A stretch of DNA of 64,000 nucleotides from Desulfococcaceae bacterium HSG9 (lineage in GTDB: Bacteria > Desulfobacterota > Desulfobacteria > Desulfobacterales > JAUCGF01). A model generated the notes under the pieces. That model was not told the origin of the DNA. It saw only the letters and a program-made list of their open reading frames with translations, and did not search any database. The stretch's first letter is position 1; the number at the start of each line of letters is the position of its first letter. This document shows, piece by piece, positions 1-64,000 of the stretch. A program made the translations under genes and the position numbers. The stretch spans positions 1 through 64,000 of the forward strand of contig JAUCGF010000084.1 in NCBI GenBank assembly GCA_030378005.1, in the 5' to 3' direction.

Positions 1-165
1 GATACTTTGGACACTGGAAACTGTTCTTCAATAAACACGCTATCGCTAACCCGACCTACTAAGTTTATGATTACAAACACCGAAAAATGAAGAATACCAC
101 AAAAAAGGATAATTGATGAATGATCGCGTGTTTATTGAAGAACAGTTTCCAGTGTCCAAAGTATC
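1..165. repeat. Perfect 40-bp inverted repeat at the window edge
   Basis: Bases 1-40 are the exact reverse complement of bases 126-165, with an 85-base spacer. The right arm is codons 4-17 of the methyltransferase gene that starts at 116; the left arm is an antisense copy of it. Pairing breaks at 41/125. It may extend left of base 1, which cannot be seen. Either it is a real structure, which in RNA would place the ribosome binding site in the loop, or it is a fold-back assembly artefact at a contig end. Confidence 0.97.
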
Positions 166-3049
166 AAAGGAAAGCTATAAAGAGCGCAAGGCCGGTGCCA
201 GCCAAACATTAACCGGCCTTGGGAAATGGTGGGGACGCAAGCCTTTAATTTTAATCAGAGCATCCATTATCGGCATGTTGATGCCCGCGTCCGGCAATCC
301 TGTGAAAGATCGTGATATTTTTTTAAAGATACTCACCATGGACAATAACGGGTTATGGCAGCGCCGCACAAAGTCGGTGCCGGCAGCCGTGATTCAGGAA
401 AATCTTTCTAAAAACGAATGGAACGAGATCGCCCTTGATAAACAAGGAAATTTGAAACGCAGGTGGGCAACGGGATTAAGCAAACAAGAGCAAAAACGCA
501 TTATCCGCAAGGTGTTTGAACGCCTGTCGTATGACGCCAAACTGGTCTATTGTCTCAGACCGGAACAGATTCAAGGGCCGGATAAAGCCGCCTGGAAAGA
601 GATCAATGCCCATCTTGGAACCGATGCTCAAAACCTGCAAGAATTAGTCGCTGAACTGGGCAAAAGAAGATTCGGCCATGTTCCCAAAGTGGGCGATTGT
701 TTCTGCGGCGGCGGTTCCATCCCCTTTGAAGCGGCCAGGCTGGGTTGTGAAGCGTTCGGCTCCGACCTGAATCCCGTGGCCGCCATGCTCACATGGGCAT
801 CCATCCACTTAATCGGCGGCGGGGAGAAAGTTCAGCAAGAAGTGATGCAGGCCCAAAAAAAAGCCTATTTGGCCGCGGATAAACAGATTACCGCATGGGG
901 CATCGAACACAATGCCAAAGGATGGCGCGCGGATGCCTATTTATACTGTGTTGAAGCCCGATGCCCGGCAACCGGTTTGATGCTTCCCCTTGCGCCTTCC
1001 TGGGTGATCAGCGAAAAATATAAGGTGTGCGCGGTGCTGAAACGCAATGATACTATCAAAGGGTACGATATTGAAATCGTTGTCGGTGCCGACAACGATG
1101 TGATGGCAAAAGCAAAACTGGGAACCGTTCGCAATAATCGCATGGTCTGCCCGGAAACAGGCGAAGAGTTTTCCATTTCAGGGATTCGCGGAGATCGCAA
1201 AATGAAAGGCAAAGCCGTGTATGGTTTGCGGCTGTGGGATAAGCACGATCTGGTGCCAAGACCGGATGATGTTTTCCAGGAACGGTTGTATTGTGTCCGA
1301 TGGGTGGAAACCTATTATGAAGAAAACAGGCAAGCAGCATCCGTTCAAAAAACGAGGCGGCATTATTGTTCAGTAACTGATGGTGATTTAAAGCGTGAAA
1401 ACCAAGTGCTGGAACTGCTTCGAGCGAGATATGAAGATTGGCAGGAGAAAGGGTATATTCCGAGTCGAAAAATTGAACCTGGTGTCGAAACAACTCGGCT
1501 TCAAAGGGAACGTGGTTGGACGCACTGGTATCATTTGTTTAATCCTCGGCAGTTGTTGATGCATGGTGAAATTATGAATGACTACCTTCAGTTAAATCAA
1601 TTTAACAATAAAATAAAGATTGTAGCAACATGCTTGTCAGTTGGGGCAGGTATTGATTATCAAGCTAAATTATGTGGTCTAAATCCTCACAAATCTAAGG
1701 GCCCAGGTTCAACCCGAAATGTATTTTCTAATCAGGCTTTAAATACTGTGTACTCCTGTGGTTGCCGCTCAATGATGAATTTAAAAGAATTTTACCTCAC
1801 TAATTTTTCAACTTCCTTTGACCTAAAGATGTCGTTTGAAATTGTAGCAGACGCAAGAAGTATAAATATAAAAAATGATATATGGATAACAGACCCACCA
1901 TACGCCGATGCAATCAATTACCACGAATTAACCGATTTTTTTCTTTCATGGTATGAAAAACATATTCCTAAAGCCTTTCCAGACTGGTACACCGACACCA
2001 AAAAAGCCTTAGCGGTCAGAGGTTCCGGCGATGATTTCAAACGCTCAATGGTAGAAATATATGAAAACCTAACCAACTATATGCCGGATAACGGCCTGCA
2101 AATGGTTCAGTTCACCCATCAGGATTCATCAGTTTGGGCAGACCTTGCCATGATTTTATGGGCCGCCAATCTGAAAGTCACTGCCGCCTGGACAATTGCC
2201 ACTGAAACATCATCCGGTTTAAAAAAAGGCAATTATGTCCAAGGCACCGTTCTTTTGATATTGCGCAAACGCTTATCCGACCAAACCGCCTTTTTGGACG
2301 AAATTTATCCCGAAATCGAGGATGAAGTCCGCCTACAGCTTGACGCCATGATGGAATTGGATGACAAGGATGATCCCAATTTTGGGGATACGGATTTTCA
2401 ACTCGCCGCTTATGCCGCCGCGCTGAGGGTGTTGACTCAATACAGCGATATTGAAGGCCAGGATATCCGGCATGAACTTTTCCGGCAGCGTAACCCTGGT
2501 GAAAAAACCGCGTTTGAAAAGGTGATTGACCGCGCGGTTGAAATCGCTTCGGACCATTTGGTTCCCGCGGGGATTGGCAAACCGCATTGGAAAACCCTGT
2601 CCGCGCCGGAACGATTGTATCTCAAGGGGATTGAACTTGAAAAACATAAAGAAGCGCGCGCCGGCGCATTTCAGGAACTTGCCAAAGGTTTTGGGGTTCG
2701 TGATTATAAGCTTCTGTATGCACGCACCAAGGCCAATGCGGTGCGATTTAAAACCGGGTCTGAATTTAAAAAATCCCATTTAGGCGGTGCCGCTTTTTCA
2801 GGAACGTTGACCCGCAATATTCTGTTTGCCATCCATGAAAGCGTGCAATCCGAAGACGCGCGGCAAGGCCTGCATTGGTTTCACAATGAAGTTGATAATT
2901 ACTGGAACCAACGCAAGTTAATCATTGCAATTTTAAAATACCTGGCCGCTTCAATCCATATCCCCCACATGCCCCATTGGGAACAAGATGCGGATGCGGC
3001 GCTTCGGCTTGCCGGTGCGGTGGAGAATGATCATGGGGGGAGAGTGTGA
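116..3049 (+). CDS. DUF1156-family DNA methyltransferase (defence-associated)
   Basis: A 977-residue amino-methyltransferase that probably modifies adenine-N6 or cytosine-N4 in DNA. The N-terminus carries a DUF1156-type motif (KWWGRKPL, residues 37-44). The AdoMet-binding motif I is DCFCGGGSIPFEAARLG near residue 195, followed by SDLNPVA. The catalytic DPPY is near residue 592, followed by NYHELTDFF. The ATG at 116 is preferred over the TTG at 113 because AAGGA lies six bases before it. Family knowledge: DUF1156 methylases occur with PLD/SNF2 helicases and DUF499 ATPases in defence loci called Hma-like. The helicase is at 4434, but no ATPase is visible, so it may lie upstream of base 1. Bases 1561-1980 are strikingly AT-rich (34% GC by count, against 50-55% in sampled flanks), which suggests a swapped internal segment that includes DPPY. 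Confidence 0.9.
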   Translation: MNDRVFIEEQFPVSKVSKESYKERKAGASQTLTGLGKWWGRKPLILIRASIIGMLMPASGNPVKDRDIFLKILTMDNNGLWQRRTKSVPAAVIQENLSKNEWNEIALDKQGNLKRRWATGLSKQEQKRIIRKVFERLSYDAKLVYCLRPEQIQGPDKAAWKEINAHLGTDAQNLQELVAELGKRRFGHVPKVGDCFCGGGSIPFEAARLGCEAFGSDLNPVAAMLTWASIHLIGGGEKVQQEVMQAQKKAYLAADKQITAWGIEHNAKGWRADAYLYCVEARCPATGLMLPLAPSWVISEKYKVCAVLKRNDTIKGYDIEIVVGADNDVMAKAKLGTVRNNRMVCPETGEEFSISGIRGDRKMKGKAVYGLRLWDKHDLVPRPDDVFQERLYCVRWVETYYEENRQAASVQKTRRHYCSVTDGDLKRENQVLELLRARYEDWQEKGYIPSRKIEPGVETTRLQRERGWTHWYHLFNPRQLLMHGEIMNDYLQLNQFNNKIKIVATCLSVGAGIDYQAKLCGLNPHKSKGPGSTRNVFSNQALNTVYSCGCRSMMNLKEFYLTNFSTSFDLKMSFEIVADARSINIKNDIWITDPPYADAINYHELTDFFLSWYEKHIPKAFPDWYTDTKKALAVRGSGDDFKRSMVEIYENLTNYMPDNGLQMVQFTHQDSSVWADLAMILWAANLKVTAAWTIATETSSGLKKGNYVQGTVLLILRKRLSDQTAFLDEIYPEIEDEVRLQLDAMMELDDKDDPNFGDTDFQLAAYAAALRVLTQYSDIEGQDIRHELFRQRNPGEKTAFEKVIDRAVEIASDHLVPAGIGKPHWKTLSAPERLYLKGIELEKHKEARAGAFQELAKGFGVRDYKLLYARTKANAVRFKTGSEFKKSHLGGAAFSGTLTRNILFAIHESVQSEDARQGLHWFHNEVDNYWNQRKLIIAILKYLAASIHIPHMPHWEQDADAALRLAGAVENDHGGRV

Positions 3050-3073
3050 TAGATAAATTTGGATGAGCGTCAG

Positions 3074-3116
3074 AATAACTTCTCCATTAAGCTTTTCCCA
3101 TTTTGGAGAAGTTATT
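3074..3116. terminator. Stem-loop between convergent genes
   Basis: A 13-bp perfect stem (3074-3086 with 3104-3116) and a 17-base loop lie between the ends of the methyltransferase and the minus-strand nucleotidyltransferase-like gene. The position fits a bidirectional terminator. There is no long T tract, so it may instead only protect the 3' ends. Confidence 0.5.
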
Positions 3117-3137
3117 TCGGTTACGATCCTTATAAAC

Positions 3138-3692
3138 TCACTCATCCGTAAAGGATGCCAAAATTTTATTTGACATTAATTCAACTTGTTCTTTGATTTC
3201 AGGAATATCAGGCACACGCGCCGCTTTTATGGCATAAGTGATATCTCTTAGGCTTAAATTTGCTCTTGAAATGATGAACAGAGCATCCTTGATGTCAATG
3301 GGGTCATAACGCATCAACTTGCTTAAAAACAAATCGATATCAGCGAGACGGAATACTTTTAAATTCGACCAGGGGCCGTTTATCCGCTCACGCAGTTTTC
3401 GCCAGTCAGGACGAAGCACCACTTGGTCTTCAGTAAAAAAATGGGCGATATACAGCCCTTTGTCCGCCAACAGTTCATTAACTCGCTCAACAGCCTGCCA
3501 GAAATCACCTTTTTCCAGAAGTGCTTCGGCCTGGCCCGTGTGTAAAACCACATCGACATCCCGGCTTAAGGCAAATTCCAGAGGGGGCTTGTCAAAGCCA
3601 AGCAGGAGTGCAGCGCGGCCGTATAAAACAATTTCAGCAGGTGATTTCAACAGGCTGTCCAGCAGATTCAGTATTTCCATTGCGTTACTCAT
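3138..3692 (-). CDS. Nucleotidyltransferase-fold protein (DUF6036/AbiEii-like)
   Basis: A 184-residue protein that begins like a minimal nucleotidyltransferase: a helix, then LYGRAALLLGF (residues 23-33) and RDVDVVL (44-50). These match the G[GS]xAL and DxD core of DUF6036/AbiEii-type proteins, except that the usual second G/S of the first motif is Arg here. That may weaken nucleotide binding. The start at 3692 is chosen because its ATG overlaps the upstream stop in an ATGA, the sign of translational coupling; the reading frame is open further upstream. Family knowledge: such proteins are often toxins or antitoxin-like parts of two-gene modules. With the upstream partner it forms an opposite-strand insert inside a defence block, so a toxin-antitoxin or accessory defence role is inferred, not shown. 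Confidence 0.75.
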   Translation of the reverse strand: MSNAMEILNLLDSLLKSPAEIVLYGRAALLLGFDKPPLEFALSRDVDVVLHTGQAEALLEKGDFWQAVERVNELLADKGLYIAHFFTEDQVVLRPDWRKLRERINGPWSNLKVFRLADIDLFLSKLMRYDPIDIKDALFIISRANLSLRDITYAIKAARVPDIPEIKEQVELMSNKILASFTDE

Positions 3693-4243
3693 GATGCCAG
3701 CACCCATTCGGAAACATTGCATCTTCCGTTTTTCATTTTAGGTTCAGCCAGTCTCGTCCAGTGTAATAACGGTTCTGTAAGCGCTTTTTCATTTTGATAT
3801 TGATTGTAGATAGCGCGCCATGTCGGATGTTCCGGCGCGACTTTCAGAGCCTGTTTGGATAGCTCGGCCAAAATCGGTTCCACACGCTCCCGTTCGGCGA
3901 TGAGCAGTAATTTGGTTAAGTCCGCCTTTTCGCGTGAAATTATCTGACAGGCAAGTCTGAGAATCTGCGGATAGTCCGCACATTGCAGCATGGATAATCC
4001 AACTGTCAGTTCCTCATCAGAGAAAAGTTCTTTATCCGGTAAAATCAATTCAGAAATATCCTGCCCGGGGCGTACAATCACTTGAAATCCCCGCTTGTTC
4101 GCTACTGCGACCAACCATTCTTCAACAGATTCTGCGCCGTCAACAGGGTATAGCACGGTAAGACGCCGTAGTTTGAATCTTAAAGGCGAAATATGACAGG
4201 TTTTTCCCAGTCGTTTCGCCAAAGTATGTTTTTGTTTGAACAT
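3689..4243 (-). CDS. Unrecognised partner of the nucleotidyltransferase-like gene
   Basis: A 184-residue protein that I do not recognise. It is basic at the N-terminus (KRLGKT, FKLRRL), then has an alpha/beta stretch around VEEWLVAVANKRGFQVIVRPG, then a mostly helical C-terminal half. No signal peptide or membrane segment is visible. The ATG at 4243 is preferred over the TTG at 4252 because AGGAGA (complement of 4253-4258) sits nine bases before it. Its stop overlaps the next start by four bases, so the two proteins are probably made together and may act as a pair. DNA-binding regulator or antitoxin is possible but unsupported by a motif. Confidence 0.7.
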   Translation of the reverse strand: MFKQKHTLAKRLGKTCHISPLRFKLRRLTVLYPVDGAESVEEWLVAVANKRGFQVIVRPGQDISELILPDKELFSDEELTVGLSMLQCADYPQILRLACQIISREKADLTKLLLIAERERVEPILAELSKQALKVAPEHPTWRAIYNQYQNEKALTEPLLHWTRLAEPKMKNGRCNVSEWVLAS

Positions 4244-4370
4244 ATTAACCAATCTCCTGATTTTTCACGGTAAGGCAATATTCAGTTCTGCTTACATGAT
4301 ATTAATCTTGATATAAAACATAAACATATTATATTCAACTTAATTAAACCAATAAATTTTCAGAAGAGGA

Positions 4371-4390
4371 ATGCAAACTTTAGTTTGCAT
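4371..4390. repeat. Palindrome upstream of the helicase gene
   Basis: ATGCAAACT and AGTTTGCAT flank a two-base centre, in the divergent spacer between the partner gene and the helicase. The core TGCAAACTT-AGTTTGC is shared with the longer palindrome at 7822-7875. It is therefore better read as a member of a dispersed palindrome family than as an operator, although its position in a divergent promoter region leaves the second option open. Confidence 0.7.
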
Positions 4391-4433
4391 CACCGCATCG
4401 TAAAGAGTAAGATATTAATTATAGGGAATAACC

Positions 4434-7145
4434 ATGATCAAACGGTTTTCATCGCGCCGTTCAAAACCGAATACATTCTTTATCGATAACTGTTTGAACG
4501 GCGCGGTAGCTTACGACCGCATTGCCGGCTATTTTCGATCATCCATGCTCGAAATTGCGGGTGAAAAAATTGAAGCCATGAACGGCAAGGTAAGAGTTGT
4601 ATGCAACTCCGACATAGATGTTCGTGATGTTGAAACCGCTAAAGCGGCGCGGCAGGCGCTTCGCAAATCATGGTGTGCCGGCAACCCCGAACAATTGGGT
4701 GAATTGTCCAAAGGCCGTTTTTTGCGGCTGCACCGCTTTATCACTGAGGGAAAGCTTGAAATCCGCGTGCTTCCTGATGAAGCCTTTGGTTTGATTCACG
4801 GCAAAACCGGGGTGATCACATACAAAGATGGCCGCCAAACCTGTTTTATGGGAAGCGCCAATGAGAGTTTTTCATCATGGCAATTGAATTACGAACTGAT
4901 TTGGGAGGACAATTCCGCAAGTGCGATACAATGGGTACAGGATGAATTTGATGCGCTCTGGTTTCATCACCTCGCCACTCCGTTAAGTGATTTTGTTGTA
5001 TGCGACATTAAACGCCTGGCCTGTCGAAGCGAAATCACCATTGATGATTGGAAACAGGACTCCGTGCAGACGCCCGCATCGGGTATCATCGAAACGCCTG
5101 TTTTTCGGAGAGAATACGGACTTTGGCCGCACCAGAAATATTTCATCAAACTTGCTTACGATGCGCATTTGAATGGCAGTGCAAGATTTATCTTAGCCGA
5201 TCAGGTCGGTTTGGGCAAAACCGTTCAACTCGCACTCAGCGCCATGTTGATGGCGCTCCATGGCCAAAAACCCGTATTGGTTATCGCTCCCAAAACCCTG
5301 CTGCCTCAATGGCAGGAGGAACTGTTTAATCTGTTGGGAATTCCTTCGGCGGTATGGAACGGCAACGACTGGATCGACGAACAAGGCATTGTGCATCCTT
5401 CCAGAGATGTCGCTTCCATCCGCAAATGCCCCCGCAAAATCGGCCTGATTTCCCAAGGCTTGATCACATCCGGCTCTGCAAGCATCGAACATTTAAAAAC
5501 ATTAACGTATGAATGTATTATAGTTGATGAGGCGCACCGTGCAAGGCGCAAAAAAATCAACGCGCAAAGCATGTTTCAAAAAGCCGAACCCAATAACCTG
5601 ATGCGGTTTTTATTGGAAATGAGTCCCCTGACTGAAAGTATGCTGTTGGCAACCGCGACGCCGGTTCAGATTCATCTGATTGAAGCGTGGGACCTTTTGA
5701 ATATTCTGGCGCAAGGCAATGACATGGTTATGGGCGCCAAGTGGTCGGAATGGCGTAAACCGGACCGCGCGCTATCCGTGGTTACCGGTGAAACCGCAAT
5801 CCCGGATGAACCGGGTGAAGCATGGCGATGGATACGCAACCCAATGCCGCCGGCATCCGAAGGTGTCGTTTTTAAAAATCTCAGAAGAACCTTAGGCCTG
5901 AAAAACAACGACCGTATTGCCAGCGGGGACAGCCTGGATTATTTAAGACCTCCTGAAATCACCCGTCTGAAAAGCATCATTCCAGATTTTGGGCGTAAAC
6001 ATAGCGTGTTTATCAGACACATTGTCAGAAGAACACGCGATTTTCTTGAAAACACAGTTGATCCTTCAACCGGTGAACCCTATCTCAAACCTGTCAAAGT
6101 CGTTTTATTTGGTGAAAGCCCCGCTGATTCCCTTGCATTGCCGCTCTATTTGCAAGATGCTTACGAAGCGGCCGAACAGTTTTGCAAACTGCTCGGTCAA
6201 AGAGCGCAAGGTGCCGGATTTCTAAAAACGCTGCTATTGAGAAGAATCGGCAGCACGATTTATGCGGGACGCCGCACAACGGAAAAGATGTTAAATCAAT
6301 GGGGCGATGCTGCCGCAAGCGTGCAAAGCTCATTTTTTGAAGAGGAAGATGATAGGATTGTGAACAATGTAGCCAAAACCGGCATGAAGGTTTTGACCGC
6401 GGTTGAACGTGTGGCACTGCAACGCTGTCTCAAAGCGCTTGAAAACAATCAGGAAAGCGATCCCAAATATATGAAAGTGATTGAATACCTGATTCAAAAA
6501 AATTGGATTGAAAGAGGCTGCATCATCTTTTCACAATACTTCGATTCTATCAAACATTTGGCCGATCAGCTTTCTATGGACATGCCGGATGAACCGGTCG
6601 GCGTGTATGCGGGAGGTGCCAATTCAGGCATTATAACGGCGGGGCAATATCAAAAAATATCCAGGGACATTCTTAAACGCAAAGTAGGCAAGGGAAAAAT
6701 ACGAATTCTCCTTGGCACCGAAGCGGCCAGCGAAGGCTTGAACCTTCAAAAACTGGGTGCGCTGATCAATCTGGATTTGCCGTGGAATCCCACTCGTCTT
6801 GAACAGCGCAAAGGGCGAATACAGCGTATCGGCCAGTTGCATGATGAAGTGTATGTTTATAACATGCGCTATCAGGGTTCAGTGGAAGACCGGGTGCATG
6901 AATTGCTATCCGGCCGCCTTGAGGATATTCATGCCCTTTTCGGCCAAATTCCGGATGTGTTGGAGGATGTCTGGATAGAAATAGCCATTGGTAAAATTGA
7001 AAATGCAAAAAAATTGATCGATTCGGTTAAACCCGATAATCCCTTTGATGAAAGATATAACCGGATCAGCGCAATCGACTGGGAATCTTGCTCAAAGGTA
7101 TTGAATGCTGATGAAAAAATGAGGGTTTTGATGAATAAATGGTAA
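4434..7145 (+). CDS. PLD-nuclease / SNF2-type helicase (defence-associated)
   Basis: A 903-residue two-part protein. Residues 1-180 form a phospholipase-D-like domain with one HxK motif (IHGKTGVI near residue 121) followed by MGSANES, as found on defence helicases. The superfamily 2 motor follows: motif I ADQVGLGKT (about 255-263), motif II VDEAHRA (near 364), motif III LLATATP, and in the C-terminal lobe GTEAASEGLN and EQRKGRIQRIGQ (near 790). All key helicase residues are present, so it should be an active DNA translocase. It probably works with the DUF1156 methylase as a modification-guided defence pair. The 4253-4433 spacer is AT-rich and holds a palindrome. AGGGA is the only weak ribosome-binding candidate before the ATG. 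Confidence 0.9.
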   Translation: MIKRFSSRRSKPNTFFIDNCLNGAVAYDRIAGYFRSSMLEIAGEKIEAMNGKVRVVCNSDIDVRDVETAKAARQALRKSWCAGNPEQLGELSKGRFLRLHRFITEGKLEIRVLPDEAFGLIHGKTGVITYKDGRQTCFMGSANESFSSWQLNYELIWEDNSASAIQWVQDEFDALWFHHLATPLSDFVVCDIKRLACRSEITIDDWKQDSVQTPASGIIETPVFRREYGLWPHQKYFIKLAYDAHLNGSARFILADQVGLGKTVQLALSAMLMALHGQKPVLVIAPKTLLPQWQEELFNLLGIPSAVWNGNDWIDEQGIVHPSRDVASIRKCPRKIGLISQGLITSGSASIEHLKTLTYECIIVDEAHRARRKKINAQSMFQKAEPNNLMRFLLEMSPLTESMLLATATPVQIHLIEAWDLLNILAQGNDMVMGAKWSEWRKPDRALSVVTGETAIPDEPGEAWRWIRNPMPPASEGVVFKNLRRTLGLKNNDRIASGDSLDYLRPPEITRLKSIIPDFGRKHSVFIRHIVRRTRDFLENTVDPSTGEPYLKPVKVVLFGESPADSLALPLYLQDAYEAAEQFCKLLGQRAQGAGFLKTLLLRRIGSTIYAGRRTTEKMLNQWGDAAASVQSSFFEEEDDRIVNNVAKTGMKVLTAVERVALQRCLKALENNQESDPKYMKVIEYLIQKNWIERGCIIFSQYFDSIKHLADQLSMDMPDEPVGVYAGGANSGIITAGQYQKISRDILKRKVGKGKIRILLGTEAASEGLNLQKLGALINLDLPWNPTRLEQRKGRIQRIGQLHDEVYVYNMRYQGSVEDRVHELLSGRLEDIHALFGQIPDVLEDVWIEIAIGKIENAKKLIDSVKPDNPFDERYNRISAIDWESCSKVLNADEKMRVLMNKW

Positions 7146-7253
7146 TTTTACCGGTATCTTAGAAATTTATTCCAAAATAATATATCCAAATTGTAGGGCT
7201 GATTATTGCCTAATTTATATCGAACTGACGTTATTTAGTCCCTGATCCTTACC

Positions 7254-7796
7254 TTACTTCTTTAACCCTTTAAAAATCCGCCAGATGCCAAACGCAATCA
7301 CTGCGCTAATAACTCCTTGAAGCAAATTGGGAATAATTTCTGCTAATGCCGCCTTGGCATCCGTAACTCCAAAAAATGGAATGCTCTTGGCCAACAACGG
7401 GTAGATAACCGCCTCAAAGATATAATACCCGGCAACTAAAATGATAACTCCGCAAACCAGGGCGATCAACGGATAGGTGAGGGCGTCTTTTTTATTTTGC
7501 GCTGCGATGAATCCGATAACAGCACCCTCAAGTCCTTTTACCACCGCCGTTGCCAGGATAAATGAGGGAAAACCGACTGCGTCGGCCATAGCCGGCCCGA
7601 TCAAGCCTACCAGACCGCCAATGATCGGTCCGTAAAGCAATGCCGCTGCCATTACAAAGGTATCTCCCAAGTTAAAGTAACCCCCGGTTGCCGGAATCGG
7701 TATTCTGATCACCAGCGTTCCCACAAATGCCAGCGTTATAAATGCGGCTGCAATTCCCACATTGAACATTCTTTTTACATCGGTAGTTTCAGACAT
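7254..7796 (-). CDS. ECF transporter S component (substrate-binding membrane protein)
   Basis: A 180-residue integral membrane protein with about five hydrophobic segments. The region GGYFNLGDTFVMAAALLYGP followed by LVGLIGPAMADAVG is typical of PF07155-type S components, which capture a vitamin-like substrate for an energy-coupling factor transporter. The ligand cannot be read from the sequence. A good AAGGAG lies before the ATG. Genes for the T component and a fused double ATPase lie just upstream on the same strand, so a complete ECF unit is present. Position as last gene of the unit fits a dedicated rather than shared S component. Confidence 0.85.
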   Translation of the reverse strand: MSETTDVKRMFNVGIAAAFITLAFVGTLVIRIPIPATGGYFNLGDTFVMAAALLYGPIIGGLVGLIGPAMADAVGFPSFILATAVVKGLEGAVIGFIAAQNKKDALTYPLIALVCGVIILVAGYYIFEAVIYPLLAKSIPFFGVTDAKAALAEIIPNLLQGVISAVIAFGIWRIFKGLKK

Positions 7797-7821
7797 TGTG
7801 ATCTCCTTAATTTTTTGAAAT

Positions 7822-7875
7822 GGAGTGCAAACTTCAGTTTGCCTTGTCAGTGACGCAAACTGAAGTTTGCACTCC
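7822..7875. repeat. 21-bp perfect inverted repeat between ECF genes
   Basis: Bases 7822-7842 and 7855-7875 are exact reverse complements around a 12-base loop. Each arm is itself near-palindromic (GCAAACTTCAGTTTGC). It lies between the genes for the T and S components and would form a strong hairpin in the operon transcript, where it could lower expression of the S component or protect the 3' end of the upstream message. Related palindromes occur at 4371, 16923 and 41955. Confidence 0.95.
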
Positions 7876-7904
7876 TCTTTTAATATGTGTAAATTAGTTG
7901 ATTT

Positions 7905-8615
7905 CTAATCCTTATCAGACCGCCTATTTGGAAGCTGGGCTATTTCGACCGCCCACAAAGGGATATATTGAATCGAAGCGCAAATCCCCTCTACGCCTAA
8001 TTGAATCATTGTCTGTAAAAGAGCGCGCAATTTTAATTTTTGAATTCGAAAACAGGTTTTTGAAAAAATAGCATGTCTAGCTTGGGCAGGCTTATAGCGT
8101 TGCCGTTCTTCAGACACCACTTCCAAAATATTCGGAATCACAAAGTAAACAATATGATTGAAAACACGCAAAAACATCAACACAATTTTTTCTGCACCGG
8201 ACACGCCGTGCTGATTTTGTAAGAGATTGTATTCAAGGGTTTGCAGAGGTAAAACGGCTACGATACTGAGCGAAAGCGGAATCACTGTCAGCATGTTAAT
8301 GCCAAGCGAAACATAATGAGCGCTGTAAATCGAAGGGCCGGAAGCATATCCCAGGCCGGTTAAAAAAATGAAATACGAAATGCCAGCACCTCCAAAAATT
8401 ATTGGGATGCTTATCAGGGCCGTGCCGGCAAGAATCAAGGCGTACAGTTGCGCACCCATGATAATTGGAATCGCCAGATTAACAATCATAAAATAGCCGA
8501 CAAGACTGGCGGAGATGCCCGGAATAATAGCGTGGCTGAACTGATTCACCGGATAGCCGGTGAAAGACGGTAACGCCAGAAAAAATAATAAGCAAAATTT
8601 TACTTTCCAAGTCAA
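7905..8615 (-). CDS. ECF transporter T component (EcfT/CbiQ-like)
   Basis: A 236-residue membrane protein with about five or six hydrophobic segments, then a cytoplasmic tail. It would couple ATPase movement to the S component. Family assignment rests on context and on the helical tail with charged coupling residues (EVVSEERQRYKPAQARH), which resembles T-component coupling helices but is divergent. The start is a TTG three bases after the ATPase stop; no ATG occurs until about residue 43, after the first hydrophobic segment. This suggests termination-reinitiation. Less certain than its neighbours because T components vary greatly. Confidence 0.75.
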   Translation of the reverse strand: MTWKVKFCLLFFLALPSFTGYPVNQFSHAIIPGISASLVGYFMIVNLAIPIIMGAQLYALILAGTALISIPIIFGGAGISYFIFLTGLGYASGPSIYSAHYVSLGINMLTVIPLSLSIVAVLPLQTLEYNLLQNQHGVSGAEKIVLMFLRVFNHIVYFVIPNILEVVSEERQRYKPAQARHAIFSKTCFRIQKLKLRALLQTMIQLGVEGICASIQYIPLWAVEIAQLPNRRSDKD

Positions 8616-8617
8616 TT

Positions 8618-10018
8618 TCAGATTACCTCGGATGCGTGTAAATCAATTGAAAATGAGTTGTCGCAAACATCTGTTTTCTTAACCCGAATCCGGCTTTGGG
8701 CAATTGTGCGCCACCAGGGTTTATGCGAAATCAGAATTACGGGAACATCCCATTGGTGAGCGACATTAATAATGGATGATACCAGCGCAATTGCTGCCGC
8801 GCGCGTCAACCCCCAGTCCGGTTCGTCTAAAATCAAAGCGCTCGGACGTGCGTTCAGTCTGACAGCCGCCAGCATCATTTTGATCTCCAGCAAAGAATGC
8901 GCGTCTGTACCCTCGCGTTGCGGTGTTTCAGGTGGCATCAGATTCGCTTTATGCCAGGCAGACTTAAATTTAGCGACAATCAGATCATAGCATTTGAAAA
9001 CCTTCTGACCATCGGGGCATTGTGGCGAAACAGCCAGCGACTCAAACGTGCGCAGCAACGTTTGGGTCATCACATCCTGAAATAACAGACGCGCGGTTCC
9101 ACAGCATCCGTCCGATTCTATTTCCGCTACTCCTTGAAAGCTCACTGCCTTAGATAAGATACGAGCAAGCAAACTTTTACCTTGGCCATTGTCACCGGTC
9201 AAAAGGCAGGGCGAAATAAATCGTTTTTCAAAATCGGAAACATAAACATAAAATGAATCAGAATTCAAGAGATTCAGTGATGAAGACAACGAAAGACGAA
9301 CTTTTTTAAAAAGAAGCGTGAAGTTAACATTTGCGGAGGGCGCTTCATACGGATCGCCAGGGTGAATCGAATGGATCGAATCTTCTTCCTCAAGACTGAA
9401 AAGCGCGGCCGGAAGATTTTGTTGTTTGAATTGCGTGCATACTTTTTCAAAATAGATACGATTTTTTTCGGAAAGCCAAGTAAAAGGGCTGGCGACAGCA
9501 AGTTGATGCACATAGAATGATGCAATATACGCTTTGGCCATGGCCACTTTGACGGTTTCGCCGCCGGACAGCGTGCGCACCGGCTGGTGAAGCAGTTTTT
9601 GAATTCCGAAATCAGCGGCTAATTTGTTGATTGAAATAGCGGAGTTCGGCTGCGTCTGAATGGCATTGAGCCGCGCGGCGGTCAATACCTGCAAAGGCGT
9701 GGCAAATGCCAGACAATCTCTGGGATTACACGGAACCCAGGCGATAGGCTCCTTGACAAGCCGAGCGAGTTTTTCAGACGACATATTGGTAAAATCTTTC
9801 CAGAATCGCCAGGGACCGGCATATTTACGAGGAATAAGCGTGTGAACAGTTTGCCTGAAGGCCCTCTCCCGTTGTTCGAAAGTTTTAAAATAGGTGATCG
9901 CCAACTCCGGAAGTTCAACGTGGCGAAAGTCTGTTTCTATTGGCACCATTGTCTGCCTGACTAAAAATGTGTTATTCTGACTGAGTAAACGCTCTTTAAC
10001 TTTATATTTAAGGATCAT
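8618..10018 (-). CDS. Fused double ABC ATPase of the ECF transporter, motifs split between halves
   Basis: A 466-residue protein with two ABC nucleotide-binding domains in one chain. The first half has an intact signature (RTLSGGETVKVAMAKA, near residue 165) but no recognisable Walker A, and AVASPFTWL where a Walker B is expected. The second half has Walker A (TGDNGQGKSLLA), Walker B (SALILDEPDWGL) and the H-loop histidine (VILISHK), but LLEIKMMLAA where LSGGQ is expected. In ABC dimers each ATP is held by Walker A of one half and the signature of the other, so exactly one working composite site is predicted. The N-terminal 23 residues before MVPIETDF are poorly supported; a later start is possible. 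Confidence 0.85.
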   Translation of the reverse strand: MILKYKVKERLLSQNNTFLVRQTMVPIETDFRHVELPELAITYFKTFEQRERAFRQTVHTLIPRKYAGPWRFWKDFTNMSSEKLARLVKEPIAWVPCNPRDCLAFATPLQVLTAARLNAIQTQPNSAISINKLAADFGIQKLLHQPVRTLSGGETVKVAMAKAYIASFYVHQLAVASPFTWLSEKNRIYFEKVCTQFKQQNLPAALFSLEEEDSIHSIHPGDPYEAPSANVNFTLLFKKVRLSLSSSLNLLNSDSFYVYVSDFEKRFISPCLLTGDNGQGKSLLARILSKAVSFQGVAEIESDGCCGTARLLFQDVMTQTLLRTFESLAVSPQCPDGQKVFKCYDLIVAKFKSAWHKANLMPPETPQREGTDAHSLLEIKMMLAAVRLNARPSALILDEPDWGLTRAAAIALVSSIINVAHQWDVPVILISHKPWWRTIAQSRIRVKKTDVCDNSFSIDLHASEVI

Positions 10019-10172
10019 GCAACAATAAAAAAACTGTTTGTAACTTATTCAATGGGTCATTTTAAAATAATATCTTTTATTATTATAGGATTTATGCTAT
10101 TTTTAATTGATTACTTGTTTATTTTCTTTAAACTGTTGCTTTTGCACGTCAACTTGATTCTGGAGGTGAATT

Positions 10173-11429
10173 ATGTTAAAAAAAATCCTGTTTCTTTTTA
10201 GCACACTTATTTTAATCAGCACGATGGCAAATGCCGATGTTGTAAAAATTGGCCTGAATTATCCTAAAACCGGCCCTTATTCGGTTCAAGGTTTGGCTCA
10301 ACTGCGTGCCGCTAATATGGCTGTTGAAGAGATTAATGCTAAAGGAGGAATATTAGGCAATAAAATTAAATTGGTTGTCAGAAATACACAATCCAAGGCG
10401 GATATTTCCCAAAAAAATGTTTTGGAAATGATTGATAAAGAAAATTGCATGATGATTTTTGGAGGGTCTGCAAGCAGTGTGGCGATTGAAGGCGGTCGCG
10501 TTGCCAAATCCAAAGGGAAATTGTACTTTGGAACCTTGACTTACTCAAATGCGACCACCGGTAAAGCCGGACAACTGTATATGTTCAGAGAATGCTACAA
10601 TGCCTGGATGGGTGCCAAGGTACTCGCTAACTATTTACGCGAAAAATTTTTAGCCGGCCGCAAATACTATTATATCACGGCAAATTACACATGGGGTTGG
10701 ACAACCGAGGAATCGATTCGTAAATTCAGTTACACTGAAAATGAAAAGCGTCATCGTAGATCATACACCCCTTTTCCCGGCGCAACGGATAAAGATTTCA
10801 CCGTCGCGTTGAAAAGAGCGATGTTGGTAAAAGCAGATGTATTAGTGTTGGTTTTGTTTGGCAAAGATATGGCACGCGCTTTAACCATAGCTGATAAGTT
10901 GGGGTTGAAAGGCAAAGTCAAAGCAATTGTGGTTCCGAATTTAACTCTCGGCATGGCGGCCAGCACCGGTCCTAAAATAATGGAAGGCGTTATCGGCAGT
11001 TTGCCTTGGTGTTGGAATATTCCGTATCTATATGATTATAAAAAAGGCAAAGAATTTGTTGAAAAGTTCGCTCGTCAATATAATGCTTATCCCTCAACCT
11101 CAGCCGCGTCGGCTTACACAATTTTATACCAATACCAAGATGCCGTTCAAAAGGCGGGACGATTCGATGCTAAAGCGGTGATTGCAGCATTGGAAGGGCA
11201 TAAATTTGTTTCTTTGAAAGATGAACAACAATGGCGTAAATTTGACCATCAATGTATTCAAACCGTTTACACCGTTAAATGCAAACCCGCGAATGAAGTG
11301 TTAAAGGATAAATTTCAACAGGATTATTTTGAAATTATTGATAAAATGTCTGGCAATGAAGCGGCGCGTACTAAGGAACATTGGTCAAGCATCCGTAAAG
11401 AAGCGGGAATGCCGGATAAATTGGAATAA
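10173..11429 (+). CDS. Periplasmic ligand-binding protein, LivK/Peripla_BP_6 type
   Basis: A 418-residue secreted protein with a clear signal peptide (MLKKILFLFSTLILIST, cleavage after ANA). The mature N-terminus VKIGLNYPKTGPYSVQG, then AVEEINAKGGILG, is the hallmark of branched-chain amino acid/urea/amide binding proteins. GGAGG at 10162-10166 fixes the ATG. It is alone: no permease or ATPase genes of the Liv type are beside it, and it is divergent from the ECF operon. It may feed a transporter encoded elsewhere or act as a sensor input. The ligand is unknown; it may be an amino acid or amide. Confidence 0.9.
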   Translation: MLKKILFLFSTLILISTMANADVVKIGLNYPKTGPYSVQGLAQLRAANMAVEEINAKGGILGNKIKLVVRNTQSKADISQKNVLEMIDKENCMMIFGGSASSVAIEGGRVAKSKGKLYFGTLTYSNATTGKAGQLYMFRECYNAWMGAKVLANYLREKFLAGRKYYYITANYTWGWTTEESIRKFSYTENEKRHRRSYTPFPGATDKDFTVALKRAMLVKADVLVLVLFGKDMARALTIADKLGLKGKVKAIVVPNLTLGMAASTGPKIMEGVIGSLPWCWNIPYLYDYKKGKEFVEKFARQYNAYPSTSAASAYTILYQYQDAVQKAGRFDAKAVIAALEGHKFVSLKDEQQWRKFDHQCIQTVYTVKCKPANEVLKDKFQQDYFEIIDKMSGNEAARTKEHWSSIRKEAGMPDKLE

Positions 11430-11493
11430 GCACCTCAGACTTAACGGTTTTTGGGCTATGGTCTTCGTTTCGGCTAAATATAATAACGAATAT

Positions 11494-11632
11494 TAGATTC
11501 TGTTGATATTTGAAATAATTATCTTAATTTTCAAATAATTGACAACCATAATACATTCAAGCTATTTTCGTGGCACCCCTTATGAATACCGGCCTTTGGC
11601 GAAAGTCAAATTTGAAATATCAACAGAACCTA
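11494..11632. mobile_element. MITE-like element with 23-bp terminal inverted repeats
   Basis: The ends 11494-11516 and 11610-11632 match as inverted repeats at 21 of 23 positions (core TTCTGTTGATATTT). Both outer ends begin with TA, as expected for elements moved by IS630/Tc1-type transposases that duplicate TA. The 139-bp length and lack of coding sequence fit a non-autonomous MITE. It abuts the 5' end of the Nudix gene, and an in-frame TGA of that gene (11613-11615) lies inside its right arm. Confidence 0.75.
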
Positions 11633-11717
11633 TAATCAAAGGATTCGTCCGATCAATCAGACGTATTTAAAACAAATTCTAAATGAAGCGCAAACGCCTT
11701 CACCACCGGCGCAAGGA

Positions 11718-12236
11718 TTGTATCAGCCCACATGCGTGTTTTTGCTTATCTTCAATAAGCCAGACCCGTATCTGCTGGCCATCTTGAAGGCGGATACCGA
11801 AGGCTATCCCTGGCGCAACCAAGTGGCATTGCCAGGCGGGCATATTGACACGAATGATGCCAGTCCGACAGATGCCGCTTTTCGTGAATTGAAAGAAGAA
11901 CTGAATATTCCGAAGGAGCAGGTTGAGCTGATCGGTTCTATGGGACATTTTCAAACTATCAACAACAGGGATATTGAGGTGTTTATCGGGTTATGGAATG
12001 GTTTGGGCCCTGTGCGCTATGAAACGCGTGAAATTGCAAGGGTGCTTGAAATTCCGTTGCAAGTCTTGGCAAATATTCATCGTACCAAACACTATCATGC
12101 TCAGCGGAACGATCTTCAACAATTTAATTATCCGATTGATGATTTGACAATTTGGGGAGCGACAGCAAGAATTTTGCATTATTTTATTGAATTATGGTAT
12201 CGTCGCGACTTTTCATCAGACCCTTCCATTTTTTGA
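11718..12236 (+). CDS. Nudix hydrolase, CoA-pyrophosphatase (NudL)-like, 5' end damaged
   Basis: A Nudix hydrolase with the box GGHIDTNDASPTDAAFRELK then EELNI, matching GX5EX7REUXEEXGU with D in place of the first E. The LPGG context resembles NudL/YeaB, which cleave CoA or related diphosphates. The listed start is a TTG with no correctly spaced ribosome binding site. Family-like sequence continues upstream in frame (RIRPINQTYLKQILNEAQ) to 11634, directly at the edge of a MITE-like element, and no ATG, GTG or TTG exists in that extension. The native start seems to have been removed by the insertion. The gene may be a recent pseudogene, or use a rare ATT/ATC start near 11643-11654. Its 3' end overlaps the opposing small gene by 53 bases. 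Confidence 0.75.
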   Translation: MYQPTCVFLLIFNKPDPYLLAILKADTEGYPWRNQVALPGGHIDTNDASPTDAAFRELKEELNIPKEQVELIGSMGHFQTINNRDIEVFIGLWNGLGPVRYETREIARVLEIPLQVLANIHRTKHYHAQRNDLQQFNYPIDDLTIWGATARILHYFIELWYRRDFSSDPSIF

Positions 12237-12468
12237 TAAACACACGCGCCGCCATAGAAATGATAACATATCCGCTCATCAGCACAATACAGAGCGGCAT
12301 ACCGAAAAGGCTTTTATATTGGGGATTTTCGCTGGCGACGATAATGCCAACAATACCGAAAGCAAGTATAATCACCAGACCGATAACAGAACAAACAATC
12401 GCTCTCCCTGAATCATACCAGGGAACAATCTCTTTGCGGTGCGTTTGCGAGTGAATGAGGTGTGTCAT
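12184..12468 (-). CDS. Small two-helix membrane protein, unknown function
   Basis: A 94-residue protein with two transmembrane stretches (IVCSVIGLVIILAFGIVGII and PLCIVLMSGYVIISMAA) and a basic C-terminus (FIKKWKGLMK). It starts 18 bases after the mazG stop on the same strand and may be cotranscribed with it. I do not recognise the family. The tail-to-tail overlap with the Nudix gene means that one of the two ends may be non-functional; the clean membrane topology supports this frame being real. Confidence 0.65.
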   Translation of the reverse strand: MTHLIHSQTHRKEIVPWYDSGRAIVCSVIGLVIILAFGIVGIIVASENPQYKSLFGMPLCIVLMSGYVIISMAARVFIKKWKGLMKSRDDTIIQ

Positions 12469-12486
12469 TATGTCAATTCAGTACTT

Positions 12487-13302
12487 TCAGGTATCTTTGT
12501 TTACACGTTTTTTAACATCTTCCCATAGATGATCAATCTCATTGCGAGTCAATGAATCTAAGTTGCTGTCTTTTTGCAAAAGTGTCTTTTCCATCTTTTT
12601 AAAACGTTTTTCAAATTTTTGGGTGGCCGCACGCAATGCCGTTTCCGGATGAATCCGTGCAAAGCGGGCAACATTGACAAGCGTAAACATCAGATCACCA
12701 AACTCTATCAGCGCACGTTCGCGGCGTGCCGGAGTCTGCTTCCCATCACCTAATTCTGCCCGAAATTCATGCCATTCCTCTTCTGCTTTTTGCATGACGC
12801 CTTTTATATCATCCCAATCAAAGCCGGCATCAGCCGCTCTTTCAGATATTCGGGACGCTCGCATCAGAGCCGGCAGTCCATCCGGCACCGAGTCTATAAC
12901 AGATACTTCCGGTTGCAGCCCTTTTTCGGTGCGTTTAATCGCATACCACTGTTTTTTAATTGCATCTACAGTTTGCGCCGAGCTATCTCCGAACACATGA
13001 GGATGTCGGCGAATCATTTTCGTAATATTGGTGCGAATAACCTCATTCAGGTTAAAATGTGCTTTTTCATCAAATATGACGGTGATGAATAACACTTGAA
13101 ACAATACATCACCGAGTTCTTCAAGAATCGCATCGCTGTTTCCCGATTCAATAGCTTCGGCCAATTCAAAGACCTCTTCAATCAGATAAAGCACAATTGA
13201 CCGGGGCGTTTGTTTTTTGTCCCAAGGGCAACCGTTGACACCTCGAAGCGTTTTGATCAAAGCGGTTAATTCGTCAGTTCCAGGAGGTTTATTTTGGTTC
13301 AT
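12487..13302 (-). CDS. mazG: Nucleoside triphosphate pyrophosphohydrolase MazG
   Basis: A 271-residue protein with two MazG domains. The first holds RGVNGCPWDKKQT and the metal site EEVFELAEAI with EELGDVLFQVLF; the second holds EEWHEFRAEL and EFGDLMFTLVN. It hydrolyses NTPs to NMP plus pyrophosphate, clearing abnormal nucleotides and, in E. coli, lowering ppGpp levels during starvation. Length equals the usual full-length bacterial protein. It heads a minus-strand pair with the small membrane gene; cvpA lies 81 bases upstream on the same strand. Confidence 0.95.
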   Translation of the reverse strand: MNQNKPPGTDELTALIKTLRGVNGCPWDKKQTPRSIVLYLIEEVFELAEAIESGNSDAILEELGDVLFQVLFITVIFDEKAHFNLNEVIRTNITKMIRRHPHVFGDSSAQTVDAIKKQWYAIKRTEKGLQPEVSVIDSVPDGLPALMRASRISERAADAGFDWDDIKGVMQKAEEEWHEFRAELGDGKQTPARRERALIEFGDLMFTLVNVARFARIHPETALRAATQKFEKRFKKMEKTLLQKDSNLDSLTRNEIDHLWEDVKKRVNKDT

Positions 13303-13383
13303 TTTATTAGGGGAATTGTCGTATTTATAAATCCTGTTCTATAAAAATAAAGAATTCAAAATAACTTGTAACTTTAAATCCAA

Positions 13384-13911
13384 TCAAATCGATTGCCGCC
13401 ATTCCTTTTTCAACTCGATCATTTTGTCATTATACCGCTGTTTCATATCCTGGGTTACCACTTTGGCCATTTGTTGGGCGATTAGCGTAATGTATGGTGC
13501 CATCAAAGACTCTCTTACCAGAGGCGCACCTTTGGGCAGAAATGTCGTCAGCGCCACTACGATTACAGCGCTGATAAGTAATGCTTTGACTGTTCCGATG
13601 ATACACCCGCAAAAGCGATCAAACCAAGTCAGATCAGAGGCCTCAAGCATACGTTTGATAGCCATTCCTATAAGATTGACAATAATTAAGGTAGCACCAA
13701 AAATTATCATAAAAGCTAAAATATTCATAAAAGGAGTTTCTCCGGCCTGTTTCTGCAAAACTTGGGCAATCGGACGATAATAGTTAACCGCCAGAAAAAA
13801 CCCGCCTAAAACACCGATAATTGCGGACACTTCTTTTATCAAGCCTCTGAAACCACCCCTTATCAGGCAATAACTTAAAATAATCGTGATAACAATGTCA
13901 AGAAGGTTCAT
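13384..13911 (-). CDS. cvpA: CvpA family membrane protein
   Basis: A 175-residue protein with four hydrophobic segments, starting MNLLDIVITIILSYCLIRGG, followed by FRGLIKEVSAIIGVLGGFFLA. This is the standard CvpA (colicin V production) layout, including the RGxxRGLIxE start and the WFDRFCGCIIGTVKALLI segment. CvpA proteins contribute to envelope homeostasis and bile or stress tolerance in some Proteobacteria; the mechanism is unknown. It lies between mazG and a two-component protein on the same strand. Confidence 0.9.
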   Translation of the reverse strand: MNLLDIVITIILSYCLIRGGFRGLIKEVSAIIGVLGGFFLAVNYYRPIAQVLQKQAGETPFMNILAFMIIFGATLIIVNLIGMAIKRMLEASDLTWFDRFCGCIIGTVKALLISAVIVVALTTFLPKGAPLVRESLMAPYITLIAQQMAKVVTQDMKQRYNDKMIELKKEWRQSI

Positions 13912-13953
13912 TTTTCAGGTAACATATTTGCAGCCGGAATTGCGTTTCACAAT

Positions 13954-15579
13954 TCAAGCTTCCAATACTTTTTTAAGGCGCGCAGACAGTGCCGCAAACG
14001 TATAAGGCTTCTGAATAAAGCCATGAGCGCCGGCATCTAAAATCTTTTGTACAGGGCCGTCAATAGAAAAACCGCTGCAAACGATCACTTTCATATCGGG
14101 ACGCTCTTTCGTAATCAGATGATAAATCTCTCCCCCCTTCATGTCCGGCAAACCGATATCCAAAAGCGCCAGGTCAATTTCACCTTCAAAGTTTTTTGCC
14201 AGAGAAACCGCTTCAGCACCGTTTTGCGCTGTCAGAACATTATATCCCAAATTTTTTAAAAGCGTTTCGGTAACATCGCAAATTATCTCTTCGTCTTCAA
14301 TCAGCAAGATGGTGCCGGCACCTTTATCCGGAATTTCATCCGGCACGATTGTTTTTGCAGGTTTTACTGACTTAGCCGGAAGATAAATACGAACAGTGGT
14401 TCCTTTCCCCGGTTCTGAATCAAGCACCACTGAACCGTGATGGTTTCTGACAATACCATAGACCGCGGCCATACTTAAGCCGCGGCCATAAAATTTAGTT
14501 GTAAAAAAAGGTTCAAATACTTTGGATTGAGTTTCAGCATTCATCCCTTCACCGTTGTCCTGTATCGTCAGGCAAACATAAGGGCCGCATTTCAATTCAG
14601 CAGGATGATCTTTTAAAGATGTTTTATCCACGACAATATCTTGTGTTGTAATACGAATAACGCCATTTTTTGCAGTGGCTTCTGTAGCATTTGTCAAAAT
14701 AGCGGATAGCACCATCTGCATCTGAACTGAATCAGCCTCAATTCTGAACATATCTTTATTCAGAACTGTTTCAAGTTCAATTGTATTTCCAATGGCGTGC
14801 TGTAAAATTGGTAAACTCTGTCTGACAAACATGCCTAACGACATTATATCGGGACGATATTTTCCTCCGCGGGCGTAAGCTAACAACTGACTGGTCAGAT
14901 GAACCATACGCTTAGATGAACTCATCATTCGGTCCACATTTTTCATTACGATTTTGTCATCCAAATGACTCATTTTGAGTAGATCGATACTTCCGGTGAT
15001 CACATTTAACGCATTATTGAATTTATGTGCCACTCCGCCTGCAAGTGCTGCGATGGCTTCCATTTTGCGCGTGTTGAACACTTGAGCTTCAAGTTTTAGC
15101 TTTTCCTCCGAAATTTGTTGCCGTATCTTTATTTCTCGCTGTAAACGCTTATTCATTTCCAATATCAAATCCCGGTTTTGCTTCTCTCTTATCTGGGTGT
15201 TCACTCTGGCTATCAACTCAGCCGAATTAAAGGGTTTGGTTACATAATCAGCCGCACCGAGTTTAAAACCTTTTACAATTGCTTGAGGTTCATTCTTAGC
15301 TGTAATAAATATAATGGGGATATTTTTTGTGTTATCATTCATTTTTAATTGCAGACAGACTTCAAAACCATCCATTGCAGGCATCATAATATCCAATAAA
15401 ATTATATCCGGATGCATTTTGTGGACTAGTTCCAAAGCTTCTTTGCCGCTAGTGGCAACTAAAATTGTATGATATTTGTCTTTAAATATATTGGTCAGTA
15501 TTTGCAGATTCTCAGGCAAATCATCTACAAATAACAGCGTTACTTTTTTCGCTTCAGATTCCGGCTGGTTTTTAGACAT
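13954..15579 (-). CDS. REC-histidine kinase-REC hybrid signalling protein
   Basis: A 541-residue cytoplasmic protein with three parts. Receiver 1 (about 12-130) has the acid pair VDD, phosphoacceptor ILLDIMMPAMDG, and a conserved K in VTKPF. The kinase core (about 175-395) has an H-box of the form ALAGGVAHKFNNALN, where K replaces the usual D after His, then an N-box (NATEA), DNGEGM and a G2 box GRGLSMA. Receiver 2 (about 418-540) has LIEDEE, LALLDIGLPDM and QKPY. No membrane or sensory domain is present, so input probably comes through receiver 1. AAGAGGA precedes the ATG. No DNA-binding output is encoded beside it. Confidence 0.9.
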   Translation of the reverse strand: MSKNQPESEAKKVTLLFVDDLPENLQILTNIFKDKYHTILVATSGKEALELVHKMHPDIILLDIMMPAMDGFEVCLQLKMNDNTKNIPIIFITAKNEPQAIVKGFKLGAADYVTKPFNSAELIARVNTQIREKQNRDLILEMNKRLQREIKIRQQISEEKLKLEAQVFNTRKMEAIAALAGGVAHKFNNALNVITGSIDLLKMSHLDDKIVMKNVDRMMSSSKRMVHLTSQLLAYARGGKYRPDIMSLGMFVRQSLPILQHAIGNTIELETVLNKDMFRIEADSVQMQMVLSAILTNATEATAKNGVIRITTQDIVVDKTSLKDHPAELKCGPYVCLTIQDNGEGMNAETQSKVFEPFFTTKFYGRGLSMAAVYGIVRNHHGSVVLDSEPGKGTTVRIYLPAKSVKPAKTIVPDEIPDKGAGTILLIEDEEIICDVTETLLKNLGYNVLTAQNGAEAVSLAKNFEGEIDLALLDIGLPDMKGGEIYHLITKERPDMKVIVCSGFSIDGPVQKILDAGAHGFIQKPYTFAALSARLKKVLEA

Positions 15580-16166
15580 CTGATTCCTCTTAAATTGTAC
15601 ACATATAAAACTTTTTAATGAACGGATATTTTACACTTAATAATCAGTATTTCATGGTTTTGATTCGATATCAATAGGAATTAAGCACTTCAAAGTCCGC
15701 TATTATCATAAAACTGAGGTCATTAGCGTAACTTTAAACATATCAGTCAGGAGTGGCATTTTCGACAAATGAATTAAGATGGGAATTTTCAGGTGTTTTG
15801 AAAATTTTTTTCTTAGAAGCGGTTGACCGAACAGATATCAGTTAATTGGTGAACTATAGTTAGTATAAACTATTTCTGTTTCACAATATTAAGCTAAAAG
15901 CAACCACTTTTTATAGGGCAGGGCAATTGCATGAAAATCAGGCATAAATTTAATATGTTACTTTCGGTACCAATCAAACTTAACGAATCCAAATTGTAAA
16001 ATAACTATTCATAATTAATTGTCAGCAGATGGAAAATTTAGGATAGCAAAAATTAAATGAAGTGATTTTTTGCATCCGTGATGAGGGGCGTAAAATCAAG
16101 CACAATCCTGATTAAAGTTCGCACTCTTATATATTTCGCACTCTTATATATAAGGTGTTGCAAGCA
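15580..16166. other. Non-coding spacer with a 17-bp tandem repeat
   Basis: This 587-base AT-rich spacer lies between scpA (its 3' side) and the 5' side of the REC-kinase-REC gene. I see no coding sequence. A 16-base unit TCGCACTCTTATATAT occurs at 16119-16134 and again at 16136-16151. Its first part (AAAGTTCGCACTC) resembles one arm of the dispersed palindrome family. The promoter of the kinase gene should lie near 15600, but no clear -35/-10 pair stands out. An scpB gene, often found here, is absent. Confidence 0.7.
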
Positions 16167-16874
16167 TCAAATATAAGAAATTCTGATCATGCCTCCGTGA
16201 ATATGTTGGGTTATGCGTATCAGACATAGCTTGACCATTTCCAGAATCGCCAAAAAAGTGATTACCACTTCGCTTTTGTCTGTGTTAAAAGCGAACAATT
16301 CATCGAATGCGATTGTTAATTTTTTATCAAGAATCACGACAATTTCGGACATTCGGTCTTTAACAGTTTTTCTGTCGGCTGAAAATTTGATTTTATGTTC
16401 TGGAGAAATTTTGTTCAACACGTTTTGAAAAGCGTCAATCAGTTCAAATAAGCTTGGCTGAATCCATTTATCTCGATTGTTTTCAACTGAAATTTTCGTG
16501 TGATTACATGGCCTTGTAAATGTATCAACATTTAGCTGATTCCGGCGCTCCAAATATTTCACAGCCGGTTTCATGCGCAAGTGTTCTAAAAGAGGTTCAG
16601 TCAATTCTGAGCGAGGATCGCTTTCATCGTCTTCCGGCGCTGGAAGAAGCATTTTGGATTTGATATGGATTAAGATCGATGCCATAAAAATAAAGTCACC
16701 GGCAATATCGATGTTCATCCCTTTCAACCATTCAAGATATTTGAGATAGCTGTCTGTAATCAAAGCGATTGGAATATCGTAGATGTCCACATCATGTTTT
16801 TTAATCAGATGAACAAGCAGGTCCATGGGGCCTTCATAGATATTTGCAATAGTTATCAGATAAGGTGCGCTCAT
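16167..16874 (-). CDS. scpA: Segregation and condensation protein ScpA
   Basis: A 235-residue kleisin that bridges SMC heads in the chromosome-organising condensin complex. The N-terminus has the diagnostic YEGPMDLLVHLIKKHDVDIY, then FIFMASILIHIKSKMLLP; the C-terminal winged-helix region is present, ending in a short tail. Length is normal for the family. It lies 123 bases from trpS on the same strand, a common pairing in deltaproteobacteria. The usual next gene, scpB, is missing; the gene is followed by a repeat-bearing spacer. Confidence 0.93.
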   Translation of the reverse strand: MSAPYLITIANIYEGPMDLLVHLIKKHDVDIYDIPIALITDSYLKYLEWLKGMNIDIAGDFIFMASILIHIKSKMLLPAPEDDESDPRSELTEPLLEHLRMKPAVKYLERRNQLNVDTFTRPCNHTKISVENNRDKWIQPSLFELIDAFQNVLNKISPEHKIKFSADRKTVKDRMSEIVVILDKKLTIAFDELFAFNTDKSEVVITFLAILEMVKLCLIRITQHIHGGMIRISYI

Positions 16875-16922
16875 TTTTATTTTTGGCAGGGTTTTCTATA
16901 AACCCGATTTACAATTCCCCGG

Positions 16923-16947
16923 AGTGTCAAACTTACAGTTTGACACT
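16923..16947. repeat. Dispersed palindrome between trpS and scpA
   Basis: AGTGTCAAACT (16923-16933) and AGTTTGACACT (16937-16947) are perfect inverted arms around three bases, with further imperfect pairing outside (CCGG with TTCGG). It belongs to the same family as the palindromes at 4371, 7822 and 41955. Confidence 0.8.
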
Positions 16948-16974
16948 TCGGAAAAAGCACATAGCACGTAGAGA

Positions 16975-17002
16975 TGCGTTGGCGAAACGTAACGCACCCT
17001 AC
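16975..17002. repeat. GTAGGGTGCGTTA-type repeat overlapping the trpS end
   Basis: Read on the minus strand this begins GTAGGGTGCGTTACG and is followed by a near-reverse copy of TGCGTTACG. A second, longer copy lies at 25521-25621. On the minus strand, the trpS stop codon TAG (16999-17001) is the TAG of the repeat's own GTAGGG end, so the repeat supplies the stop. Confidence 0.75.
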
Positions 17003-18015
17003 TTACTACTTACAGCTTGAATACCGACCGATTGACGAATTTTTTGTAAAAATGAGGAACTATACTCGCGTGCTTTGGTTGCGCCGTTTTGCAAAACTGT
17101 TTCAATGTGATCCGGGGCGGAGGTCAGTTCTGCAAAATGTTGGCGTGGTTGGGCCAGAATTGCGTTTAAATATTCAAAGAGTTCCTGTTTCATCACACCC
17201 CATGCGATACCTTCGGCATAACGACGGCGCATTGTTTTAATTTCATCGGGGCCGGCGAACGCCTGATAGATGCCAAATAAGGTGCAATTATCAGGGTCTT
17301 TAGGGTCTTGCGGGCCAAGGGAATTCGTTTTGATTTTCATAATAAGCTTGCGCAATTTTTTTTCGGGAGCGAAAAGAGGAATAGTGTTATCGTAACTTTT
17401 GCTCATTTTGCGCCCATCAAGGCCTGACAATACAGATGCGTTCGTGTTGATAACCGCTTCGGGCAGGACAAAATGTTCACCATAAATATGATTAAAGCGT
17501 TTGGCAATATCGCGTGTCATTTCAAGATGCTGAATCTGATCATGGCCGACGGGAACTTTATGAGCGTTAAACATCAGGATATCCGCAGCCATTAAAATCG
17601 GATAATTGAAAAGCCCCATGGTAATCCCTTTATCCGGGTCTTTTTTACCGGCAGTGATATTATCGGAAATCGCAGCTTTATAGGCATGGGCGCGGTTCAT
17701 CAACCCTTTGGCGGTCAAGCATGTCAATATCCAGGTCAGTTCCGGAATTTCCGGTATATCGGATTGACGATAAAAAATCGTCTGTTCGGGATCGAGGCCC
17801 AATGCCAGCCATGCCGCCGCCACCTCCATAGTTGAACGTCTGATTCGAGACGGGTCCTGGCACTTGATCAATGAATGGTAATCCGCCAAAAAAAAGAAGC
17901 CGGCAGTGTCAGCGGAACGACTGGACTCAATGCAGGGGCGAATCGCACCGACATAATTTCCTAAATGGGGCGTTCCTGTTGTTGTTATTCCAGTTAAAAA
18001 AATTTCTTTACGCAT
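16999..18015 (-). CDS. trpS: Tryptophanyl-tRNA synthetase
   Basis: A 338-residue class I aminoacyl-tRNA synthetase. The HIGH-type motif is TPHLGNYVGAI and the KMSKS motif is DGRKMSKSYDN near residue 200; both are complete. It charges tRNA-Trp. The ATG at 18015 is preferred over the TTG at 18025-18027: it overlaps the end of the upstream tRNA nucleotidyltransferase gene (stop 18008-18010) and GGAAAAG precedes it. The overlap indicates translational coupling of two tRNA-related genes. The C-terminus ends inside an intergenic repeat that provides the stop codon, so the last few residues may be replaced sequence. Confidence 0.96.
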   Translation of the reverse strand: MRKEIFLTGITTTGTPHLGNYVGAIRPCIESSRSADTAGFFFLADYHSLIKCQDPSRIRRSTMEVAAAWLALGLDPEQTIFYRQSDIPEIPELTWILTCLTAKGLMNRAHAYKAAISDNITAGKKDPDKGITMGLFNYPILMAADILMFNAHKVPVGHDQIQHLEMTRDIAKRFNHIYGEHFVLPEAVINTNASVLSGLDGRKMSKSYDNTIPLFAPEKKLRKLIMKIKTNSLGPQDPKDPDNCTLFGIYQAFAGPDEIKTMRRRYAEGIAWGVMKQELFEYLNAILAQPRQHFAELTSAPDHIETVLQNGATKAREYSSSFLQKIRQSVGIQAVSSK

Positions 18016-20740
18016 GTTCTTTTCCAATCTGTTTGTTGGGGTTTAAATTCAGTTTTGTAACATATTCTTGAATAAAGGTGCGTTCATCATGGGCTGTTTT
18101 GAGCAGACCGTCAAGTTTGGCATTTAAGGTCGCTTTTAGTATTTTTTGATAAACAGGCCCCGGAGGCACGCCCGTTTTTTTTATATCCCTGCCTTTTACA
18201 GCAAGTTTTACATATCTTAAATTAGTAAAATAATAGGAAATGGCTTTTTTCATTTTTTGCTTGCCAGATGCCGCCATCATGTATAATATCTGTTCAGTTT
18301 TAAAATCGGCAAGCAGTTCATGCAATGCGCTGTTAATAATCATCTGATTTTGCTCCATTTGCCAAAGACACCTATCCGCCTTAAAACGTCCTCTGCCAAA
18401 AAGTATTTGCATACGTTGTGCAAGTTCCAGGCGGTCGCAAATCGTAGCAACAGTTGGTTTATCACAGCTTTTGATCAGCACCATGAAATAAACAGCCCAC
18501 TTCATATAGGATTCCTCCAGAAAAAGCAAATCAAACCAGGCTAACACTTTTTTTGCAGAATTCATAAGACGCATCATGTTGCTTGTGAGCTTTAATTCGG
18601 GATGAATTATTTCAAGCAAGCGGTAATCATTAAGCCTCAAAATAGCGGGAAGCGGATTTTCTTCTTCAAGAATTAATTGTAATTCTGAAAAGATGCGACG
18701 ACCGCTCAGTTCTTTGAAAAAATTATTTTTTACCGCGTTTTTGATCAACCCATGAGTCAGTTTGCCTATTTCAAAATCAAAGCGTTGTTCAAATCGAATG
18801 GCGCGAAACACCCGCGTAGGGTCTTCAACCAAGCTGAAATTATGCAACACCCGTATCGATTTGGCTTTAATATCCCTGTGGGCGGAATAAAAATCGATCA
18901 TGCGGCCGAAATGCTCGGAATTTAATTGAATAATGAGCGTGTTAATGGTAAAGTCGCGGCGATATAAATCCTGTTTGATCGAACTCATTTCCACAGTAGG
19001 TAAAGCCGCGGGAAATTGGTAATATTCCACCCTGGCGGATGCGATGTCGATCTTAAAATTGTCAGGAAAAATAATCACAGCGGTTTTAAACTTGTTATGC
19101 GCGTGAACGCGCGCGCCGGCCAGACGGGCATATTGCCTGGCAAACTCAATACCATCACCTTCGACAACAATATCGATATCTTGATTGGGCCGGTACAAAA
19201 GCAGATCACGTACAAAACCGCCCACTAGAAAACAATTACAGTGGATTTGATCGGCTACCTGACCGAGATGTTCTAGTAGCCGGAACATTTCGGGAGACAG
19301 TCGTTCTCGAATAAAATTGATAATATTTTTCGTTCGTGCATGAACAGAGCCGTTAAGCGCCGGGTGCATATCACGCGCAGTTTCCTCAGTGTCTGACGCA
19401 AGAACATTTAAAAGGTCTGTTCGGGTGACGACTCCGATTATTTTTTGTCCGGTTTTATCACTCACCACCACCGGTAAAACGCGTTGCTTATTTTCAATAA
19501 TTTTATCCCTGATTTCGGAAAGGGCCGCATCCGGCTCCACAGATACTGACTCGGTGTTCGTATATTCACGTACCGGCAGACCGCCAAGTTTATGATAAAG
19601 CGCTTTATCAATTACCTGTCGTGTGATATAACCGAGTAATTTGTCTGATTGATTCCGTTTATCAGCTTTTTCAGTTACTAAAAGGGCGTTGATATTAGAG
19701 CGTGTCATCAGTTCAGCGGCCTGGCGACAGGTAACATCGGCATTGGAAATGATTGGAGGCGATGACATGAGTTTTGAGGCGATTATTTTAGGTTTTACTT
19801 CTTGATAAAGAATGTTTATCAGTTTATCTTCTATTTGGGCTAAAGTTCGATTTTTAATAGAAGCGGCCGCCGCATAAGTGTGTCCGCCGCCGCCAAGCAC
19901 TTTGACAATTTTACCGACATCCACTTGGGGAATCTGGCTGCGTGCGATGATATAGATTTTGGAACCCATTAAGGCGATAGCAAAAATTGCGTCAAGTCGT
20001 TCGATTTTGATCATTTTTTGTACCAGAAAGGCAAAATCTGACACATAATCATTTCTGGTAATGCGCGTCAATGCAATTTCAGCGCCGTTAATATCAATAC
20101 GTCGCACCGAGCGAATCATATCATTAAGGAGTTTAATCTCATCGGAACGAATTTCCCTGGAAATCAAATTGGTAAGAGTGACCAGATTGGCGCCTTTAGA
20201 TAGCAAATAAGCAGCGGCGTTAAAATCATGTGTTGTGGTCGAAGGATAGGTAAATGACCCGGTGTCTTCATAGATGCCTAGCCCCATGATAGTGGCTTCA
20301 TCTGCTGAAATGTCAATTCCTCGCTCTTTGATCAGGTCTAACAAAATTGTTACTGTCGCACCTGTTGAACGGCAGACCGCGTGATGCGCTTTAATATCAC
20401 CGGCAGATACCGGATGATGATCATAAATATGAACATCCACATCGGGCTTTTTCAGGAGATCGACGAATTTCCCGATACGACCGGATTGATTGGTGTCCAC
20501 CAATACCAATCGCCGAACATCAGCTAAATCAATTGTATTAATATCTGTCATATTAAGAAGATAGCCGATTGAGTTGATAAAGAAATTTCTTATATTTTTT
20601 TCAGGCGCCGAGGGGAATACAACAAGTGCGCCGGGATATAGTTTTTGGGCGGCAAGCATGGATGCTAAGGCATCAAAGTCAGCATTAACATGGGTTGTAA
20701 TCACAGTCAGCAATTTAGGATGGTTCATAGAGGCGGTCAC
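18008..20740 (-). CDS. DHH-CBS-tRNA nucleotidyltransferase fusion
   Basis: A 910-residue fusion. Residues 1-300 are a DHH phosphoesterase (ADFDALASM, VDTNQSGRIG, YDHHPVSAGD, and GGGGHTYAAAA of the DHHA1 part). Residues about 315-440 are two CBS domains, which usually bind adenine nucleotides. Residues about 475-610 are a class II nucleotidyltransferase head (FLVGGFVRDLL, NQDIDIVVEG, RRDFTINTL), followed by the RNA-binding neck and tail. It should add all or part of the CCA end to tRNA; the DHH part may act as a nuclease or phosphatase. This architecture is known in deltaproteobacteria and relatives, where CCA and A adding can be split between two enzymes. GTG at 20740 is chosen because AGGA is correctly spaced before it. 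Confidence 0.93.
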   Translation of the reverse strand: MTASMNHPKLLTVITTHVNADFDALASMLAAQKLYPGALVVFPSAPEKNIRNFFINSIGYLLNMTDINTIDLADVRRLVLVDTNQSGRIGKFVDLLKKPDVDVHIYDHHPVSAGDIKAHHAVCRSTGATVTILLDLIKERGIDISADEATIMGLGIYEDTGSFTYPSTTTHDFNAAAYLLSKGANLVTLTNLISREIRSDEIKLLNDMIRSVRRIDINGAEIALTRITRNDYVSDFAFLVQKMIKIERLDAIFAIALMGSKIYIIARSQIPQVDVGKIVKVLGGGGHTYAAAASIKNRTLAQIEDKLINILYQEVKPKIIASKLMSSPPIISNADVTCRQAAELMTRSNINALLVTEKADKRNQSDKLLGYITRQVIDKALYHKLGGLPVREYTNTESVSVEPDAALSEIRDKIIENKQRVLPVVVSDKTGQKIIGVVTRTDLLNVLASDTEETARDMHPALNGSVHARTKNIINFIRERLSPEMFRLLEHLGQVADQIHCNCFLVGGFVRDLLLYRPNQDIDIVVEGDGIEFARQYARLAGARVHAHNKFKTAVIIFPDNFKIDIASARVEYYQFPAALPTVEMSSIKQDLYRRDFTINTLIIQLNSEHFGRMIDFYSAHRDIKAKSIRVLHNFSLVEDPTRVFRAIRFEQRFDFEIGKLTHGLIKNAVKNNFFKELSGRRIFSELQLILEEENPLPAILRLNDYRLLEIIHPELKLTSNMMRLMNSAKKVLAWFDLLFLEESYMKWAVYFMVLIKSCDKPTVATICDRLELAQRMQILFGRGRFKADRCLWQMEQNQMIINSALHELLADFKTEQILYMMAASGKQKMKKAISYYFTNLRYVKLAVKGRDIKKTGVPPGPVYQKILKATLNAKLDGLLKTAHDERTFIQEYVTKLNLNPNKQIGKEHA

Positions 20741-21254
20741 AGCAATCCTGTCAGGTTGTCAATAGATCGAAAGTTTCAAGTCACTTTATAATTTGTAATT
20801 ACCCATAGCGTTCGGCACGTTTATTGCATAAAAACTTTAGAAGCCATCAGAAACACTTAAATGCTTAACGATTTAGTAACTATCCAAAATTCAAACTTAC
20901 TTTTCTGAACAATTGACTGCATCATATAGCATAATTTCAGACAGTTAGCTTTGTAAAAAATATCCATACCGAACGGTATTGGTAAATTACGGGTATCTGA
21001 ACAATCACTTTCAGTTAATATTTTTTGTATTCGTATCAAATATTTATTTAAACACAGACAGTATGAATTATCAAGATCAAGTTATTGTTAGGGATTCCAA
21101 ATCGTTTTATTCTTTTTAAGCGTATCTTGAACTTCAATCTTGTCGTTTTAATCAGATAATGTTAATCATAGTAATAACAAGTAAAATCAGAGTACAGAAT
21201 AACACAAATGATTGACCCGATATTATTCCAATTCAAACAATCAGGAGGCTTATT
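20741..21254. other. Divergent promoter spacer between the tRNA NTase fusion and pilC
   Basis: A 514-base AT-rich spacer between divergent genes. I find no convincing gene; the open frame at 20857-21039 lacks family character. It must hold promoters in both directions, but no strong consensus pair is evident. AGGAGG at 21243-21248 is the pilC ribosome binding site. Confidence 0.6.
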
Positions 21255-22460
21255 ATGACGGTTTACATATGGTCAGGTAAAAACCCAAAAGGTATTGCTC
21301 AAAAAGGTGAGATGGAAGCCGCATCTGAAGATGTTGTACGCTCTCAATTGCAACGTAGAAAAATTACGATCAGCAAGATTAAGCCAAAGCCGAAAGATCT
21401 TTTTGAAAATATCGCAATGTTTCAACCTAAGATCAAAACCAAAGATGTCATTCTTTTTTCACGGCAATTTTCGACGATGATCGATGCGGGCCTGCCGATC
21501 ATTCAATGTATGGATATTCTTGTTTCTCAACAGGAAAACCCGACAATGAAAAAAATGTTGAAAGATGTTAAGGAGTCAGTCGAAAGTGGTTCTACATTGG
21601 CCGAATCTTTGAAAAAATATCCTAAAGAATTTGATGATCTTTATGTCAACATGATCGCTGCCGGCGAATCGGGCGGTATTCTTGATACGATTTTAAGACG
21701 GCTTTCCGAATATCTTGAAAAAGCGGCTAAATTAAAAGCACAAATCAAAGGCGCTATGACGTATCCGATCATTACAATGGCCATTGCAGGCCTCGTACTT
21801 GGCGTTATTTTGATTTTTGTTATTCCGGTATTTGAAGATATGTTTTCCAGTTTGGGTGGAGACCTACCGCTACCTACGAAGATAGTTGTGTTTATGAGCC
21901 GTACCCTGATCAGTAAAATACATTTCATTATCGGAGGCGTATTCATTTTCAATTATGCTTTTAAGAAATTTAAAAAAACACAAAAAGGAACTGAAGTGAT
22001 TGATAAGATAGTGCTGAAGCTTCCGATATTTGGTGAATTATTAACTAAAGCGGCTGTAGCTAAGTTTACGCGTACAATGGGTACTATGCTATCCAGCGGC
22101 GTGGCCATTTTAGAAGCATTGGATATTGTAGCCAAAACATCCGGCAACAAAACCATTGAAAAAGCGATCACTGATGTGCGCTACGGAATCGCCGAAGGGC
22201 GGACAATGGCAGACCCGTTATCTGAAGCCAATGTGTTTCCTAGTATGGTCTGCCAGATGATCGCAGTTGGTGAATCAACCGGTGCCTTGGATGCAATGTT
22301 AGAAAAAGTGGCCGATTTTTATGATGAAGAGGTGGATCAGGCAGTTGAAAATATGACCGCATTGATTGAGCCGTTTATGCTGGTTTTTTTGGGTATCACT
22401 ATCGGCGGACTTGTGATAGCGATGTATCTGCCTATTTTCCAGATGGCTTCACTGGTCTAA
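21255..22460 (+). CDS. pilC: Type IV pilus inner-membrane platform protein PilC (GspF family)
   Basis: A 401-residue GspF/PilC protein. It has two T2SSF cytoplasmic domains, each beginning in the FSRQFSTMIDAGLPIIQ and FTRTMGTMLSSGVAILEAL pattern and ending in MIAAGESGG or MIAVGESTG, plus three membrane segments. It anchors the assembly motor of type IV pili. AGGAGG precedes the ATG. The next gene is a PilS-like kinase, as in Geobacter pil clusters. However, pilB, pilT, pilA and pilR are not here, so the pilus locus is split in this genome. Confidence 0.95.
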   Translation: MTVYIWSGKNPKGIAQKGEMEAASEDVVRSQLQRRKITISKIKPKPKDLFENIAMFQPKIKTKDVILFSRQFSTMIDAGLPIIQCMDILVSQQENPTMKKMLKDVKESVESGSTLAESLKKYPKEFDDLYVNMIAAGESGGILDTILRRLSEYLEKAAKLKAQIKGAMTYPIITMAIAGLVLGVILIFVIPVFEDMFSSLGGDLPLPTKIVVFMSRTLISKIHFIIGGVFIFNYAFKKFKKTQKGTEVIDKIVLKLPIFGELLTKAAVAKFTRTMGTMLSSGVAILEALDIVAKTSGNKTIEKAITDVRYGIAEGRTMADPLSEANVFPSMVCQMIAVGESTGALDAMLEKVADFYDEEVDQAVENMTALIEPFMLVFLGITIGGLVIAMYLPIFQMASLV

Positions 22461-22525
22461 GTAACTTTAATTTCGGAAACTCGGAATATCGCCACTATTA
22501 TTTCTGCGTTCCGCATTTTGCATCA

Positions 22526-23821
22526 ATGGATCATTTCAGCATCACCAGAGAAAGCGATTTTTACCACAAACTAAAGTGGCTGATGTTGGCGCGCGTCTTT
22601 TTTGCGTTAATAATGTTAACAACATCCCTGATTATTCAACCTGCCGAAAGCAAACCTCTGGAGAAACCTTTTGTTATTCTTTACACGCTTAGCCTATCTG
22701 TTTTTGTAGTTTCTCTTATATACGCAGCTATTTTTCGCTATGTTCGAATTCGAAAAGGAATCCTGTTCGCATATCTTCAGGTAATAATTGACACTTTTTT
22801 TGTCAGCTTCATCATTATCATCACCGGTATATCATCCAATATCTTTGCGTTCCTTTATATGGTTGTCATTATCTATTCCAGCATTCTTCTTTTCAGAAGA
22901 GGAAGTTTTATCGTTGCGGCTATTTGCAGCATTCAATATGGTGCCATCGCAGACCTTGAGTACTACGGCTTTTTGAATCCGTTTTTTTTAGATCATATAT
23001 ATTTATCGACGCCTCAGGATTGGCATCATGTCCTCTACCGTATCATCTCTACGATGTCAGCCTGTTTTGCAGTCGCTTTTTTAAGTAGTTTGTTATCAGA
23101 ACGCACACGCACAACTGAGACAGAGCTTTTGGCCATGGAGAATCATGTCCGGCGGGTTGCCAAATTGGCGTCTTTAGGCGAAATGGCTGCAGGTCTGGCA
23201 CATGAAATCAAAAATCCGTTAGCTTCCCTTTCCGGCTCAATCCAATTGTTGAAGCAAGATACTGACAGCGGCACTGCTGACAATCGCCTGATGCAAATAA
23301 TTCTACGTGAATCGGAAAGATTAAACGCGCTTGTGTCTGAATTTCTTTTATTTGCCAAGCCTTCTCAGGATAATATTGAAATTATTCAGTTAGATCATGA
23401 ATTAGCTGAAATTATCACATTGTTTAAAAATGACTCCAGTTGCCGAAATCGTATTGATTTGACAACTGAACTCGTCCCAGACTTTAAGATCGCAATGGAT
23501 CCGGCACAACTGCGTCAAGTGCTATGGAATATCCTTTTAAATGCGGCTGATGCAATTGAAAAACAGGGGCATATCATTATCAAAATGTACCCGCTACAAA
23601 GACGCCATGTGTGTATTACCATAACGGATGACGGTTGTGGCATGTCCCATAAGACAGTAAAAAAAATTTTCGACCCGTTCTTTACCACTAAGGCATCCGG
23701 CACAGGACTTGGCCTATCGATTGTTCATAGCATTCTACAATCTTATAATGGCTGGTTAGGTGTTTATAGCCAATTAGATAAAGGAACGACATTTACGTTG
23801 AACATGAGAAGGCTGATATGA
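22526..23821 (+). CDS. Membrane histidine kinase, PilS-like
   Basis: A 431-residue kinase with about six N-terminal membrane segments (residues 15-190), then HisKA with the H-box SLGEMAAGLAHEIKNPLASL (about 215-235) and a HATPase domain with NAADAI, DDGCGM, FFTTKASGTGLGLS. The membrane part and position after pilC match PilS, which phosphorylates the NtrC-type regulator PilR to control pilin transcription. No pilR follows; lysS does. The kinase has no PAS domain. The ATG has no obvious ribosome binding site, so translation may be weak. PilS assignment is by context and layout. Confidence 0.85.
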   Translation: MDHFSITRESDFYHKLKWLMLARVFFALIMLTTSLIIQPAESKPLEKPFVILYTLSLSVFVVSLIYAAIFRYVRIRKGILFAYLQVIIDTFFVSFIIIITGISSNIFAFLYMVVIIYSSILLFRRGSFIVAAICSIQYGAIADLEYYGFLNPFFLDHIYLSTPQDWHHVLYRIISTMSACFAVAFLSSLLSERTRTTETELLAMENHVRRVAKLASLGEMAAGLAHEIKNPLASLSGSIQLLKQDTDSGTADNRLMQIILRESERLNALVSEFLLFAKPSQDNIEIIQLDHELAEIITLFKNDSSCRNRIDLTTELVPDFKIAMDPAQLRQVLWNILLNAADAIEKQGHIIIKMYPLQRRHVCITITDDGCGMSHKTVKKIFDPFFTTKASGTGLGLSIVHSILQSYNGWLGVYSQLDKGTTFTLNMRRLI

Positions 23822-23978
23822 ATTTGAAAAAGAATGCCTTCCGAATCAAATTTTAAATATCAGAAGTAAATTGCCGAACTAAATCTTGACTCCTATTTAT
23901 AAATAAGCTATTTGTCGGGTTTTAATTTTAGTGAATATTTATAAATTGATAATTTTAAATAAATAATGGTTAAAAGCA

Positions 23979-25460
23979 ATGACGGTTAAAAGTAACTTTA
24001 TTGAGAAGCGACGCAAAAAACTGGTGGAAATGAAAAATGCTAATATTGATTTATTTCCAAATGATTATAGAGTATTACATACAGTATTGAATATTCTTGA
24101 AACCACAGAAAATCTTTCAGACGCTAAAAATGAGGACAGCCCTGTTTTTACAACCGCTGGGCGTATGATAGCGGTTAACCGCTTTGGCAAGGCTTCTTTT
24201 ATACGTTTCAGAGATCGTACAGGACAATTGCAAGCTTATATTCGCAAAGACAGAGTCGGTGATGAAGCTTACAGCCTTTTTAAAAAATCAGATATAGGTG
24301 ATCATATCGGTTTAAGCGGTTCTATGTTTATAACCAAAACCGGTGAACAGACCCTTTTGGCAGAAAAATTTAAACTTATCACCAAAGCCACACGACCGCT
24401 TCCTGAAAAATTTCACGGCCTTAAAGACCCTGAAAAACGCTATCGTCAACGCTATGTCGATCTGATTATGAATGAAGATGTGCGTGATACTTTTATCAAA
24501 CGCAGTCGTATCATTCAAGAAATTCGTAATTTTCTGCTTGAGCGTGATTTTTTAGAAGTTGAAACACCCATGATGCAACCACTTCCCGGCGGTGCGGAAG
24601 CCACACCTTTTAAAACGTATCACAATGCGTTGGGAACCGACTTTTACCTGCGCATTGCTCCAGAACTCTACCTTAAACGCTTGGTTGTCGGTGGATTTGA
24701 ACGTGTTTTTGAAATAAATCGTAATTTTCGCAATGAAGGGGTGTCAACGCGGCATAATCCCGAATTCACGATGTTAGAATTTTATCAGGCATACTCTGAT
24801 TACGAAGACCTGATGGATTTAACCGAAAAAATGTTTTGCGATGTAGCCATGATGTTGACCGGTGATAAACAAATTACCTATCAGGGTAATACGATTGATA
24901 TGAAGCGCCCCTGGCGTCGTCTGAAACTGGTCAACGCTTTAACAACTGTTGGCGGAGTCGATCCTGATTTAATTAACGATAAAAAACGGTTGATTGAATT
25001 TGCCGCTTCGAAAGGCGTGGTCATTGCTGATACAACCCGTTTAGGCAAAGTTATTACCAAGTTGTTTGATGTGCTGGTGGAGCCGCAACTGATTCAACCG
25101 ACATTTATTACCGACTACCCTGTCGAGGTTTCACCGCTTTCCCGTCGAAGCGACCAATTTCCGGATTTCACTGATCGTTTTGAACTTTTTATAGGCGGTT
25201 GCGAAATTGCCAACGGTTTTTCAGAACTTAACGATCCGGAAGATCAGAACGAACGCTTTATGCAACAAACCGCAGATCGCGAAGCCGGCGATAAAGAGGC
25301 GCATTGTATGGATACAGATTATATCCGAGCGCTTGAATATGGTATGCCGCCTACCGCTGGTGAAGGAATCGGAATTGATCGGATGACGATGCTTTTTACC
25401 GATGCCGCATCAATACGTGAGGTGATTCTTTTTCCGCACATGAAAGTCAGGGAAGTTTAA
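23979..25460 (+). CDS. lysS: Lysyl-tRNA synthetase, class II
   Basis: A 493-residue class II synthetase that charges tRNA-Lys. The anticodon-binding OB fold spans about residues 45-150 (GRMIAVNRFGKASFIRFRD). The catalytic domain has motif 2 FRNEGVSTRHNPEFTMLEFY and motif 3 GEGIGIDRMTMLF. Length is typical. The next gene, lolC/E, starts 228 bases downstream after a repeat-rich spacer; a lysS-lolCE-lolD order is common in deltaproteobacteria. Confidence 0.97.
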   Translation: MTVKSNFIEKRRKKLVEMKNANIDLFPNDYRVLHTVLNILETTENLSDAKNEDSPVFTTAGRMIAVNRFGKASFIRFRDRTGQLQAYIRKDRVGDEAYSLFKKSDIGDHIGLSGSMFITKTGEQTLLAEKFKLITKATRPLPEKFHGLKDPEKRYRQRYVDLIMNEDVRDTFIKRSRIIQEIRNFLLERDFLEVETPMMQPLPGGAEATPFKTYHNALGTDFYLRIAPELYLKRLVVGGFERVFEINRNFRNEGVSTRHNPEFTMLEFYQAYSDYEDLMDLTEKMFCDVAMMLTGDKQITYQGNTIDMKRPWRRLKLVNALTTVGGVDPDLINDKKRLIEFAASKGVVIADTTRLGKVITKLFDVLVEPQLIQPTFITDYPVEVSPLSRRSDQFPDFTDRFELFIGGCEIANGFSELNDPEDQNERFMQQTADREAGDKEAHCMDTDYIRALEYGMPPTAGEGIGIDRMTMLFTDAASIREVILFPHMKVREV

Positions 25461-25520
25461 AATTACAAGTTACAAGTTTAAAGTGAACTAAGGGATTTCC
25501 CAAACAATAAACTACCCAAA

Positions 25521-25621
25521 TGTAGGGGGCGTTAGTGTAGCGTAACGCACCATGTTAATATTAAAAATTAATAAAACAATGATTTCGGTGCGTTACGGCT
25601 GACGCCTAACGCACACTACAA
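25521..25621. repeat. About 100-bp imperfect inverted repeat, GTAGGG-GCGTTA type
   Basis: Bases 25541-25551 (CGTAACGCACC) pair perfectly with 25587-25597. The outer parts (TGTAGGGGGCGTTAG and the complement of CTAACGCACACTACA) pair imperfectly. The whole looks like a small palindromic element inserted in the lysS-lolC/E spacer. A shorter relative overlaps the trpS stop at 16975-17002. Sequences of this type are widespread intergenic repeats in diverse bacteria. Confidence 0.8.
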
Positions 25622-25653
25622 TCTATTACGAAGTTTAAAGTGAACTAACAACT

Positions 25654-25683
25654 TAACACTTTAAACTTAACACTTTAAACTTA
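25654..25683. repeat. Tandem CTTAACACTTTAAA repeat before lolC/E
   Basis: Two copies of CTTAACACTTTAAA follow each other just upstream of the lolC/E start. Related strings (AAGTTTAAAGTGAACTAA at 25475-25495 and 25630-25648, AAGTTTAAAGT at 30363, TTAACACTTTAAA near 38200) mark a third dispersed spacer repeat. Confidence 0.6.
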
Positions 25684-25688
25684 AACAA

Positions 25689-26918
25689 ATGTCTTTTGAA
25701 TATTTTATCGGCGGCCGCTATTTACGCGCCAAACAAAAACAAGCCTTTATTTCATTAATCACCCTTTTGTCCATTGCCGGTGTGACAGTGGGCGTAATGG
25801 CGCTGATTGTAGTGATTGCCGTTATGGCCGGGTTCGAAGCTGACCTGAAAGAGCGTATTTTGGGCGTGGAGTCGCACGTTGTACTGATGCGTCATGGCGG
25901 TTCATTCACTAACTATCAGCAAAAACTGGAATATGTCAAAAAAGCGCAAGGTGTTGAAGCGGCGACTCCTTTTATTTTTGCACAAGTGATGTTACGTTCA
26001 AAATCAGGCGTATCAGGTGCGGTTTTACGTGGGATTGATCCGAACACGGTCAGCCAGGTAGTCACAAAGTTAGATGCCGCCACTTTGAAAAAGCGGCAAT
26101 CCAATGATATAAAAACAGATACATCTGTTCCCGCAATTGTTCTGGGAAAAGAGTTGGCCAAGAATTTGAATGTGTCGGTAGGTGATATTGTTTATATTAT
26201 ATCTCCACGAGGGATGCTTTCTCCTATGGGGCATATACCCGCCATGAAGCGATTTCGAGTCAGCGCTCATTTTGAATCCGGTATGTATGAATATGACGGA
26301 TCACTGGCGTTTATCCATCTGCGTGATGCGCAACGCCTGATGCGTATGAGTAATGGCGTTACCGGCATTGAAATTCGTGTAGATGATATTGATAAAGCTG
26401 ATACCATATCAAAAAAGATACGCAAAGATTTAGGATTCCCTTTTTGGACGCGCGACTGGATGCAGATGAATCGCAATTTGTTTTCCGCACTCAAGCTGGA
26501 AAAAACGGTCATGTTTATTATACTTGCGTTGATTGTGCTGGTTGCAGCGTTTAATATAGCCAGTTCTTTGATTATGATGGTGATGCAAAAAACACGCGAT
26601 ATTGCTATTTTGAAAGCCATGGGCGCGACAGATCGAAGTATCCGTAAAATTTTTATTTTCAAAGGCATGACCATCGGTGCGGTCGGCACATTTCTCGGAG
26701 TCTGTACCGGATTTGTTTTATGCAAATTGTTGGAACATTATAAGTTTATTGAACTTCCCGGTGATGTGTATTACATAACGACGCTGCCTGTGCGCTTGCA
26801 AAGCGCGGACGTTTTATTAATTGCCATAGGGGCATTGGTAATCTGCTTTTTGGCCACGCTTTATCCGGCGCGTCAGGCATCGGGTCTTAATCCCGTAGAG
26901 GCGATTCGTTTTGGTTGA
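25689..26918 (+). CDS. Lipoprotein-releasing ABC permease LolC/E
   Basis: A 409-residue permease with four membrane segments: one after the N-terminus (FIGGRYLRAKQKQAFISLIT, then LSIAGVTVGVMALIVVIAVM), a large periplasmic MacB-like domain (about 45-250), then three more. It extracts outer-membrane lipoproteins from the inner membrane and hands them to LolA. Only one permease gene is present, so the complex is probably a homodimer (LolF-like) with LolD. It overlaps the next gene, the ATPase, by eight bases. Confidence 0.95.
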   Translation: MSFEYFIGGRYLRAKQKQAFISLITLLSIAGVTVGVMALIVVIAVMAGFEADLKERILGVESHVVLMRHGGSFTNYQQKLEYVKKAQGVEAATPFIFAQVMLRSKSGVSGAVLRGIDPNTVSQVVTKLDAATLKKRQSNDIKTDTSVPAIVLGKELAKNLNVSVGDIVYIISPRGMLSPMGHIPAMKRFRVSAHFESGMYEYDGSLAFIHLRDAQRLMRMSNGVTGIEIRVDDIDKADTISKKIRKDLGFPFWTRDWMQMNRNLFSALKLEKTVMFIILALIVLVAAFNIASSLIMMVMQKTRDIAILKAMGATDRSIRKIFIFKGMTIGAVGTFLGVCTGFVLCKLLEHYKFIELPGDVYYITTLPVRLQSADVLLIAIGALVICFLATLYPARQASGLNPVEAIRFG

Positions 26919-27714
26919 TACAAACCGACGTCATACAAGTGCGGAATCCGATTGTACGGAATCACGCGAAAAAACCAACACTGCGTTGCCATTTGAAGCT
27001 TCAGGGGACCACGGCAGAGGTGATAATTTAATCCGCATTCGCAATTTAAGTAAGAGCTATACCAATAACACCAGCCAGTCAGCTAAAAGTCATTTCTCTA
27101 TTTTAAAATCAGTGGATTTTGATCTGACTGTAGGAGAGACAGTCGCAATTGTGGGGGCATCCGGTATTGGCAAATCTACCTTACTTCATATTATGGGGGC
27201 TTTAGACCGCCCGGATAGCGGTATTTTTTTGTTCCGCGGCCAGGATGTATTCAGTTTTGATAATAGCCAACTGGCATCATTTCGCAACACATCCGTAGGC
27301 TTTATTTTCCAGTTTCATTATCTTTTGGCGGAGTTCAGCGCTTTGGAAAATGCGATGTTGCCGATGCTGATTCAGGGCATTGACAAGGCTATGGCAAAAG
27401 AAACGGCTGAAGAAATCCTTGTCAGAGTCGGTCTCAAAGAGCGATTGTCATTTCGGGTTACCAAACTGTCAGGAGGAGAGCAGCAACGTGTCGCTTTAGC
27501 GCGTGCAATTGTTCTTAAGCCGGCTCTGTTATTAGCTGATGAACCCACCGGAAACCTGGATCGACAAAACAGCGAACAGGTACACCAACTGCTGATGGAA
27601 TTAAATCACGAATTTGGTATGACGATGGTCATTGTAACGCATAACGCTACATTGGCTTCCTATATGTCGCGGAGAGTGACCATCATTAACGGAAAATTGA
27701 CAAAACCAATATGA
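26911..27714 (+). CDS. lolD: Lipoprotein-releasing ABC ATPase LolD
   Basis: A 267-residue ABC ATPase with Walker A (GASGIGKSTLL), LSGGEQQRVALARA, Walker B LLLADEPTGNLD and the switch His (IVTHN). It powers the LolC/E permease encoded just upstream. LolD is normally about 225-235 residues; here some 40 extra N-terminal residues with no family similarity precede NLIRIRNLSKSY. They depend on a TTG at 26911 in the overlap with the permease gene. A non-ATG start further inside is possible, but no better-supported site is seen. Confidence 0.93.
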   Translation: MVDTNRRHTSAESDCTESREKTNTALPFEASGDHGRGDNLIRIRNLSKSYTNNTSQSAKSHFSILKSVDFDLTVGETVAIVGASGIGKSTLLHIMGALDRPDSGIFLFRGQDVFSFDNSQLASFRNTSVGFIFQFHYLLAEFSALENAMLPMLIQGIDKAMAKETAEEILVRVGLKERLSFRVTKLSGGEQQRVALARAIVLKPALLLADEPTGNLDRQNSEQVHQLLMELNHEFGMTMVIVTHNATLASYMSRRVTIINGKLTKPI

Positions 27715-27722
27715 GGTGCTTT

Positions 27723-30362
27723 ATGTTCAAAAAAATCAGTTTGTCACTGTTAATCGTAGCAACGGCCATAATGGGTTTGATGTTTACAACCGCTTCAGCT
27801 CAGGATTCAGTTAAAGTGGGCGTGTTGCCATTTGAAATCCATTCGACTAAAAACTACACCTATTTGAAAAATGAAATTCCGGCGATTTTAAAGAAACATC
27901 TCAAGCAACAGGGAGCTGATATTGCCGATACCGGTGCGGTGAGCCTCGAAGAACTCACTCAAAGTGCAAATATACGTACAATGGGAGAAAAAATTGCCGC
28001 CGATTTTATTTTATGGGGCAGTTTAACCTGGATCGGGAAACAGTTCAGTTTGGACGCCAGGGTGCTTGAAACATTTTCCACAACACGACCGGCACTTTAT
28101 TCAGTGGAAGGCAAAGGCATTGAAGCCCTTCCCAAAGCGCTTAAACAATTAAGCCGCGATATCGGTATCCGGATTTTTAAGAGGGAAAAAGTGGTTCGTG
28201 TCATCATTACGGGTAACAAACGTATTGAAACGGATGCTATTTCTAAGAAAATTAAAACTCAACCGGGTGACGTTTATTTGCCAAAAAGTCTGGCTGATGA
28301 TCTGAAAACGATCTATTCAATGGGTTATTTTGATGATATTCGTATCGAATCCGAAGAAACGCCGGATGGAAAATCAATCACTTTTTTTGTGAAAGAAAAG
28401 CCGACTATCAGGGTGATTCGCTTAAAAGGCAATGTGGTGTATGATGATGATGAAATCAAAGAAGAACTCGACATCAAGACCGGATCGATTCTTAACATTT
28501 TTAAAATCCAAAAAAATATTAAACGTATCGAAGAACTTTATCAAGAAAAGAATTATCACCACGTCGGAGTTTCCTATAAGGTGCTGCCGCTTGACAACAA
28601 TCAGGCTGACTTGGAAATCACAGTGTCAGAAGGCTCTAAAATACGGATTAAATCAATCACGTTTGAGGGGAATAAGGAATATGATAGTGATGATTTGAAA
28701 GATCTGATGAAAACATCTGAAAAGGGAATGTTTTCATGGATAACATCATCCGGAGACCTGACACCCGAAGACCTTGATCAGGATATTGCCAGACTGAACG
28801 CTTTTTATCACAATAATGGCTATGTCAAAGCCAAAGTTGGCGACCCTGCAATTGAACACAAAGACAATTGGATTTATATTACAATCAAAGTTGATGAGGG
28901 GCCGCGCTTTAAAATTGGCAGTGTAGCTGTTAAAGGCGATTTGGTTGTGCCCGAATCAAACTTGCTGCGTAAAATCAAAATTTCTAAAAAAAAGTATTTT
29001 AGCCGTGAAACTGTACGTAATGACATGCTTGTACTGAACGATTTGTATTCGGATGAAGGCTACGCTTATGTCGAAATTGCACCCAAAATCGAACAGAATC
29101 CGGAAAAGCTAATCGTAAATATCACTTATAATATTGAAAAGGGTAAACAAGTTTATTTTGAAAAAATCAATATCACCGGCAACACCAAAACCAGAGATAA
29201 AGTGATACGCCGAGAACTGAAAGTTTATGAACAGGAGCTTTACAGCGGCAAACGCTTAAAACGCGGCGTTCGTAACCTCTATCGTTTGGATTTTTTTGAA
29301 GATATTAAAATTGAAACGCCTAAAGGCAGTGATGATGATAAAATGATTTTAAATATTGATGTAACTGAAAAAGCCACAGGCACATTCAGTGTCGGAGGCG
29401 GTTACAGCAGTGTCGAAAATGCCTTCTTTACAGGCTCCATATCTGAACGGAACCTTTTCGGGCGCGGTTTTATTTTGAAATTCAACGCTGAAATCGGGGG
29501 CCGTTCGAACCGTTACACATTAAGCTTTACTGACCCGTGGTTGTTTGATATTCCCCTGTCGGCCGGTTTTGACATCTATAATCGCACCAAAGATTATAAC
29601 ACTTACGATTTAGACAGCATCGGAGGCACGTTGCGCGGCAGTTATCCGGTTCTTGATTATACACGTTTTTTTCTTTCCTATACTTATGATATTACAGATG
29701 TGCATAATATTGAAGAAAGCGCGCCATTAGGCGCCCAGGACATGGAAGGTGAAAACACGATGAGCAAACTGGTCTCTTCACTCATTTATGATTCAAGAGA
29801 CCGTGTTTTTAATCCATCGGAAGGAATCAAAACCAGTTTTGCGGTTCAGTATGCCGGCGGTATTCTGGGCGGAGATATCGGTTATACCAAATATATTGGA
29901 GATTTCGGATGGTATATACCTATGTTTTGGGGAACGGTCAGTTTTATGCACGGCCGAGCTGGTTATGTGCAGGAAAATACAGATGGGAAACTGCCGATTT
30001 ACGATCGTTTTTATTTAGGCGGTATCAATTCAATGCGCGGTTTTGACTGGCACGATATCAGTCCTAAAGATGAAAATGGTGAACCGACCGGCGGTGACAA
30101 GTTCGTCCAGTTCAATTTCGAATTTATTTTCCCTCTCGTTAAAGAAGCCGGTGTGATGGGTGTTACGTTTTTCGATATGGGTGATGTGTATGGTGAAGAT
30201 GTGAGCGTTGACATGGCAGATTTGCAAATGAGCGCTGGAGCCGGCATCCGCTGGTTTTCACCCATGGGGCCGATTCGGTTGGAATACGGCTACATTCTTG
30301 AGGCTGAAGAAGGCATCAGCCAGGACGGACGTTGGGAATTTACGATGGGACAAGCCTTTTAA
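27723..30362 (+). CDS. bamA: Outer membrane protein assembly factor BamA with TolB-like N-terminus
   Basis: An outer-membrane insertase of 879 residues. A signal peptide (MFKKISLSLLIVATAIMG, cleavage near ASA) is followed by a 120-residue domain (VKVGVLPFEIHSTKNY to IGIRIFKREK) that resembles the TolB/CsgG-type nucleotide-like fold. POTRA repeats follow (about 145-560), then a 16-strand barrel with the lid-lock motif (GGINSMRGFDW, the RGF region) and a C-terminal strand ending in F. Standard BamA lacks the extra N-terminal domain. ATG 27723 with GAGGTG before it is preferred over 27711, which overlaps the lolD stop and would spoil the signal peptide. Confidence 0.95.
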   Translation: MFKKISLSLLIVATAIMGLMFTTASAQDSVKVGVLPFEIHSTKNYTYLKNEIPAILKKHLKQQGADIADTGAVSLEELTQSANIRTMGEKIAADFILWGSLTWIGKQFSLDARVLETFSTTRPALYSVEGKGIEALPKALKQLSRDIGIRIFKREKVVRVIITGNKRIETDAISKKIKTQPGDVYLPKSLADDLKTIYSMGYFDDIRIESEETPDGKSITFFVKEKPTIRVIRLKGNVVYDDDEIKEELDIKTGSILNIFKIQKNIKRIEELYQEKNYHHVGVSYKVLPLDNNQADLEITVSEGSKIRIKSITFEGNKEYDSDDLKDLMKTSEKGMFSWITSSGDLTPEDLDQDIARLNAFYHNNGYVKAKVGDPAIEHKDNWIYITIKVDEGPRFKIGSVAVKGDLVVPESNLLRKIKISKKKYFSRETVRNDMLVLNDLYSDEGYAYVEIAPKIEQNPEKLIVNITYNIEKGKQVYFEKINITGNTKTRDKVIRRELKVYEQELYSGKRLKRGVRNLYRLDFFEDIKIETPKGSDDDKMILNIDVTEKATGTFSVGGGYSSVENAFFTGSISERNLFGRGFILKFNAEIGGRSNRYTLSFTDPWLFDIPLSAGFDIYNRTKDYNTYDLDSIGGTLRGSYPVLDYTRFFLSYTYDITDVHNIEESAPLGAQDMEGENTMSKLVSSLIYDSRDRVFNPSEGIKTSFAVQYAGGILGGDIGYTKYIGDFGWYIPMFWGTVSFMHGRAGYVQENTDGKLPIYDRFYLGGINSMRGFDWHDISPKDENGEPTGGDKFVQFNFEFIFPLVKEAGVMGVTFFDMGDVYGEDVSVDMADLQMSAGAGIRWFSPMGPIRLEYGYILEAEEGISQDGRWEFTMGQAF

Positions 30363-30454
30363 AAAGTTTAAAGTCGCAAGTTTTAAGTTATAAATTGCTG
30401 ATAACTTATCACTGCAAATTATTTTTTAGAAAAACATTATTTAAGGAGAACAAA

Positions 30455-30991
30455 ATGCGGTCAATGAAAAGAACGTTGTGGATGGCTATATTGTTAATAC
30501 CATTTTGGGTGGCACCTTCATTCAGCGCCGATATCGCTAAAATCGGTGTGATTGATTTTCAAAAAATTTTGGAAACGTCTTCATCCGGTAAAGCTGCGCA
30601 AGCTGAAATAAAGAAAAAAGGGCAGAAGATGGAAGCTGATTTGAAAAAAAGAGGTTCCGGAATTGAAGATAATAAAAAAAAGCTGGAACGGGAAGCACTG
30701 GTAATGAGCAAAGAGGCGCGGCAGGAAAAAGAACGTGAGTTAAGAATTAACATCAATGACTTACGAACACTGCAAAAAAAATATATGGCCGATTTTAAAA
30801 AATATGAAAATAGGCTTGTTAATAAAATCAAAAAAGAAGTACTTAAAATTATCAAAGTTATCGGAAAAAAAGGCGGCTACCTTTTAATTATCGAGAGGCG
30901 TGAAGGCGGTGCTTTATATTATCCTGATTCGATTGATTTAACAGATCGCGTGATAAAAGCGTATAATTCACAATACGCTAAAAAGAAGTGA
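30455..30991 (+). CDS. skp: Periplasmic chaperone Skp/OmpH
   Basis: A 178-residue secreted chaperone. Signal peptide residues 1-25 (cleavage after FSA), then DIAKIGVIDFQKILETSSSG, a long charged coiled coil, and IERREGGALYYPDSIDLTDR near the end. Skp holds unfolded outer-membrane proteins on the way to BamA, whose gene is directly upstream. AAGGAG at 30443-30448 fixes the ATG at 30455; the open frame begins earlier but overlaps bamA. Its TGA overlaps the next gene's region, so bamA-skp-lpxD is one unit. Confidence 0.93.
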   Translation: MRSMKRTLWMAILLIPFWVAPSFSADIAKIGVIDFQKILETSSSGKAAQAEIKKKGQKMEADLKKRGSGIEDNKKKLEREALVMSKEARQEKERELRININDLRTLQKKYMADFKKYENRLVNKIKKEVLKIIKVIGKKGGYLLIIERREGGALYYPDSIDLTDRVIKAYNSQYAKKK

Positions 30992-30993
30992 TA

Positions 30994-32049
30994 ATGGAAA
31001 TTTCTCTTGCTGATATTGCTCTGAAGACAGGCGGTGAACTGCGCGGTGATTCACAAAAATTAATAAGCAATGCAGCACCTTTTGAGTTGGCGAAACCTAA
31101 AGATATTACGTTTGCCGGCAGTCGTAAGTTCATCAAAAAATTAAATTTGACCAAAGCCGGAGCCGTATTTATACCTGAAAGCGGTCTGTCAGAGGATGTC
31201 TTGGCTGCGTCACAAAATCTGATTATTGTTGATCATCCTCAAATCGCTTTTGCCCGGATATTGAATACTTTTTATCCACCTTCAAAACCGACCTCTGGCG
31301 TCAGCCCAACAGCCGCTATTGGCGAAAATTTCACAAACGGCAAAGATGTTTCGATTGGTCATTGTGTAGTTATCGGGAACGATGTGAAAATAGGTTCGCG
31401 TGTATGTTTGCATCCTCATGTCGTAATTGAAGACCAGGTGGTTATCGGAGATAACACCGAAATATTTCCTCATGTAACAATTCACCGATATTCTAAAATC
31501 GGTGCGAATGTTATTATTCAGTCGGGAAGTGTTATCGGAAGCGATGGTTTCGGGTATGCTTCAGATGGCAATAAATACATTAAAATACCTCATACGGGTA
31601 TTGTCCAGATAGATGATGATGTCGAAATTGGCGCATGCAATACGATCGACCGTGCGACTTTTGGAAAAACCTGGATTCAGCAAGGCGTTAAAACGGATAA
31701 TCTTGTGCATATTGCCCACAATGTTACGGTCGGCGCGAATACGGTGTCAGCCGCTCAGGTAGGCGTTTCAGGAAGCACCACTATCGGCCGCAATGTGATT
31801 TTAGCCGGGCAGGTCGGTATATCAGAGCATTTGACAATCGGTGATGGCGCCATACTTGGGCCTCAAGCCGGTATTGCTCAAGCTGTCGATAAAGGCCAGG
31901 TCGTATCCGGTTCGCCTGAAATGCCGCATCGTTTGTGGCTCAGGGTACAACGCATCATTCCGCGTTTGCCCTTGATACGTAAAAAATTGAGTGCTATTGA
32001 AAAGAAAGTCAATAAAATTGAGAAAAAATTAGGTCTGTCGCCTGATTGA
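30994..32049 (+). CDS. lpxD: UDP-3-O-acylglucosamine N-acyltransferase LpxD
   Basis: A 351-residue lipid A enzyme that adds the second hydroxyacyl chain. The N-terminal LpxD domain (DIALKTGGELRGDSQKLI, residues 5-90) precedes a left-handed beta helix made of hexapeptide repeats (from GENFTNGKDVSIGH to GDGAILGPQAG), including the catalytic His region VHIAHNVTVG. The C-terminus is a short coiled helix (KKVNKIEKKLG). ATG 30994 is preferred to the in-frame GTG at 30988 that overlaps the skp stop. Confidence 0.97.
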   Translation: MEISLADIALKTGGELRGDSQKLISNAAPFELAKPKDITFAGSRKFIKKLNLTKAGAVFIPESGLSEDVLAASQNLIIVDHPQIAFARILNTFYPPSKPTSGVSPTAAIGENFTNGKDVSIGHCVVIGNDVKIGSRVCLHPHVVIEDQVVIGDNTEIFPHVTIHRYSKIGANVIIQSGSVIGSDGFGYASDGNKYIKIPHTGIVQIDDDVEIGACNTIDRATFGKTWIQQGVKTDNLVHIAHNVTVGANTVSAAQVGVSGSTTIGRNVILAGQVGISEHLTIGDGAILGPQAGIAQAVDKGQVVSGSPEMPHRLWLRVQRIIPRLPLIRKKLSAIEKKVNKIEKKLGLSPD

Positions 32050-32146
32050 TGATTTTATAAAAATCTCATGTTTTAAACTATTTTTAAATCTGCACGGTTG
32101 TTATTACATGCCATGACAAAATTGTAACTGCAAAAAGGTGAAGTAA

Positions 32147-32608
32147 GTGAAAAATAACTTGCGTAAAGAATATAATATCAATGAAATATCGGAGCTTTTA
32201 CCACATGCTTATCCATTTCTCCTGATTGATCGTATCTTTGACATTACGCCAGGCGAATCATTGTCAGCTTTAAAAAATGTAACCATTAACGAACCTTTTT
32301 TTCAAGGCCACTTCCCTAAAAATCCGATTATGCCGGGAGTTCTGATTGTTGAAGCTATGGCTCAGGCAGGCGCTATGCTGCTCCATGCCTCGCTGCCGGA
32401 TTTATCTGAAAAAACGTTGATCTATTTTATGGGTATGGATAAAGTTAAATTCAGAAAACCGGTTGTACCGGGAGACCAACTCATTCTACAATGCCGTTTT
32501 TTAAAACGACGGGGCAATGCAGCTAAAATGGCCAGTGTCGCTTATGTTAATGAAATTGTAGTCGTCGAAGCTGAATTAATGGCCGGTTATGGAGAAAAAA
32601 ATGATTGA
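32147..32608 (+). CDS. fabZ: 3-hydroxyacyl-ACP dehydratase FabZ
   Basis: A 153-residue hotdog-fold dehydratase. It shows LLPHAYPFLLIDRI with the catalytic His, and GHFPKNPIMPGVLIVEAMAQ with the catalytic Glu. It acts in fatty acid elongation and competes with LpxA/LpxD for hydroxyacyl-ACP, which explains its place in lpx clusters. The start is a GTG preceded by AAGGTGA; no better ATG is available. It overlaps the lpxA start region. Confidence 0.97.
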   Translation: MKNNLRKEYNINEISELLPHAYPFLLIDRIFDITPGESLSALKNVTINEPFFQGHFPKNPIMPGVLIVEAMAQAGAMLLHASLPDLSEKTLIYFMGMDKVKFRKPVVPGDQLILQCRFLKRRGNAAKMASVAYVNEIVVVEAELMAGYGEKND

Positions 32609-33371
32609 CTCTACGGCCATCATTAGCCCTAAAGCTCAGATTGACGAAAATGTCAAAATCGGGCCTTATTCGATAATCAAAGACGATGTTAAAATTGGGG
32701 CCGGAACCGTTATCGAATCCCACGTAGTGATTGAAAAGTATGTTACAATAGGTGCCGATTGCCAGATTTTTCAATTTGCCGCTATTGGCGCTGTGCCTCA
32801 GTCTGTTAAATTCAACGGTGAAAAAACCTATATTAATATCGGTAAAGGCACGATTATAAGGGAATTTGTGACTATTCATCGAGGCACCGCTTTCGGAGGT
32901 GGGCTTACTGAAATCGGAGAAAATAATTTTTTAATGGCATATACTCATATAGCTCATGATTGTAAAACAGGGCAGCAAGTCACATTGTCTAACAATACAA
33001 CGCTTGCTGGTCATATAACGATTGGAGATTTCGCCACAGTGGGCGGGCTGGTCGCTATTCATCAATTTGTGCGCATTGGCGATCATGCCTTTGTCGGGGG
33101 AAAATCCGCGGTTGTCAAAGATATTCCCCCTTATGTGATCGCTGCCGGCGACAGGGCTAAACTGCATGGACTCAATAGCGTAGGATTGAAACGTTTCGGT
33201 TTTAATGCTGACACAATAAAAGCTTTGAAAAGAACCTATAGAATTATTTTTCGTATTGGTTTGACGCTGAATGAGGCTATTGAAAGGGTCAAAGCCGAGG
33301 TTGATCAGGTTCCCGAAGTTACCCATTTTATCAAATTTTTACAATCCTCTCAGAGAGGGGTCACTCGTTAA
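32601..33371 (+). CDS. lpxA: UDP-N-acetylglucosamine acyltransferase LpxA
   Basis: A 256-residue hexapeptide-repeat acyltransferase that starts lipid A synthesis. It has the beta-helix repeats (IDENVKIGPYSIIKDDVKIG), the catalytic region MAYTHIAHDC and the family signature GLNSVGLKRFGF. ATG 32601 is chosen over 32589: GGAGA is placed five bases before it and the product then has the normal length. It overlaps fabZ by eight bases. The residues that decide chain length and sugar preference cannot be judged safely by eye. Confidence 0.97.
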   Translation: MIDSTAIISPKAQIDENVKIGPYSIIKDDVKIGAGTVIESHVVIEKYVTIGADCQIFQFAAIGAVPQSVKFNGEKTYINIGKGTIIREFVTIHRGTAFGGGLTEIGENNFLMAYTHIAHDCKTGQQVTLSNNTTLAGHITIGDFATVGGLVAIHQFVRIGDHAFVGGKSAVVKDIPPYVIAAGDRAKLHGLNSVGLKRFGFNADTIKALKRTYRIIFRIGLTLNEAIERVKAEVDQVPEVTHFIKFLQSSQRGVTR

Positions 33372-33433
33372 ATGAGGATTACTGTCCTCCTAATAAACCG
33401 CAATTTTATTCCCGCATCACGGATTATATTCTG

Positions 33434-34231
33434 ATGCGAATCGGATTAATCGCAGGAAGTGGTCAATTTCCCCTTATTTTTTTAAAAATGGCCCAATCAA
33501 AAGGCTACACTGTTTATGTGGCCGCTTATATTAATGAGGCTGATCCTCTTTTGGATAAATGTGCCGATGCGGTCATAAGGCTTCATTTAGGACAAATCCG
33601 TCGGTTGATCAGGTTTTTTAAAAAAAATAATGTAAATCAGACAGTCATGATGGGGGCTGTTAATAAAACCCGGATATTTACTGATGTGAAGCCGGATACG
33701 CTGGCGATCTCCCTCTTGGCCAAATTGCGTCATACGCAAGACGACAATTTGTTAAGCGTTTTTGCAGGCGTACTCGAAAAAAAAGGAATTCGCGTTCAAC
33801 CTGCAACCCTATTTATGCCTGACATGTTAGCTGATGCCGGATGTTGGACGCGCCGTCAACCTAGTCGTTCGGAAAAAAACGATATTGAGTTCGGTTGGGA
33901 GATCGCATATCAAATCGGAAAACTGGATATCGGCCAATGTGTCGTTGTTGGCGGTGGTTCCGTTTTGGCGGTTGAGGCCATTGATGGCACAGATGCCACG
34001 ATTTTACGCGGCGGTAAATTAGGAAAAGGACATGCTATCGTGGTAAAGCGTTGCAAGCCAAATCAGGATACACGCTTTGACATGCCGGCTGTGGGAATAG
34101 ACACCATTAAAACGATGCGTATGGCAAATATCAAAGTATTGATAATTGAAGCCGGCAAAGCGGTGGTTTTTGATCGCCGTGAGATGATTGATCGTGCTGA
34201 TTTATCAGATATAACGATTGTCGCAAAATAA
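33434..34231 (+). CDS. lpxI: UDP-2,3-diacylglucosamine pyrophosphatase LpxI
   Basis: A 265-residue DUF1009 protein. The N-terminus MRIGLIAGSGQFPLIFLKMA and the C-terminal region GGGSVLAVEAIDGTD with GKGHAIVVKRCKPNQD are typical of LpxI, as is FDMPAVGIDTI. LpxI performs the same step as LpxH by a different mechanism, making lipid X from UDP-diacylglucosamine. It replaces LpxH in alpha- and many deltaproteobacteria. It sits between lpxA and an oxidoreductase in the lpx run. Confidence 0.95.
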   Translation: MRIGLIAGSGQFPLIFLKMAQSKGYTVYVAAYINEADPLLDKCADAVIRLHLGQIRRLIRFFKKNNVNQTVMMGAVNKTRIFTDVKPDTLAISLLAKLRHTQDDNLLSVFAGVLEKKGIRVQPATLFMPDMLADAGCWTRRQPSRSEKNDIEFGWEIAYQIGKLDIGQCVVVGGGSVLAVEAIDGTDATILRGGKLGKGHAIVVKRCKPNQDTRFDMPAVGIDTIKTMRMANIKVLIIEAGKAVVFDRREMIDRADLSDITIVAK

Positions 34232-34244
34232 AAAGATTGAGAAA

Positions 34245-35177
34245 ATGCAAAAATTGAATGTAGGCGTAATTGGCGTCGGTTATCTGGGAAAATTTCATGC
34301 GGAAAAGTATGCAGGCATGGAAAACGTTGATTTGGTCGGCGTGGTTGATGTCGATCCTTATAAAGCCAAAGACATTTCCGCCAAATTAAATACGCATCCT
34401 TATTTTAATTACAAAGATATTATCAATAAAGTCGATGCTGTAAGCATTGCTGCACCTACGCCGGATCATTTCAGGATTAGCCGGGATTTTCTGTCCAATG
34501 GTGTCGATGTTTTGATTGAAAAACCGATGACCGTGACGCTGCAAGAAGCGGATGAACTGATTAAAACGGCTGAAGCACGAGGCTTGATTATTCAAGTAGG
34601 ACATCTTGAGCGCTTTAATCCGGCGGTTATCGCTCTTAGGGATATTGTTAAAAAACCTGGGTTTATTGAATCTCATCGTTTGAGTGTTTATAAAAACCGC
34701 TGTGCAGATGTCAGCGTTGTTCTGGATTTGATGATTCATGATATTGATATAATTACTAACTTTGTGCATTCTGATATAAAACAGATTCATGCGGCCGGTG
34801 TATCTGTTATTTCCGGTTATACGGATATTGCCAATGCACGTCTTGAATTTGAAAATGGCTGCGTCGCCAATGTTACCGCCAGCCGGATATCCAGGCATAA
34901 CGAGCGCAAAATCAGACTGTTTCAAAAAGATGCCTATATATCAGTGGATTTTGCCAATCAGGAAGTTGACGTTATCCGCAAAAATGGTAATCCCGGAACG
35001 GAGATATTGCCCGGCGCGAAAATTGAACAGATTCGTTTTCCCCAACAAGATGTTCTGCAAGAAGAATTAACCGCTTTTGTCAAATCCGTAAAGTATCGTG
35101 AAGCACCTCAAGTGAGTGGGGTAGTCGGGCGCAACGCTTTAAATATCGCACTCAATATTATGAAACAGATCAAATGA
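34245..35177 (+). CDS. Gfo/Idh/MocA oxidoreductase in the lpx cluster (GnnA-like)
   Basis: A 310-residue NAD(P)-dependent oxidoreductase. The Rossmann motif is VGVIGVGYLGKFHAEKY, followed by VDVDPYKA and the EKPM motif (VLIEKPMTVTL) with the usual catalytic Lys, then GHLERFNP and a C-terminal domain with DLMIHDIDII. Family knowledge: GnnA enzymes in lpx clusters oxidise UDP-GlcNAc at C3 so that GnnB can aminate it, giving amide-linked lipid A. No aminotransferase is nearby, so the product is uncertain. ATG 34245 with GAGAAA is used instead of the upstream TTG that overlaps lpxI. Confidence 0.88.
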   Translation: MQKLNVGVIGVGYLGKFHAEKYAGMENVDLVGVVDVDPYKAKDISAKLNTHPYFNYKDIINKVDAVSIAAPTPDHFRISRDFLSNGVDVLIEKPMTVTLQEADELIKTAEARGLIIQVGHLERFNPAVIALRDIVKKPGFIESHRLSVYKNRCADVSVVLDLMIHDIDIITNFVHSDIKQIHAAGVSVISGYTDIANARLEFENGCVANVTASRISRHNERKIRLFQKDAYISVDFANQEVDVIRKNGNPGTEILPGAKIEQIRFPQQDVLQEELTAFVKSVKYREAPQVSGVVGRNALNIALNIMKQIK

Positions 35178-35271
35178 ATATCAAATGTCGAAGTTTGAAT
35201 GCCGCATGCAATAAAGTTTACAGTGTTCATAAACGACGCACTGGCACCAAAATACAGCGGAGTATAAATTT

Positions 35272-36429
35272 TTGAAACATCAATGTGTGATGATCATTGC
35301 CGGTGAAACTTCGGGAGATATGCATGGCGCTAAAGTTGTCAGGGCAATGCGTCTTAAAAAACGGCATCTGTTTTTTTGCGGTATCGGAGGGCCATCGCTG
35401 AAAGCGGCCGGTGTGCGTATTTTAGCAGAATCATCCACTCTGTCTGTTGTAGGAATTACGGAAATATTTTCTAAGGCGAGACACTTGTTAAATACATTGA
35501 GCCGTACCAAAAATTTGCTTAAATCTCTCCGCCCCGATCTTTTGATCCTGATTGATTTTCCCGATTTTAACCTTAATGTGGCTAAAACAGCAAAACGCTT
35601 AGGAATCAAGATACTCTATTATATCAGCCCCCAAATATGGGCGTGGCGATCAGGTAGGGTTAAACAGATCAAAAAGCGGGTGGATCATATCGCTGTGATT
35701 TTACCTTTTGAAGCCCAATTTTATCATAAGCACCGAGTGCCAGTTACCTTTGTTGGGCATCCTCTGGCCGATACGTTACCATTGAAGCGCGAAATCAGAA
35801 ATTTCAAATCGCAAAGACAGCTTTTGGAAAGCTCTAAGCCTGTAATCGGCATTTTACCCGGATCGCGTGACCATGAAGTTTCTGAGCATCTGCCCGTTAT
35901 GTTGGCATCTGCTCAAATTTTGGCTAAACACAACCCTGGCTTACACTTTGTCATCTCAGTCGCTCCGTCAGTAAACAAACAACAAGTGCAAGCGGCTTTA
36001 TCTGAATCTGAAGGCGAGGCCGAATTTGAAATCGCGGATAGCAGCATTGGTGAAATCCTTGACGAATGTACTTTGGTCATTGCTGTGTCTGGTACCGTTA
36101 CGTTGGATGCCGCCATGTCCGGCACACCGATGGTTATCATTTATAAAGTGTCTTCTTTAAGCTATTGGGTAGGTCGGATGTTAATAAAAGTTCCTTATAT
36201 CGGTCTTGTCAATCTCATCGCATGTAAGGCACTAGTGCCCGAGCTGATTCAAAACAGTGTAACCGCTAATAATATTGCAAATGAAGTCTATTTTATGTTA
36301 AATAACCCGAATGCTCTTGAACGGCTTCGTAATGATCTTCTGGAACTTCGTGCTTTTCTCGGTGGTTCGGGTGCCAGTTTCCGTGTCGCTGAAATCGCAT
36401 GTAAACTGATTGATGAAGAATATTTATAA
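35272..36429 (+). CDS. lpxB: Lipid-A-disaccharide synthase LpxB
   Basis: A 385-residue GT19 glycosyltransferase that joins lipid X to UDP-diacylglucosamine. It has MIIAGETSGDMHGAKVV at the N-terminus, LLILIDFPDFNLNVAKTAK, YYISPQIWAWRSGRVKQIKK and the C-terminal AVSGTVTLDAAMSGTPMVI block. The start is TTG at 35272; no in-frame ATG precedes the conserved N-terminus at a useful distance. It ends the envelope run; a 429-base spacer follows. Confidence 0.97.
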   Translation: MKHQCVMIIAGETSGDMHGAKVVRAMRLKKRHLFFCGIGGPSLKAAGVRILAESSTLSVVGITEIFSKARHLLNTLSRTKNLLKSLRPDLLILIDFPDFNLNVAKTAKRLGIKILYYISPQIWAWRSGRVKQIKKRVDHIAVILPFEAQFYHKHRVPVTFVGHPLADTLPLKREIRNFKSQRQLLESSKPVIGILPGSRDHEVSEHLPVMLASAQILAKHNPGLHFVISVAPSVNKQQVQAALSESEGEAEFEIADSSIGEILDECTLVIAVSGTVTLDAAMSGTPMVIIYKVSSLSYWVGRMLIKVPYIGLVNLIACKALVPELIQNSVTANNIANEVYFMLNNPNALERLRNDLLELRAFLGGSGASFRVAEIACKLIDEEYL

Positions 36430-36858
36430 GTATTTTATTCAAACATTATGGTTAAATGTAAATTTGGAATACGAAATCCGAGTGAAAAAGATCAGAATAA
36501 AAAAATCATAGAAGCGTATTGAATCCGTTGCCAAACACTATAATTTTATGATAAAAGAAATGTTCGTGGAGTTTACCTTTGCTGAACACATAGAATGAAG
36601 CTCGGAATATTTGATCCAACCGGAAATTCAATTCCCATCAATTGATTCGTCCCATCAATTGATTCGATTGATTCGATAAAGGCCGATGCTAAACTATCCG
36701 TTCCGCTGATAGTGGCATCTATAAATTATAACTCTTTGGTGAAAAAAACATGTCTTGGCTAAGATTACCGAAACAAAGCATAGGGCAGCGTTAATCAAAA
36801 AAACGGATATTACCAAAGACCATTTAAGTGATAATCAAAATTAAAGGAGGTTTTCGGG
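36430..36858. other. Spacer with tandem CCCATCAATTGATTCG repeat
   Basis: A 429-base AT-rich spacer with no gene that I can support. CCCATCAATTGATTCG occurs at 36634-36649 and 36651-36666, followed at once by a third partial ATTGATTCG. The promoter of the ParA-like gene should lie here. AAGGAGG at 36844-36850 is its ribosome binding site. Confidence 0.65.
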
Positions 36859-37641
36859 ATGGAATCTGAAAAAACCCGAATTATTGCCGTAGCCAATGAA
36901 AAAGGCGGGGTCGGAAAAACAGTAACAGTGTTAAATCTTGGAGCGGCGTTATATAGAGAGGGTAAAACCGTGTTAATCGTTGATATAGACCCTCAGAGGA
37001 ATGCAACAGAAGGAATGGGAATTGAGCCGGATGAAAAAATACTCACTTCTTATGATATTCTTGTCAATTCAGAAACGATTGATGCCAATGAAGCAATTAT
37101 TCACACGCAATGGGAAGGCCTTGATATAATACCTTCGGATGCCGAACTCGTAGGCGCGGATATTGAACTTTATGATCAGGACGGCAGAGAAGAAAAACTA
37201 CAAGAAGGGCTAAAAGAACTGACCGGTAAATATGATTTTATCCTTATTGACACACCGCCAAGCCTATCGCTTCTGACTGTCAATGTGTTTGCGTATGCTG
37301 ACGAAGTGTTGATTCCATGCCAGACTCATCCTTATTCATTTAACGCCTTGGCGGAATTGTTTGATACCATTGATATGATCGAAGAAGAAATCAATCCTGG
37401 CATCAGGATAACCGGTATTATCGCAACATTTTTCAATAATCGTACGAAAGTCAGTCGGAATGTTATGGAAAAAATACAGGCCGATGAAAAATATAAAGAC
37501 CTGCTTTTTAAAACCAAAATCAGAATCAACACAACTATCGCTGATAGTGCCGAGGCCGGTATGCCGGTTGTGTTCTATAAACCCGGAAGTTACGGCGCCA
37601 AAGATTATAACGATCTCGCGGAAGAGCTTCTGCAACGATAA
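36859..37641 (+). CDS. Orphan ParA-family ATPase
   Basis: A 260-residue ParA/Soj-type ATPase. The deviant Walker A is ANEKGGVGKTVTVLN with its signature first Lys. Motif A' is VLIVDIDPQRNATEG and Walker B is FILIDTPPSLSLLT. It has no N-terminal DNA-binding extension and no ParB partner beside it, so it may position protein cargo or a pilus/flagellar complex rather than DNA. The next gene is dtd, 50 bases downstream. It differs from the second ParA-like gene at 50169, which is linked to polysaccharide genes. Confidence 0.88.
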   Translation: MESEKTRIIAVANEKGGVGKTVTVLNLGAALYREGKTVLIVDIDPQRNATEGMGIEPDEKILTSYDILVNSETIDANEAIIHTQWEGLDIIPSDAELVGADIELYDQDGREEKLQEGLKELTGKYDFILIDTPPSLSLLTVNVFAYADEVLIPCQTHPYSFNALAELFDTIDMIEEEINPGIRITGIIATFFNNRTKVSRNVMEKIQADEKYKDLLFKTKIRINTTIADSAEAGMPVVFYKPGSYGAKDYNDLAEELLQR

Positions 37642-37691
37642 ATTCCTGACGAATCAGATTAAGCCTAAATCGGAATACTAAGTAATGGATT

Positions 37692-38123
37692 ATGCGCGCA
37701 GTCATCCAAAGAGTTATTAAAAGCAGTGTTACAATAAACGCCCAAGTGGTCGGTGAAATCGGCTGTGGACTTTTAGTGCTTCTCGGTATCGCCAATGGTG
37801 ATTCTGAGCAGGATGGAACATACTTGGCAGATAAAATTTGCAATCTGCGAATTTTTGAAGATAATGAAGGTAAAATGAACCGGTCTGTTGTTGACACAGG
37901 CGGTGCTATACTCGTTGTTTCACAGTTCACATTATTAGGGGACTGTCGCAAGGGCCGAAGACCTTCTTACACTGATGCCGCCTCACCGGAACGTGCAAAA
38001 GTGCTTTACGAGCATTTTGTCAGTCTGATTTATGACAAAGGCGTCACTGTTAAAACCGGTCGTTTTGGTGCTATGATGCAAGTGTGTTTGGTCAATGACG
38101 GTCCGGTAACGCTGATTATCTAA
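37692..38123 (+). CDS. dtd: D-aminoacyl-tRNA deacylase
   Basis: A 143-residue DTD protein that removes D-amino acids (and glycine) wrongly attached to tRNA. It has [20 protein letters not shown], the catalytic [20 protein letters not shown] stretch, and the C-terminal cross-subunit motif [13 protein letters not shown], close to the usual GP motif pattern. Length is standard. It follows the orphan ParA gene closely and probably shares its transcript. Confidence 0.96.
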
Positions 38124-38246
38124 AGACAACATGAACAAATTTTAAGTGTTAAGTTTTCATTAACCCATCGAATTATGACTGATGAGGTAATAACTTGAAA
38201 TTTAACACTTTAAACTACATCGGAGATTGATAGCAAAGGGGGTAAA

Positions 38247-40475
38247 ATGGCAAAAATAGATAAAATTCAAGTAACAAGCGGTGTTTATCTGGTAGTTGTC
38301 CCGGAGGCAGATATATCTGTTTTATGCGCCTGCCCGGCAGATAGTGTTAAACACCTGATGAAACGTGGCTTAATTATAACCAAAGAAAAGGACGGCGTAC
38401 CTTTTGAAACGGGCCCTAATGTTGTCCTTTTATCCGATGTATTATTACAGAACGGAACTTTTGCTAATCTAGCTGAATTTCCGGTATTACAAATGCTCTA
38501 TAAGCAGGGTATGATAATCCCGAACCATCCCAATAATACCGGTATAAAGCCTATGCTTATCGGCCTTGATGAGCAGGTCGAAGCACAGATGAAATATATC
38601 TATCGAGGCAATTATGGCCTTATATCGGAAGAAGAGATTACAAACGCCGGTATTGATCAGGATCGTGCTCATGAAATGATGCGTCTTAAATTGAAATTTG
38701 CTTTTGGTAAAATTCACGGACCGGAGGAACTGTTAGATACACGGATTATAGAAAACGAAGCCGTTGAGATCAGAAATGGTGTTTTTGTCCGCCGTATCAA
38801 GCTGAATGTGTTTGAATTCGAGTATAAAGGTGAAAAAGTAAAGGTCGATTTGAATTTGGCGTCCCATGAAACTTACGGATCCGCTTACCCTTTAAATTTT
38901 CATCGTATCAAACGTGAATATTTTGCTATAATTCATTCCGGTGAAGGAGACGGATGGAACGTAAATCATCCTTGCATGTCAAGCATCCTGATGTTTCAGG
39001 GGAAAATTTATCTGATTGATGCAGGCCCTAATGTTCTCTACAGCCTCGGCGCATTAGGAATCGGTGTTAATGAAATTGAAGGTATATTCCACACCCACGC
39101 ACATGATGACCATTTTGCAGGTTTCACTACCTTAATGCGTGCTGACCACCGAATTAAATACTTTGCCACCAAACTGGTTCGAAAATCAGTGACTCATAAA
39201 CTGGCAGCGTTGATGTCTATTGATGAAAAAAACTTGTTTGACTATTTTGAAGTTAAAGATCTTGACTTTGATAAATGGAACGATATAGAAGGCCTGGAAG
39301 TCAAGCCGGTGTTTTCTCCCCATCCTGTGGAAACCAGTATCTTTTTCTTCCGTACTTTGTGGGAAGATGGCTTTCGATATTATGCCCATTTCGCCGATAT
39401 TGTCGCCTTAAATATCTTAGAGGGCATGATTACAGATGACGATACTGAAAACGGAATTTCACGCACATTTTATGATCGTATTAAAAGAGAATATTTAAGA
39501 AGGGTTCAGATAAAGAAAATTGATGTGGGGGGAGGCATGATTCATGGCGATGCCAATGATTTCAAAAATGATTCCTCGGACAAAATTATCCTCTCACACA
39601 CCTCTGATGAACTGAGCAACGAGCAAAAAGAAATCGGTTCAGGCGCTCCTTTCGGCATGGTGGATATCTTAATTCCCACGACTCATAATTATGCGCAATC
39701 AATCGCATTTCAATTCTTAAAAGCCTATTTTCCTTCCGCACCTGAGTATCAACTGAGAATTTTATCTAATAATGAGTTGGTTGAATTCAACCCGGAGTCA
39801 ATTTTACTGCGAGGAGGTGATATTCATGATGATGTTTATCTGGTCATCACCGGAAATATCGAACTGATTCAAACGGACTTGGGAGTTCATAATATTCTAT
39901 CTGCGGGTGCCCTTATCGGTGAAATATCCGGTTTGGAACAGGTACCATCAATTGGCACCTACCGTGCTACTAATTTTGTTCAAGCTTTGCGTCTTCCTGG
40001 CAATCTCTATTTTAATTTTGTCAAACGCAACAGGCTCTATACGGATATCAAACAATTACAGGATAACCGTGAATTTTTGCAAAAAACATGGCTATTTGGG
40101 GAAGTTGTATCCTACCCTACGCAATATCGGTTAGCCCAGGCCATGAATTTTCACCAATACCCTTCGGGTTGGGTTTTTCCGAAGGAGGTTCTGCCCGGAA
40201 TAGCTTTGATTAAAAACGGAAAACTGGAGCGTTATATTGATGATGAAGTGTTTGAGATATTAACAGCCGGACATTTTTTCGGCGAAGAATCAGTTATGTT
40301 TCAAAGAGCCAGCTTATTTCAAGTGCGGGTAGTGGAGCCGACCGAAATTTATCAAATACCAGGTGCTATGTTATTAGATATACCCGTAGTACGCTGGAAA
40401 CTGTTTGAAATTTATCAAAGAAGAATGGAAATTGATATTAAATCGGGGGATGATTCAATCCTGTTGCGTCCATGA
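38247..40475 (+). CDS. Metallo-beta-lactamase fold protein with two cyclic-nucleotide-binding domains
   Basis: A 742-residue soluble protein. An N-terminal region of about 200 residues has no family that I recognise. A metallo-beta-lactamase domain follows, with the metal site FHTHAHDDHFAGF at about 281-293 and further ligands in YAHFAD and ILSHTS. Two cNMP-binding domains end the protein (about 510-620, with GALIGEISGLE; and 640-725, with AGHFFGEESVMF). The combination resembles Bd1971-type cAMP/cGMP phosphodiesterases, in which cyclic nucleotide binding regulates hydrolysis of cyclic nucleotides. AAAGGGGG precedes the ATG. Phosphodiesterase activity is inferred from architecture. No cyclase lies nearby. 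Confidence 0.85.
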   Translation: MAKIDKIQVTSGVYLVVVPEADISVLCACPADSVKHLMKRGLIITKEKDGVPFETGPNVVLLSDVLLQNGTFANLAEFPVLQMLYKQGMIIPNHPNNTGIKPMLIGLDEQVEAQMKYIYRGNYGLISEEEITNAGIDQDRAHEMMRLKLKFAFGKIHGPEELLDTRIIENEAVEIRNGVFVRRIKLNVFEFEYKGEKVKVDLNLASHETYGSAYPLNFHRIKREYFAIIHSGEGDGWNVNHPCMSSILMFQGKIYLIDAGPNVLYSLGALGIGVNEIEGIFHTHAHDDHFAGFTTLMRADHRIKYFATKLVRKSVTHKLAALMSIDEKNLFDYFEVKDLDFDKWNDIEGLEVKPVFSPHPVETSIFFFRTLWEDGFRYYAHFADIVALNILEGMITDDDTENGISRTFYDRIKREYLRRVQIKKIDVGGGMIHGDANDFKNDSSDKIILSHTSDELSNEQKEIGSGAPFGMVDILIPTTHNYAQSIAFQFLKAYFPSAPEYQLRILSNNELVEFNPESILLRGGDIHDDVYLVITGNIELIQTDLGVHNILSAGALIGEISGLEQVPSIGTYRATNFVQALRLPGNLYFNFVKRNRLYTDIKQLQDNREFLQKTWLFGEVVSYPTQYRLAQAMNFHQYPSGWVFPKEVLPGIALIKNGKLERYIDDEVFEILTAGHFFGEESVMFQRASLFQVRVVEPTEIYQIPGAMLLDIPVVRWKLFEIYQRRMEIDIKSGDDSILLRP

Positions 40476-40500
40476 AAAGCGGTACCAAAGGCAAGCTAAT

Positions 40501-40716
40501 TTAACGCTTTGCTTTTTGGGTCAAAGCCAGATAAAAATAAACAAATGCGGATAGCGGCCAGACGACCAGCAAAAGAGATATAAATGGAAGACTCTGTTTA
40601 ATTGACCATGAATCTCCGGAGTGCCTTGATTTTTTTACTGAAGAGTAACAATAAGCGGTAGAACTTATTGCCCATCCTAAGAGCCAAACCTGTAGTATCA
40701 CCTTTATGATATTCAT
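40501..40716 (-). CDS. Small two-helix membrane protein
   Basis: A 71-residue protein with two hydrophobic segments (IIKVILQVWLLGWAISSTAY and LPFISLLLVVWPLSAFVYFY) and a basic tail (TQKAKR). It is convergent with the cyclic-nucleotide-binding protein gene. No family is recognised, and the ribosome binding site is weak (GGATATT). It is real on membrane topology only. Confidence 0.5.
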   Translation of the reverse strand: MNIIKVILQVWLLGWAISSTAYCYSSVKKSRHSGDSWSIKQSLPFISLLLVVWPLSAFVYFYLALTQKAKR

Positions 40717-40799
40717 AAAAAATAATATCCTTATACTTTAATTTCGCATTGATGAGTAAACTTGACCACACGTTTCTCAGTATATACTTGGAAAGGTCA

Positions 40800-40937
40800 T
40801 AATTGGTGATTTTGAAATATGGCTAATACTTGTGATTTAAGGCATTGGTGAATTCTAAAATCACCAATTATAGCCTTCGCGAGTATAACTCTCGCCGGGT
40901 TTGAAACCCGGCGGTATTAAGCAGTAGGTTGCAACCT
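40800..40937. repeat. Cluster of inverted repeats in a 272-base spacer
   Basis: TAATTGGTGATTTT (40800-40813) pairs perfectly with 40857-40870. CGCCGGGTTT (40893-40902) pairs with AAACCCGGCG (40904-40913) around one base. AGGTTGCAACCT lies at 40925-40936. Three nested or adjacent palindromes in one spacer suggest a compound intergenic repeat. The GC-rich one could also terminate transcription of the metallophosphoesterase gene. Confidence 0.75.
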
Positions 40938-40988
40938 TACCGAGAGCAGCGCGGAAAATACCCGAAAATTTGCCAAATATTTATCTGA

Positions 40989-41903
40989 TCAGGTTAGGTG
41001 AAAACTGGTGATTTCCGGAGATGCTCTCAGACGAAGGGGAAACACCAGCGTTCCGATGCCGCGGTTGACATAAGTATAGCCATAGTCCTCTTTGACCAGT
41101 CCGGCCATATATCGGCTAGGATTGCTGATAGGCATAAGATAGTCGGTTAGAAATGGAATCCTGACCTGGCCGCCATGGGTATGCCCGCAAAGCGTTAAAT
41201 CTATTTGCATCTTTTTACGAATTTCGGTAGTAATATCAGGATTGTGAGACAGAAGGATTTTGAATGCGTTTTCAGGTACATTGGCTAAGGTTTTAGGTAA
41301 ATCATACGAAAACCAAAGATCATCTGTACCTGCGATGTATATCAGCTCATCATCATGCGTAAGTGTCAGCGACTCGTTACGTAATACTTTAAAACCGATT
41401 CTATCTAATTCGTATGTTAATTTACGAGTATTCTCACTTCCATCACCCTGATCATGATTGCCTAACACAGCCAATTTAACAGCCCCATCATGTAATCGAC
41501 TCAACACATCAATCACCATGGAAAGATAAGTGTCATTATCGTCTGGCAGCCAATGTTTGAGGAAAGAATTGATCGAACCGGTTAATATGTCTCCTGTGAT
41601 GACAACGATATCTTTTGCCATTGCGTTTATTTGGTCAACAACCCGGTTTAAATAGGCTCGGTTAACCCAAAAGCTGGCATGCAGATCAGAGATTTGAACT
41701 ATTCTTAACCCATGAAAAGAAGACGGCAGAGATGAAAAGCGTAAACGAATCGTCTCGATTTTTACATTGTCACGAAGGTCATACCATGAACAAATCAACA
41801 GTAAAAGCATTGCTCGCAAACCATACCTTATAAACGCTCTTCTTGTCAGTGGCCTGCCTGACAATTTTTTCGAGGGATGCTTGTGTTTTTGCTTACTATT
41901 CAA
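40989..41903 (-). CDS. Membrane-anchored metallophosphoesterase, YaeI-like
   Basis: A 304-residue calcineurin-fold phosphoesterase. The N-terminus has a twin-arginine-like RRAFIRYGLRAMLLLLIC segment that anchors or exports it. The metal-binding motifs are ISDLHASFW, VITGDILTG, VLGNHDQGDG and CGHTHGGQVRIP, all complete. YaeI-type enzymes act on phosphodiesters at the membrane, but some relatives (LpxG) perform the lipid A pyrophosphatase step; LpxI already covers that here. The start is a TTG; no ATG precedes the RR motif. A hairpin cluster follows its stop. Confidence 0.87.
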   Translation of the reverse strand: MNSKQKHKHPSKKLSGRPLTRRAFIRYGLRAMLLLLICSWYDLRDNVKIETIRLRFSSLPSSFHGLRIVQISDLHASFWVNRAYLNRVVDQINAMAKDIVVITGDILTGSINSFLKHWLPDDNDTYLSMVIDVLSRLHDGAVKLAVLGNHDQGDGSENTRKLTYELDRIGFKVLRNESLTLTHDDELIYIAGTDDLWFSYDLPKTLANVPENAFKILLSHNPDITTEIRKKMQIDLTLCGHTHGGQVRIPFLTDYLMPISNPSRYMAGLVKEDYGYTYVNRGIGTLVFPLRLRASPEITSFHLT

Positions 41904-41954
41904 TTTTTTAAAATGAATTTTGGTATCCTTCGTTTACCAGTTAACACTTTTCGG

Positions 41955-41985
41955 AGGAGTGTTAAACTGTAAGTTCAGCACTCCT
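41955..41985. repeat. Dispersed palindrome between phosphoesterase and histone-like genes
   Basis: AGGAGTGTTAAACT (41955-41968) and AGTTCAGCACTCCT (41972-41985) pair with two mismatches that would be G-U pairs in RNA. This is a fourth member of the GGAGTG-AAACT palindrome family. Confidence 0.7.
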
Positions 41986-42013
41986 TCAAGTTGTATTAAC
42001 CGGAATTGAGAAT

Positions 42014-42529
42014 TTAACCTTCGACGATACTATAGATTCCGCGGTCAATTTTTTTAATTCTGTTCGCTCTTGAAGCTCGGTGAACAATATTTGATATTTT
42101 CTTACTATTGAACTGTGTTTTCCTTCTGAGTTCAGCGATATTTACGCCACGTTTAGCTCTTTTAATAATAGCCACAACTTTGTCGGTATCGGTCTGTGGA
42201 CGTTTAGAGCGAGGTACAGCTTTACGTTTTACAGAAGCCTTTTTTTTGGGCCGCACTTTTTTGGAAGGTGCAGATTTTGTCTCTTCCGGCTCGACCTGAT
42301 CCGCTTGAGCAACTTTGCGTTTCGCAGAAGCCTTTTTGGGTGGAGCAGATTTTGTTTCTTTCGGCTTAATTTGATCGGTTTGTTCAGGCTGTTTCTCAAT
42401 GGCTTGTTTATCCGTTGTGTTTTTTTTATCATCGGGGTTATCAAGTGCTTTAACAAGTACTTCAACATTCTCAGCCAGTGAGTTCAGCGCAGCGCTAACT
42501 GCTTGTAATTCTGTTTTTAAACTTTGCAT
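42014..42529 (-). CDS. Histone-H1-like Lys/Ala/Pro-rich protein with C-terminal winged helix
   Basis: A 171-residue basic protein in three parts: a short helical N-terminus (LKTELQAVSAALNSLAENVE), a linker of Lys/Pro/Ala-rich repeats (units QADQVEPEETKSAPSKK and DQIKPKETKSAPPKK), and a C-terminal helix-turn-helix-like domain (AIIKRAKRGVNIAELRRKTQ, ending in RIKKIDRGIYSI). This layout is that of histone-H1-like or nucleoid-associated proteins. Non-specific DNA binding is inferred. AGGAGG before the ATG predicts strong translation, as expected for an abundant DNA-coating protein. Confidence 0.8.
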   Translation of the reverse strand: MQSLKTELQAVSAALNSLAENVEVLVKALDNPDDKKNTTDKQAIEKQPEQTDQIKPKETKSAPPKKASAKRKVAQADQVEPEETKSAPSKKVRPKKKASVKRKAVPRSKRPQTDTDKVVAIIKRAKRGVNIAELRRKTQFNSKKISNIVHRASRANRIKKIDRGIYSIVEG

Positions 42530-43221
42530 CTTACTTACCTCCTAAATTTAATTATTAGTTATCAAAATTGTTTATGTGGCTTTTAAATTATGTTTTTTCA
42601 CTCAAATTTAAATTTTATAGGTACTTAATGGTATTTCTCACAATATAATACAACTTGGCGTAAGTATTCCGCAACCCCAAATCTGATTGTTACCTAAATT
42701 AATCCCTAAAAACAAGTCTTTATGAAGCAAACAATATAAGCCAACTTATGACGATATGCACTGATGAATTTTTTTCTTAATCCAAATGATCAATTAATAA
42801 TAGTATTAATCCTTTTTGTCAAGGAGTTATGAGATAATTTTTCTAATTATGAGTAAATACTTGGCATACATTTTCAGAGATCAAATGCTTCGAGCAATCA
42901 AATTTTTTCAAAAAACATGATTGCTAAAATACCGGAAAATTTTTATTCAAGCAGTTATATCTGAGTTTTAGGCAACCAAATATTGAAGCATTGACAATTA
43001 TTCTCATGTATGGAATATACTTATAATTAATGGATTTCAATTTTCAGGCTGCTTAATTTAGCTACTGCTATCGAAAGGGCGAATTCCCCCTACTTCTCAT
43101 AAGCAGACCTACCTGAAAGATTGGATTGCAAATTGCTAATAAATGGTTTTAAAAATATCAATGATTCGGTAATTTTTTCTGATTCAACGTGTTAAAAATT
43201 ATAACTTAGGGAGAATCAGCA
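42530..43221. other. Long AT-rich spacer before the polysaccharide export genes
   Basis: A 692-base AT-rich spacer between divergent genes, with no supported gene. A possible promoter facing the export genes is TTGACA at 42991-42996 with TATACT at 43016-43021, but the 19-base gap is long and the match is weak. The spacer is large enough to hold regulatory sites for capsule expression. Confidence 0.55.
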
Positions 43222-45507
43222 ATGAATAATTTTTCATTAGGGATAATAGGGTGTATGCTCTTGATCCTTTTAGGATTATCCCCTTCCACTGAAGCGTTAA
43301 ACAAATCTGACCTCAAAAACGTATCCGTTAGTGCAAGGACAAGGAATTTACATAAAGCCCATTTTAACAAGACGACCGTTAGCCAGAAACATAAGAACAA
43401 CCTAAAGCCTTATTCTTTTGATTATAATAAAACCAATACCGGATCAAAAATGGAAAAAATTGCGACTGTCCATACGCTTGAAATTATTGAAACTGATGAT
43501 ACTGACAATGCGGGGCAAGCCAATAAAATCAATCCATCAGCCGCACCGGTCTCACATCCAAAAAAAACGGATACTTTTAAACGAAATATGCCAACTGATA
43601 ATGTAATATCAGAACAAATTGACACTATAGGCAACAACGAAAATATTCCGGTTACGGCCGGTGACATGCTGGATATTTTAATACCGGGGCATGAGAAAAT
43701 CAGCCGAATTTATGATGTTGATCCAGATGGTTTTATTTATGTTCTTAACAAAATACCGGCAGCAGGTTTATATCCGTCAGATGTAGGTAAATTACTGACC
43801 AAAAAGCTTAAAAATTATTTGGCTAAAGGAGATATGATTTTTGTTCGTATTGCACAATACAAACGATATATTCTCATACAAGGCGGGGTGCTCTATCCCG
43901 GTTGGTATCGTATGCCGGCAATCAGTAACTTCGATGCTCTTCTGTCTGCTGCCGGAGGTGTGTTAAAGGGTGTCGATTTGACTGAAATCAAACTGATTCG
44001 GCAGATGGAGGATAGCTACCAGAACAATGAAGGTGAAATTGTTTTGGAACCAAATGATATTTTAGATGTGCCGATGCCTTCTGATTATAAGCAGCCGGTT
44101 GACAGTGGCGATCTCCTTTTTGTTACACTGCCACAAGAAAAGGAGCAAGCCAAAGATAAGGTTCTGATCTCTTATGATACGCAACAAGGTCAAAACCGTA
44201 TTGAAGTCAATCGACAAGGTTTTATTTCCAGCCCCCGCTTTAATCTTATTCAGGTCAATATGAACACTACAAAAGATATCGAAAATAAGATTGCCGCTCG
44301 ACTCCCTAAATATCTGAAGGCTGCTTCGGGCGTTTCAAATGTGAAAGTTAATATTATTGAAAAAAGACACTTTGTTAAGGTGGTGGGCAATGTGAATCAA
44401 CCCGGATGGTATCGTGCGCCGGAGACGGCTAACGTTCAGGAAGTCCTGAATTTGGCTGGCGGATCAGGTGCGGGCGCCATAATGAGCAATATCACTATCC
44501 GAAGAAAAAATAGTGAACTGAAAGTGAAAATAAACCTGTATTTATATAAAATTACCGGTGATATCAGGTTGCTGCCCCCATTACATTCCAATGACACCCT
44601 TTTTGTTCCGATTGCGCCTTCGTTTGGCAATATTCAAGGCGAACCCATGCAAATTCTTCCCAAGGAGACACAAGCGGAACCTCGTAAAACCGTCCGTATT
44701 TTTGGTGCTGTGAATACGCCCGGCGTTTTTGAACCTCGCAATGATGAAGATATTTTAAGTTTGCTCACATTGGCCGGGGGGAAAAGTCAAAATGCCGATT
44801 TAAGTAATATTAAAATCATTAGAGATAACAAAGCAACCGAGATTAATCTGAATCAATTGTTGGCTAATTTTGGAAAGAAAGGACCTCCTCAATTACCGGA
44901 AATTCTTCCAGGCGATTTCGTATATGTACGTCCTTTGCAAACGGTTGACGCTGTTGGCCAGGATGCTGCTCCGGTGGTCCGTATTTTTGGCGCTGTCACC
45001 CGCGCCGGCATTTACGAACCCAAAGAAAATCTCAATCTTATGGATTTACTGATGATGGCTCACTGGGGTTCTAATAGTGCCGATTTGAGCAACATTAATA
45101 TTATCAGAGGCGGTAGTAAAAAAATTGAGACTTTTGATCTAAATCGCTGGTTGGAGGCCAAGAAAAAAAACAAGGCTCCGCCTGCATTACCATTAATAAA
45201 TGCCGGTGATACGGTTTATGTGAATTTTGGAAGCAGCCTCGGTGAATTCAGCAACAATATCATTTACATTACGGGTGAAGTCAACAGTCCCGGTGCTTTT
45301 CCGTTGACTCCGGATCTGACTGTTATTCAGGCAGTTACGTTAGCCGGCGGACTTGGTGAATGGGCGGATGCCGATGAAATCACAATCATCCGCATGGAAA
45401 ATGGACGGCAACGCAATATTCGCTATAACTATGAAGCGGCTGTTAATGGTCGATCATTCAATGCTAATTTTAAATTAAGGCCTAATGATACAATCGTGGT
45501 ACCATAA
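43222..45507 (+). CDS. Polysaccharide export protein with five SLBB domains
   Basis: A 761-residue secreted protein of the Wza/poly-export class, much longer than Wza (about 380). It has a signal peptide (MNNFSLGIIGCMLLILLGLS), a Poly_export domain (VTAGDMLDILIPGHEKISRI, about 145-220) and five SLBB domains, each with a GxVxxPGxY-like start: QGGVLYPGWYRM, VGNVNQPGWYRA, FGAVNTPGVFEP, FGAVTRAGIYEP, TGEVNSPGAFPL. A second export-like strand block occurs near residues 295-375. It should form a periplasmic or outer-membrane conduit for capsule or exopolysaccharide. There is no lipobox, so it is not a typical Wza lipoprotein. Confidence 0.9.
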   Translation: MNNFSLGIIGCMLLILLGLSPSTEALNKSDLKNVSVSARTRNLHKAHFNKTTVSQKHKNNLKPYSFDYNKTNTGSKMEKIATVHTLEIIETDDTDNAGQANKINPSAAPVSHPKKTDTFKRNMPTDNVISEQIDTIGNNENIPVTAGDMLDILIPGHEKISRIYDVDPDGFIYVLNKIPAAGLYPSDVGKLLTKKLKNYLAKGDMIFVRIAQYKRYILIQGGVLYPGWYRMPAISNFDALLSAAGGVLKGVDLTEIKLIRQMEDSYQNNEGEIVLEPNDILDVPMPSDYKQPVDSGDLLFVTLPQEKEQAKDKVLISYDTQQGQNRIEVNRQGFISSPRFNLIQVNMNTTKDIENKIAARLPKYLKAASGVSNVKVNIIEKRHFVKVVGNVNQPGWYRAPETANVQEVLNLAGGSGAGAIMSNITIRRKNSELKVKINLYLYKITGDIRLLPPLHSNDTLFVPIAPSFGNIQGEPMQILPKETQAEPRKTVRIFGAVNTPGVFEPRNDEDILSLLTLAGGKSQNADLSNIKIIRDNKATEINLNQLLANFGKKGPPQLPEILPGDFVYVRPLQTVDAVGQDAAPVVRIFGAVTRAGIYEPKENLNLMDLLMMAHWGSNSADLSNINIIRGGSKKIETFDLNRWLEAKKKNKAPPALPLINAGDTVYVNFGSSLGEFSNNIIYITGEVNSPGAFPLTPDLTVIQAVTLAGGLGEWADADEITIIRMENGRQRNIRYNYEAAVNGRSFNANFKLRPNDTIVVP

Positions 45508-45534
45508 TAAATTTCAAGTTTAGAGGTTCAAGTT

Positions 45535-47649
45535 ATGCTCGTTTTTTTTAATTTTAGTGATAGTTACTCAGATAGTTCATACTTGGCAATGAATTATTTT
45601 TCAAACATTTCCCAATATATCTTTGATAGCATGAGGAAAATTTCTTTTTTAGTTGCACTAATCGTAAGCAATGCATTGATGCCATCCTTTGTGTGCAGTG
45701 CAACGCGAATTGAAATTGATCCGCGAATCCAAATTTCCCATTCCTATGACGACAACATCGCTTTAGAACATGAAAATGCCAAGTCAGATCAGATCACTAC
45801 CTTATCACCGCAACTTCTGATCAGTTGGCACGCCCCTCAAACCGATCTTGAGTTTGAATATGCCCCCAGTTGGATGAGTTATCAAACCTATACGGAACGG
45901 AATTACTTACAACACAACGGAAATCTGTCATTCAAGCATCGCTTCAACAAACACACAGATTTTGACTTTCAGGATCAGGTGAACACAACTGACAATTTCC
46001 TGGATGTTCCAGTTGTTTCCAATTGGGATATTCCCGAAGCACGGGGGGTTTATTACACTAATAACACAACGGCGCAAATGAACCACCGGTTCGGTCAGAA
46101 AAATAGCATCAATGCGGGCTATAACTACAGAGTTTTGATAAATAAGGATGTATCCTTACTTTCCGCAAAAACCACCGCTCCGGACGACACTGTGCGACAC
46201 GGACCTTTTGCTAAACTGAATTATCAATTTAATATCCAAAACAGCTTGGTATTGGAATATAGTTATGTTCGTAATCTTCATAAACGATCGGATGCGGTCA
46301 TATCAAACAGGGCGTTTGACACCGCTTCAGATGACACTGAAGATGATAGTGAAAAGGATGGCATATCAGATGATGATGAAGAACCAGAGCAAGAGGATGC
46401 CTCTGCAATGGATAATATTGTCATCGACCGTGATATCTTTAATGATGATGAAGTGTCAGAGCAAGAGGATGCCTCTGCAATGGATAATATTGTCATCGAC
46501 CGTGATATCTTTAATGATAATGCCTCAAACCAAGAGGATACCACGGTATCAGATGAAGAAAATACTGATAAAGAACTGATAGTGAATAACGATGCCTCAG
46601 GCCAAGAGGATGACACGGTATCAGATGAAGAAAATACTGATAAAGAACTGATAGTGAATGATGATGCCTCAGACCAAGAAGATGGCACGGCATCAGATAA
46701 AGAGAATGCCGATGCTGATGATGAAGATGCCGCGTCGGAAACGGCGGATGAGGTTGCATCTGATAAGGATTTTGATGATCAAACCCTGACAATCGGATAT
46801 ATCTATCGTTTTGATCGCCACATTGAAAGCAATATCAAACAGCGTATTTTCATCCATCGCATGGTGGTATCCGACCGGAGTTCAGAAGATTATCAAGTAT
46901 ATGACACGACTGTAGGGCTGGATTACACATTTTCCCGACACACCAAATTTTCTCTGGAAGCGGGATATTCCAGACAGCAAGGCGATTCCTCGCATACTTC
47001 GGAAGGAATGCTTTTTAATAGTTCTATCAACCATCAGCGCAAACATGGCAGTATGTCGCTCGCCGTCCAAAACGGATGGGATGCGGAGAGCCCTCAGGAA
47101 TATTCGCTTGAAGAAGACACGAATGAATTTACACGGTATTGGGGTATAGAGGGAAATATCAATTATCAACCATGGCAAAATGTGGAGACGCGTGCAGGAT
47201 CGTTTTACAGAGCGGATAGCCCTCAAGAATCTTCGTTTGAAGAAGACACGGATGAATTTACACGGTATTGGGGCATAGAGGGAAATATCAATTATCAACC
47301 ATGGCAAAATGTGGAGACGCGTGCAGGATTGTTTTACAGAAATGACACTGGCAGTTCATCGACCTCAAGCGAAACCTGGCAGGCGAACTGTGGTGCGGAT
47401 ATTGGCATTGCTACTTGGATGGCGCTTTCATTAAATTATAATCACCAGTTTCGCATTGAGGAGCAGGAGGATCAAACTATTGACGGCGATTGTACATTGA
47501 ACATCAATGCCCTGCCTTGGTTGGTCGTAGGATTAAACTACCAATATAGTAGTAGCATCAGCGATATCCCTGAAAATCAGTATGTGGATAACCGCTTCAC
47601 ACTCAATCTTTCCGCGGCACGCACACAGCCCTATTTTTGGAATTTCTAA
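45535..47649 (+). CDS. Outer-membrane barrel protein with acidic repeats, exopolysaccharide-linked
   Basis: A large beta-barrel protein (704 residues if started at 45535). A signal peptide begins at the internal ATG 45631 (MRKISFLVALIVSNALMPS), while 45535 has the better ribosome binding site (AGAGG); the true start is unresolved. Strands with alternating aromatic residues fill the rest, and it ends in WNF, as barrel proteins do. It follows the SLBB export gene by 27 bases, as EpsL-like barrels do in exopolysaccharide clusters. Residues about 262-410 are an acidic D/E/S-rich insert built from 24-residue repeats, probably an extracellular loop. A 43-residue unit is duplicated near the C-terminus. 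Confidence 0.8.
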   Translation: MLVFFNFSDSYSDSSYLAMNYFSNISQYIFDSMRKISFLVALIVSNALMPSFVCSATRIEIDPRIQISHSYDDNIALEHENAKSDQITTLSPQLLISWHAPQTDLEFEYAPSWMSYQTYTERNYLQHNGNLSFKHRFNKHTDFDFQDQVNTTDNFLDVPVVSNWDIPEARGVYYTNNTTAQMNHRFGQKNSINAGYNYRVLINKDVSLLSAKTTAPDDTVRHGPFAKLNYQFNIQNSLVLEYSYVRNLHKRSDAVISNRAFDTASDDTEDDSEKDGISDDDEEPEQEDASAMDNIVIDRDIFNDDEVSEQEDASAMDNIVIDRDIFNDNASNQEDTTVSDEENTDKELIVNNDASGQEDDTVSDEENTDKELIVNDDASDQEDGTASDKENADADDEDAASETADEVASDKDFDDQTLTIGYIYRFDRHIESNIKQRIFIHRMVVSDRSSEDYQVYDTTVGLDYTFSRHTKFSLEAGYSRQQGDSSHTSEGMLFNSSINHQRKHGSMSLAVQNGWDAESPQEYSLEEDTNEFTRYWGIEGNINYQPWQNVETRAGSFYRADSPQESSFEEDTDEFTRYWGIEGNINYQPWQNVETRAGLFYRNDTGSSSTSSETWQANCGADIGIATWMALSLNYNHQFRIEEQEDQTIDGDCTLNINALPWLVVGLNYQYSSSISDIPENQYVDNRFTLNLSAARTQPYFWNF
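46385..46690 (+). repeat. 72-bp tandem repeats coding an acidic loop
   Basis: A 62-base stretch at 46385-46446 recurs exactly at 46457-46518, at a period of 72 bases. A related unit starting GCCTCA recurs at 46522, 46594 and 46666, also at 72 bases. Both encode 24-residue units rich in Asp, Glu and Ser inside the outer-membrane barrel gene. Near identity at the DNA level points to recent slippage or recombination. Confidence 0.92.
47083..47340 (+). repeat. 129-bp direct duplication in the barrel gene
   Basis: Copy 1 (47083-47211) and copy 2 (47212-47340) are nearly identical and encode two 43-residue units, each ending in WQNVETRAG-FYR. Each unit is long enough for a beta-hairpin, so the duplication probably added a strand pair to the barrel. 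Confidence 0.92.
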
Positions 47650-47684
47650 TCTGTTACACTTCATACGAATGGCTGATTTTTTAT

Positions 47685-48791
47685 CTAAATCTTAGGAAGA
47701 CGCGCCAACACCGGAAGCCCGACAGCACTGGTGATGTCACTTTCATCACGAATAAGGTTTTTAAGAATATCCACGCCGACTGCGATGCCAATCCCCATAA
47801 ACAAACCCGATAACGCGAGGGCTAGCTGGAATATACGAAGTTTGCTTTTTGACGGCCGGATGGGCGTTTCAGGCGGATTTAGGATTTTGACATTTTCGAC
47901 AATACCTTCGGCCTTTAATTGGGTGTCAATCAATTTCTGATCAAGCATCAGAAAACGTTCTTTGGCCATTTGCACATTACTTTCCAACTGTTCCAATTTT
48001 AATTGAATGTCCATATTGGAAATAAGGCTGACTTCTGCGGGAATTTCATTTTCCTTTTTAAATTTGATGAGCTCATCCGTTTGGGTGCGGAAATCTTGGT
48101 GAGTCCTTCTCCGTCGCTCTCTTAAAAAATTGATCTTGTTGTTGATTTCCTTTTTATTGTCTTCCATATTGGATGCTTTCCAAATCTCAATATAGCTGTT
48201 TACCAGATCGGAGGCGACTTCATTTTTAAAACTATTTGATGTAATCCAGACCATCGCTGTACGCGTTTGTTGTCTGATAGAAACTCTTTTTTTGATTTGC
48301 TGTATCTGGTTTTTTCGAATCATATCCTCAGTCGGCGGACGGATATCTCGACCAAGCAGTTTTTTAATTTTATTAATTCTATTTTTACCAATTTTTTGCT
48401 TCACAAATGTCACAATTCGATTTACAATTTGAACGGGCGGTGAAAGCGGATTTTCCAAATCCGCTTTAGCATCATCGGACAGCATGGTCAACACTTGGCT
48501 GACAAATGAATTGCTTTGGAGCAGTTCGACCTCCTTAATAAGATAAGCGGGCGGAGCGGGTAGCGGCTCAATTTTATCACCAGTGGGGGAAACTTGCGAG
48601 TAAGGACGAAAGAGTTGCAGCATACCTTCACTATCGTATGTCGGTTTGATGAGAAAACCTAACGGAAGGGCGATCATAAAAGTTGTCAGAAATAATATGC
48701 ACACTAACCATTTTCGTTCTAAGATTGGTACCACAAATTTAAAGAAATATTTGGCGATATCCAATTTCGTTTTTTCAGCATCATCCCCCAT
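47685..48791 (-). CDS. Wzz/GNVR chain-length determinant protein
   Basis: A 368-residue inner-membrane protein with two transmembrane segments: near residue 30 (WLVCILFLTTFMIALPLGF) and near 330 (LALALSGLFMGIGIAVGV). A long coiled-coil periplasmic region between them contains the Wzz domain start (PTYDSEGMLQLF) and the pre-TM2 proline motif NPPETPIRPSKSK. It sets polymer length and links the outer-membrane exporter to the cytoplasmic kinase. The kinase domain that is often fused at the C-terminus is absent; a kinase-like protein is encoded by the next gene upstream. Confidence 0.88.
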   Translation of the reverse strand: MGDDAEKTKLDIAKYFFKFVVPILERKWLVCILFLTTFMIALPLGFLIKPTYDSEGMLQLFRPYSQVSPTGDKIEPLPAPPAYLIKEVELLQSNSFVSQVLTMLSDDAKADLENPLSPPVQIVNRIVTFVKQKIGKNRINKIKKLLGRDIRPPTEDMIRKNQIQQIKKRVSIRQQTRTAMVWITSNSFKNEVASDLVNSYIEIWKASNMEDNKKEINNKINFLRERRRRTHQDFRTQTDELIKFKKENEIPAEVSLISNMDIQLKLEQLESNVQMAKERFLMLDQKLIDTQLKAEGIVENVKILNPPETPIRPSKSKLRIFQLALALSGLFMGIGIAVGVDILKNLIRDESDITSAVGLPVLARLPKI

Positions 48792-48817
48792 ATTCCCTCA
48801 CCTCCCAGTTCAAATTT

Positions 48818-50194
48818 TTAGATTTTTAGAAAACGACACAATAATCGGGGTATCGATTTTGCTTTAAATTGCTGATTATAAACAATCCCGTGAATCTTGC
48901 CGCCACTATTTTTGATCGTATCAACAGTAGCGACCAATTCTGATTTTTTAGTTATTTTATCCTGAACCACGACAATCACAATATCGCTGATCAGGCCCAA
49001 AAATGCCGGGTCAATATTTTGTCTATTATGAACCAACACAGGAGAAGTATCAAAAATAATCAGATCGTATTCATCTTTCATTTCAACTAACATCTCTCTG
49101 GTTTTGGAGTGTTTGAGTGCGAAAGAAAGCTGAATATCCTGGCTGCCGGCAGTTAATATTTTAAGGCTGCCAAAACTTGTATTTTTAATAGCGTCCTTCC
49201 AGTATAGTGATCCTGAAGAAACCTCAGTAAAACCGTTCTCCAATTGAAGTCCGAAAGGGCGGTGCAATTCAGGATTACGCATGTTAAGGTCTGCCAAAAG
49301 GACCCGAATTTCGCTGAAAGACGCCGCACTGAAACCTAACATAAAGGCTAAAAAAGTGCATCCGGAATGATCATGAGGGCTGGTAACCATCACTATATTT
49401 TGATTATCTTTTTGCATCTCCGCCAAGAGTTTTTCTTTTAGTCGATGCACCTCGACATAGTCAAAAGCTTTAGGCCACCAATCATTAGAAGTCGGGTCAT
49501 TTATTTTTACGAGTCGATTTTCCGAGGGAACATCTTCAGAAGGCGTCAGTTCCCAGTTTTTGGGCGATTTAACTGACAAACCCGACATATCTATATCTTC
49601 AAGCAGGTTGTCACTTTTAGGCCTCATTTCGGCGGCAGCTATTGCGGAGGGTTTACTGTCAATTCCTTTCAGCGGATCAAAATCAGCATGTAAACCGGAG
49701 AGCGTCTTATTCGACTTTGTTGCAGTCTTGCGGTCATTGACATCGGGAATCACTGAATCCATTCGTCCGATGCCCTTCAGCGGATCAAAATGCACTTGGG
49801 GCTTGACATTGGCTACGTCTTTTGGCGGATTATCTGTTTTACGCTTTTTCAGCCTCTTACGTCTTGCTTGGTGCTTTTGCGTTTTGGCATTCGTAAGTTT
49901 GTCAGGATACGCATCGGATTGGCGTTTGATAACCTGTTTTCGCTTTGGGGTATGAGGGGGGGACGCATTCAGATCAATTCCTTCAAACGGATCAAAATCA
50001 ATTGCCTTAGGAATTGACTTAAACAGATCATCAGACGAAACATCCGTAGTCACTCCTGATGGTGCGACTGTCATATCCGGGTCAGAAGGTTTCTTCTTCC
50101 CCTTTAACTTTATACCCTTCAGCTTTGCTTTCCATGAAGATGATTGCTTCGGCGATTTTTCAGGGCGCTTATTCTTTGTGTGTTCGGCGGACAA
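48818..50194 (-). CDS. BY-kinase-like (CpsD/CapB) ATPase with degenerate P-loop
   Basis: About 458 residues. The N-terminal half is low-complexity and basic, with three copies of an FDP(L/F)xGI element (FDPFEGIDL, FDPLKGIGR, FDPLKGIDS). The C-terminal half is a P-loop ATPase of the tyrosine-kinase/MinD class. Walker A reads TSPHDHSGCTFLA where SSxxxEGKST is usual: the catalytic Lys is replaced by Cys. Walker A' is VLLADLNMRNPEL and Walker B LIIFDTSPVLVHN. No C-terminal Tyr cluster is present. It may be a regulatory pseudo-kinase for the Wzz protein encoded next. The start is uncertain: TTG 50194 has AGGAGA nine bases before it, TTG 50203 does not. Confidence 0.82.
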   Translation of the reverse strand: MSAEHTKNKRPEKSPKQSSSWKAKLKGIKLKGKKKPSDPDMTVAPSGVTTDVSSDDLFKSIPKAIDFDPFEGIDLNASPPHTPKRKQVIKRQSDAYPDKLTNAKTQKHQARRKRLKKRKTDNPPKDVANVKPQVHFDPLKGIGRMDSVIPDVNDRKTATKSNKTLSGLHADFDPLKGIDSKPSAIAAAEMRPKSDNLLEDIDMSGLSVKSPKNWELTPSEDVPSENRLVKINDPTSNDWWPKAFDYVEVHRLKEKLLAEMQKDNQNIVMVTSPHDHSGCTFLAFMLGFSAASFSEIRVLLADLNMRNPELHRPFGLQLENGFTEVSSGSLYWKDAIKNTSFGSLKILTAGSQDIQLSFALKHSKTREMLVEMKDEYDLIIFDTSPVLVHNRQNIDPAFLGLISDIVIVVVQDKITKKSELVATVDTIKNSGGKIHGIVYNQQFKAKSIPRLLCRFLKI

Positions 50195-50975
50195 TGGTCG
50201 CAATCTCCTCGGTTAAAGCGCTGTAATCCAGTGCGCCGGCGGCGGAGGCATTAAATTCAATTACAGTTTTACGTTTCATGTGTCCTTTATCAATATCGGT
50301 GTCAAGACGAATACTGGTATTAAAAACATGAATCCCGCGTTGAGAAAAAAATGTCATTATTTTTTGACGATTTTTGACATAAATTTCTTCCCTGCTGTCA
50401 AATTTGGTTAAAACCACACCAAGAAGTCTGAGTTTTTCATTTTGAGCTCGAATATTCTGCAATAAGTTTAAATAAATTGCCAGACCGTCAAGTGCGAATT
50501 GATCACCCGTAGGAATCGGAATCAGGGCATAATCAGACACCATCAAAGCATTATTCACCATAGCGCCTATATTTGGAGGGGTGTCAATTAAAATATAGTC
50601 GTAATTTCGCAATCCTTTATCTTTACGCATGACTCTTGAAAAACCCAAAAAAGAGTCCGGGGTGCTTGCCACAGACCTTTCCCATAGCATACAACGAATA
50701 TTATTTGGAATAACATCCACATTATCACTGTGGGTTCTACAGGCATTGGGCGAAAGGAGCCCTTTGTCCGGTGGGGCTTCAAGCGCTTTAACCAGACTGA
50801 AACGTTCACGCAGATGAATTTCACGTAAAAAAACAGATGTGCAGTTTCCTTGAGGGTCCGCATCAATAACAAGAACACGATTACCGCGACGCCCTAAAGC
50901 ATCTGCAATATTGGCAGTAGTGGTCGTCTTGCCAACCCCGCCTTTTTGGTTTCCCATGGTAATGATTTTAGGCAT
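50169..50975 (-). CDS. ParA/MinD-type ATPase linked to polysaccharide genes
   Basis: A 268-residue ATPase with an intact deviant Walker A (MGNQKGGVGKTTTTANIADA), A' motif (VLVIDADPQGNCTSVF) and Walker B (YILIDTPPNIGA). The C-terminus has the conserved RLDTDIDKGHMKRKTVIEF region that many ParA proteins use near the nucleotide. It overlaps the degenerate kinase gene by 26 bases or more, so the two are translationally coupled. No ParB is present. Being paired with an ATPase that lost its P-loop Lys, it may supply the ATP switch for the complex or place the exporter in the cell. Confidence 0.88.
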   Translation of the reverse strand: MPKIITMGNQKGGVGKTTTTANIADALGRRGNRVLVIDADPQGNCTSVFLREIHLRERFSLVKALEAPPDKGLLSPNACRTHSDNVDVIPNNIRCMLWERSVASTPDSFLGFSRVMRKDKGLRNYDYILIDTPPNIGAMVNNALMVSDYALIPIPTGDQFALDGLAIYLNLLQNIRAQNEKLRLLGVVLTKFDSREEIYVKNRQKIMTFFSQRGIHVFNTSIRLDTDIDKGHMKRKTVIEFNASAAGALDYSALTEEIATIVRRTHKE

Positions 50976-51277
50976 TTAGTTGTCTCCGCTTGGTTCAGAT
51001 AAAATATTTTGTATCCCGTCCTTTTCGTATGGCACAATACAGAGGATATTTTTTAAATATCCAAAACTGATATTAACAATCAATATAACATGCAACAAGG
51101 AAAATCAAGAATAGATGTGAACAGAATTGTCAGTGGGTGTCTGAGGAGATATAACTTTAAGGGTATGCTGGCAATTTTGCCTTTTATATTGATAATATCT
51201 GGAACAATAGCATTGAATTTTAGAATGGCTGAAGGCCGGCATCGTTTCGAATGGGGAAATTATTTCATCCCCAATCT
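50976..51277. other. Spacer upstream of the ParA-like gene
   Basis: About 302 bases between the ParA-like gene's 5' end and the J-domain gene's 3' end. An open frame at 51090-51317 on plus has one hydrophobic stretch but no ribosome binding site and runs into the J-domain gene, so I do not call it. Otherwise nothing is seen apart from presumed promoter sequence for the minus-strand ParA-like gene. Confidence 0.5.
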
Positions 51278-52111
51278 CTATTTACCTGTGACGGACATAA
51301 AATTTTTTAATTTTTGAAGAAAAGATTTTTTAATCTGAATTTTCAGATACAGATCACCCGCATTACCCGTGCCTTTACCCGGGGACCCCATTTTGGCGAG
51401 GCGTATCCGCTGGCCTTCTCTGATACCCGGTGGAATATTAACCACTAATTTTTTTGATCCTTTTTTAGACAAATAGGCGTACGGACCGCCTTGCAACGCC
51501 AAGTCAGGATTGAGTTCAATCGTATCTTCGATATCAGTGCCATCTTGAGCTGATTGCATACCGCTTATTTTTTTTGATACATATTGGGATAGTTTACTGG
51601 CTGGATTTGGCATATCAAAAAGTTTCCTATCAGAAGTATCCTGATTTGATGAATCGGGGTTTAACGAACCGGAAAAAAAGAACCCTTCCACAGACCCGAA
51701 TCCTAAAGGCCCTCGCTTTTTAATTTTAACGGTACGGCTATTCTGGTTAGCATAATCGCCAAATATCTCGTCGAAGCCTCTGAACCCAAAGGCTCGGGTC
51801 ATCTCTTCAAAGATATTATGAACATCCGAATCTTTAAAAATGTCACGTTCGGAATAGGTGCTTCTGAACTGGCTGTGGGCCGAAGAACCGAATTGCTGGC
51901 GCATAATATCATATTCACGTTTTTTTTCAGGATTGGACAACACCGCGTAGGCTTCGTTCACGGCCTTCATTTTTTCGGCATTGGCGGGATTTTCCTTATT
52001 GCGATCCGGATGATATTTAAAAGCCAGATCACGGTAAGCCAGTTTAATTTGCTTTGGGGCGGCATTCTTTTTAATGCCCAGTGTTTGGTAATAATCCTTG
52101 GGTCGCGCCAT
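51278..52111 (-). CDS. J-domain co-chaperone, CbpA/DnaJ-like without zinc domain
   Basis: A 277-residue protein. The J domain is at residues 5-70 ([20 protein letters not shown], then the HPD of [11 protein letters not shown]). A Gly/Phe-rich middle follows ([14 protein letters not shown]), then a C-terminal domain ending in [17 protein letters not shown] and GDLYLKIQI, typical of DnaJ C-terminal domains. The Cys-rich zinc domain is absent, as in CbpA. It would stimulate DnaK. The ATG at 52111 is preferred to TTG 52114. The gene follows the DHH phosphoesterase gene on the same strand. Confidence 0.9.
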
Positions 52112-52151
52112 CAATGGTTTCCTAGTTCAATTAGCTTAATCAGTTCAATAT

Positions 52152-53111
52152 TCAAACTGTGTATGTTTTTTCAAATGCTTTGCAAAAATCATTAAAGTTG
52201 TCCGCAGGCAACGCATTCACGCCGGCTGCTCCTGCACGGCCTCCGCCTGTGGGAAAAGCACGGCATAACGTGTCCGCACCGGTTTTGTTATTCAATGGCG
52301 CGCGTACACTGATGCGTTCGGTCCCGTCGGTATTTGAGACAACAAGTGCATGGGCCTTAGACGGTTTTTCATGCGTTTTTGCGTTGATGAATACACCTGA
52401 TACACGTCGCGCCCAGGATTCGGAGGGCAATCTGAAAAGACGAACAGTATCCGTTTCCAGCAGTGCTGAAATCTCTGCGGCTTGATCCATGTCACTGCCA
52501 AAACCGCGTTTTAGTTGCTCAAGCTCTTGGGATTGGTGATAAAAATCAAAGGGACTTTCAAACGGTCGAATCGCTTCATAGAGAACCTGGGGTGGAAAAT
52601 GCAAATCATCTACGGACGCACCATAACCGTTATAATTAAGCAATTCGCCCAATTCTTTTAATTGGTTGATTTCTACGGTCGATAAGGAAAGGGACTTCGC
52701 TTTTTCAAGTGCTTTTTGATTTAAATTGTCACCGAAAGCACCGACTACAGCCCATAAACGGTATTTACCATTGATTAGCTGATCAACTATCAATGATGTG
52801 CAGGTTTCCGGATGCGGGTCAATATGAGTTTCCAGATTACAATTGTGCGGAATGTCGCCGGCGAAATGATGATCTACGTAAAAAACACGGCATTGATTGT
52901 CTAAAAGGACTAAAAGGCCCGCCCTGTTGCTATCCAGCGAAACATCCAGAACAGTAACTTCCGCATGTTTCATGTCTGCCAGACGTGATAGCAACCGAAT
53001 ATCACGCTTTACACCGGTGATTAATTGGGCGGGGCGCGGTTCTGCCATTCTGAGTTGATGCAGTGCGCAAATACCATCGGCATCACCGTTGAAAACATCA
53101 ATATATTTCAA
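52152..53111 (-). CDS. DHH family phosphoesterase
   Basis: A 319-residue phosphoesterase. The N-terminal motif is VFNGDADGICALHQL (DxDG type), followed by VTVLDVSLD and the DHH motif FYVDHHFAGD. The C-terminal DHHA1-like part has GGGRAGAAGVNALP. Members include oligoribonuclease-like NrnA, cyclic-di-AMP phosphodiesterases and exopolyphosphatase-like enzymes. This one lacks extra sensory domains, so the substrate cannot be fixed. It starts six bases after the DUF4178 gene, as part of the stress operon read on minus. Confidence 0.87.
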   Translation of the reverse strand: MKYIDVFNGDADGICALHQLRMAEPRPAQLITGVKRDIRLLSRLADMKHAEVTVLDVSLDSNRAGLLVLLDNQCRVFYVDHHFAGDIPHNCNLETHIDPHPETCTSLIVDQLINGKYRLWAVVGAFGDNLNQKALEKAKSLSLSTVEINQLKELGELLNYNGYGASVDDLHFPPQVLYEAIRPFESPFDFYHQSQELEQLKRGFGSDMDQAAEISALLETDTVRLFRLPSESWARRVSGVFINAKTHEKPSKAHALVVSNTDGTERISVRAPLNNKTGADTLCRAFPTGGGRAGAAGVNALPADNFNDFCKAFEKTYTV

Positions 53112-53117
53112 AATTGT

Positions 53118-53663
53118 CTAATTCCTGGGAAGAATATTATCAAACTGGTACTCCTGCACCGGAAAACCGACCGAAGCCTCGAATTCCCGTTCGCCCCATT
53201 GTTCAATAGATAGAAAGGCGTTACCATCATCATCTTCATAGTCCCAAGTTAAAACTTCGGCACCTTCTCCCTGGCATGATTTCATAAAATAACCTCCGGA
53301 GGTTTCCTCCAGATAATACACTGTGCCTTCATAAACAATTTCATCAGGGGCATCTTCGGTTTCGAGAATATGCTGTCTCACTTTAGGCCCAAGCCTGCTA
53401 AAAGCGATTTTGCGGTTCAAGCTCCAATATGCTTCATCATCATCTTCCAATTCAAGATAAAGAACTTCATCAAAGCTGCTCAATTGCCATTCATAAGATA
53501 AATTGCCATCTCCCCAATCGTAACAATTGTAAGCTTTAACTTCCCAGTTTTTCATATCGTAATCGACCATATCGCCCTTTTTCATGTCAGCAAGAGTAAG
53601 GTCACCCCGGGATTCCATATCGTCTTCTTTTTTTTCCTTCTTAAAAAAATCGAACAAACCCAT
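53118..53663 (-). CDS. DUF4178 protein (phage-shock network partner)
   Basis: A 181-residue acidic protein. After a short basic/acidic start (MGLFDFFKKEKKEDD) it shows the DUF4178 pattern: MKKGDMVDYDMKNWEVKAYN, YEWQLSSFDEVLYLELEDDD, and YYLEETSGGYF. Family knowledge: DUF4178 genes co-occur with pspA, DUF350 membrane proteins, ion channels and polyamine genes in membrane stress loci. The molecular role is unknown. The gene follows pspA with a hairpin in between. Confidence 0.85.
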   Translation of the reverse strand: MGLFDFFKKEKKEDDMESRGDLTLADMKKGDMVDYDMKNWEVKAYNCYDWGDGNLSYEWQLSSFDEVLYLELEDDDEAYWSLNRKIAFSRLGPKVRQHILETEDAPDEIVYEGTVYYLEETSGGYFMKSCQGEGAEVLTWDYEDDDGNAFLSIEQWGEREFEASVGFPVQEYQFDNILPRN

Positions 53664-53684
53664 ATTGTTTTCCTTATCCGGCTT

Positions 53685-53718
53685 ACCGGATTCTCCTTAA
53701 TGAAAGGGGGAATCCGGT
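53685..53718 (-). terminator. Intercistronic hairpin between pspA and DUF4178 gene
   Basis: ACCGGATTC (53685-53693) pairs perfectly with GAATCCGGT (53710-53718), and inner bases (TCCTT with AAAGGGGG) pair further. It lies between the pspA stop and the DUF4178 ribosome binding site. With no T tract after it on the minus strand, partial termination or RNA processing that leaves more pspA message is more likely than full termination. Confidence 0.5.
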
Positions 53719-53731
53719 GAACCTAATCATT

Positions 53732-54439
53732 TCAGCCAATCCCCATTTTTTTCTTTAACTCAAGCAAAGACTGAGATGGCGCAGGCGCTGAACCGCCGGC
53801 CAGAAGCGCTTGACTTATTTCATCATCAACATTTTGGTCAGGAGTTCCTAATTCACCATAAGCGATAGCGATAGATTCATCTTCATCGACTTTGGCCTTC
53901 ATTTTTTCGAGCATCGCAATTGTTCCGGAAGAATCAATCTGGGATAATTGCTTATTGATTTTCTTGGTGGCGCTAGCTGTTTTAGACCGTGCCTTCAAGG
54001 TTGTCAGCTCGTTTTCGTATTTAGTGATGGTGGACTTAATTTTATTCACATTAGCTTGAAGCTTATTCGCCATTTGCTCATGACGAGCGGCTTCCTCACC
54101 GATACGCAACGAATCATTTGAATATTGTTCCTTTTTACCCAATGCTTCGGTTGCCAGACGTTCCGCATCAGCGGCATCTAAAGCGCCACTTTGCATTTTT
54201 TGCAAAAGCAACATGGCTTTACGTTCATAGTCAGCCGCCTGTTTCTTTTTATTATCCGCATTACGCCGCGTCCGAATAGCCATACCTTTTACTTCTGCCA
54301 AACTGCCCATAGCACCCTGCATATCTTTTCTGAGATCACGGATTCCCTGTTCGGTTAATTTGATAGGGTCTTCGAATTTATCAAGCACCGCATGTGATTC
54401 AGCCTGAGTCATTTTAAAAATACGACTAAAAAAAGACAT
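53732..54439 (-). CDS. pspA: PspA/IM30 family membrane stress protein
   Basis: A 235-residue ESCRT-III-like protein, nearly all helical coiled coil: FSRIFKMTQAESHAVLDKFE, IRDLRKDMQGAMGSLAEVKG and YERKAMLLLQKMQSG are typical of PspA. It coats and repairs the inner membrane under stress. The N-terminal amphipathic helix is shorter than usual. AGGGAGG before the ATG indicates strong translation. It lies between the YbjN-like and DUF4178 genes; there is no pspF regulator or pspBC. Confidence 0.92.
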   Translation of the reverse strand: MSFFSRIFKMTQAESHAVLDKFEDPIKLTEQGIRDLRKDMQGAMGSLAEVKGMAIRTRRNADNKKKQAADYERKAMLLLQKMQSGALDAADAERLATEALGKKEQYSNDSLRIGEEAARHEQMANKLQANVNKIKSTITKYENELTTLKARSKTASATKKINKQLSQIDSSGTIAMLEKMKAKVDEDESIAIAYGELGTPDQNVDDEISQALLAGGSAPAPSQSLLELKKKMGIG

Positions 54440-54519
54440 AAAAACCTCCCTTATTTACTATGAATTAGAATTTTCATATTTTTTCATATTAAGTTACGCA
54501 ACTGTTCGTAATAACCTTA

Positions 54520-54915
54520 TCAATTAGCAGCATAGATCAACAATTCGGAGCTGAATTCAGCCAGAGCCAGACTTAAAGCACTAATTGAGCCTTCAAGTTC
54601 ATTTTGATCCAGATTTTCCAGTTGGAGCGTATCTCTGAAAATTATTTTTTCAGCGGTTTCATCCAGCACAAAGGCGCCGTGAACCAATTCGCGATTCATT
54701 TGCAACAAACGTTTAAACAAATCACCCGGCTCTTTAGGCGTATCCATGATAACTTGCTCTAAAATCAGAATCGGATCTTCGCAATCAATAATAAAATTTG
54801 TTATTCCGTTTTCCTCATCAGTGATAACCACAAGTTCTTCCGCTTCATCCTCATGCACGATTGGTAATTCCAATTCAAAAAGATAGGATTTAACCAGTTC
54901 AAATTTTTCTAACAT
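54520..54915 (-). CDS. YbjN / type III chaperone-fold protein
   Basis: A 131-residue acidic protein with the alternating helix-sheet layout of the YbjN/CesT fold: LEKFELVKSYLFELELPIVH, EELVVITDEENGITNFII, LFKRLLQMNRELVHGAFVLD, and a C-terminal helix (ALSLALAEFSSELLIYA). Such proteins act as small chaperones or adaptors. It sits between a K+ channel and pspA and is probably an adaptor in the stress module. AAAGGAGG before the ATG is strong. Confidence 0.82.
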   Translation of the reverse strand: MLEKFELVKSYLFELELPIVHEDEAEELVVITDEENGITNFIIDCEDPILILEQVIMDTPKEPGDLFKRLLQMNRELVHGAFVLDETAEKIIFRDTLQLENLDQNELEGSISALSLALAEFSSELLIYAAN

Positions 54916-54998
54916 GCAAACCTCCTTTGGTATTTAGGTTGTTCGTTAAAAACACACTACGACAATTAGTCCTCAGTTGCATCCTGATTCAACGATCA

Positions 54999-56027
54999 TT
55001 ACGCAAATTGGGGACGATCTTTTGCAATAACCACCAAATCATCATCTTTACAGATTATATAATCAGATTCGGGATTAGATATAAAAATGCCTTCAGAATT
55101 GTTTTCCACAGCCATACATGTTACATTATGATCTTTTTTAAAGGTGTACATCATTTCAAGGAAAGTTTTGCCAACCGTAAATGACGGCGCTTCGATTTTG
55201 TAGATTTCGTTGCCGTATCGGTTGCTCACCAATTCTGAAATAAGATGCGTTACGCCATGATCTAAAACGGACTGAACCAACAAATTGGTGGTAATTTCTC
55301 CAACCACGATAATTTCATCCGCCTTGGCCAACTCGCAATGAGTGATATTTTTAGATTCAACCAATTCAACACACACATACAGATCAGGATAAAGACTTTT
55401 AATCGTCAATGTGTCAAGAATTGTTTTAGCATCCCGAACATGGACATCAATATTATCATCCGAAAGTAAAATTGCGGAAAAGGCTTGGCCAACATTGGCT
55501 TTGTTAAGCACATCCGCGTTGATTTCCCCTTTGATAAACGTCAAATTCGGATCATCCAATGGTTTTTCATTTAACTGCGATATAAGCACAATCGGTGTTT
55601 TCATGCTTTTGTGATCCGCGCGGAGTTCGGCGATAATATCAAACCCGTTGAAATTCCAACCACATATAACAAAATGTCCGCTGACTGTTGCAGATTTCAT
55701 TCCTTTATTCTCCAGTGACTGCTCTTCAATAAAAAGGCTGGCAATTGTAGCTGTGAGGATGCCTAATAATCCGATTCCTGTAATCATAAGGATGATACCT
55801 ACAATGCGGCCGCCGAAAGACGCTGGTGAAATGTCACCATAGCCTACGGTTGTCACAGTTACGAAAGACCACCACACTGCATCCCCAAAGCTCAGTCGCT
55901 CTTCAAATTGCCAGAACACTATACTAGTCAGCAAGATCAGTGCAAAAACTATAACACCTACTTTATGAAGATTGTCTTTGCGGATTTTTATGGTAAATCG
56001 TTTGAGTATCTGAAAAACTGCATGCAT
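54999..56027 (-). CDS. Potassium channel with RCK/TrkA-N domain
   Basis: A 342-residue channel subunit. Two membrane segments flank the selectivity filter TVTTVGYGDISP; the inner helix is IVGIILMITGIGLLGILTAT. Then comes an RCK/TrkA-N domain (HFVICGWNFNGFDIIAELRA with a GxxxxG-type Rossmann start) and a TrkA-C-like region. Tetramers conduct K+ and open on ligand binding. ATG 56027 is chosen; the frame is open to a TTG at 56045. It heads the operon leading to ybjN-like, pspA and DUF4178, consistent with a published link of K+ channels to PspA loci. Confidence 0.93.
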   Translation of the reverse strand: MHAVFQILKRFTIKIRKDNLHKVGVIVFALILLTSIVFWQFEERLSFGDAVWWSFVTVTTVGYGDISPASFGGRIVGIILMITGIGLLGILTATIASLFIEEQSLENKGMKSATVSGHFVICGWNFNGFDIIAELRADHKSMKTPIVLISQLNEKPLDDPNLTFIKGEINADVLNKANVGQAFSAILLSDDNIDVHVRDAKTILDTLTIKSLYPDLYVCVELVESKNITHCELAKADEIIVVGEITTNLLVQSVLDHGVTHLISELVSNRYGNEIYKIEAPSFTVGKTFLEMMYTFKKDHNVTCMAVENNSEGIFISNPESDYIICKDDDLVVIAKDRPQFA

Positions 56028-56334
56028 GGCAATTTCACACCACAAAATAGTAGTTAAACACAGAATAAACTATTTAAACATGATTTATATCATATTTATA
56101 ATTATAGTTCAAAGAAATTAAGACGAAAATATTCAAAAGTCAATAATCAGTTCTTTAAATAAGTTGCTTTTGAAAAATTTATTCTTAAAAACACTAACTC
56201 TGCTGTTATTTCGTGCTTGACATTGATTTGCAATTTTTCTAATTTTAATTTTTAGTATAGCTTATACCGAAAAGCATAAATCCATGTACTATGCTGATTC
56301 AACCTGACAACTTTTATTGAATGAGGTTTTTTAA
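56028..56334. other. Divergent spacer between K+ channel and purD-like genes
   Basis: An AT-rich spacer of about 300 bases between divergent genes. No gene, repeat or strong promoter consensus stands out. Confidence 0.5.
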
Positions 56335-57705
56335 ATGGCAAAAGTTCTTGTATTCGGAAGCGGCGGACGTGATCACTGTCTTGCAGATAAATATGCCGGC
56401 AGCCAGCACGTTGACAAAGTTTATTTTATGCCAGGCAATCCCGGTGTCATGTTTACGCCGAAAGGTAAAAAAGGGTTAATCCAACGCGTTCCGCTTGCTG
56501 ATTCCAATGATTTTCAGAAAGTGGCTGATTTTTGCGTAGAAAATGGCGTCAACCTTGTTGATATTGGTTCTGAAAACCCTTTATCCGGAGGCTTGGCGGA
56601 TGTTCTTCACTTTAATTCGATACCAACAATCGGCCCGACGCAGGCATTTTCAATTTTAGAAAGCGACCGTGCTTTTACTAATTTTCTTCTAACCGGCAGC
56701 GGTGTGCCTAAACCTGAATATCGCGTTTTTGCGGATGCAGGCCAGGCACAAGCCTATGTTAAGAATATCGGTTATCAGGTTGTTGTGAAAGCAAACGGTC
56801 TTGCCGCCGGCAAAGGCGCTTTTGTCTGTGATGATGTAGATGATGCCCTTAAAGCAATCGAACTGCTTATGATTAAAAAAAAATTTGGCGCTTCAGGAGA
56901 CCGTATTGTAATAGAACAACGTAAATATGGTGCTGAAATATCATTTTTCACCTATTTGGACGGACGGCATGTAATGCCTCTGAAAATGTTATGCCAGGAT
57001 TATAAACCGGCCTTTGATACTGAAGATTATGACTCAATCGAAAAATTCGGGGGTAATCTGAATACCGGCGGAACAGGATGTTGCTGTCCCCATAAGCTGA
57101 TGAACGATACACTGGTAAACAGAATTATTAAAGAAATTGTCAATCCGACTGTGAACACCATTTACAACAGTTATGGCTGGAATTATAAAGGCGTGCTTTA
57201 TTTTGGCTTAAATCTTGACCCTGATAATAATCTTGAAGTCTTTGAAATCAATGTGCGCCACGGCGACCCCGAATGCGAAGTGCTTTTGCGCAAACTGTCC
57301 ACTGATCTCTTTGAACTCGGTATGGCTGTATGGGAAGGCACTCTTGATAACATAACACCTGTGTGGAACAAACAGCATTACGTTGACGTGATAGCCATGG
57401 AAGGCAGGTCCAAAGCCTCTCGCGGGTGGAATCAGGGATATCCCAAACGGTATGGGAAAAATCATGCGATTGAAGGATTGGACAAGATCGATCATGATAT
57501 TGCCATTTACTTTGCGGGTGTTGACACTCACGCAGAAAGAGGTTTGGTAACGTACGGCGGCCGCGTATTGCATATTGTTGCCGGTGCTAAAACACCGGAA
57601 GAAGCTCGGCAAAAGGCATATCGCAATATCGCCAGAATCAGTTTCAAAGACCATAAACAAAAGGATGCTGATTGTATTCGTTATCGTCAGACCATCGGAC
57701 TATAA
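56335..57705 (+). CDS. Divergent phosphoribosylamine-glycine ligase (PurD) homologue
   Basis: A 456-residue ATP-grasp protein with PurD layout: N-terminal MAKVLVFGSGGRDHCLADKY, GNPGV, an ATP-grasp core VVVKANGLAAGKGAFVCDD, and the metal site FEINVRHGDPECEVLL. It departs from PurD at normally invariant spots: GRDHCL for GREHAL, TGGTGCCCPH for TGGMGAYSP, and RHGDPECE for RFGDPETQ. It is also some 30 residues longer than usual. It either serves as the cell's only PurD, being a divergent lineage, or is a paralogue acting on another amine. It stands alone, without other purine genes, and ends in a terminator hairpin. Confidence 0.85.
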   Translation: MAKVLVFGSGGRDHCLADKYAGSQHVDKVYFMPGNPGVMFTPKGKKGLIQRVPLADSNDFQKVADFCVENGVNLVDIGSENPLSGGLADVLHFNSIPTIGPTQAFSILESDRAFTNFLLTGSGVPKPEYRVFADAGQAQAYVKNIGYQVVVKANGLAAGKGAFVCDDVDDALKAIELLMIKKKFGASGDRIVIEQRKYGAEISFFTYLDGRHVMPLKMLCQDYKPAFDTEDYDSIEKFGGNLNTGGTGCCCPHKLMNDTLVNRIIKEIVNPTVNTIYNSYGWNYKGVLYFGLNLDPDNNLEVFEINVRHGDPECEVLLRKLSTDLFELGMAVWEGTLDNITPVWNKQHYVDVIAMEGRSKASRGWNQGYPKRYGKNHAIEGLDKIDHDIAIYFAGVDTHAERGLVTYGGRVLHIVAGAKTPEEARQKAYRNIARISFKDHKQKDADCIRYRQTIGL

Positions 57706-57830
57706 AACCTATTTTGAAAATTTGGTTTTATCCTTCAGATTACTGGCAATTTACAAAATTTGTCCGTTTACTTTTTATCTGTTATATGGCATAATCAATA
57801 TTTGGTAATTTCAGATTATAAAGAACCATA

Positions 57831-57870
57831 ATTCGTGAACATTCTAAAATCACGAATGTAAAGTTTTTTT
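57831..57870 (+). terminator. Rho-independent terminator after the purD-like gene
   Basis: ATTCGTGA (57831-57838) pairs with TCACGAAT (57850-57857) around an 11-base loop; a run of seven T ends at 57870. The stem is short and AT-rich, so efficiency is uncertain. It separates the purD-like gene from the hybrid kinase gene. Confidence 0.6.
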
Positions 57871-57883
57871 ATCTATTTACGAT

Positions 57884-60100
57884 ATGCCTCAAACTGGAAG
57901 GCTGAAACTTGTGACACCACATCAACGCATTTATTTGCCTCATAACACGCGGCGCTCAATGCCGCATACCATATCGCCGCTCCCTTACACGCAATCATCA
58001 GTCCACGATTCCGTTCTGATATCCCCAAAACGCCCTTTTACTGTTGAAAAAAAATACGCTGACAAAATGGACAAACAAATTTTATCACCTGAAATTGATT
58101 CATTACTTCAACGGATTGCTGAATTAGAAGCCTTAGAATCAGAGCATACCCAAAAAGAAGAGACGTTGCGCAAGGCTGTCGCGGATGCTGAAGCCGAAAA
58201 CTGTGAGTTGATAGAAAGCAATCAACAGTTGGAAACAGTTATCACCACTCTGTTGCCCTCAAAATCCCGTCTTGCGGCCGAAAAAAAAGATGTCGAAGAA
58301 GCGGACAAGCAAAAGCTACAATCTGAAATCGATTCATTACGTCAACGGGTCAGTGAATTAGAAGTATTAGAATCCGGATACACTCTGGAAAAAGAAACGC
58401 TGCGCAAGGCTGTTGTTGATGCTGAAACTGAAAAACGTGAGTTGGTAGAGATCAATAAACAGTTGGAAGAAGTTATCGCCACAACAAAAGAGCTTTCCAA
58501 AAAGGCAGATGTGGCCAATCAGGCTAAAGGCGAATTTTTAGCTAGCATGAGTCATGAAATACGTACACCGATGAATGGTGTTATCGGCTTTACTGATATC
58601 CTTTTGAACACGGACTTAGATGAAGACCAACTTGATTATGTTAACACAATAAAACGCAGTGGTGAAGCCCTGCTTGAATTAATTAATGATATTCTTGATT
58701 TTTCCAAAATTGAGGCTGGCGAGCTGGTATTTGAAGAGATCGACTTTGATCCTGAATTGATTGCTTATGATGTTTGTGAATTGATTCGCCCTAAAATTGG
58801 GGAAAAACCCATTGAGATTAATTGCTATATTGGCAATGAACTCCCTTCTCAGGTAAAAGGTGATCCGTTGCGGTTTCGGCAGGTTTTAACCAATTTAATG
58901 GGCAATGCCCCTAAGTTCACCGAAAAAGGCTCTATCGAACTTTTATTAGATATTGAAGAGGACAAGGGAACTCAAATTAAACTGCATTCCCAGATAAAGG
59001 ACACCGGCATCGGTATCCCTGAAGACAGGCTGGCGGCCATTTTTGAACCATTCCAGCAGGTGGATGGAACAACTGCACGTAAATTTGGCGGCACAGGTTT
59101 AGGACTATCTATTTGCAAGCAGATTGCAAATCTGATGGATGGTGATATCTGGGTAGAAAGCACTCTTGGAGAAAGCACGACTTTTCACTTTACCGCTTGG
59201 CTAGGCATCTCCGAAAGTGAGGACTCTAAAAGAGATATTCCGGCAGCTCTTCTGAATAAGAAGATTCTCGTTATTGATGATAACCCCACAAGCCTGAATA
59301 TGCTGAAACATATTCTGGAACTTGCCGGCATGAATGTCGCCACTCAAAAGGACCCTGTACATATTTTAGGTGATTTGCATAAAGCGATTAATGACACTGC
59401 CCCTTTTGACCTCTGCCTATGTTACATTCAGATGAAAAATGTATCAGGATATGATATCGCCAAGCAAATTCGTAATACTCTTAACCCTTTTAAAAAAATT
59501 CCTCTGATCGCCTTATCTTCACTGATGGATACGGATGCCCAAAATTGTGAGGAGGCCGGTTTTGATGGTTTTTTAAGTAAACCGATTCGCAGAGATAAGC
59601 TCTATCAGATGCTGGAAAGGCTTTTGAAAAAAGGGCAGGAAACCACTGAAAATCCGGAAACGCAAGCAAAAAATAAAATTATCACCCAATATTCCGTGCG
59701 TGAGGCAATTAAACAATCTGTCCGTATTCTTCTGGCCGAGGACAATCCCATCAATCAGAAATTGGCCTTAATTATGCTGACCAAAGCCGGTTATAATGTG
59801 GAAGTCGCCAATAATGGCCGCGAAGCCGTTGATAAATATACCAACACACCCGATAATTTTAATTTGATCTTCATGGATATCCAAATGCCTGAACTGGATG
59901 GCCTTGAAGCGACGCGTGAAATCAGAGATATCGGATTCGATATGATCCCGATTATAGCTATGACAGCTCATGCCATGAAAGGCTATCGCGAAAAATGTTT
60001 AGATGCCGGGATGGATGATTATATTACGAAACCGATCAAACGTGATTCAGTTTTCGACATTTTAGAAAAGTGGGTGTTCAATAAAATGGGGTGGCATTAA
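57884..60100 (+). CDS. Hybrid histidine kinase with coiled-coil repeat and pseudo-receiver
   Basis: A 738-residue soluble BarA-like kinase. A basic N-terminus (1-60) is followed by a coiled coil containing a tandem duplication at a 78-residue period (units starting [12 protein letters not shown] and [12 protein letters not shown]). Then HisKA ([20 protein letters not shown]), HATPase ([34 protein letters not shown]) and two receivers. Receiver 1 ([12 protein letters not shown]) has [13 protein letters not shown], where Tyr replaces the phosphoacceptor Asp. Receiver 2 ([31 protein letters not shown]) is intact. Signals probably enter through the coiled coil. The start is uncertain: no ribosome binding site precedes ATG 57884; ATG 57960 and 58067 are alternatives. 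Confidence 0.9.
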
Positions 60101-60238
60101 GATTCTGAATTTTAAGAACCAAATTTTATATAAATCCGGTTAATTGAGGATTTGTTAGAAAACCGGCCTAAAAACTGATGGCTTTCGTATCTCCTTTCTC
60201 AACCGGGTTTATCTGACCGGCTCCCCAAAACAAACGAT

Positions 60239-62053
60239 TTATTTTGAAAGATGCTTAACTACCTTTTGTATTTTTTCTTTTATAATGCTCTTATCGTTTT
60301 TACGTTTAGATAGTGAGCGACGGTAATATTTCAGAGCTTTATCCGGTGTATTCATTTTCATGTAAGCGTCCCCAAGGTGTTCCAATATAATGGGATCATC
60401 GGGAACCAGAGCGGCAGCTTTTTGAAGGAATTGCAAGGCCGTATCATAATTCCCTTTTTTATAATGCACCCATCCCAGGCTGTCAGTAATATAGCCATCA
60501 TCTGGCTTAATTTTGAGCGCACGGGTTATCAGCAGTTCAGCCTCATCCAGATTTTCGCCTAATTCAGTATATGTATATCCTAAGTAGTTTAACGCATTAT
60601 GATGCTTCGGATCCAGCCCGATAACGTGTTTCATGGTTTCAATAGACGCCTGTTTCAGGCCTTGTTTATCATATACAACGCCGAGCCGAAAATGTAGCTT
60701 AGTGTTATCGGAAGCCAATGCCAAACCCTGTTTAAGTACTTTAGCCGCTCGTTCGTAATCCTCTTTTTCTTCATACATTCCACCAAGATAAAGCATTATT
60801 GCGGGCTTATCCGATGCAGTTTTGACCACTTTCTCTATACGCCGAATGGCTTCATCGACATTACCCTTATTTTGAAGAATAAACGCAATTTGAATTACTG
60901 CATCGGTATAAAAATCGGAGTCGGGCTTAACTTTATCAAAATAGCGGATAGCTATCGTGTCTTTTTTTTCCAAGTGATACACCGTAGCCGCAATATAATT
61001 AAGCTCCGAATTATGCGGAACACCTTTTAACATGCCTCTGATAATTACCAGTGCTTGGGTATGGTGCTGTCTTTCGATATAATTTTGAATCAGTTTTCTG
61101 GTAATGGCGGGTTCTTTCAGACTACGACGACCTAATAGCTTCAATATGCGGCCAGATTGTTTAAATTTTTTATTTTTGTAGTAAAAATAACCCAGCCCCA
61201 TGGCAGCCCCAATATTTTGAGCATCTGATTTCAGAATTTTCAGATAGGTTTTTTCAACTTTTTTGGCACTGCCCTGAGATTGGTACAACTTAATCAACTC
61301 CCAGAGAGGTTCCTCCAGGCCGGGTTCTAATTTCAACGTTTTTTTAAAGGCGGCTATTGCGGCTTTGGTTTTTCTTTGTTGTGCTAAAGTACGGCCAAGA
61401 AAAAAATAACCGGCATAAGATTTAGGAAACTGTTTTGTAAAGTTTTTATAAACGCGAAGCGCATTTTTCAAATCGTTTTCTTCGGTATATTGTTGGCCTA
61501 ACATCAGATAAATATTTTTTTTCAGAGGATCGAGACGAATAATTTTTTCATATATTTCTTTAGCTCCTTGGGGTTGGTTAAAAACCTGTTTCACACGGGC
61601 TGATAGAATGAGGGCTTCCAGATCATCCGGTTTTTTTTTCAACAATGCTTCCACCATTTTTAAAGTATTGGTTTCGTCTTTCTGATTCAGATAAAGCAAT
61701 ACCAGCTCTTTTTGCAGATATATTGAATGTGGGTCGGCTTGGATAGCCTTTTTCAGATCATTGACAGCCATAGCCAAATCATCATTGTTGCGTGAATCCA
61801 GCGATTTCATAAAATAAAAATACTGATTGCCAGGTTTTTCCAGCACGACTTTCTTAGGACGATAGACCTTGAGCGGAGAATGTGCCGGCGTACTTGGTTC
61901 TTTCACCGTCGGTTTGTCTTGATCCACTGATTTAGATACGGATTCCGGTTTGGGTACAGATTCAATCTTAGGGTTAGGAGCGCAGTTTAACAGTGATGTA
62001 AGAACAATAATATAAATGGATAACTTAAGAAATGGTTTGGTTTGCCTGATCAT
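60239..62053 (-). CDS. TPR-repeat lipoprotein
   Basis: A 604-residue lipoprotein: signal peptide MIRQTKPFLKLSIYIIVLTS with lipobox LLNC. A Pro/Ser/Lys/Glu-rich linker (residues 24-70) leads into about 14 tetratricopeptide units, for example HNALNYLGYTYTELGENLDE and TALQFLQKAAALVPDDPIIL. Such proteins scaffold complexes at the outer membrane; no specific partner can be named. AAAGGA precedes the ATG. It lies directly after rpoH on the same strand, but a strong hairpin separates the two. Confidence 0.9.
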   Translation of the reverse strand: MIRQTKPFLKLSIYIIVLTSLLNCAPNPKIESVPKPESVSKSVDQDKPTVKEPSTPAHSPLKVYRPKKVVLEKPGNQYFYFMKSLDSRNNDDLAMAVNDLKKAIQADPHSIYLQKELVLLYLNQKDETNTLKMVEALLKKKPDDLEALILSARVKQVFNQPQGAKEIYEKIIRLDPLKKNIYLMLGQQYTEENDLKNALRVYKNFTKQFPKSYAGYFFLGRTLAQQRKTKAAIAAFKKTLKLEPGLEEPLWELIKLYQSQGSAKKVEKTYLKILKSDAQNIGAAMGLGYFYYKNKKFKQSGRILKLLGRRSLKEPAITRKLIQNYIERQHHTQALVIIRGMLKGVPHNSELNYIAATVYHLEKKDTIAIRYFDKVKPDSDFYTDAVIQIAFILQNKGNVDEAIRRIEKVVKTASDKPAIMLYLGGMYEEKEDYERAAKVLKQGLALASDNTKLHFRLGVVYDKQGLKQASIETMKHVIGLDPKHHNALNYLGYTYTELGENLDEAELLITRALKIKPDDGYITDSLGWVHYKKGNYDTALQFLQKAAALVPDDPIILEHLGDAYMKMNTPDKALKYYRRSLSKRKNDKSIIKEKIQKVVKHLSK

Positions 62054-62077
62054 TTTGAATCCTTTATCTTTACAGAG

Positions 62078-62108
62078 GCAGCCCCTAAGGGTGGGTATTA
62101 GGGGCTGC
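62078..62108 (-). terminator. Hairpin after rpoH
   Basis: GCAGCCCCTAA (62078-62088) pairs perfectly with TTAGGGGCTGC (62098-62108) around nine bases. It lies 21 bases after the rpoH stop on the minus strand and just before the TPR gene's ribosome binding site. The GC-rich stem fits termination or attenuation, but no clear T tract follows it. Confidence 0.6.
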
Positions 62109-62128
62109 TGATAACTTATTTATTGTAA

Positions 62129-63103
62129 CTATTCTTTATCATTATTTCTGGCATAAGAAGCGAAATCCGGAATTTCGCGTTTGAAAAAATCACGCATTTT
62201 CTTTAATATATTTTTCTCCACTTGCCTGACGCGTTCTCTAGATATACCGTAAAGATCACCGATTTCCTGCAAAGTTGACGGGCTGTCGGAAAAAATACGG
62301 GAATCAAAAATTTCTAATTCACGAGGGGTCATTTTTTTGCGGAACTCAGCAATTTTTTCGTGAAGAAGGCTGTGCATCTCTTTTTGAGCCACACGATCCT
62401 CAGCCGAATCCACGTCCGGGCTGATAAATTCAATCTGTTCTGTGTCGGAGTCTTCCTTGATAGGCGCATCCAGAGAAACATCCCAGCCATCAAGACGTTG
62501 ATCCATATCGACAATTTCTTTTTCGGATACACCCAGTCTTTCTGAAAGAAGTTTTGGTTTCGGGTCAAATCCCTGATCAATCAGTTTTTCTTTTTCTTTC
62601 TTGAGCTTAAAAAACAGTTTACGCTGTCCTTGAGTCGTACCGATTTTTACCAAACGCCAATTATCCATTATGAATTTAAGAATATAGGCTTTGATCCAAA
62701 ATGAAGAGTAATAAGAAAATTTAACGTTTTTATAAGGGTCAAATTTTTTAACGGCCTGCATCAAACCGATATTGCCTTCCTGAATCAGGTCTAAAAGGTT
62801 TTGCATCCAGACACGTTGAAATTCCAACGCAATTTTTACCACCAGTCTGAGATTAGACGTTACCATAGTATAAGCCGCTTCCGTATCATCATGATCGCGA
62901 ATACGAATACCGAGTTCTTTTTCCTGCTCACGGGTTAAGAGTTGATAATTGCTGATTTCGCTCAAATAACGCTGTAGCGGATCGAATTTTACAAGGGATA
63001 CATCGCCTCGTACAGATGCGGTCTTTTTCATTTTATTAGTTCTTACGCCAGATTTTTTTTTCGTATTATTGCCTGCACTCGATTTTGTTTGTTTTTTTTT
63101 CAT
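62129..63103 (-). CDS. rpoH: RNA polymerase sigma factor RpoH (sigma-32)
   Basis: A 324-residue group 3 sigma factor for heat-shock genes. Region 1.2 is PLQRYLSEISNYQLLTREQE. Region 2 holds NLRLVVKIALEFQ and DLIQEGNIGLMQAVKKFDPY. The RpoH box is QRKLFFKLKKEKEK. Region 4 is TLQEIGDLYGISRERVRQVE. The RpoH box, not found in RpoS or RpoD, decides the name. A Lys-rich N-terminal tail of about 35 residues is unusual; ATG 63029, which gives MKKTASVRGD, is an alternative start. It precedes the TPR lipoprotein gene. Confidence 0.93.
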   Translation of the reverse strand: MKKKQTKSSAGNNTKKKSGVRTNKMKKTASVRGDVSLVKFDPLQRYLSEISNYQLLTREQEKELGIRIRDHDDTEAAYTMVTSNLRLVVKIALEFQRVWMQNLLDLIQEGNIGLMQAVKKFDPYKNVKFSYYSSFWIKAYILKFIMDNWRLVKIGTTQGQRKLFFKLKKEKEKLIDQGFDPKPKLLSERLGVSEKEIVDMDQRLDGWDVSLDAPIKEDSDTEQIEFISPDVDSAEDRVAQKEMHSLLHEKIAEFRKKMTPRELEIFDSRIFSDSPSTLQEIGDLYGISRERVRQVEKNILKKMRDFFKREIPDFASYARNNDKE

Positions 63104-63234
63104 ATTTTTTAATCTCGTTAGTTTTTAGTATCATTCCATGGGTTATCAAATTTAAAAGCGTGTTTTATAATATTAATGAATTTTATTTATATACTTTCAT
63201 TAAAATATGTGCTATAAAATATTTTTATGATTAA

Positions 63235-63311
<77 letters not shown>

Positions 63312-63712
63312 TGATCTGTCGCTTTAGCCGCATATACATACATTCAGATAATCAATTTTACTTCGTTACAAGTCATATAAATCAGACTTTAAACAATTTT
63401 ATCTTAAAATGCAACCGAATTGATACTTATCTGTTATCACTTTGATCTGGTTTTACGATCATATCTATTTTTAGATTATAATCACTTTGACGGGTGTATG
63501 AAAACAGGCTTTTCTAATTGACACATTCATTGCAATTCTTTATACATTCCAAATATAAAAGACATATAAACTTTCAGATAATCATCCGATTTAATATTTT
63601 CAGATAACTTCATTTTAATTTTAAAAAGCTGGATAAACAAGACTCAGTAGATCGAAAAATTTTATGAAATGCCGCCAAAAAAGCGCTGAGGCTTGGCAAA
63701 ATAATAAAAATA
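63312..63712. other. Spacer after tRNA-Arg
   Basis: About 400 AT-rich bases between the tRNA and the last gene. I see no gene, integrase or direct repeat of the tRNA 3' end, so there is no sign of an integrated element at this tRNA within the window. Confidence 0.5.
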
Positions 63713-64000
63713 ATGTCCGTTAAAATTGAGAACCAAATAAATCATAAATTGGATTTCGGCGAATTATCTCCGGATAGACGACTAAACGCTTTACTGACTT
63801 CGGTTGTCAGTGATGTCAAAATTTATGCTGAAGACCAGATCAGACGTATCAATCAGCTTGTTCAAATCGGAATTGCGTTGTCTGCGGAGAAAGATACAAG
63901 TAAAATTCTGGAAATGATCGTTGACGAAGCCCGCTCATTATGCGGTGCCGACGCAGGCACATTGTACATTATCGATAATGACCACAAACGCCTGCGTTTT
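63713..64000 (+). CDS. GAF-domain signalling protein, 5' part only
   Basis: An open frame of 96 codons from ATG 63713 runs off the window end. After a charged N-terminus it shows RRINQLVQIGIALSAEKDTS, KILEMIVDEARSLCGADAGT and LYIIDND, the typical start of a GAF domain as found in HD-GYP, GGDEF or histidine kinase proteins. The effector domain is beyond the edge. No strong ribosome binding site precedes the ATG. Confidence 0.8.
   Translation, partial: MSVKIENQINHKLDFGELSPDRRLNALLTSVVSDVKIYAEDQIRRINQLVQIGIALSAEKDTSKILEMIVDEARSLCGADAGTLYIIDNDHKRLRF

Follow-up and report, generated by a model that had tools for sequence, protein, structure and literature searches.

The question raised by this locus is whether a DUF1156 methylase and a PLD/SNF2 helicase that are split by two opposite-strand genes represent a new variant of a defence system, or a known system that has taken up a guest. 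The window, i.e., the whole stretch of 64,000 nucleotides analyzed here, lies on contig C40 of a draft genome (6.6 Mb, 197 contigs), with its base 1 being base 1 of the contig. A first-pass annotation had read the region as an Hma-like defence core that lacks DUF499 and carries an insert that may be a toxin-antitoxin guard. The gene layout it described was borne out: two core genes on the plus strand enclose two insert genes on the minus strand (116–7145), and the insert consists of a DUF6036-type gene coupled to an unrecognised partner of 184 residues. Our main reading is that a complete Type-2 operon is split over the contigs C150 and C40, and that its methylase/helicase junction is filled by a nucleotidyltransferase module with a toxin-antitoxin role; to this statement as a whole we assign a probability of roughly 0.5. 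The features of the region are as follows:

1–59, no strand: contig end; 1–44 is an inverted duplicate of 122–165, and 38–59 corresponds to the right arm of a dispersed inverted-repeat element; C150 terminates in the left part of this element
116–3049, plus strand: DUF1156 anti-phage N6-adenine DNA methylase of Type-2 BR (ATG at 116, TTG at 113 also possible; NF042963, PADLOC DUF1156_MTase)
3057–4419, no strand: guest segment in the methylase/helicase junction, delimited by DNA similarity to G428:C985 and BuS5
3074–3116, no strand: perfect 13-bp inverted repeat with a 17-nt loop, in the gap where the methylase and nucleotidyltransferase genes converge
3138–3692, minus strand: DUF6036 nucleotidyltransferase, toxin candidate with a MenT/AbiEii-like fold (184 aa from ATG; PF19502, AF2 model, Foldseek)
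3689–4243, minus strand: partner without known family, antitoxin candidate (184 aa from ATG; a TTG at 4252 would give 187 aa)
4434–7145, plus strand: PLD/HKD-SNF2 helicase, nuclease effector of Type-2 BR (NF042964, PADLOC PLD_Helicase)

The core genes and the end of the contig

The methylase scores 1358 bits against NCBIfam NF042963 (DUF1156_antiphage, curated cut-off 1000) and the helicase 1231 bits against NF042964 (phospholipD_antiphage, curated cut-off 1100), both over nearly the full length. The N-terminal PLD domain of the helicase is matched by PLDc_2 at residues 46–176, and alignment with relatives reveals that the SAM-binding, DPPY (methylase), Walker A, DEAH, and HGK/GSxN motifs are all intact. 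Among the PADLOC models, the methylase reaches 965 bits for DUF1156_MTase versus 83 for HmaB, the helicase 788 bits for PLD_Helicase versus 112 for HmaA, and the DUF499 protein of C150, described below, 667 bits for DUF499 versus 177 for HmaC. Since the PADLOC set DUF1156_MTase / PLD_Helicase / DUF499 / DUF3780 fits far better than HmaA/B/C, membership in Hma is ruled out; the earlier view of a defence core stands, while its label as Hma-like was imprecise. The methylase and the helicase are, with little doubt, two core genes of the Type-2 DUF499-centred 'BREX-related' (BR) system (PMC12839542; NCBIfam NF042961–NF042964), for which annotated plasmids from several phyla show the standard order DUF499–DUF3780–DUF1156 methylase–PLD helicase. 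Broken Type-2 BR loci were encountered as well, on Sinorhizobium fredii pSF45436e (L053, helicase in two frames) and in Deinococcus sp. NW-56 (L054, methylase interrupted near transposase genes).

The absence of DUF499, which the first-pass annotation had noted, did not hold up: the window starts at a contig end, and both DUF499 and DUF3780 are found at the end of C150. Upstream of base 1, where a search for DUF499 had been suggested, there is no sequence, this being the first base of C40. The genome contains two DUF499 genes. One of them is found at the C150 end (L014), where DUF499 (1033 aa) is followed by an RHH antitoxin-like gene, a PIN toxin-like gene, and DUF3780, and the contig stops 77 bp later. 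The DUF499 protein aligns in full length to NF042962 with 815 bits (cut-off 1200) and has an Fn3-like domain; DUF3780, the last gene on the contig, reaches 155 bits for PF12635 and 150 bits for NF042961 (cut-off 200). With a full-length DUF499_antiphage-type gene in the same genome, a true absence is ruled out. The RHH-PIN (VapBC-like) pair between DUF499 and DUF3780 is located at G000:C150:45945-46601 (L014:9950-10602); together with the insert pair, this may give a single BR locus two different toxin-antitoxin-like modules embedded in it. A second DUF1156-type methylase (G000:C48:489-3380; L017, L111), with 243 bits to NF042963 and thus under the cut-off, and the second DUF499 gene (G000:C170:29339-32392; L015:5340-8393) perhaps represent another BR system.

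How, then, are the two contigs related? A dispersed inverted-repeat element (GTAGGTCGGGTTAGCGATAGCG...CGCTATCGCTAACCCGACCTAC) occurs at positions 38–59 of the window, at the C150 end and in L004–L008; copies of its arms are many, and it is found at broken contig ends. C150 ends inside this element. C40:1–44 is a 98% inverted copy of C40:122–165, from its sequence likely a fold-back artefact (37–44 bp) at the contig end, and past this artefact C40 opens with the complementary part of the same repeat family. When the two parts are overlaid on complete copies (L004–L008), only about 11 bp would be missing. Furthermore, a contig of the same genus (G428:C985) carries DUF499 (90% identical), DUF3780 (91%), a PIN pair, and the methylase (86%) in this order. 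Because gene complement, orientation, and synteny agree and the repeat halves are complementary, we infer that C150 (DUF499, VapBC-like RHH-PIN, DUF3780) and C40 (methylase, helicase) form one complete four-gene operon cut by assembly; since the repeat has many copies, we keep this join conditional. The proposed new variant without DUF499 would then be corrected to a complete, known system that was cut by an assembly repeat.

The methylase/helicase junction as a slot for guests

The same-genus contig G428:C985 remains similar up to 3056, 7 bp past the stop codon of the methylase, and the Desulfosarcina BuS5 plasmid locus is similar again from 4420 onwards, 14 bp before the helicase ATG; these two boundaries define the guest segment, which fills the junction precisely. 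For comparison, we examined 43 further loci, drawn from plasmids and from members of the same phylum and order as this genome, a sample that is not random. The junction is visible in 36 of them and holds a guest (gap >250 bp) in 17, several of which share their guest by descent, so that the distinct contents number about ten and the 17 cases do not count as independent events. The guests comprise a Schlafen AlbA_2 protein, DarT with a macro-domain DarG, VapBC, a lone MNT, a HepT-like remnant, the PADLOC candidates PDC-M04A/B and PDC-M28A/B/C, a GHKL-methyltransferase trio, and an AAA pair; more guests reside in the DUF3780/methylase junction of the surveyed loci. What is conserved is the slot, not its content. 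The recognised guests are all co-oriented with the operon, and the insert of the window is the sole reversed one. An apparent frame of 190 aa on the opposite strand of L048 was discounted, as the co-oriented HepT-like remnant is the likelier gene there. Four loci of relatives in the order (L094, L095, L096, and L103) encode DarT and a macro-domain DarG-like antitoxin between the Type-2 BR methylase and helicase; DarT is unmentioned in the main text of PMC12839542.

The gene pair of the window, which is uncatalogued, extends the set of modules known from this hot junction of Type-2 BR operons. The junction has the appearance of a site at which last-resort modules are exchanged, and is therefore useful for finding new toxin-antitoxin or abortive-infection genes.

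The orientation of the pair has consequences for transcription. Because it converges on the methylase and diverges from the helicase, it interrupts the operon, and a separate promoter is presumably required for the helicase, a point that consensus scans cannot show. The 13-bp inverted repeat is possibly a terminator shared by the methylase and nucleotidyltransferase genes; across the region, terminator-like matches reveal no excess over chance. Upstream of the helicase, the window contains a REP-like palindrome, TGCAAACTnnAGTTTGC, at 4371–4390, which recurs at 7825–7844 and 7853–7872 and has 78 forward and 83 reverse matches in the genome. As an operator of the pair, the perfect palindrome at 4371–4390 is ruled out by this core occurring about 80 times per strand genome-wide.

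The nucleotidyltransferase and its partner

The two insert genes are coupled by an ATGA overlap at 3689–3692, with the partner upstream and the nucleotidyltransferase downstream. The latter matches PF19502 (DUF6036) with E=5e-5, which falls right on the curated cut-off, and has no match in the plasmids or viral contigs searched. Its AF2 model, built from a seven-sequence alignment, has a mean pLDDT of 82, and in a Foldseek search of the PDB the top four matches are chains of the MenT1 toxin (best 8an5/8an4; E 1.7e-3 to 2e-2, probability 0.99–1.0, TM about 0.5), a likeness that, as modelled, is at fold level only. MenT1 relies on the catalytic residues T39, D41, K137, and D152, with D43 (PMC10435456). 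The nucleotidyltransferase has S43-x-D45-x-D47, K125, and then D133 or D136, i.e., the catalytic acids and the lysine are kept. G25 is followed by Arg, in contrast to the Ser, Gly, or Ala of relatives, and this counts against the best explanation. Model and residues support a nucleotidyltransferase fold and likely its chemistry, not toxicity.

The partner belongs to no Pfam, NCBIfam, PADLOC, or PHROGs family, and no match was found in the plasmids, viral contigs, or phages searched. Its single-sequence model (pLDDT 45) is unusable. Relatives are rare, with three in 389 genomes of the order: one in G543 and two short remnants in the same genus, including G428. The G543 relative matches the first 110 residues of the partner at 47%, in frame with an unrelated remainder; a supposed relative in G206 was dismissed, the match lying in a transketolase-like protein. 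A TumE toxin gene is found directly upstream of the G543 relative (L055:1037-2631, G543:C198), which counts for the best explanation. At 30 other DUF6036 loci in the order, BLAST detected no partner-like neighbour (one weak match, E=0.29, was not counted). The exact pair of partner and nucleotidyltransferase occurs in no other genome searched, so its association with BR rests on one locus. The first-pass annotation had named a pair lying mostly away from defence genes as a case against its reading; this applies in part, as all relatives of the partner are truncated and none adjoins a methylase-helicase pair.

At about even odds, we regard the pair as a MenAT/AbiE-like toxin-antitoxin candidate, either a backup effector or a passenger, as the best available reading. 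A toxin-antitoxin nature is plausible because the model is closest to MenT1, the catalytic residues are kept, and toxin-antitoxin modules occupy the same junction elsewhere. The insert proposed by the first-pass annotation stands as a two-gene module with a plausible toxin-antitoxin nature, while it is not a conserved part of the system.

The main rival holds that the pair is a selfish or passenger toxin-antitoxin-like unit in a permissive BR junction, with no functional link to the system. It is suggested by the presence of the pair at this locus only and on the opposite strand, by partner relatives sitting elsewhere in the order and the same genus, and by the dispersed repeats that abound in the genome; however, the junction strikingly often holds defence or toxin-antitoxin modules in relatives, many of them catalogued defence candidates. 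We consider this rival possible, yet short of probable.

Two further readings are both improbable. The roles could be reversed, with the partner as the toxin and the nucleotidyltransferase as the antitoxin by which it is modified, in the manner of HEPN-MNT (type VII) pairs. MNT and HepT-like genes do occur in the same junction at other loci, but the nucleotidyltransferase has the size and fold of DUF6036/MenT-like proteins rather than those of a minimal MNT of ~100 aa. The partner as a HEPN toxin was rejected: no HEPN model in Pfam, NCBIfam, or PADLOC fits it, and its sole Rx5H motif, a weak one, is N-terminal and not kept in relatives. Alternatively, the pair could be degraded or inactive, merely persisting in the junction, as the truncation of every other partner copy and the Gly-Arg in place of the usual Gly-Ser/Gly in the nucleotidyltransferase motif would suggest; against this, both frames of the window are intact and coupled, their base composition is like that of the neighbours, and the nucleotidyltransferase keeps its catalytic acids and lysine.

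Proposed working and comparison with known systems

As proposed for Type-2 BR (PMC12839542), the methylase would mark self DNA and the PLD helicase would destroy unmarked DNA. Recognition of the unmarked DNA would fall to the DUF499 ATPase and DUF3780. In the toxin-antitoxin reading of the insert, the nucleotidyltransferase would act as a MenT/AbiEii-type toxin, perhaps adding nucleotides to tRNA, and would be held off by the co-translated upstream partner. An infection or an anti-BR phage protein might stop the supply of antitoxin, upon which the toxin would halt growth as a second layer of defence. The order of the genes, with the partner upstream, agrees with that of MenAT1: among 21 menA1 homologues, 15 are found upstream of a menT-like gene (PMC10435456). 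The reversed pair lies outside the transcript of the operon, which counts against the best explanation. A tentative proposal, which we hold to be rather doubtful, is that the pair constitutes a new type of nucleotidyltransferase toxin-antitoxin system whose antitoxin family is undescribed, and that it acts as backup effector of Type-2 BR; if this were true, the reversed, separately transcribed layout would let the pair respond to a blocked core.

Compared with Type-2 BR (PMC12839542), the genome contains the complete set of four core genes, the methylase and the helicase are full-length equivalogs, and the helicase starts with PLD/HKD. The locus differs in that its genes lie on two contigs, an opposite-strand pair separates methylase and helicase, an RHH-PIN pair separates DUF499 and DUF3780, and both of the latter score under the NCBI cut-offs. 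Hma, or Type-1 BR (PMC8565338), shares a helicase, a methylase, and a DUF499-type ATPase, with weak matches to HmaA, HmaB, and HmaC, whereas here the PLD domain is located at the helicase N-terminus and DUF3780 is present. Like MenAT (PMC10435456, PMC11375011) and AbiE, the pair combines a nucleotidyltransferase fold closest to MenT1 and an S/T-x-D-x-D motif plus Lys with a candidate antitoxin gene upstream; unlike them, it shows 18–19% identity to MenT1, an Arg in the glycine motif, and a partner unrelated to any known antitoxin family, MenA and AbiEi included. An accessory module between the genes of a restriction-like system has a precedent in DarTG2 within a Type I RM system (PMC12255303), and one inside such a system in the embedded Hma candidates ('guilt by embedding'), as far as these are cited in PMC12988326. 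In contrast to the described modules, the guest here is on the opposite strand and absent from the PADLOC catalogue searched. Defence modules nested within others have been described before, and it is the pair of the window that is uncatalogued: the core represents a known system in ordinary and complete form, and the pair is a guest where guests are common.
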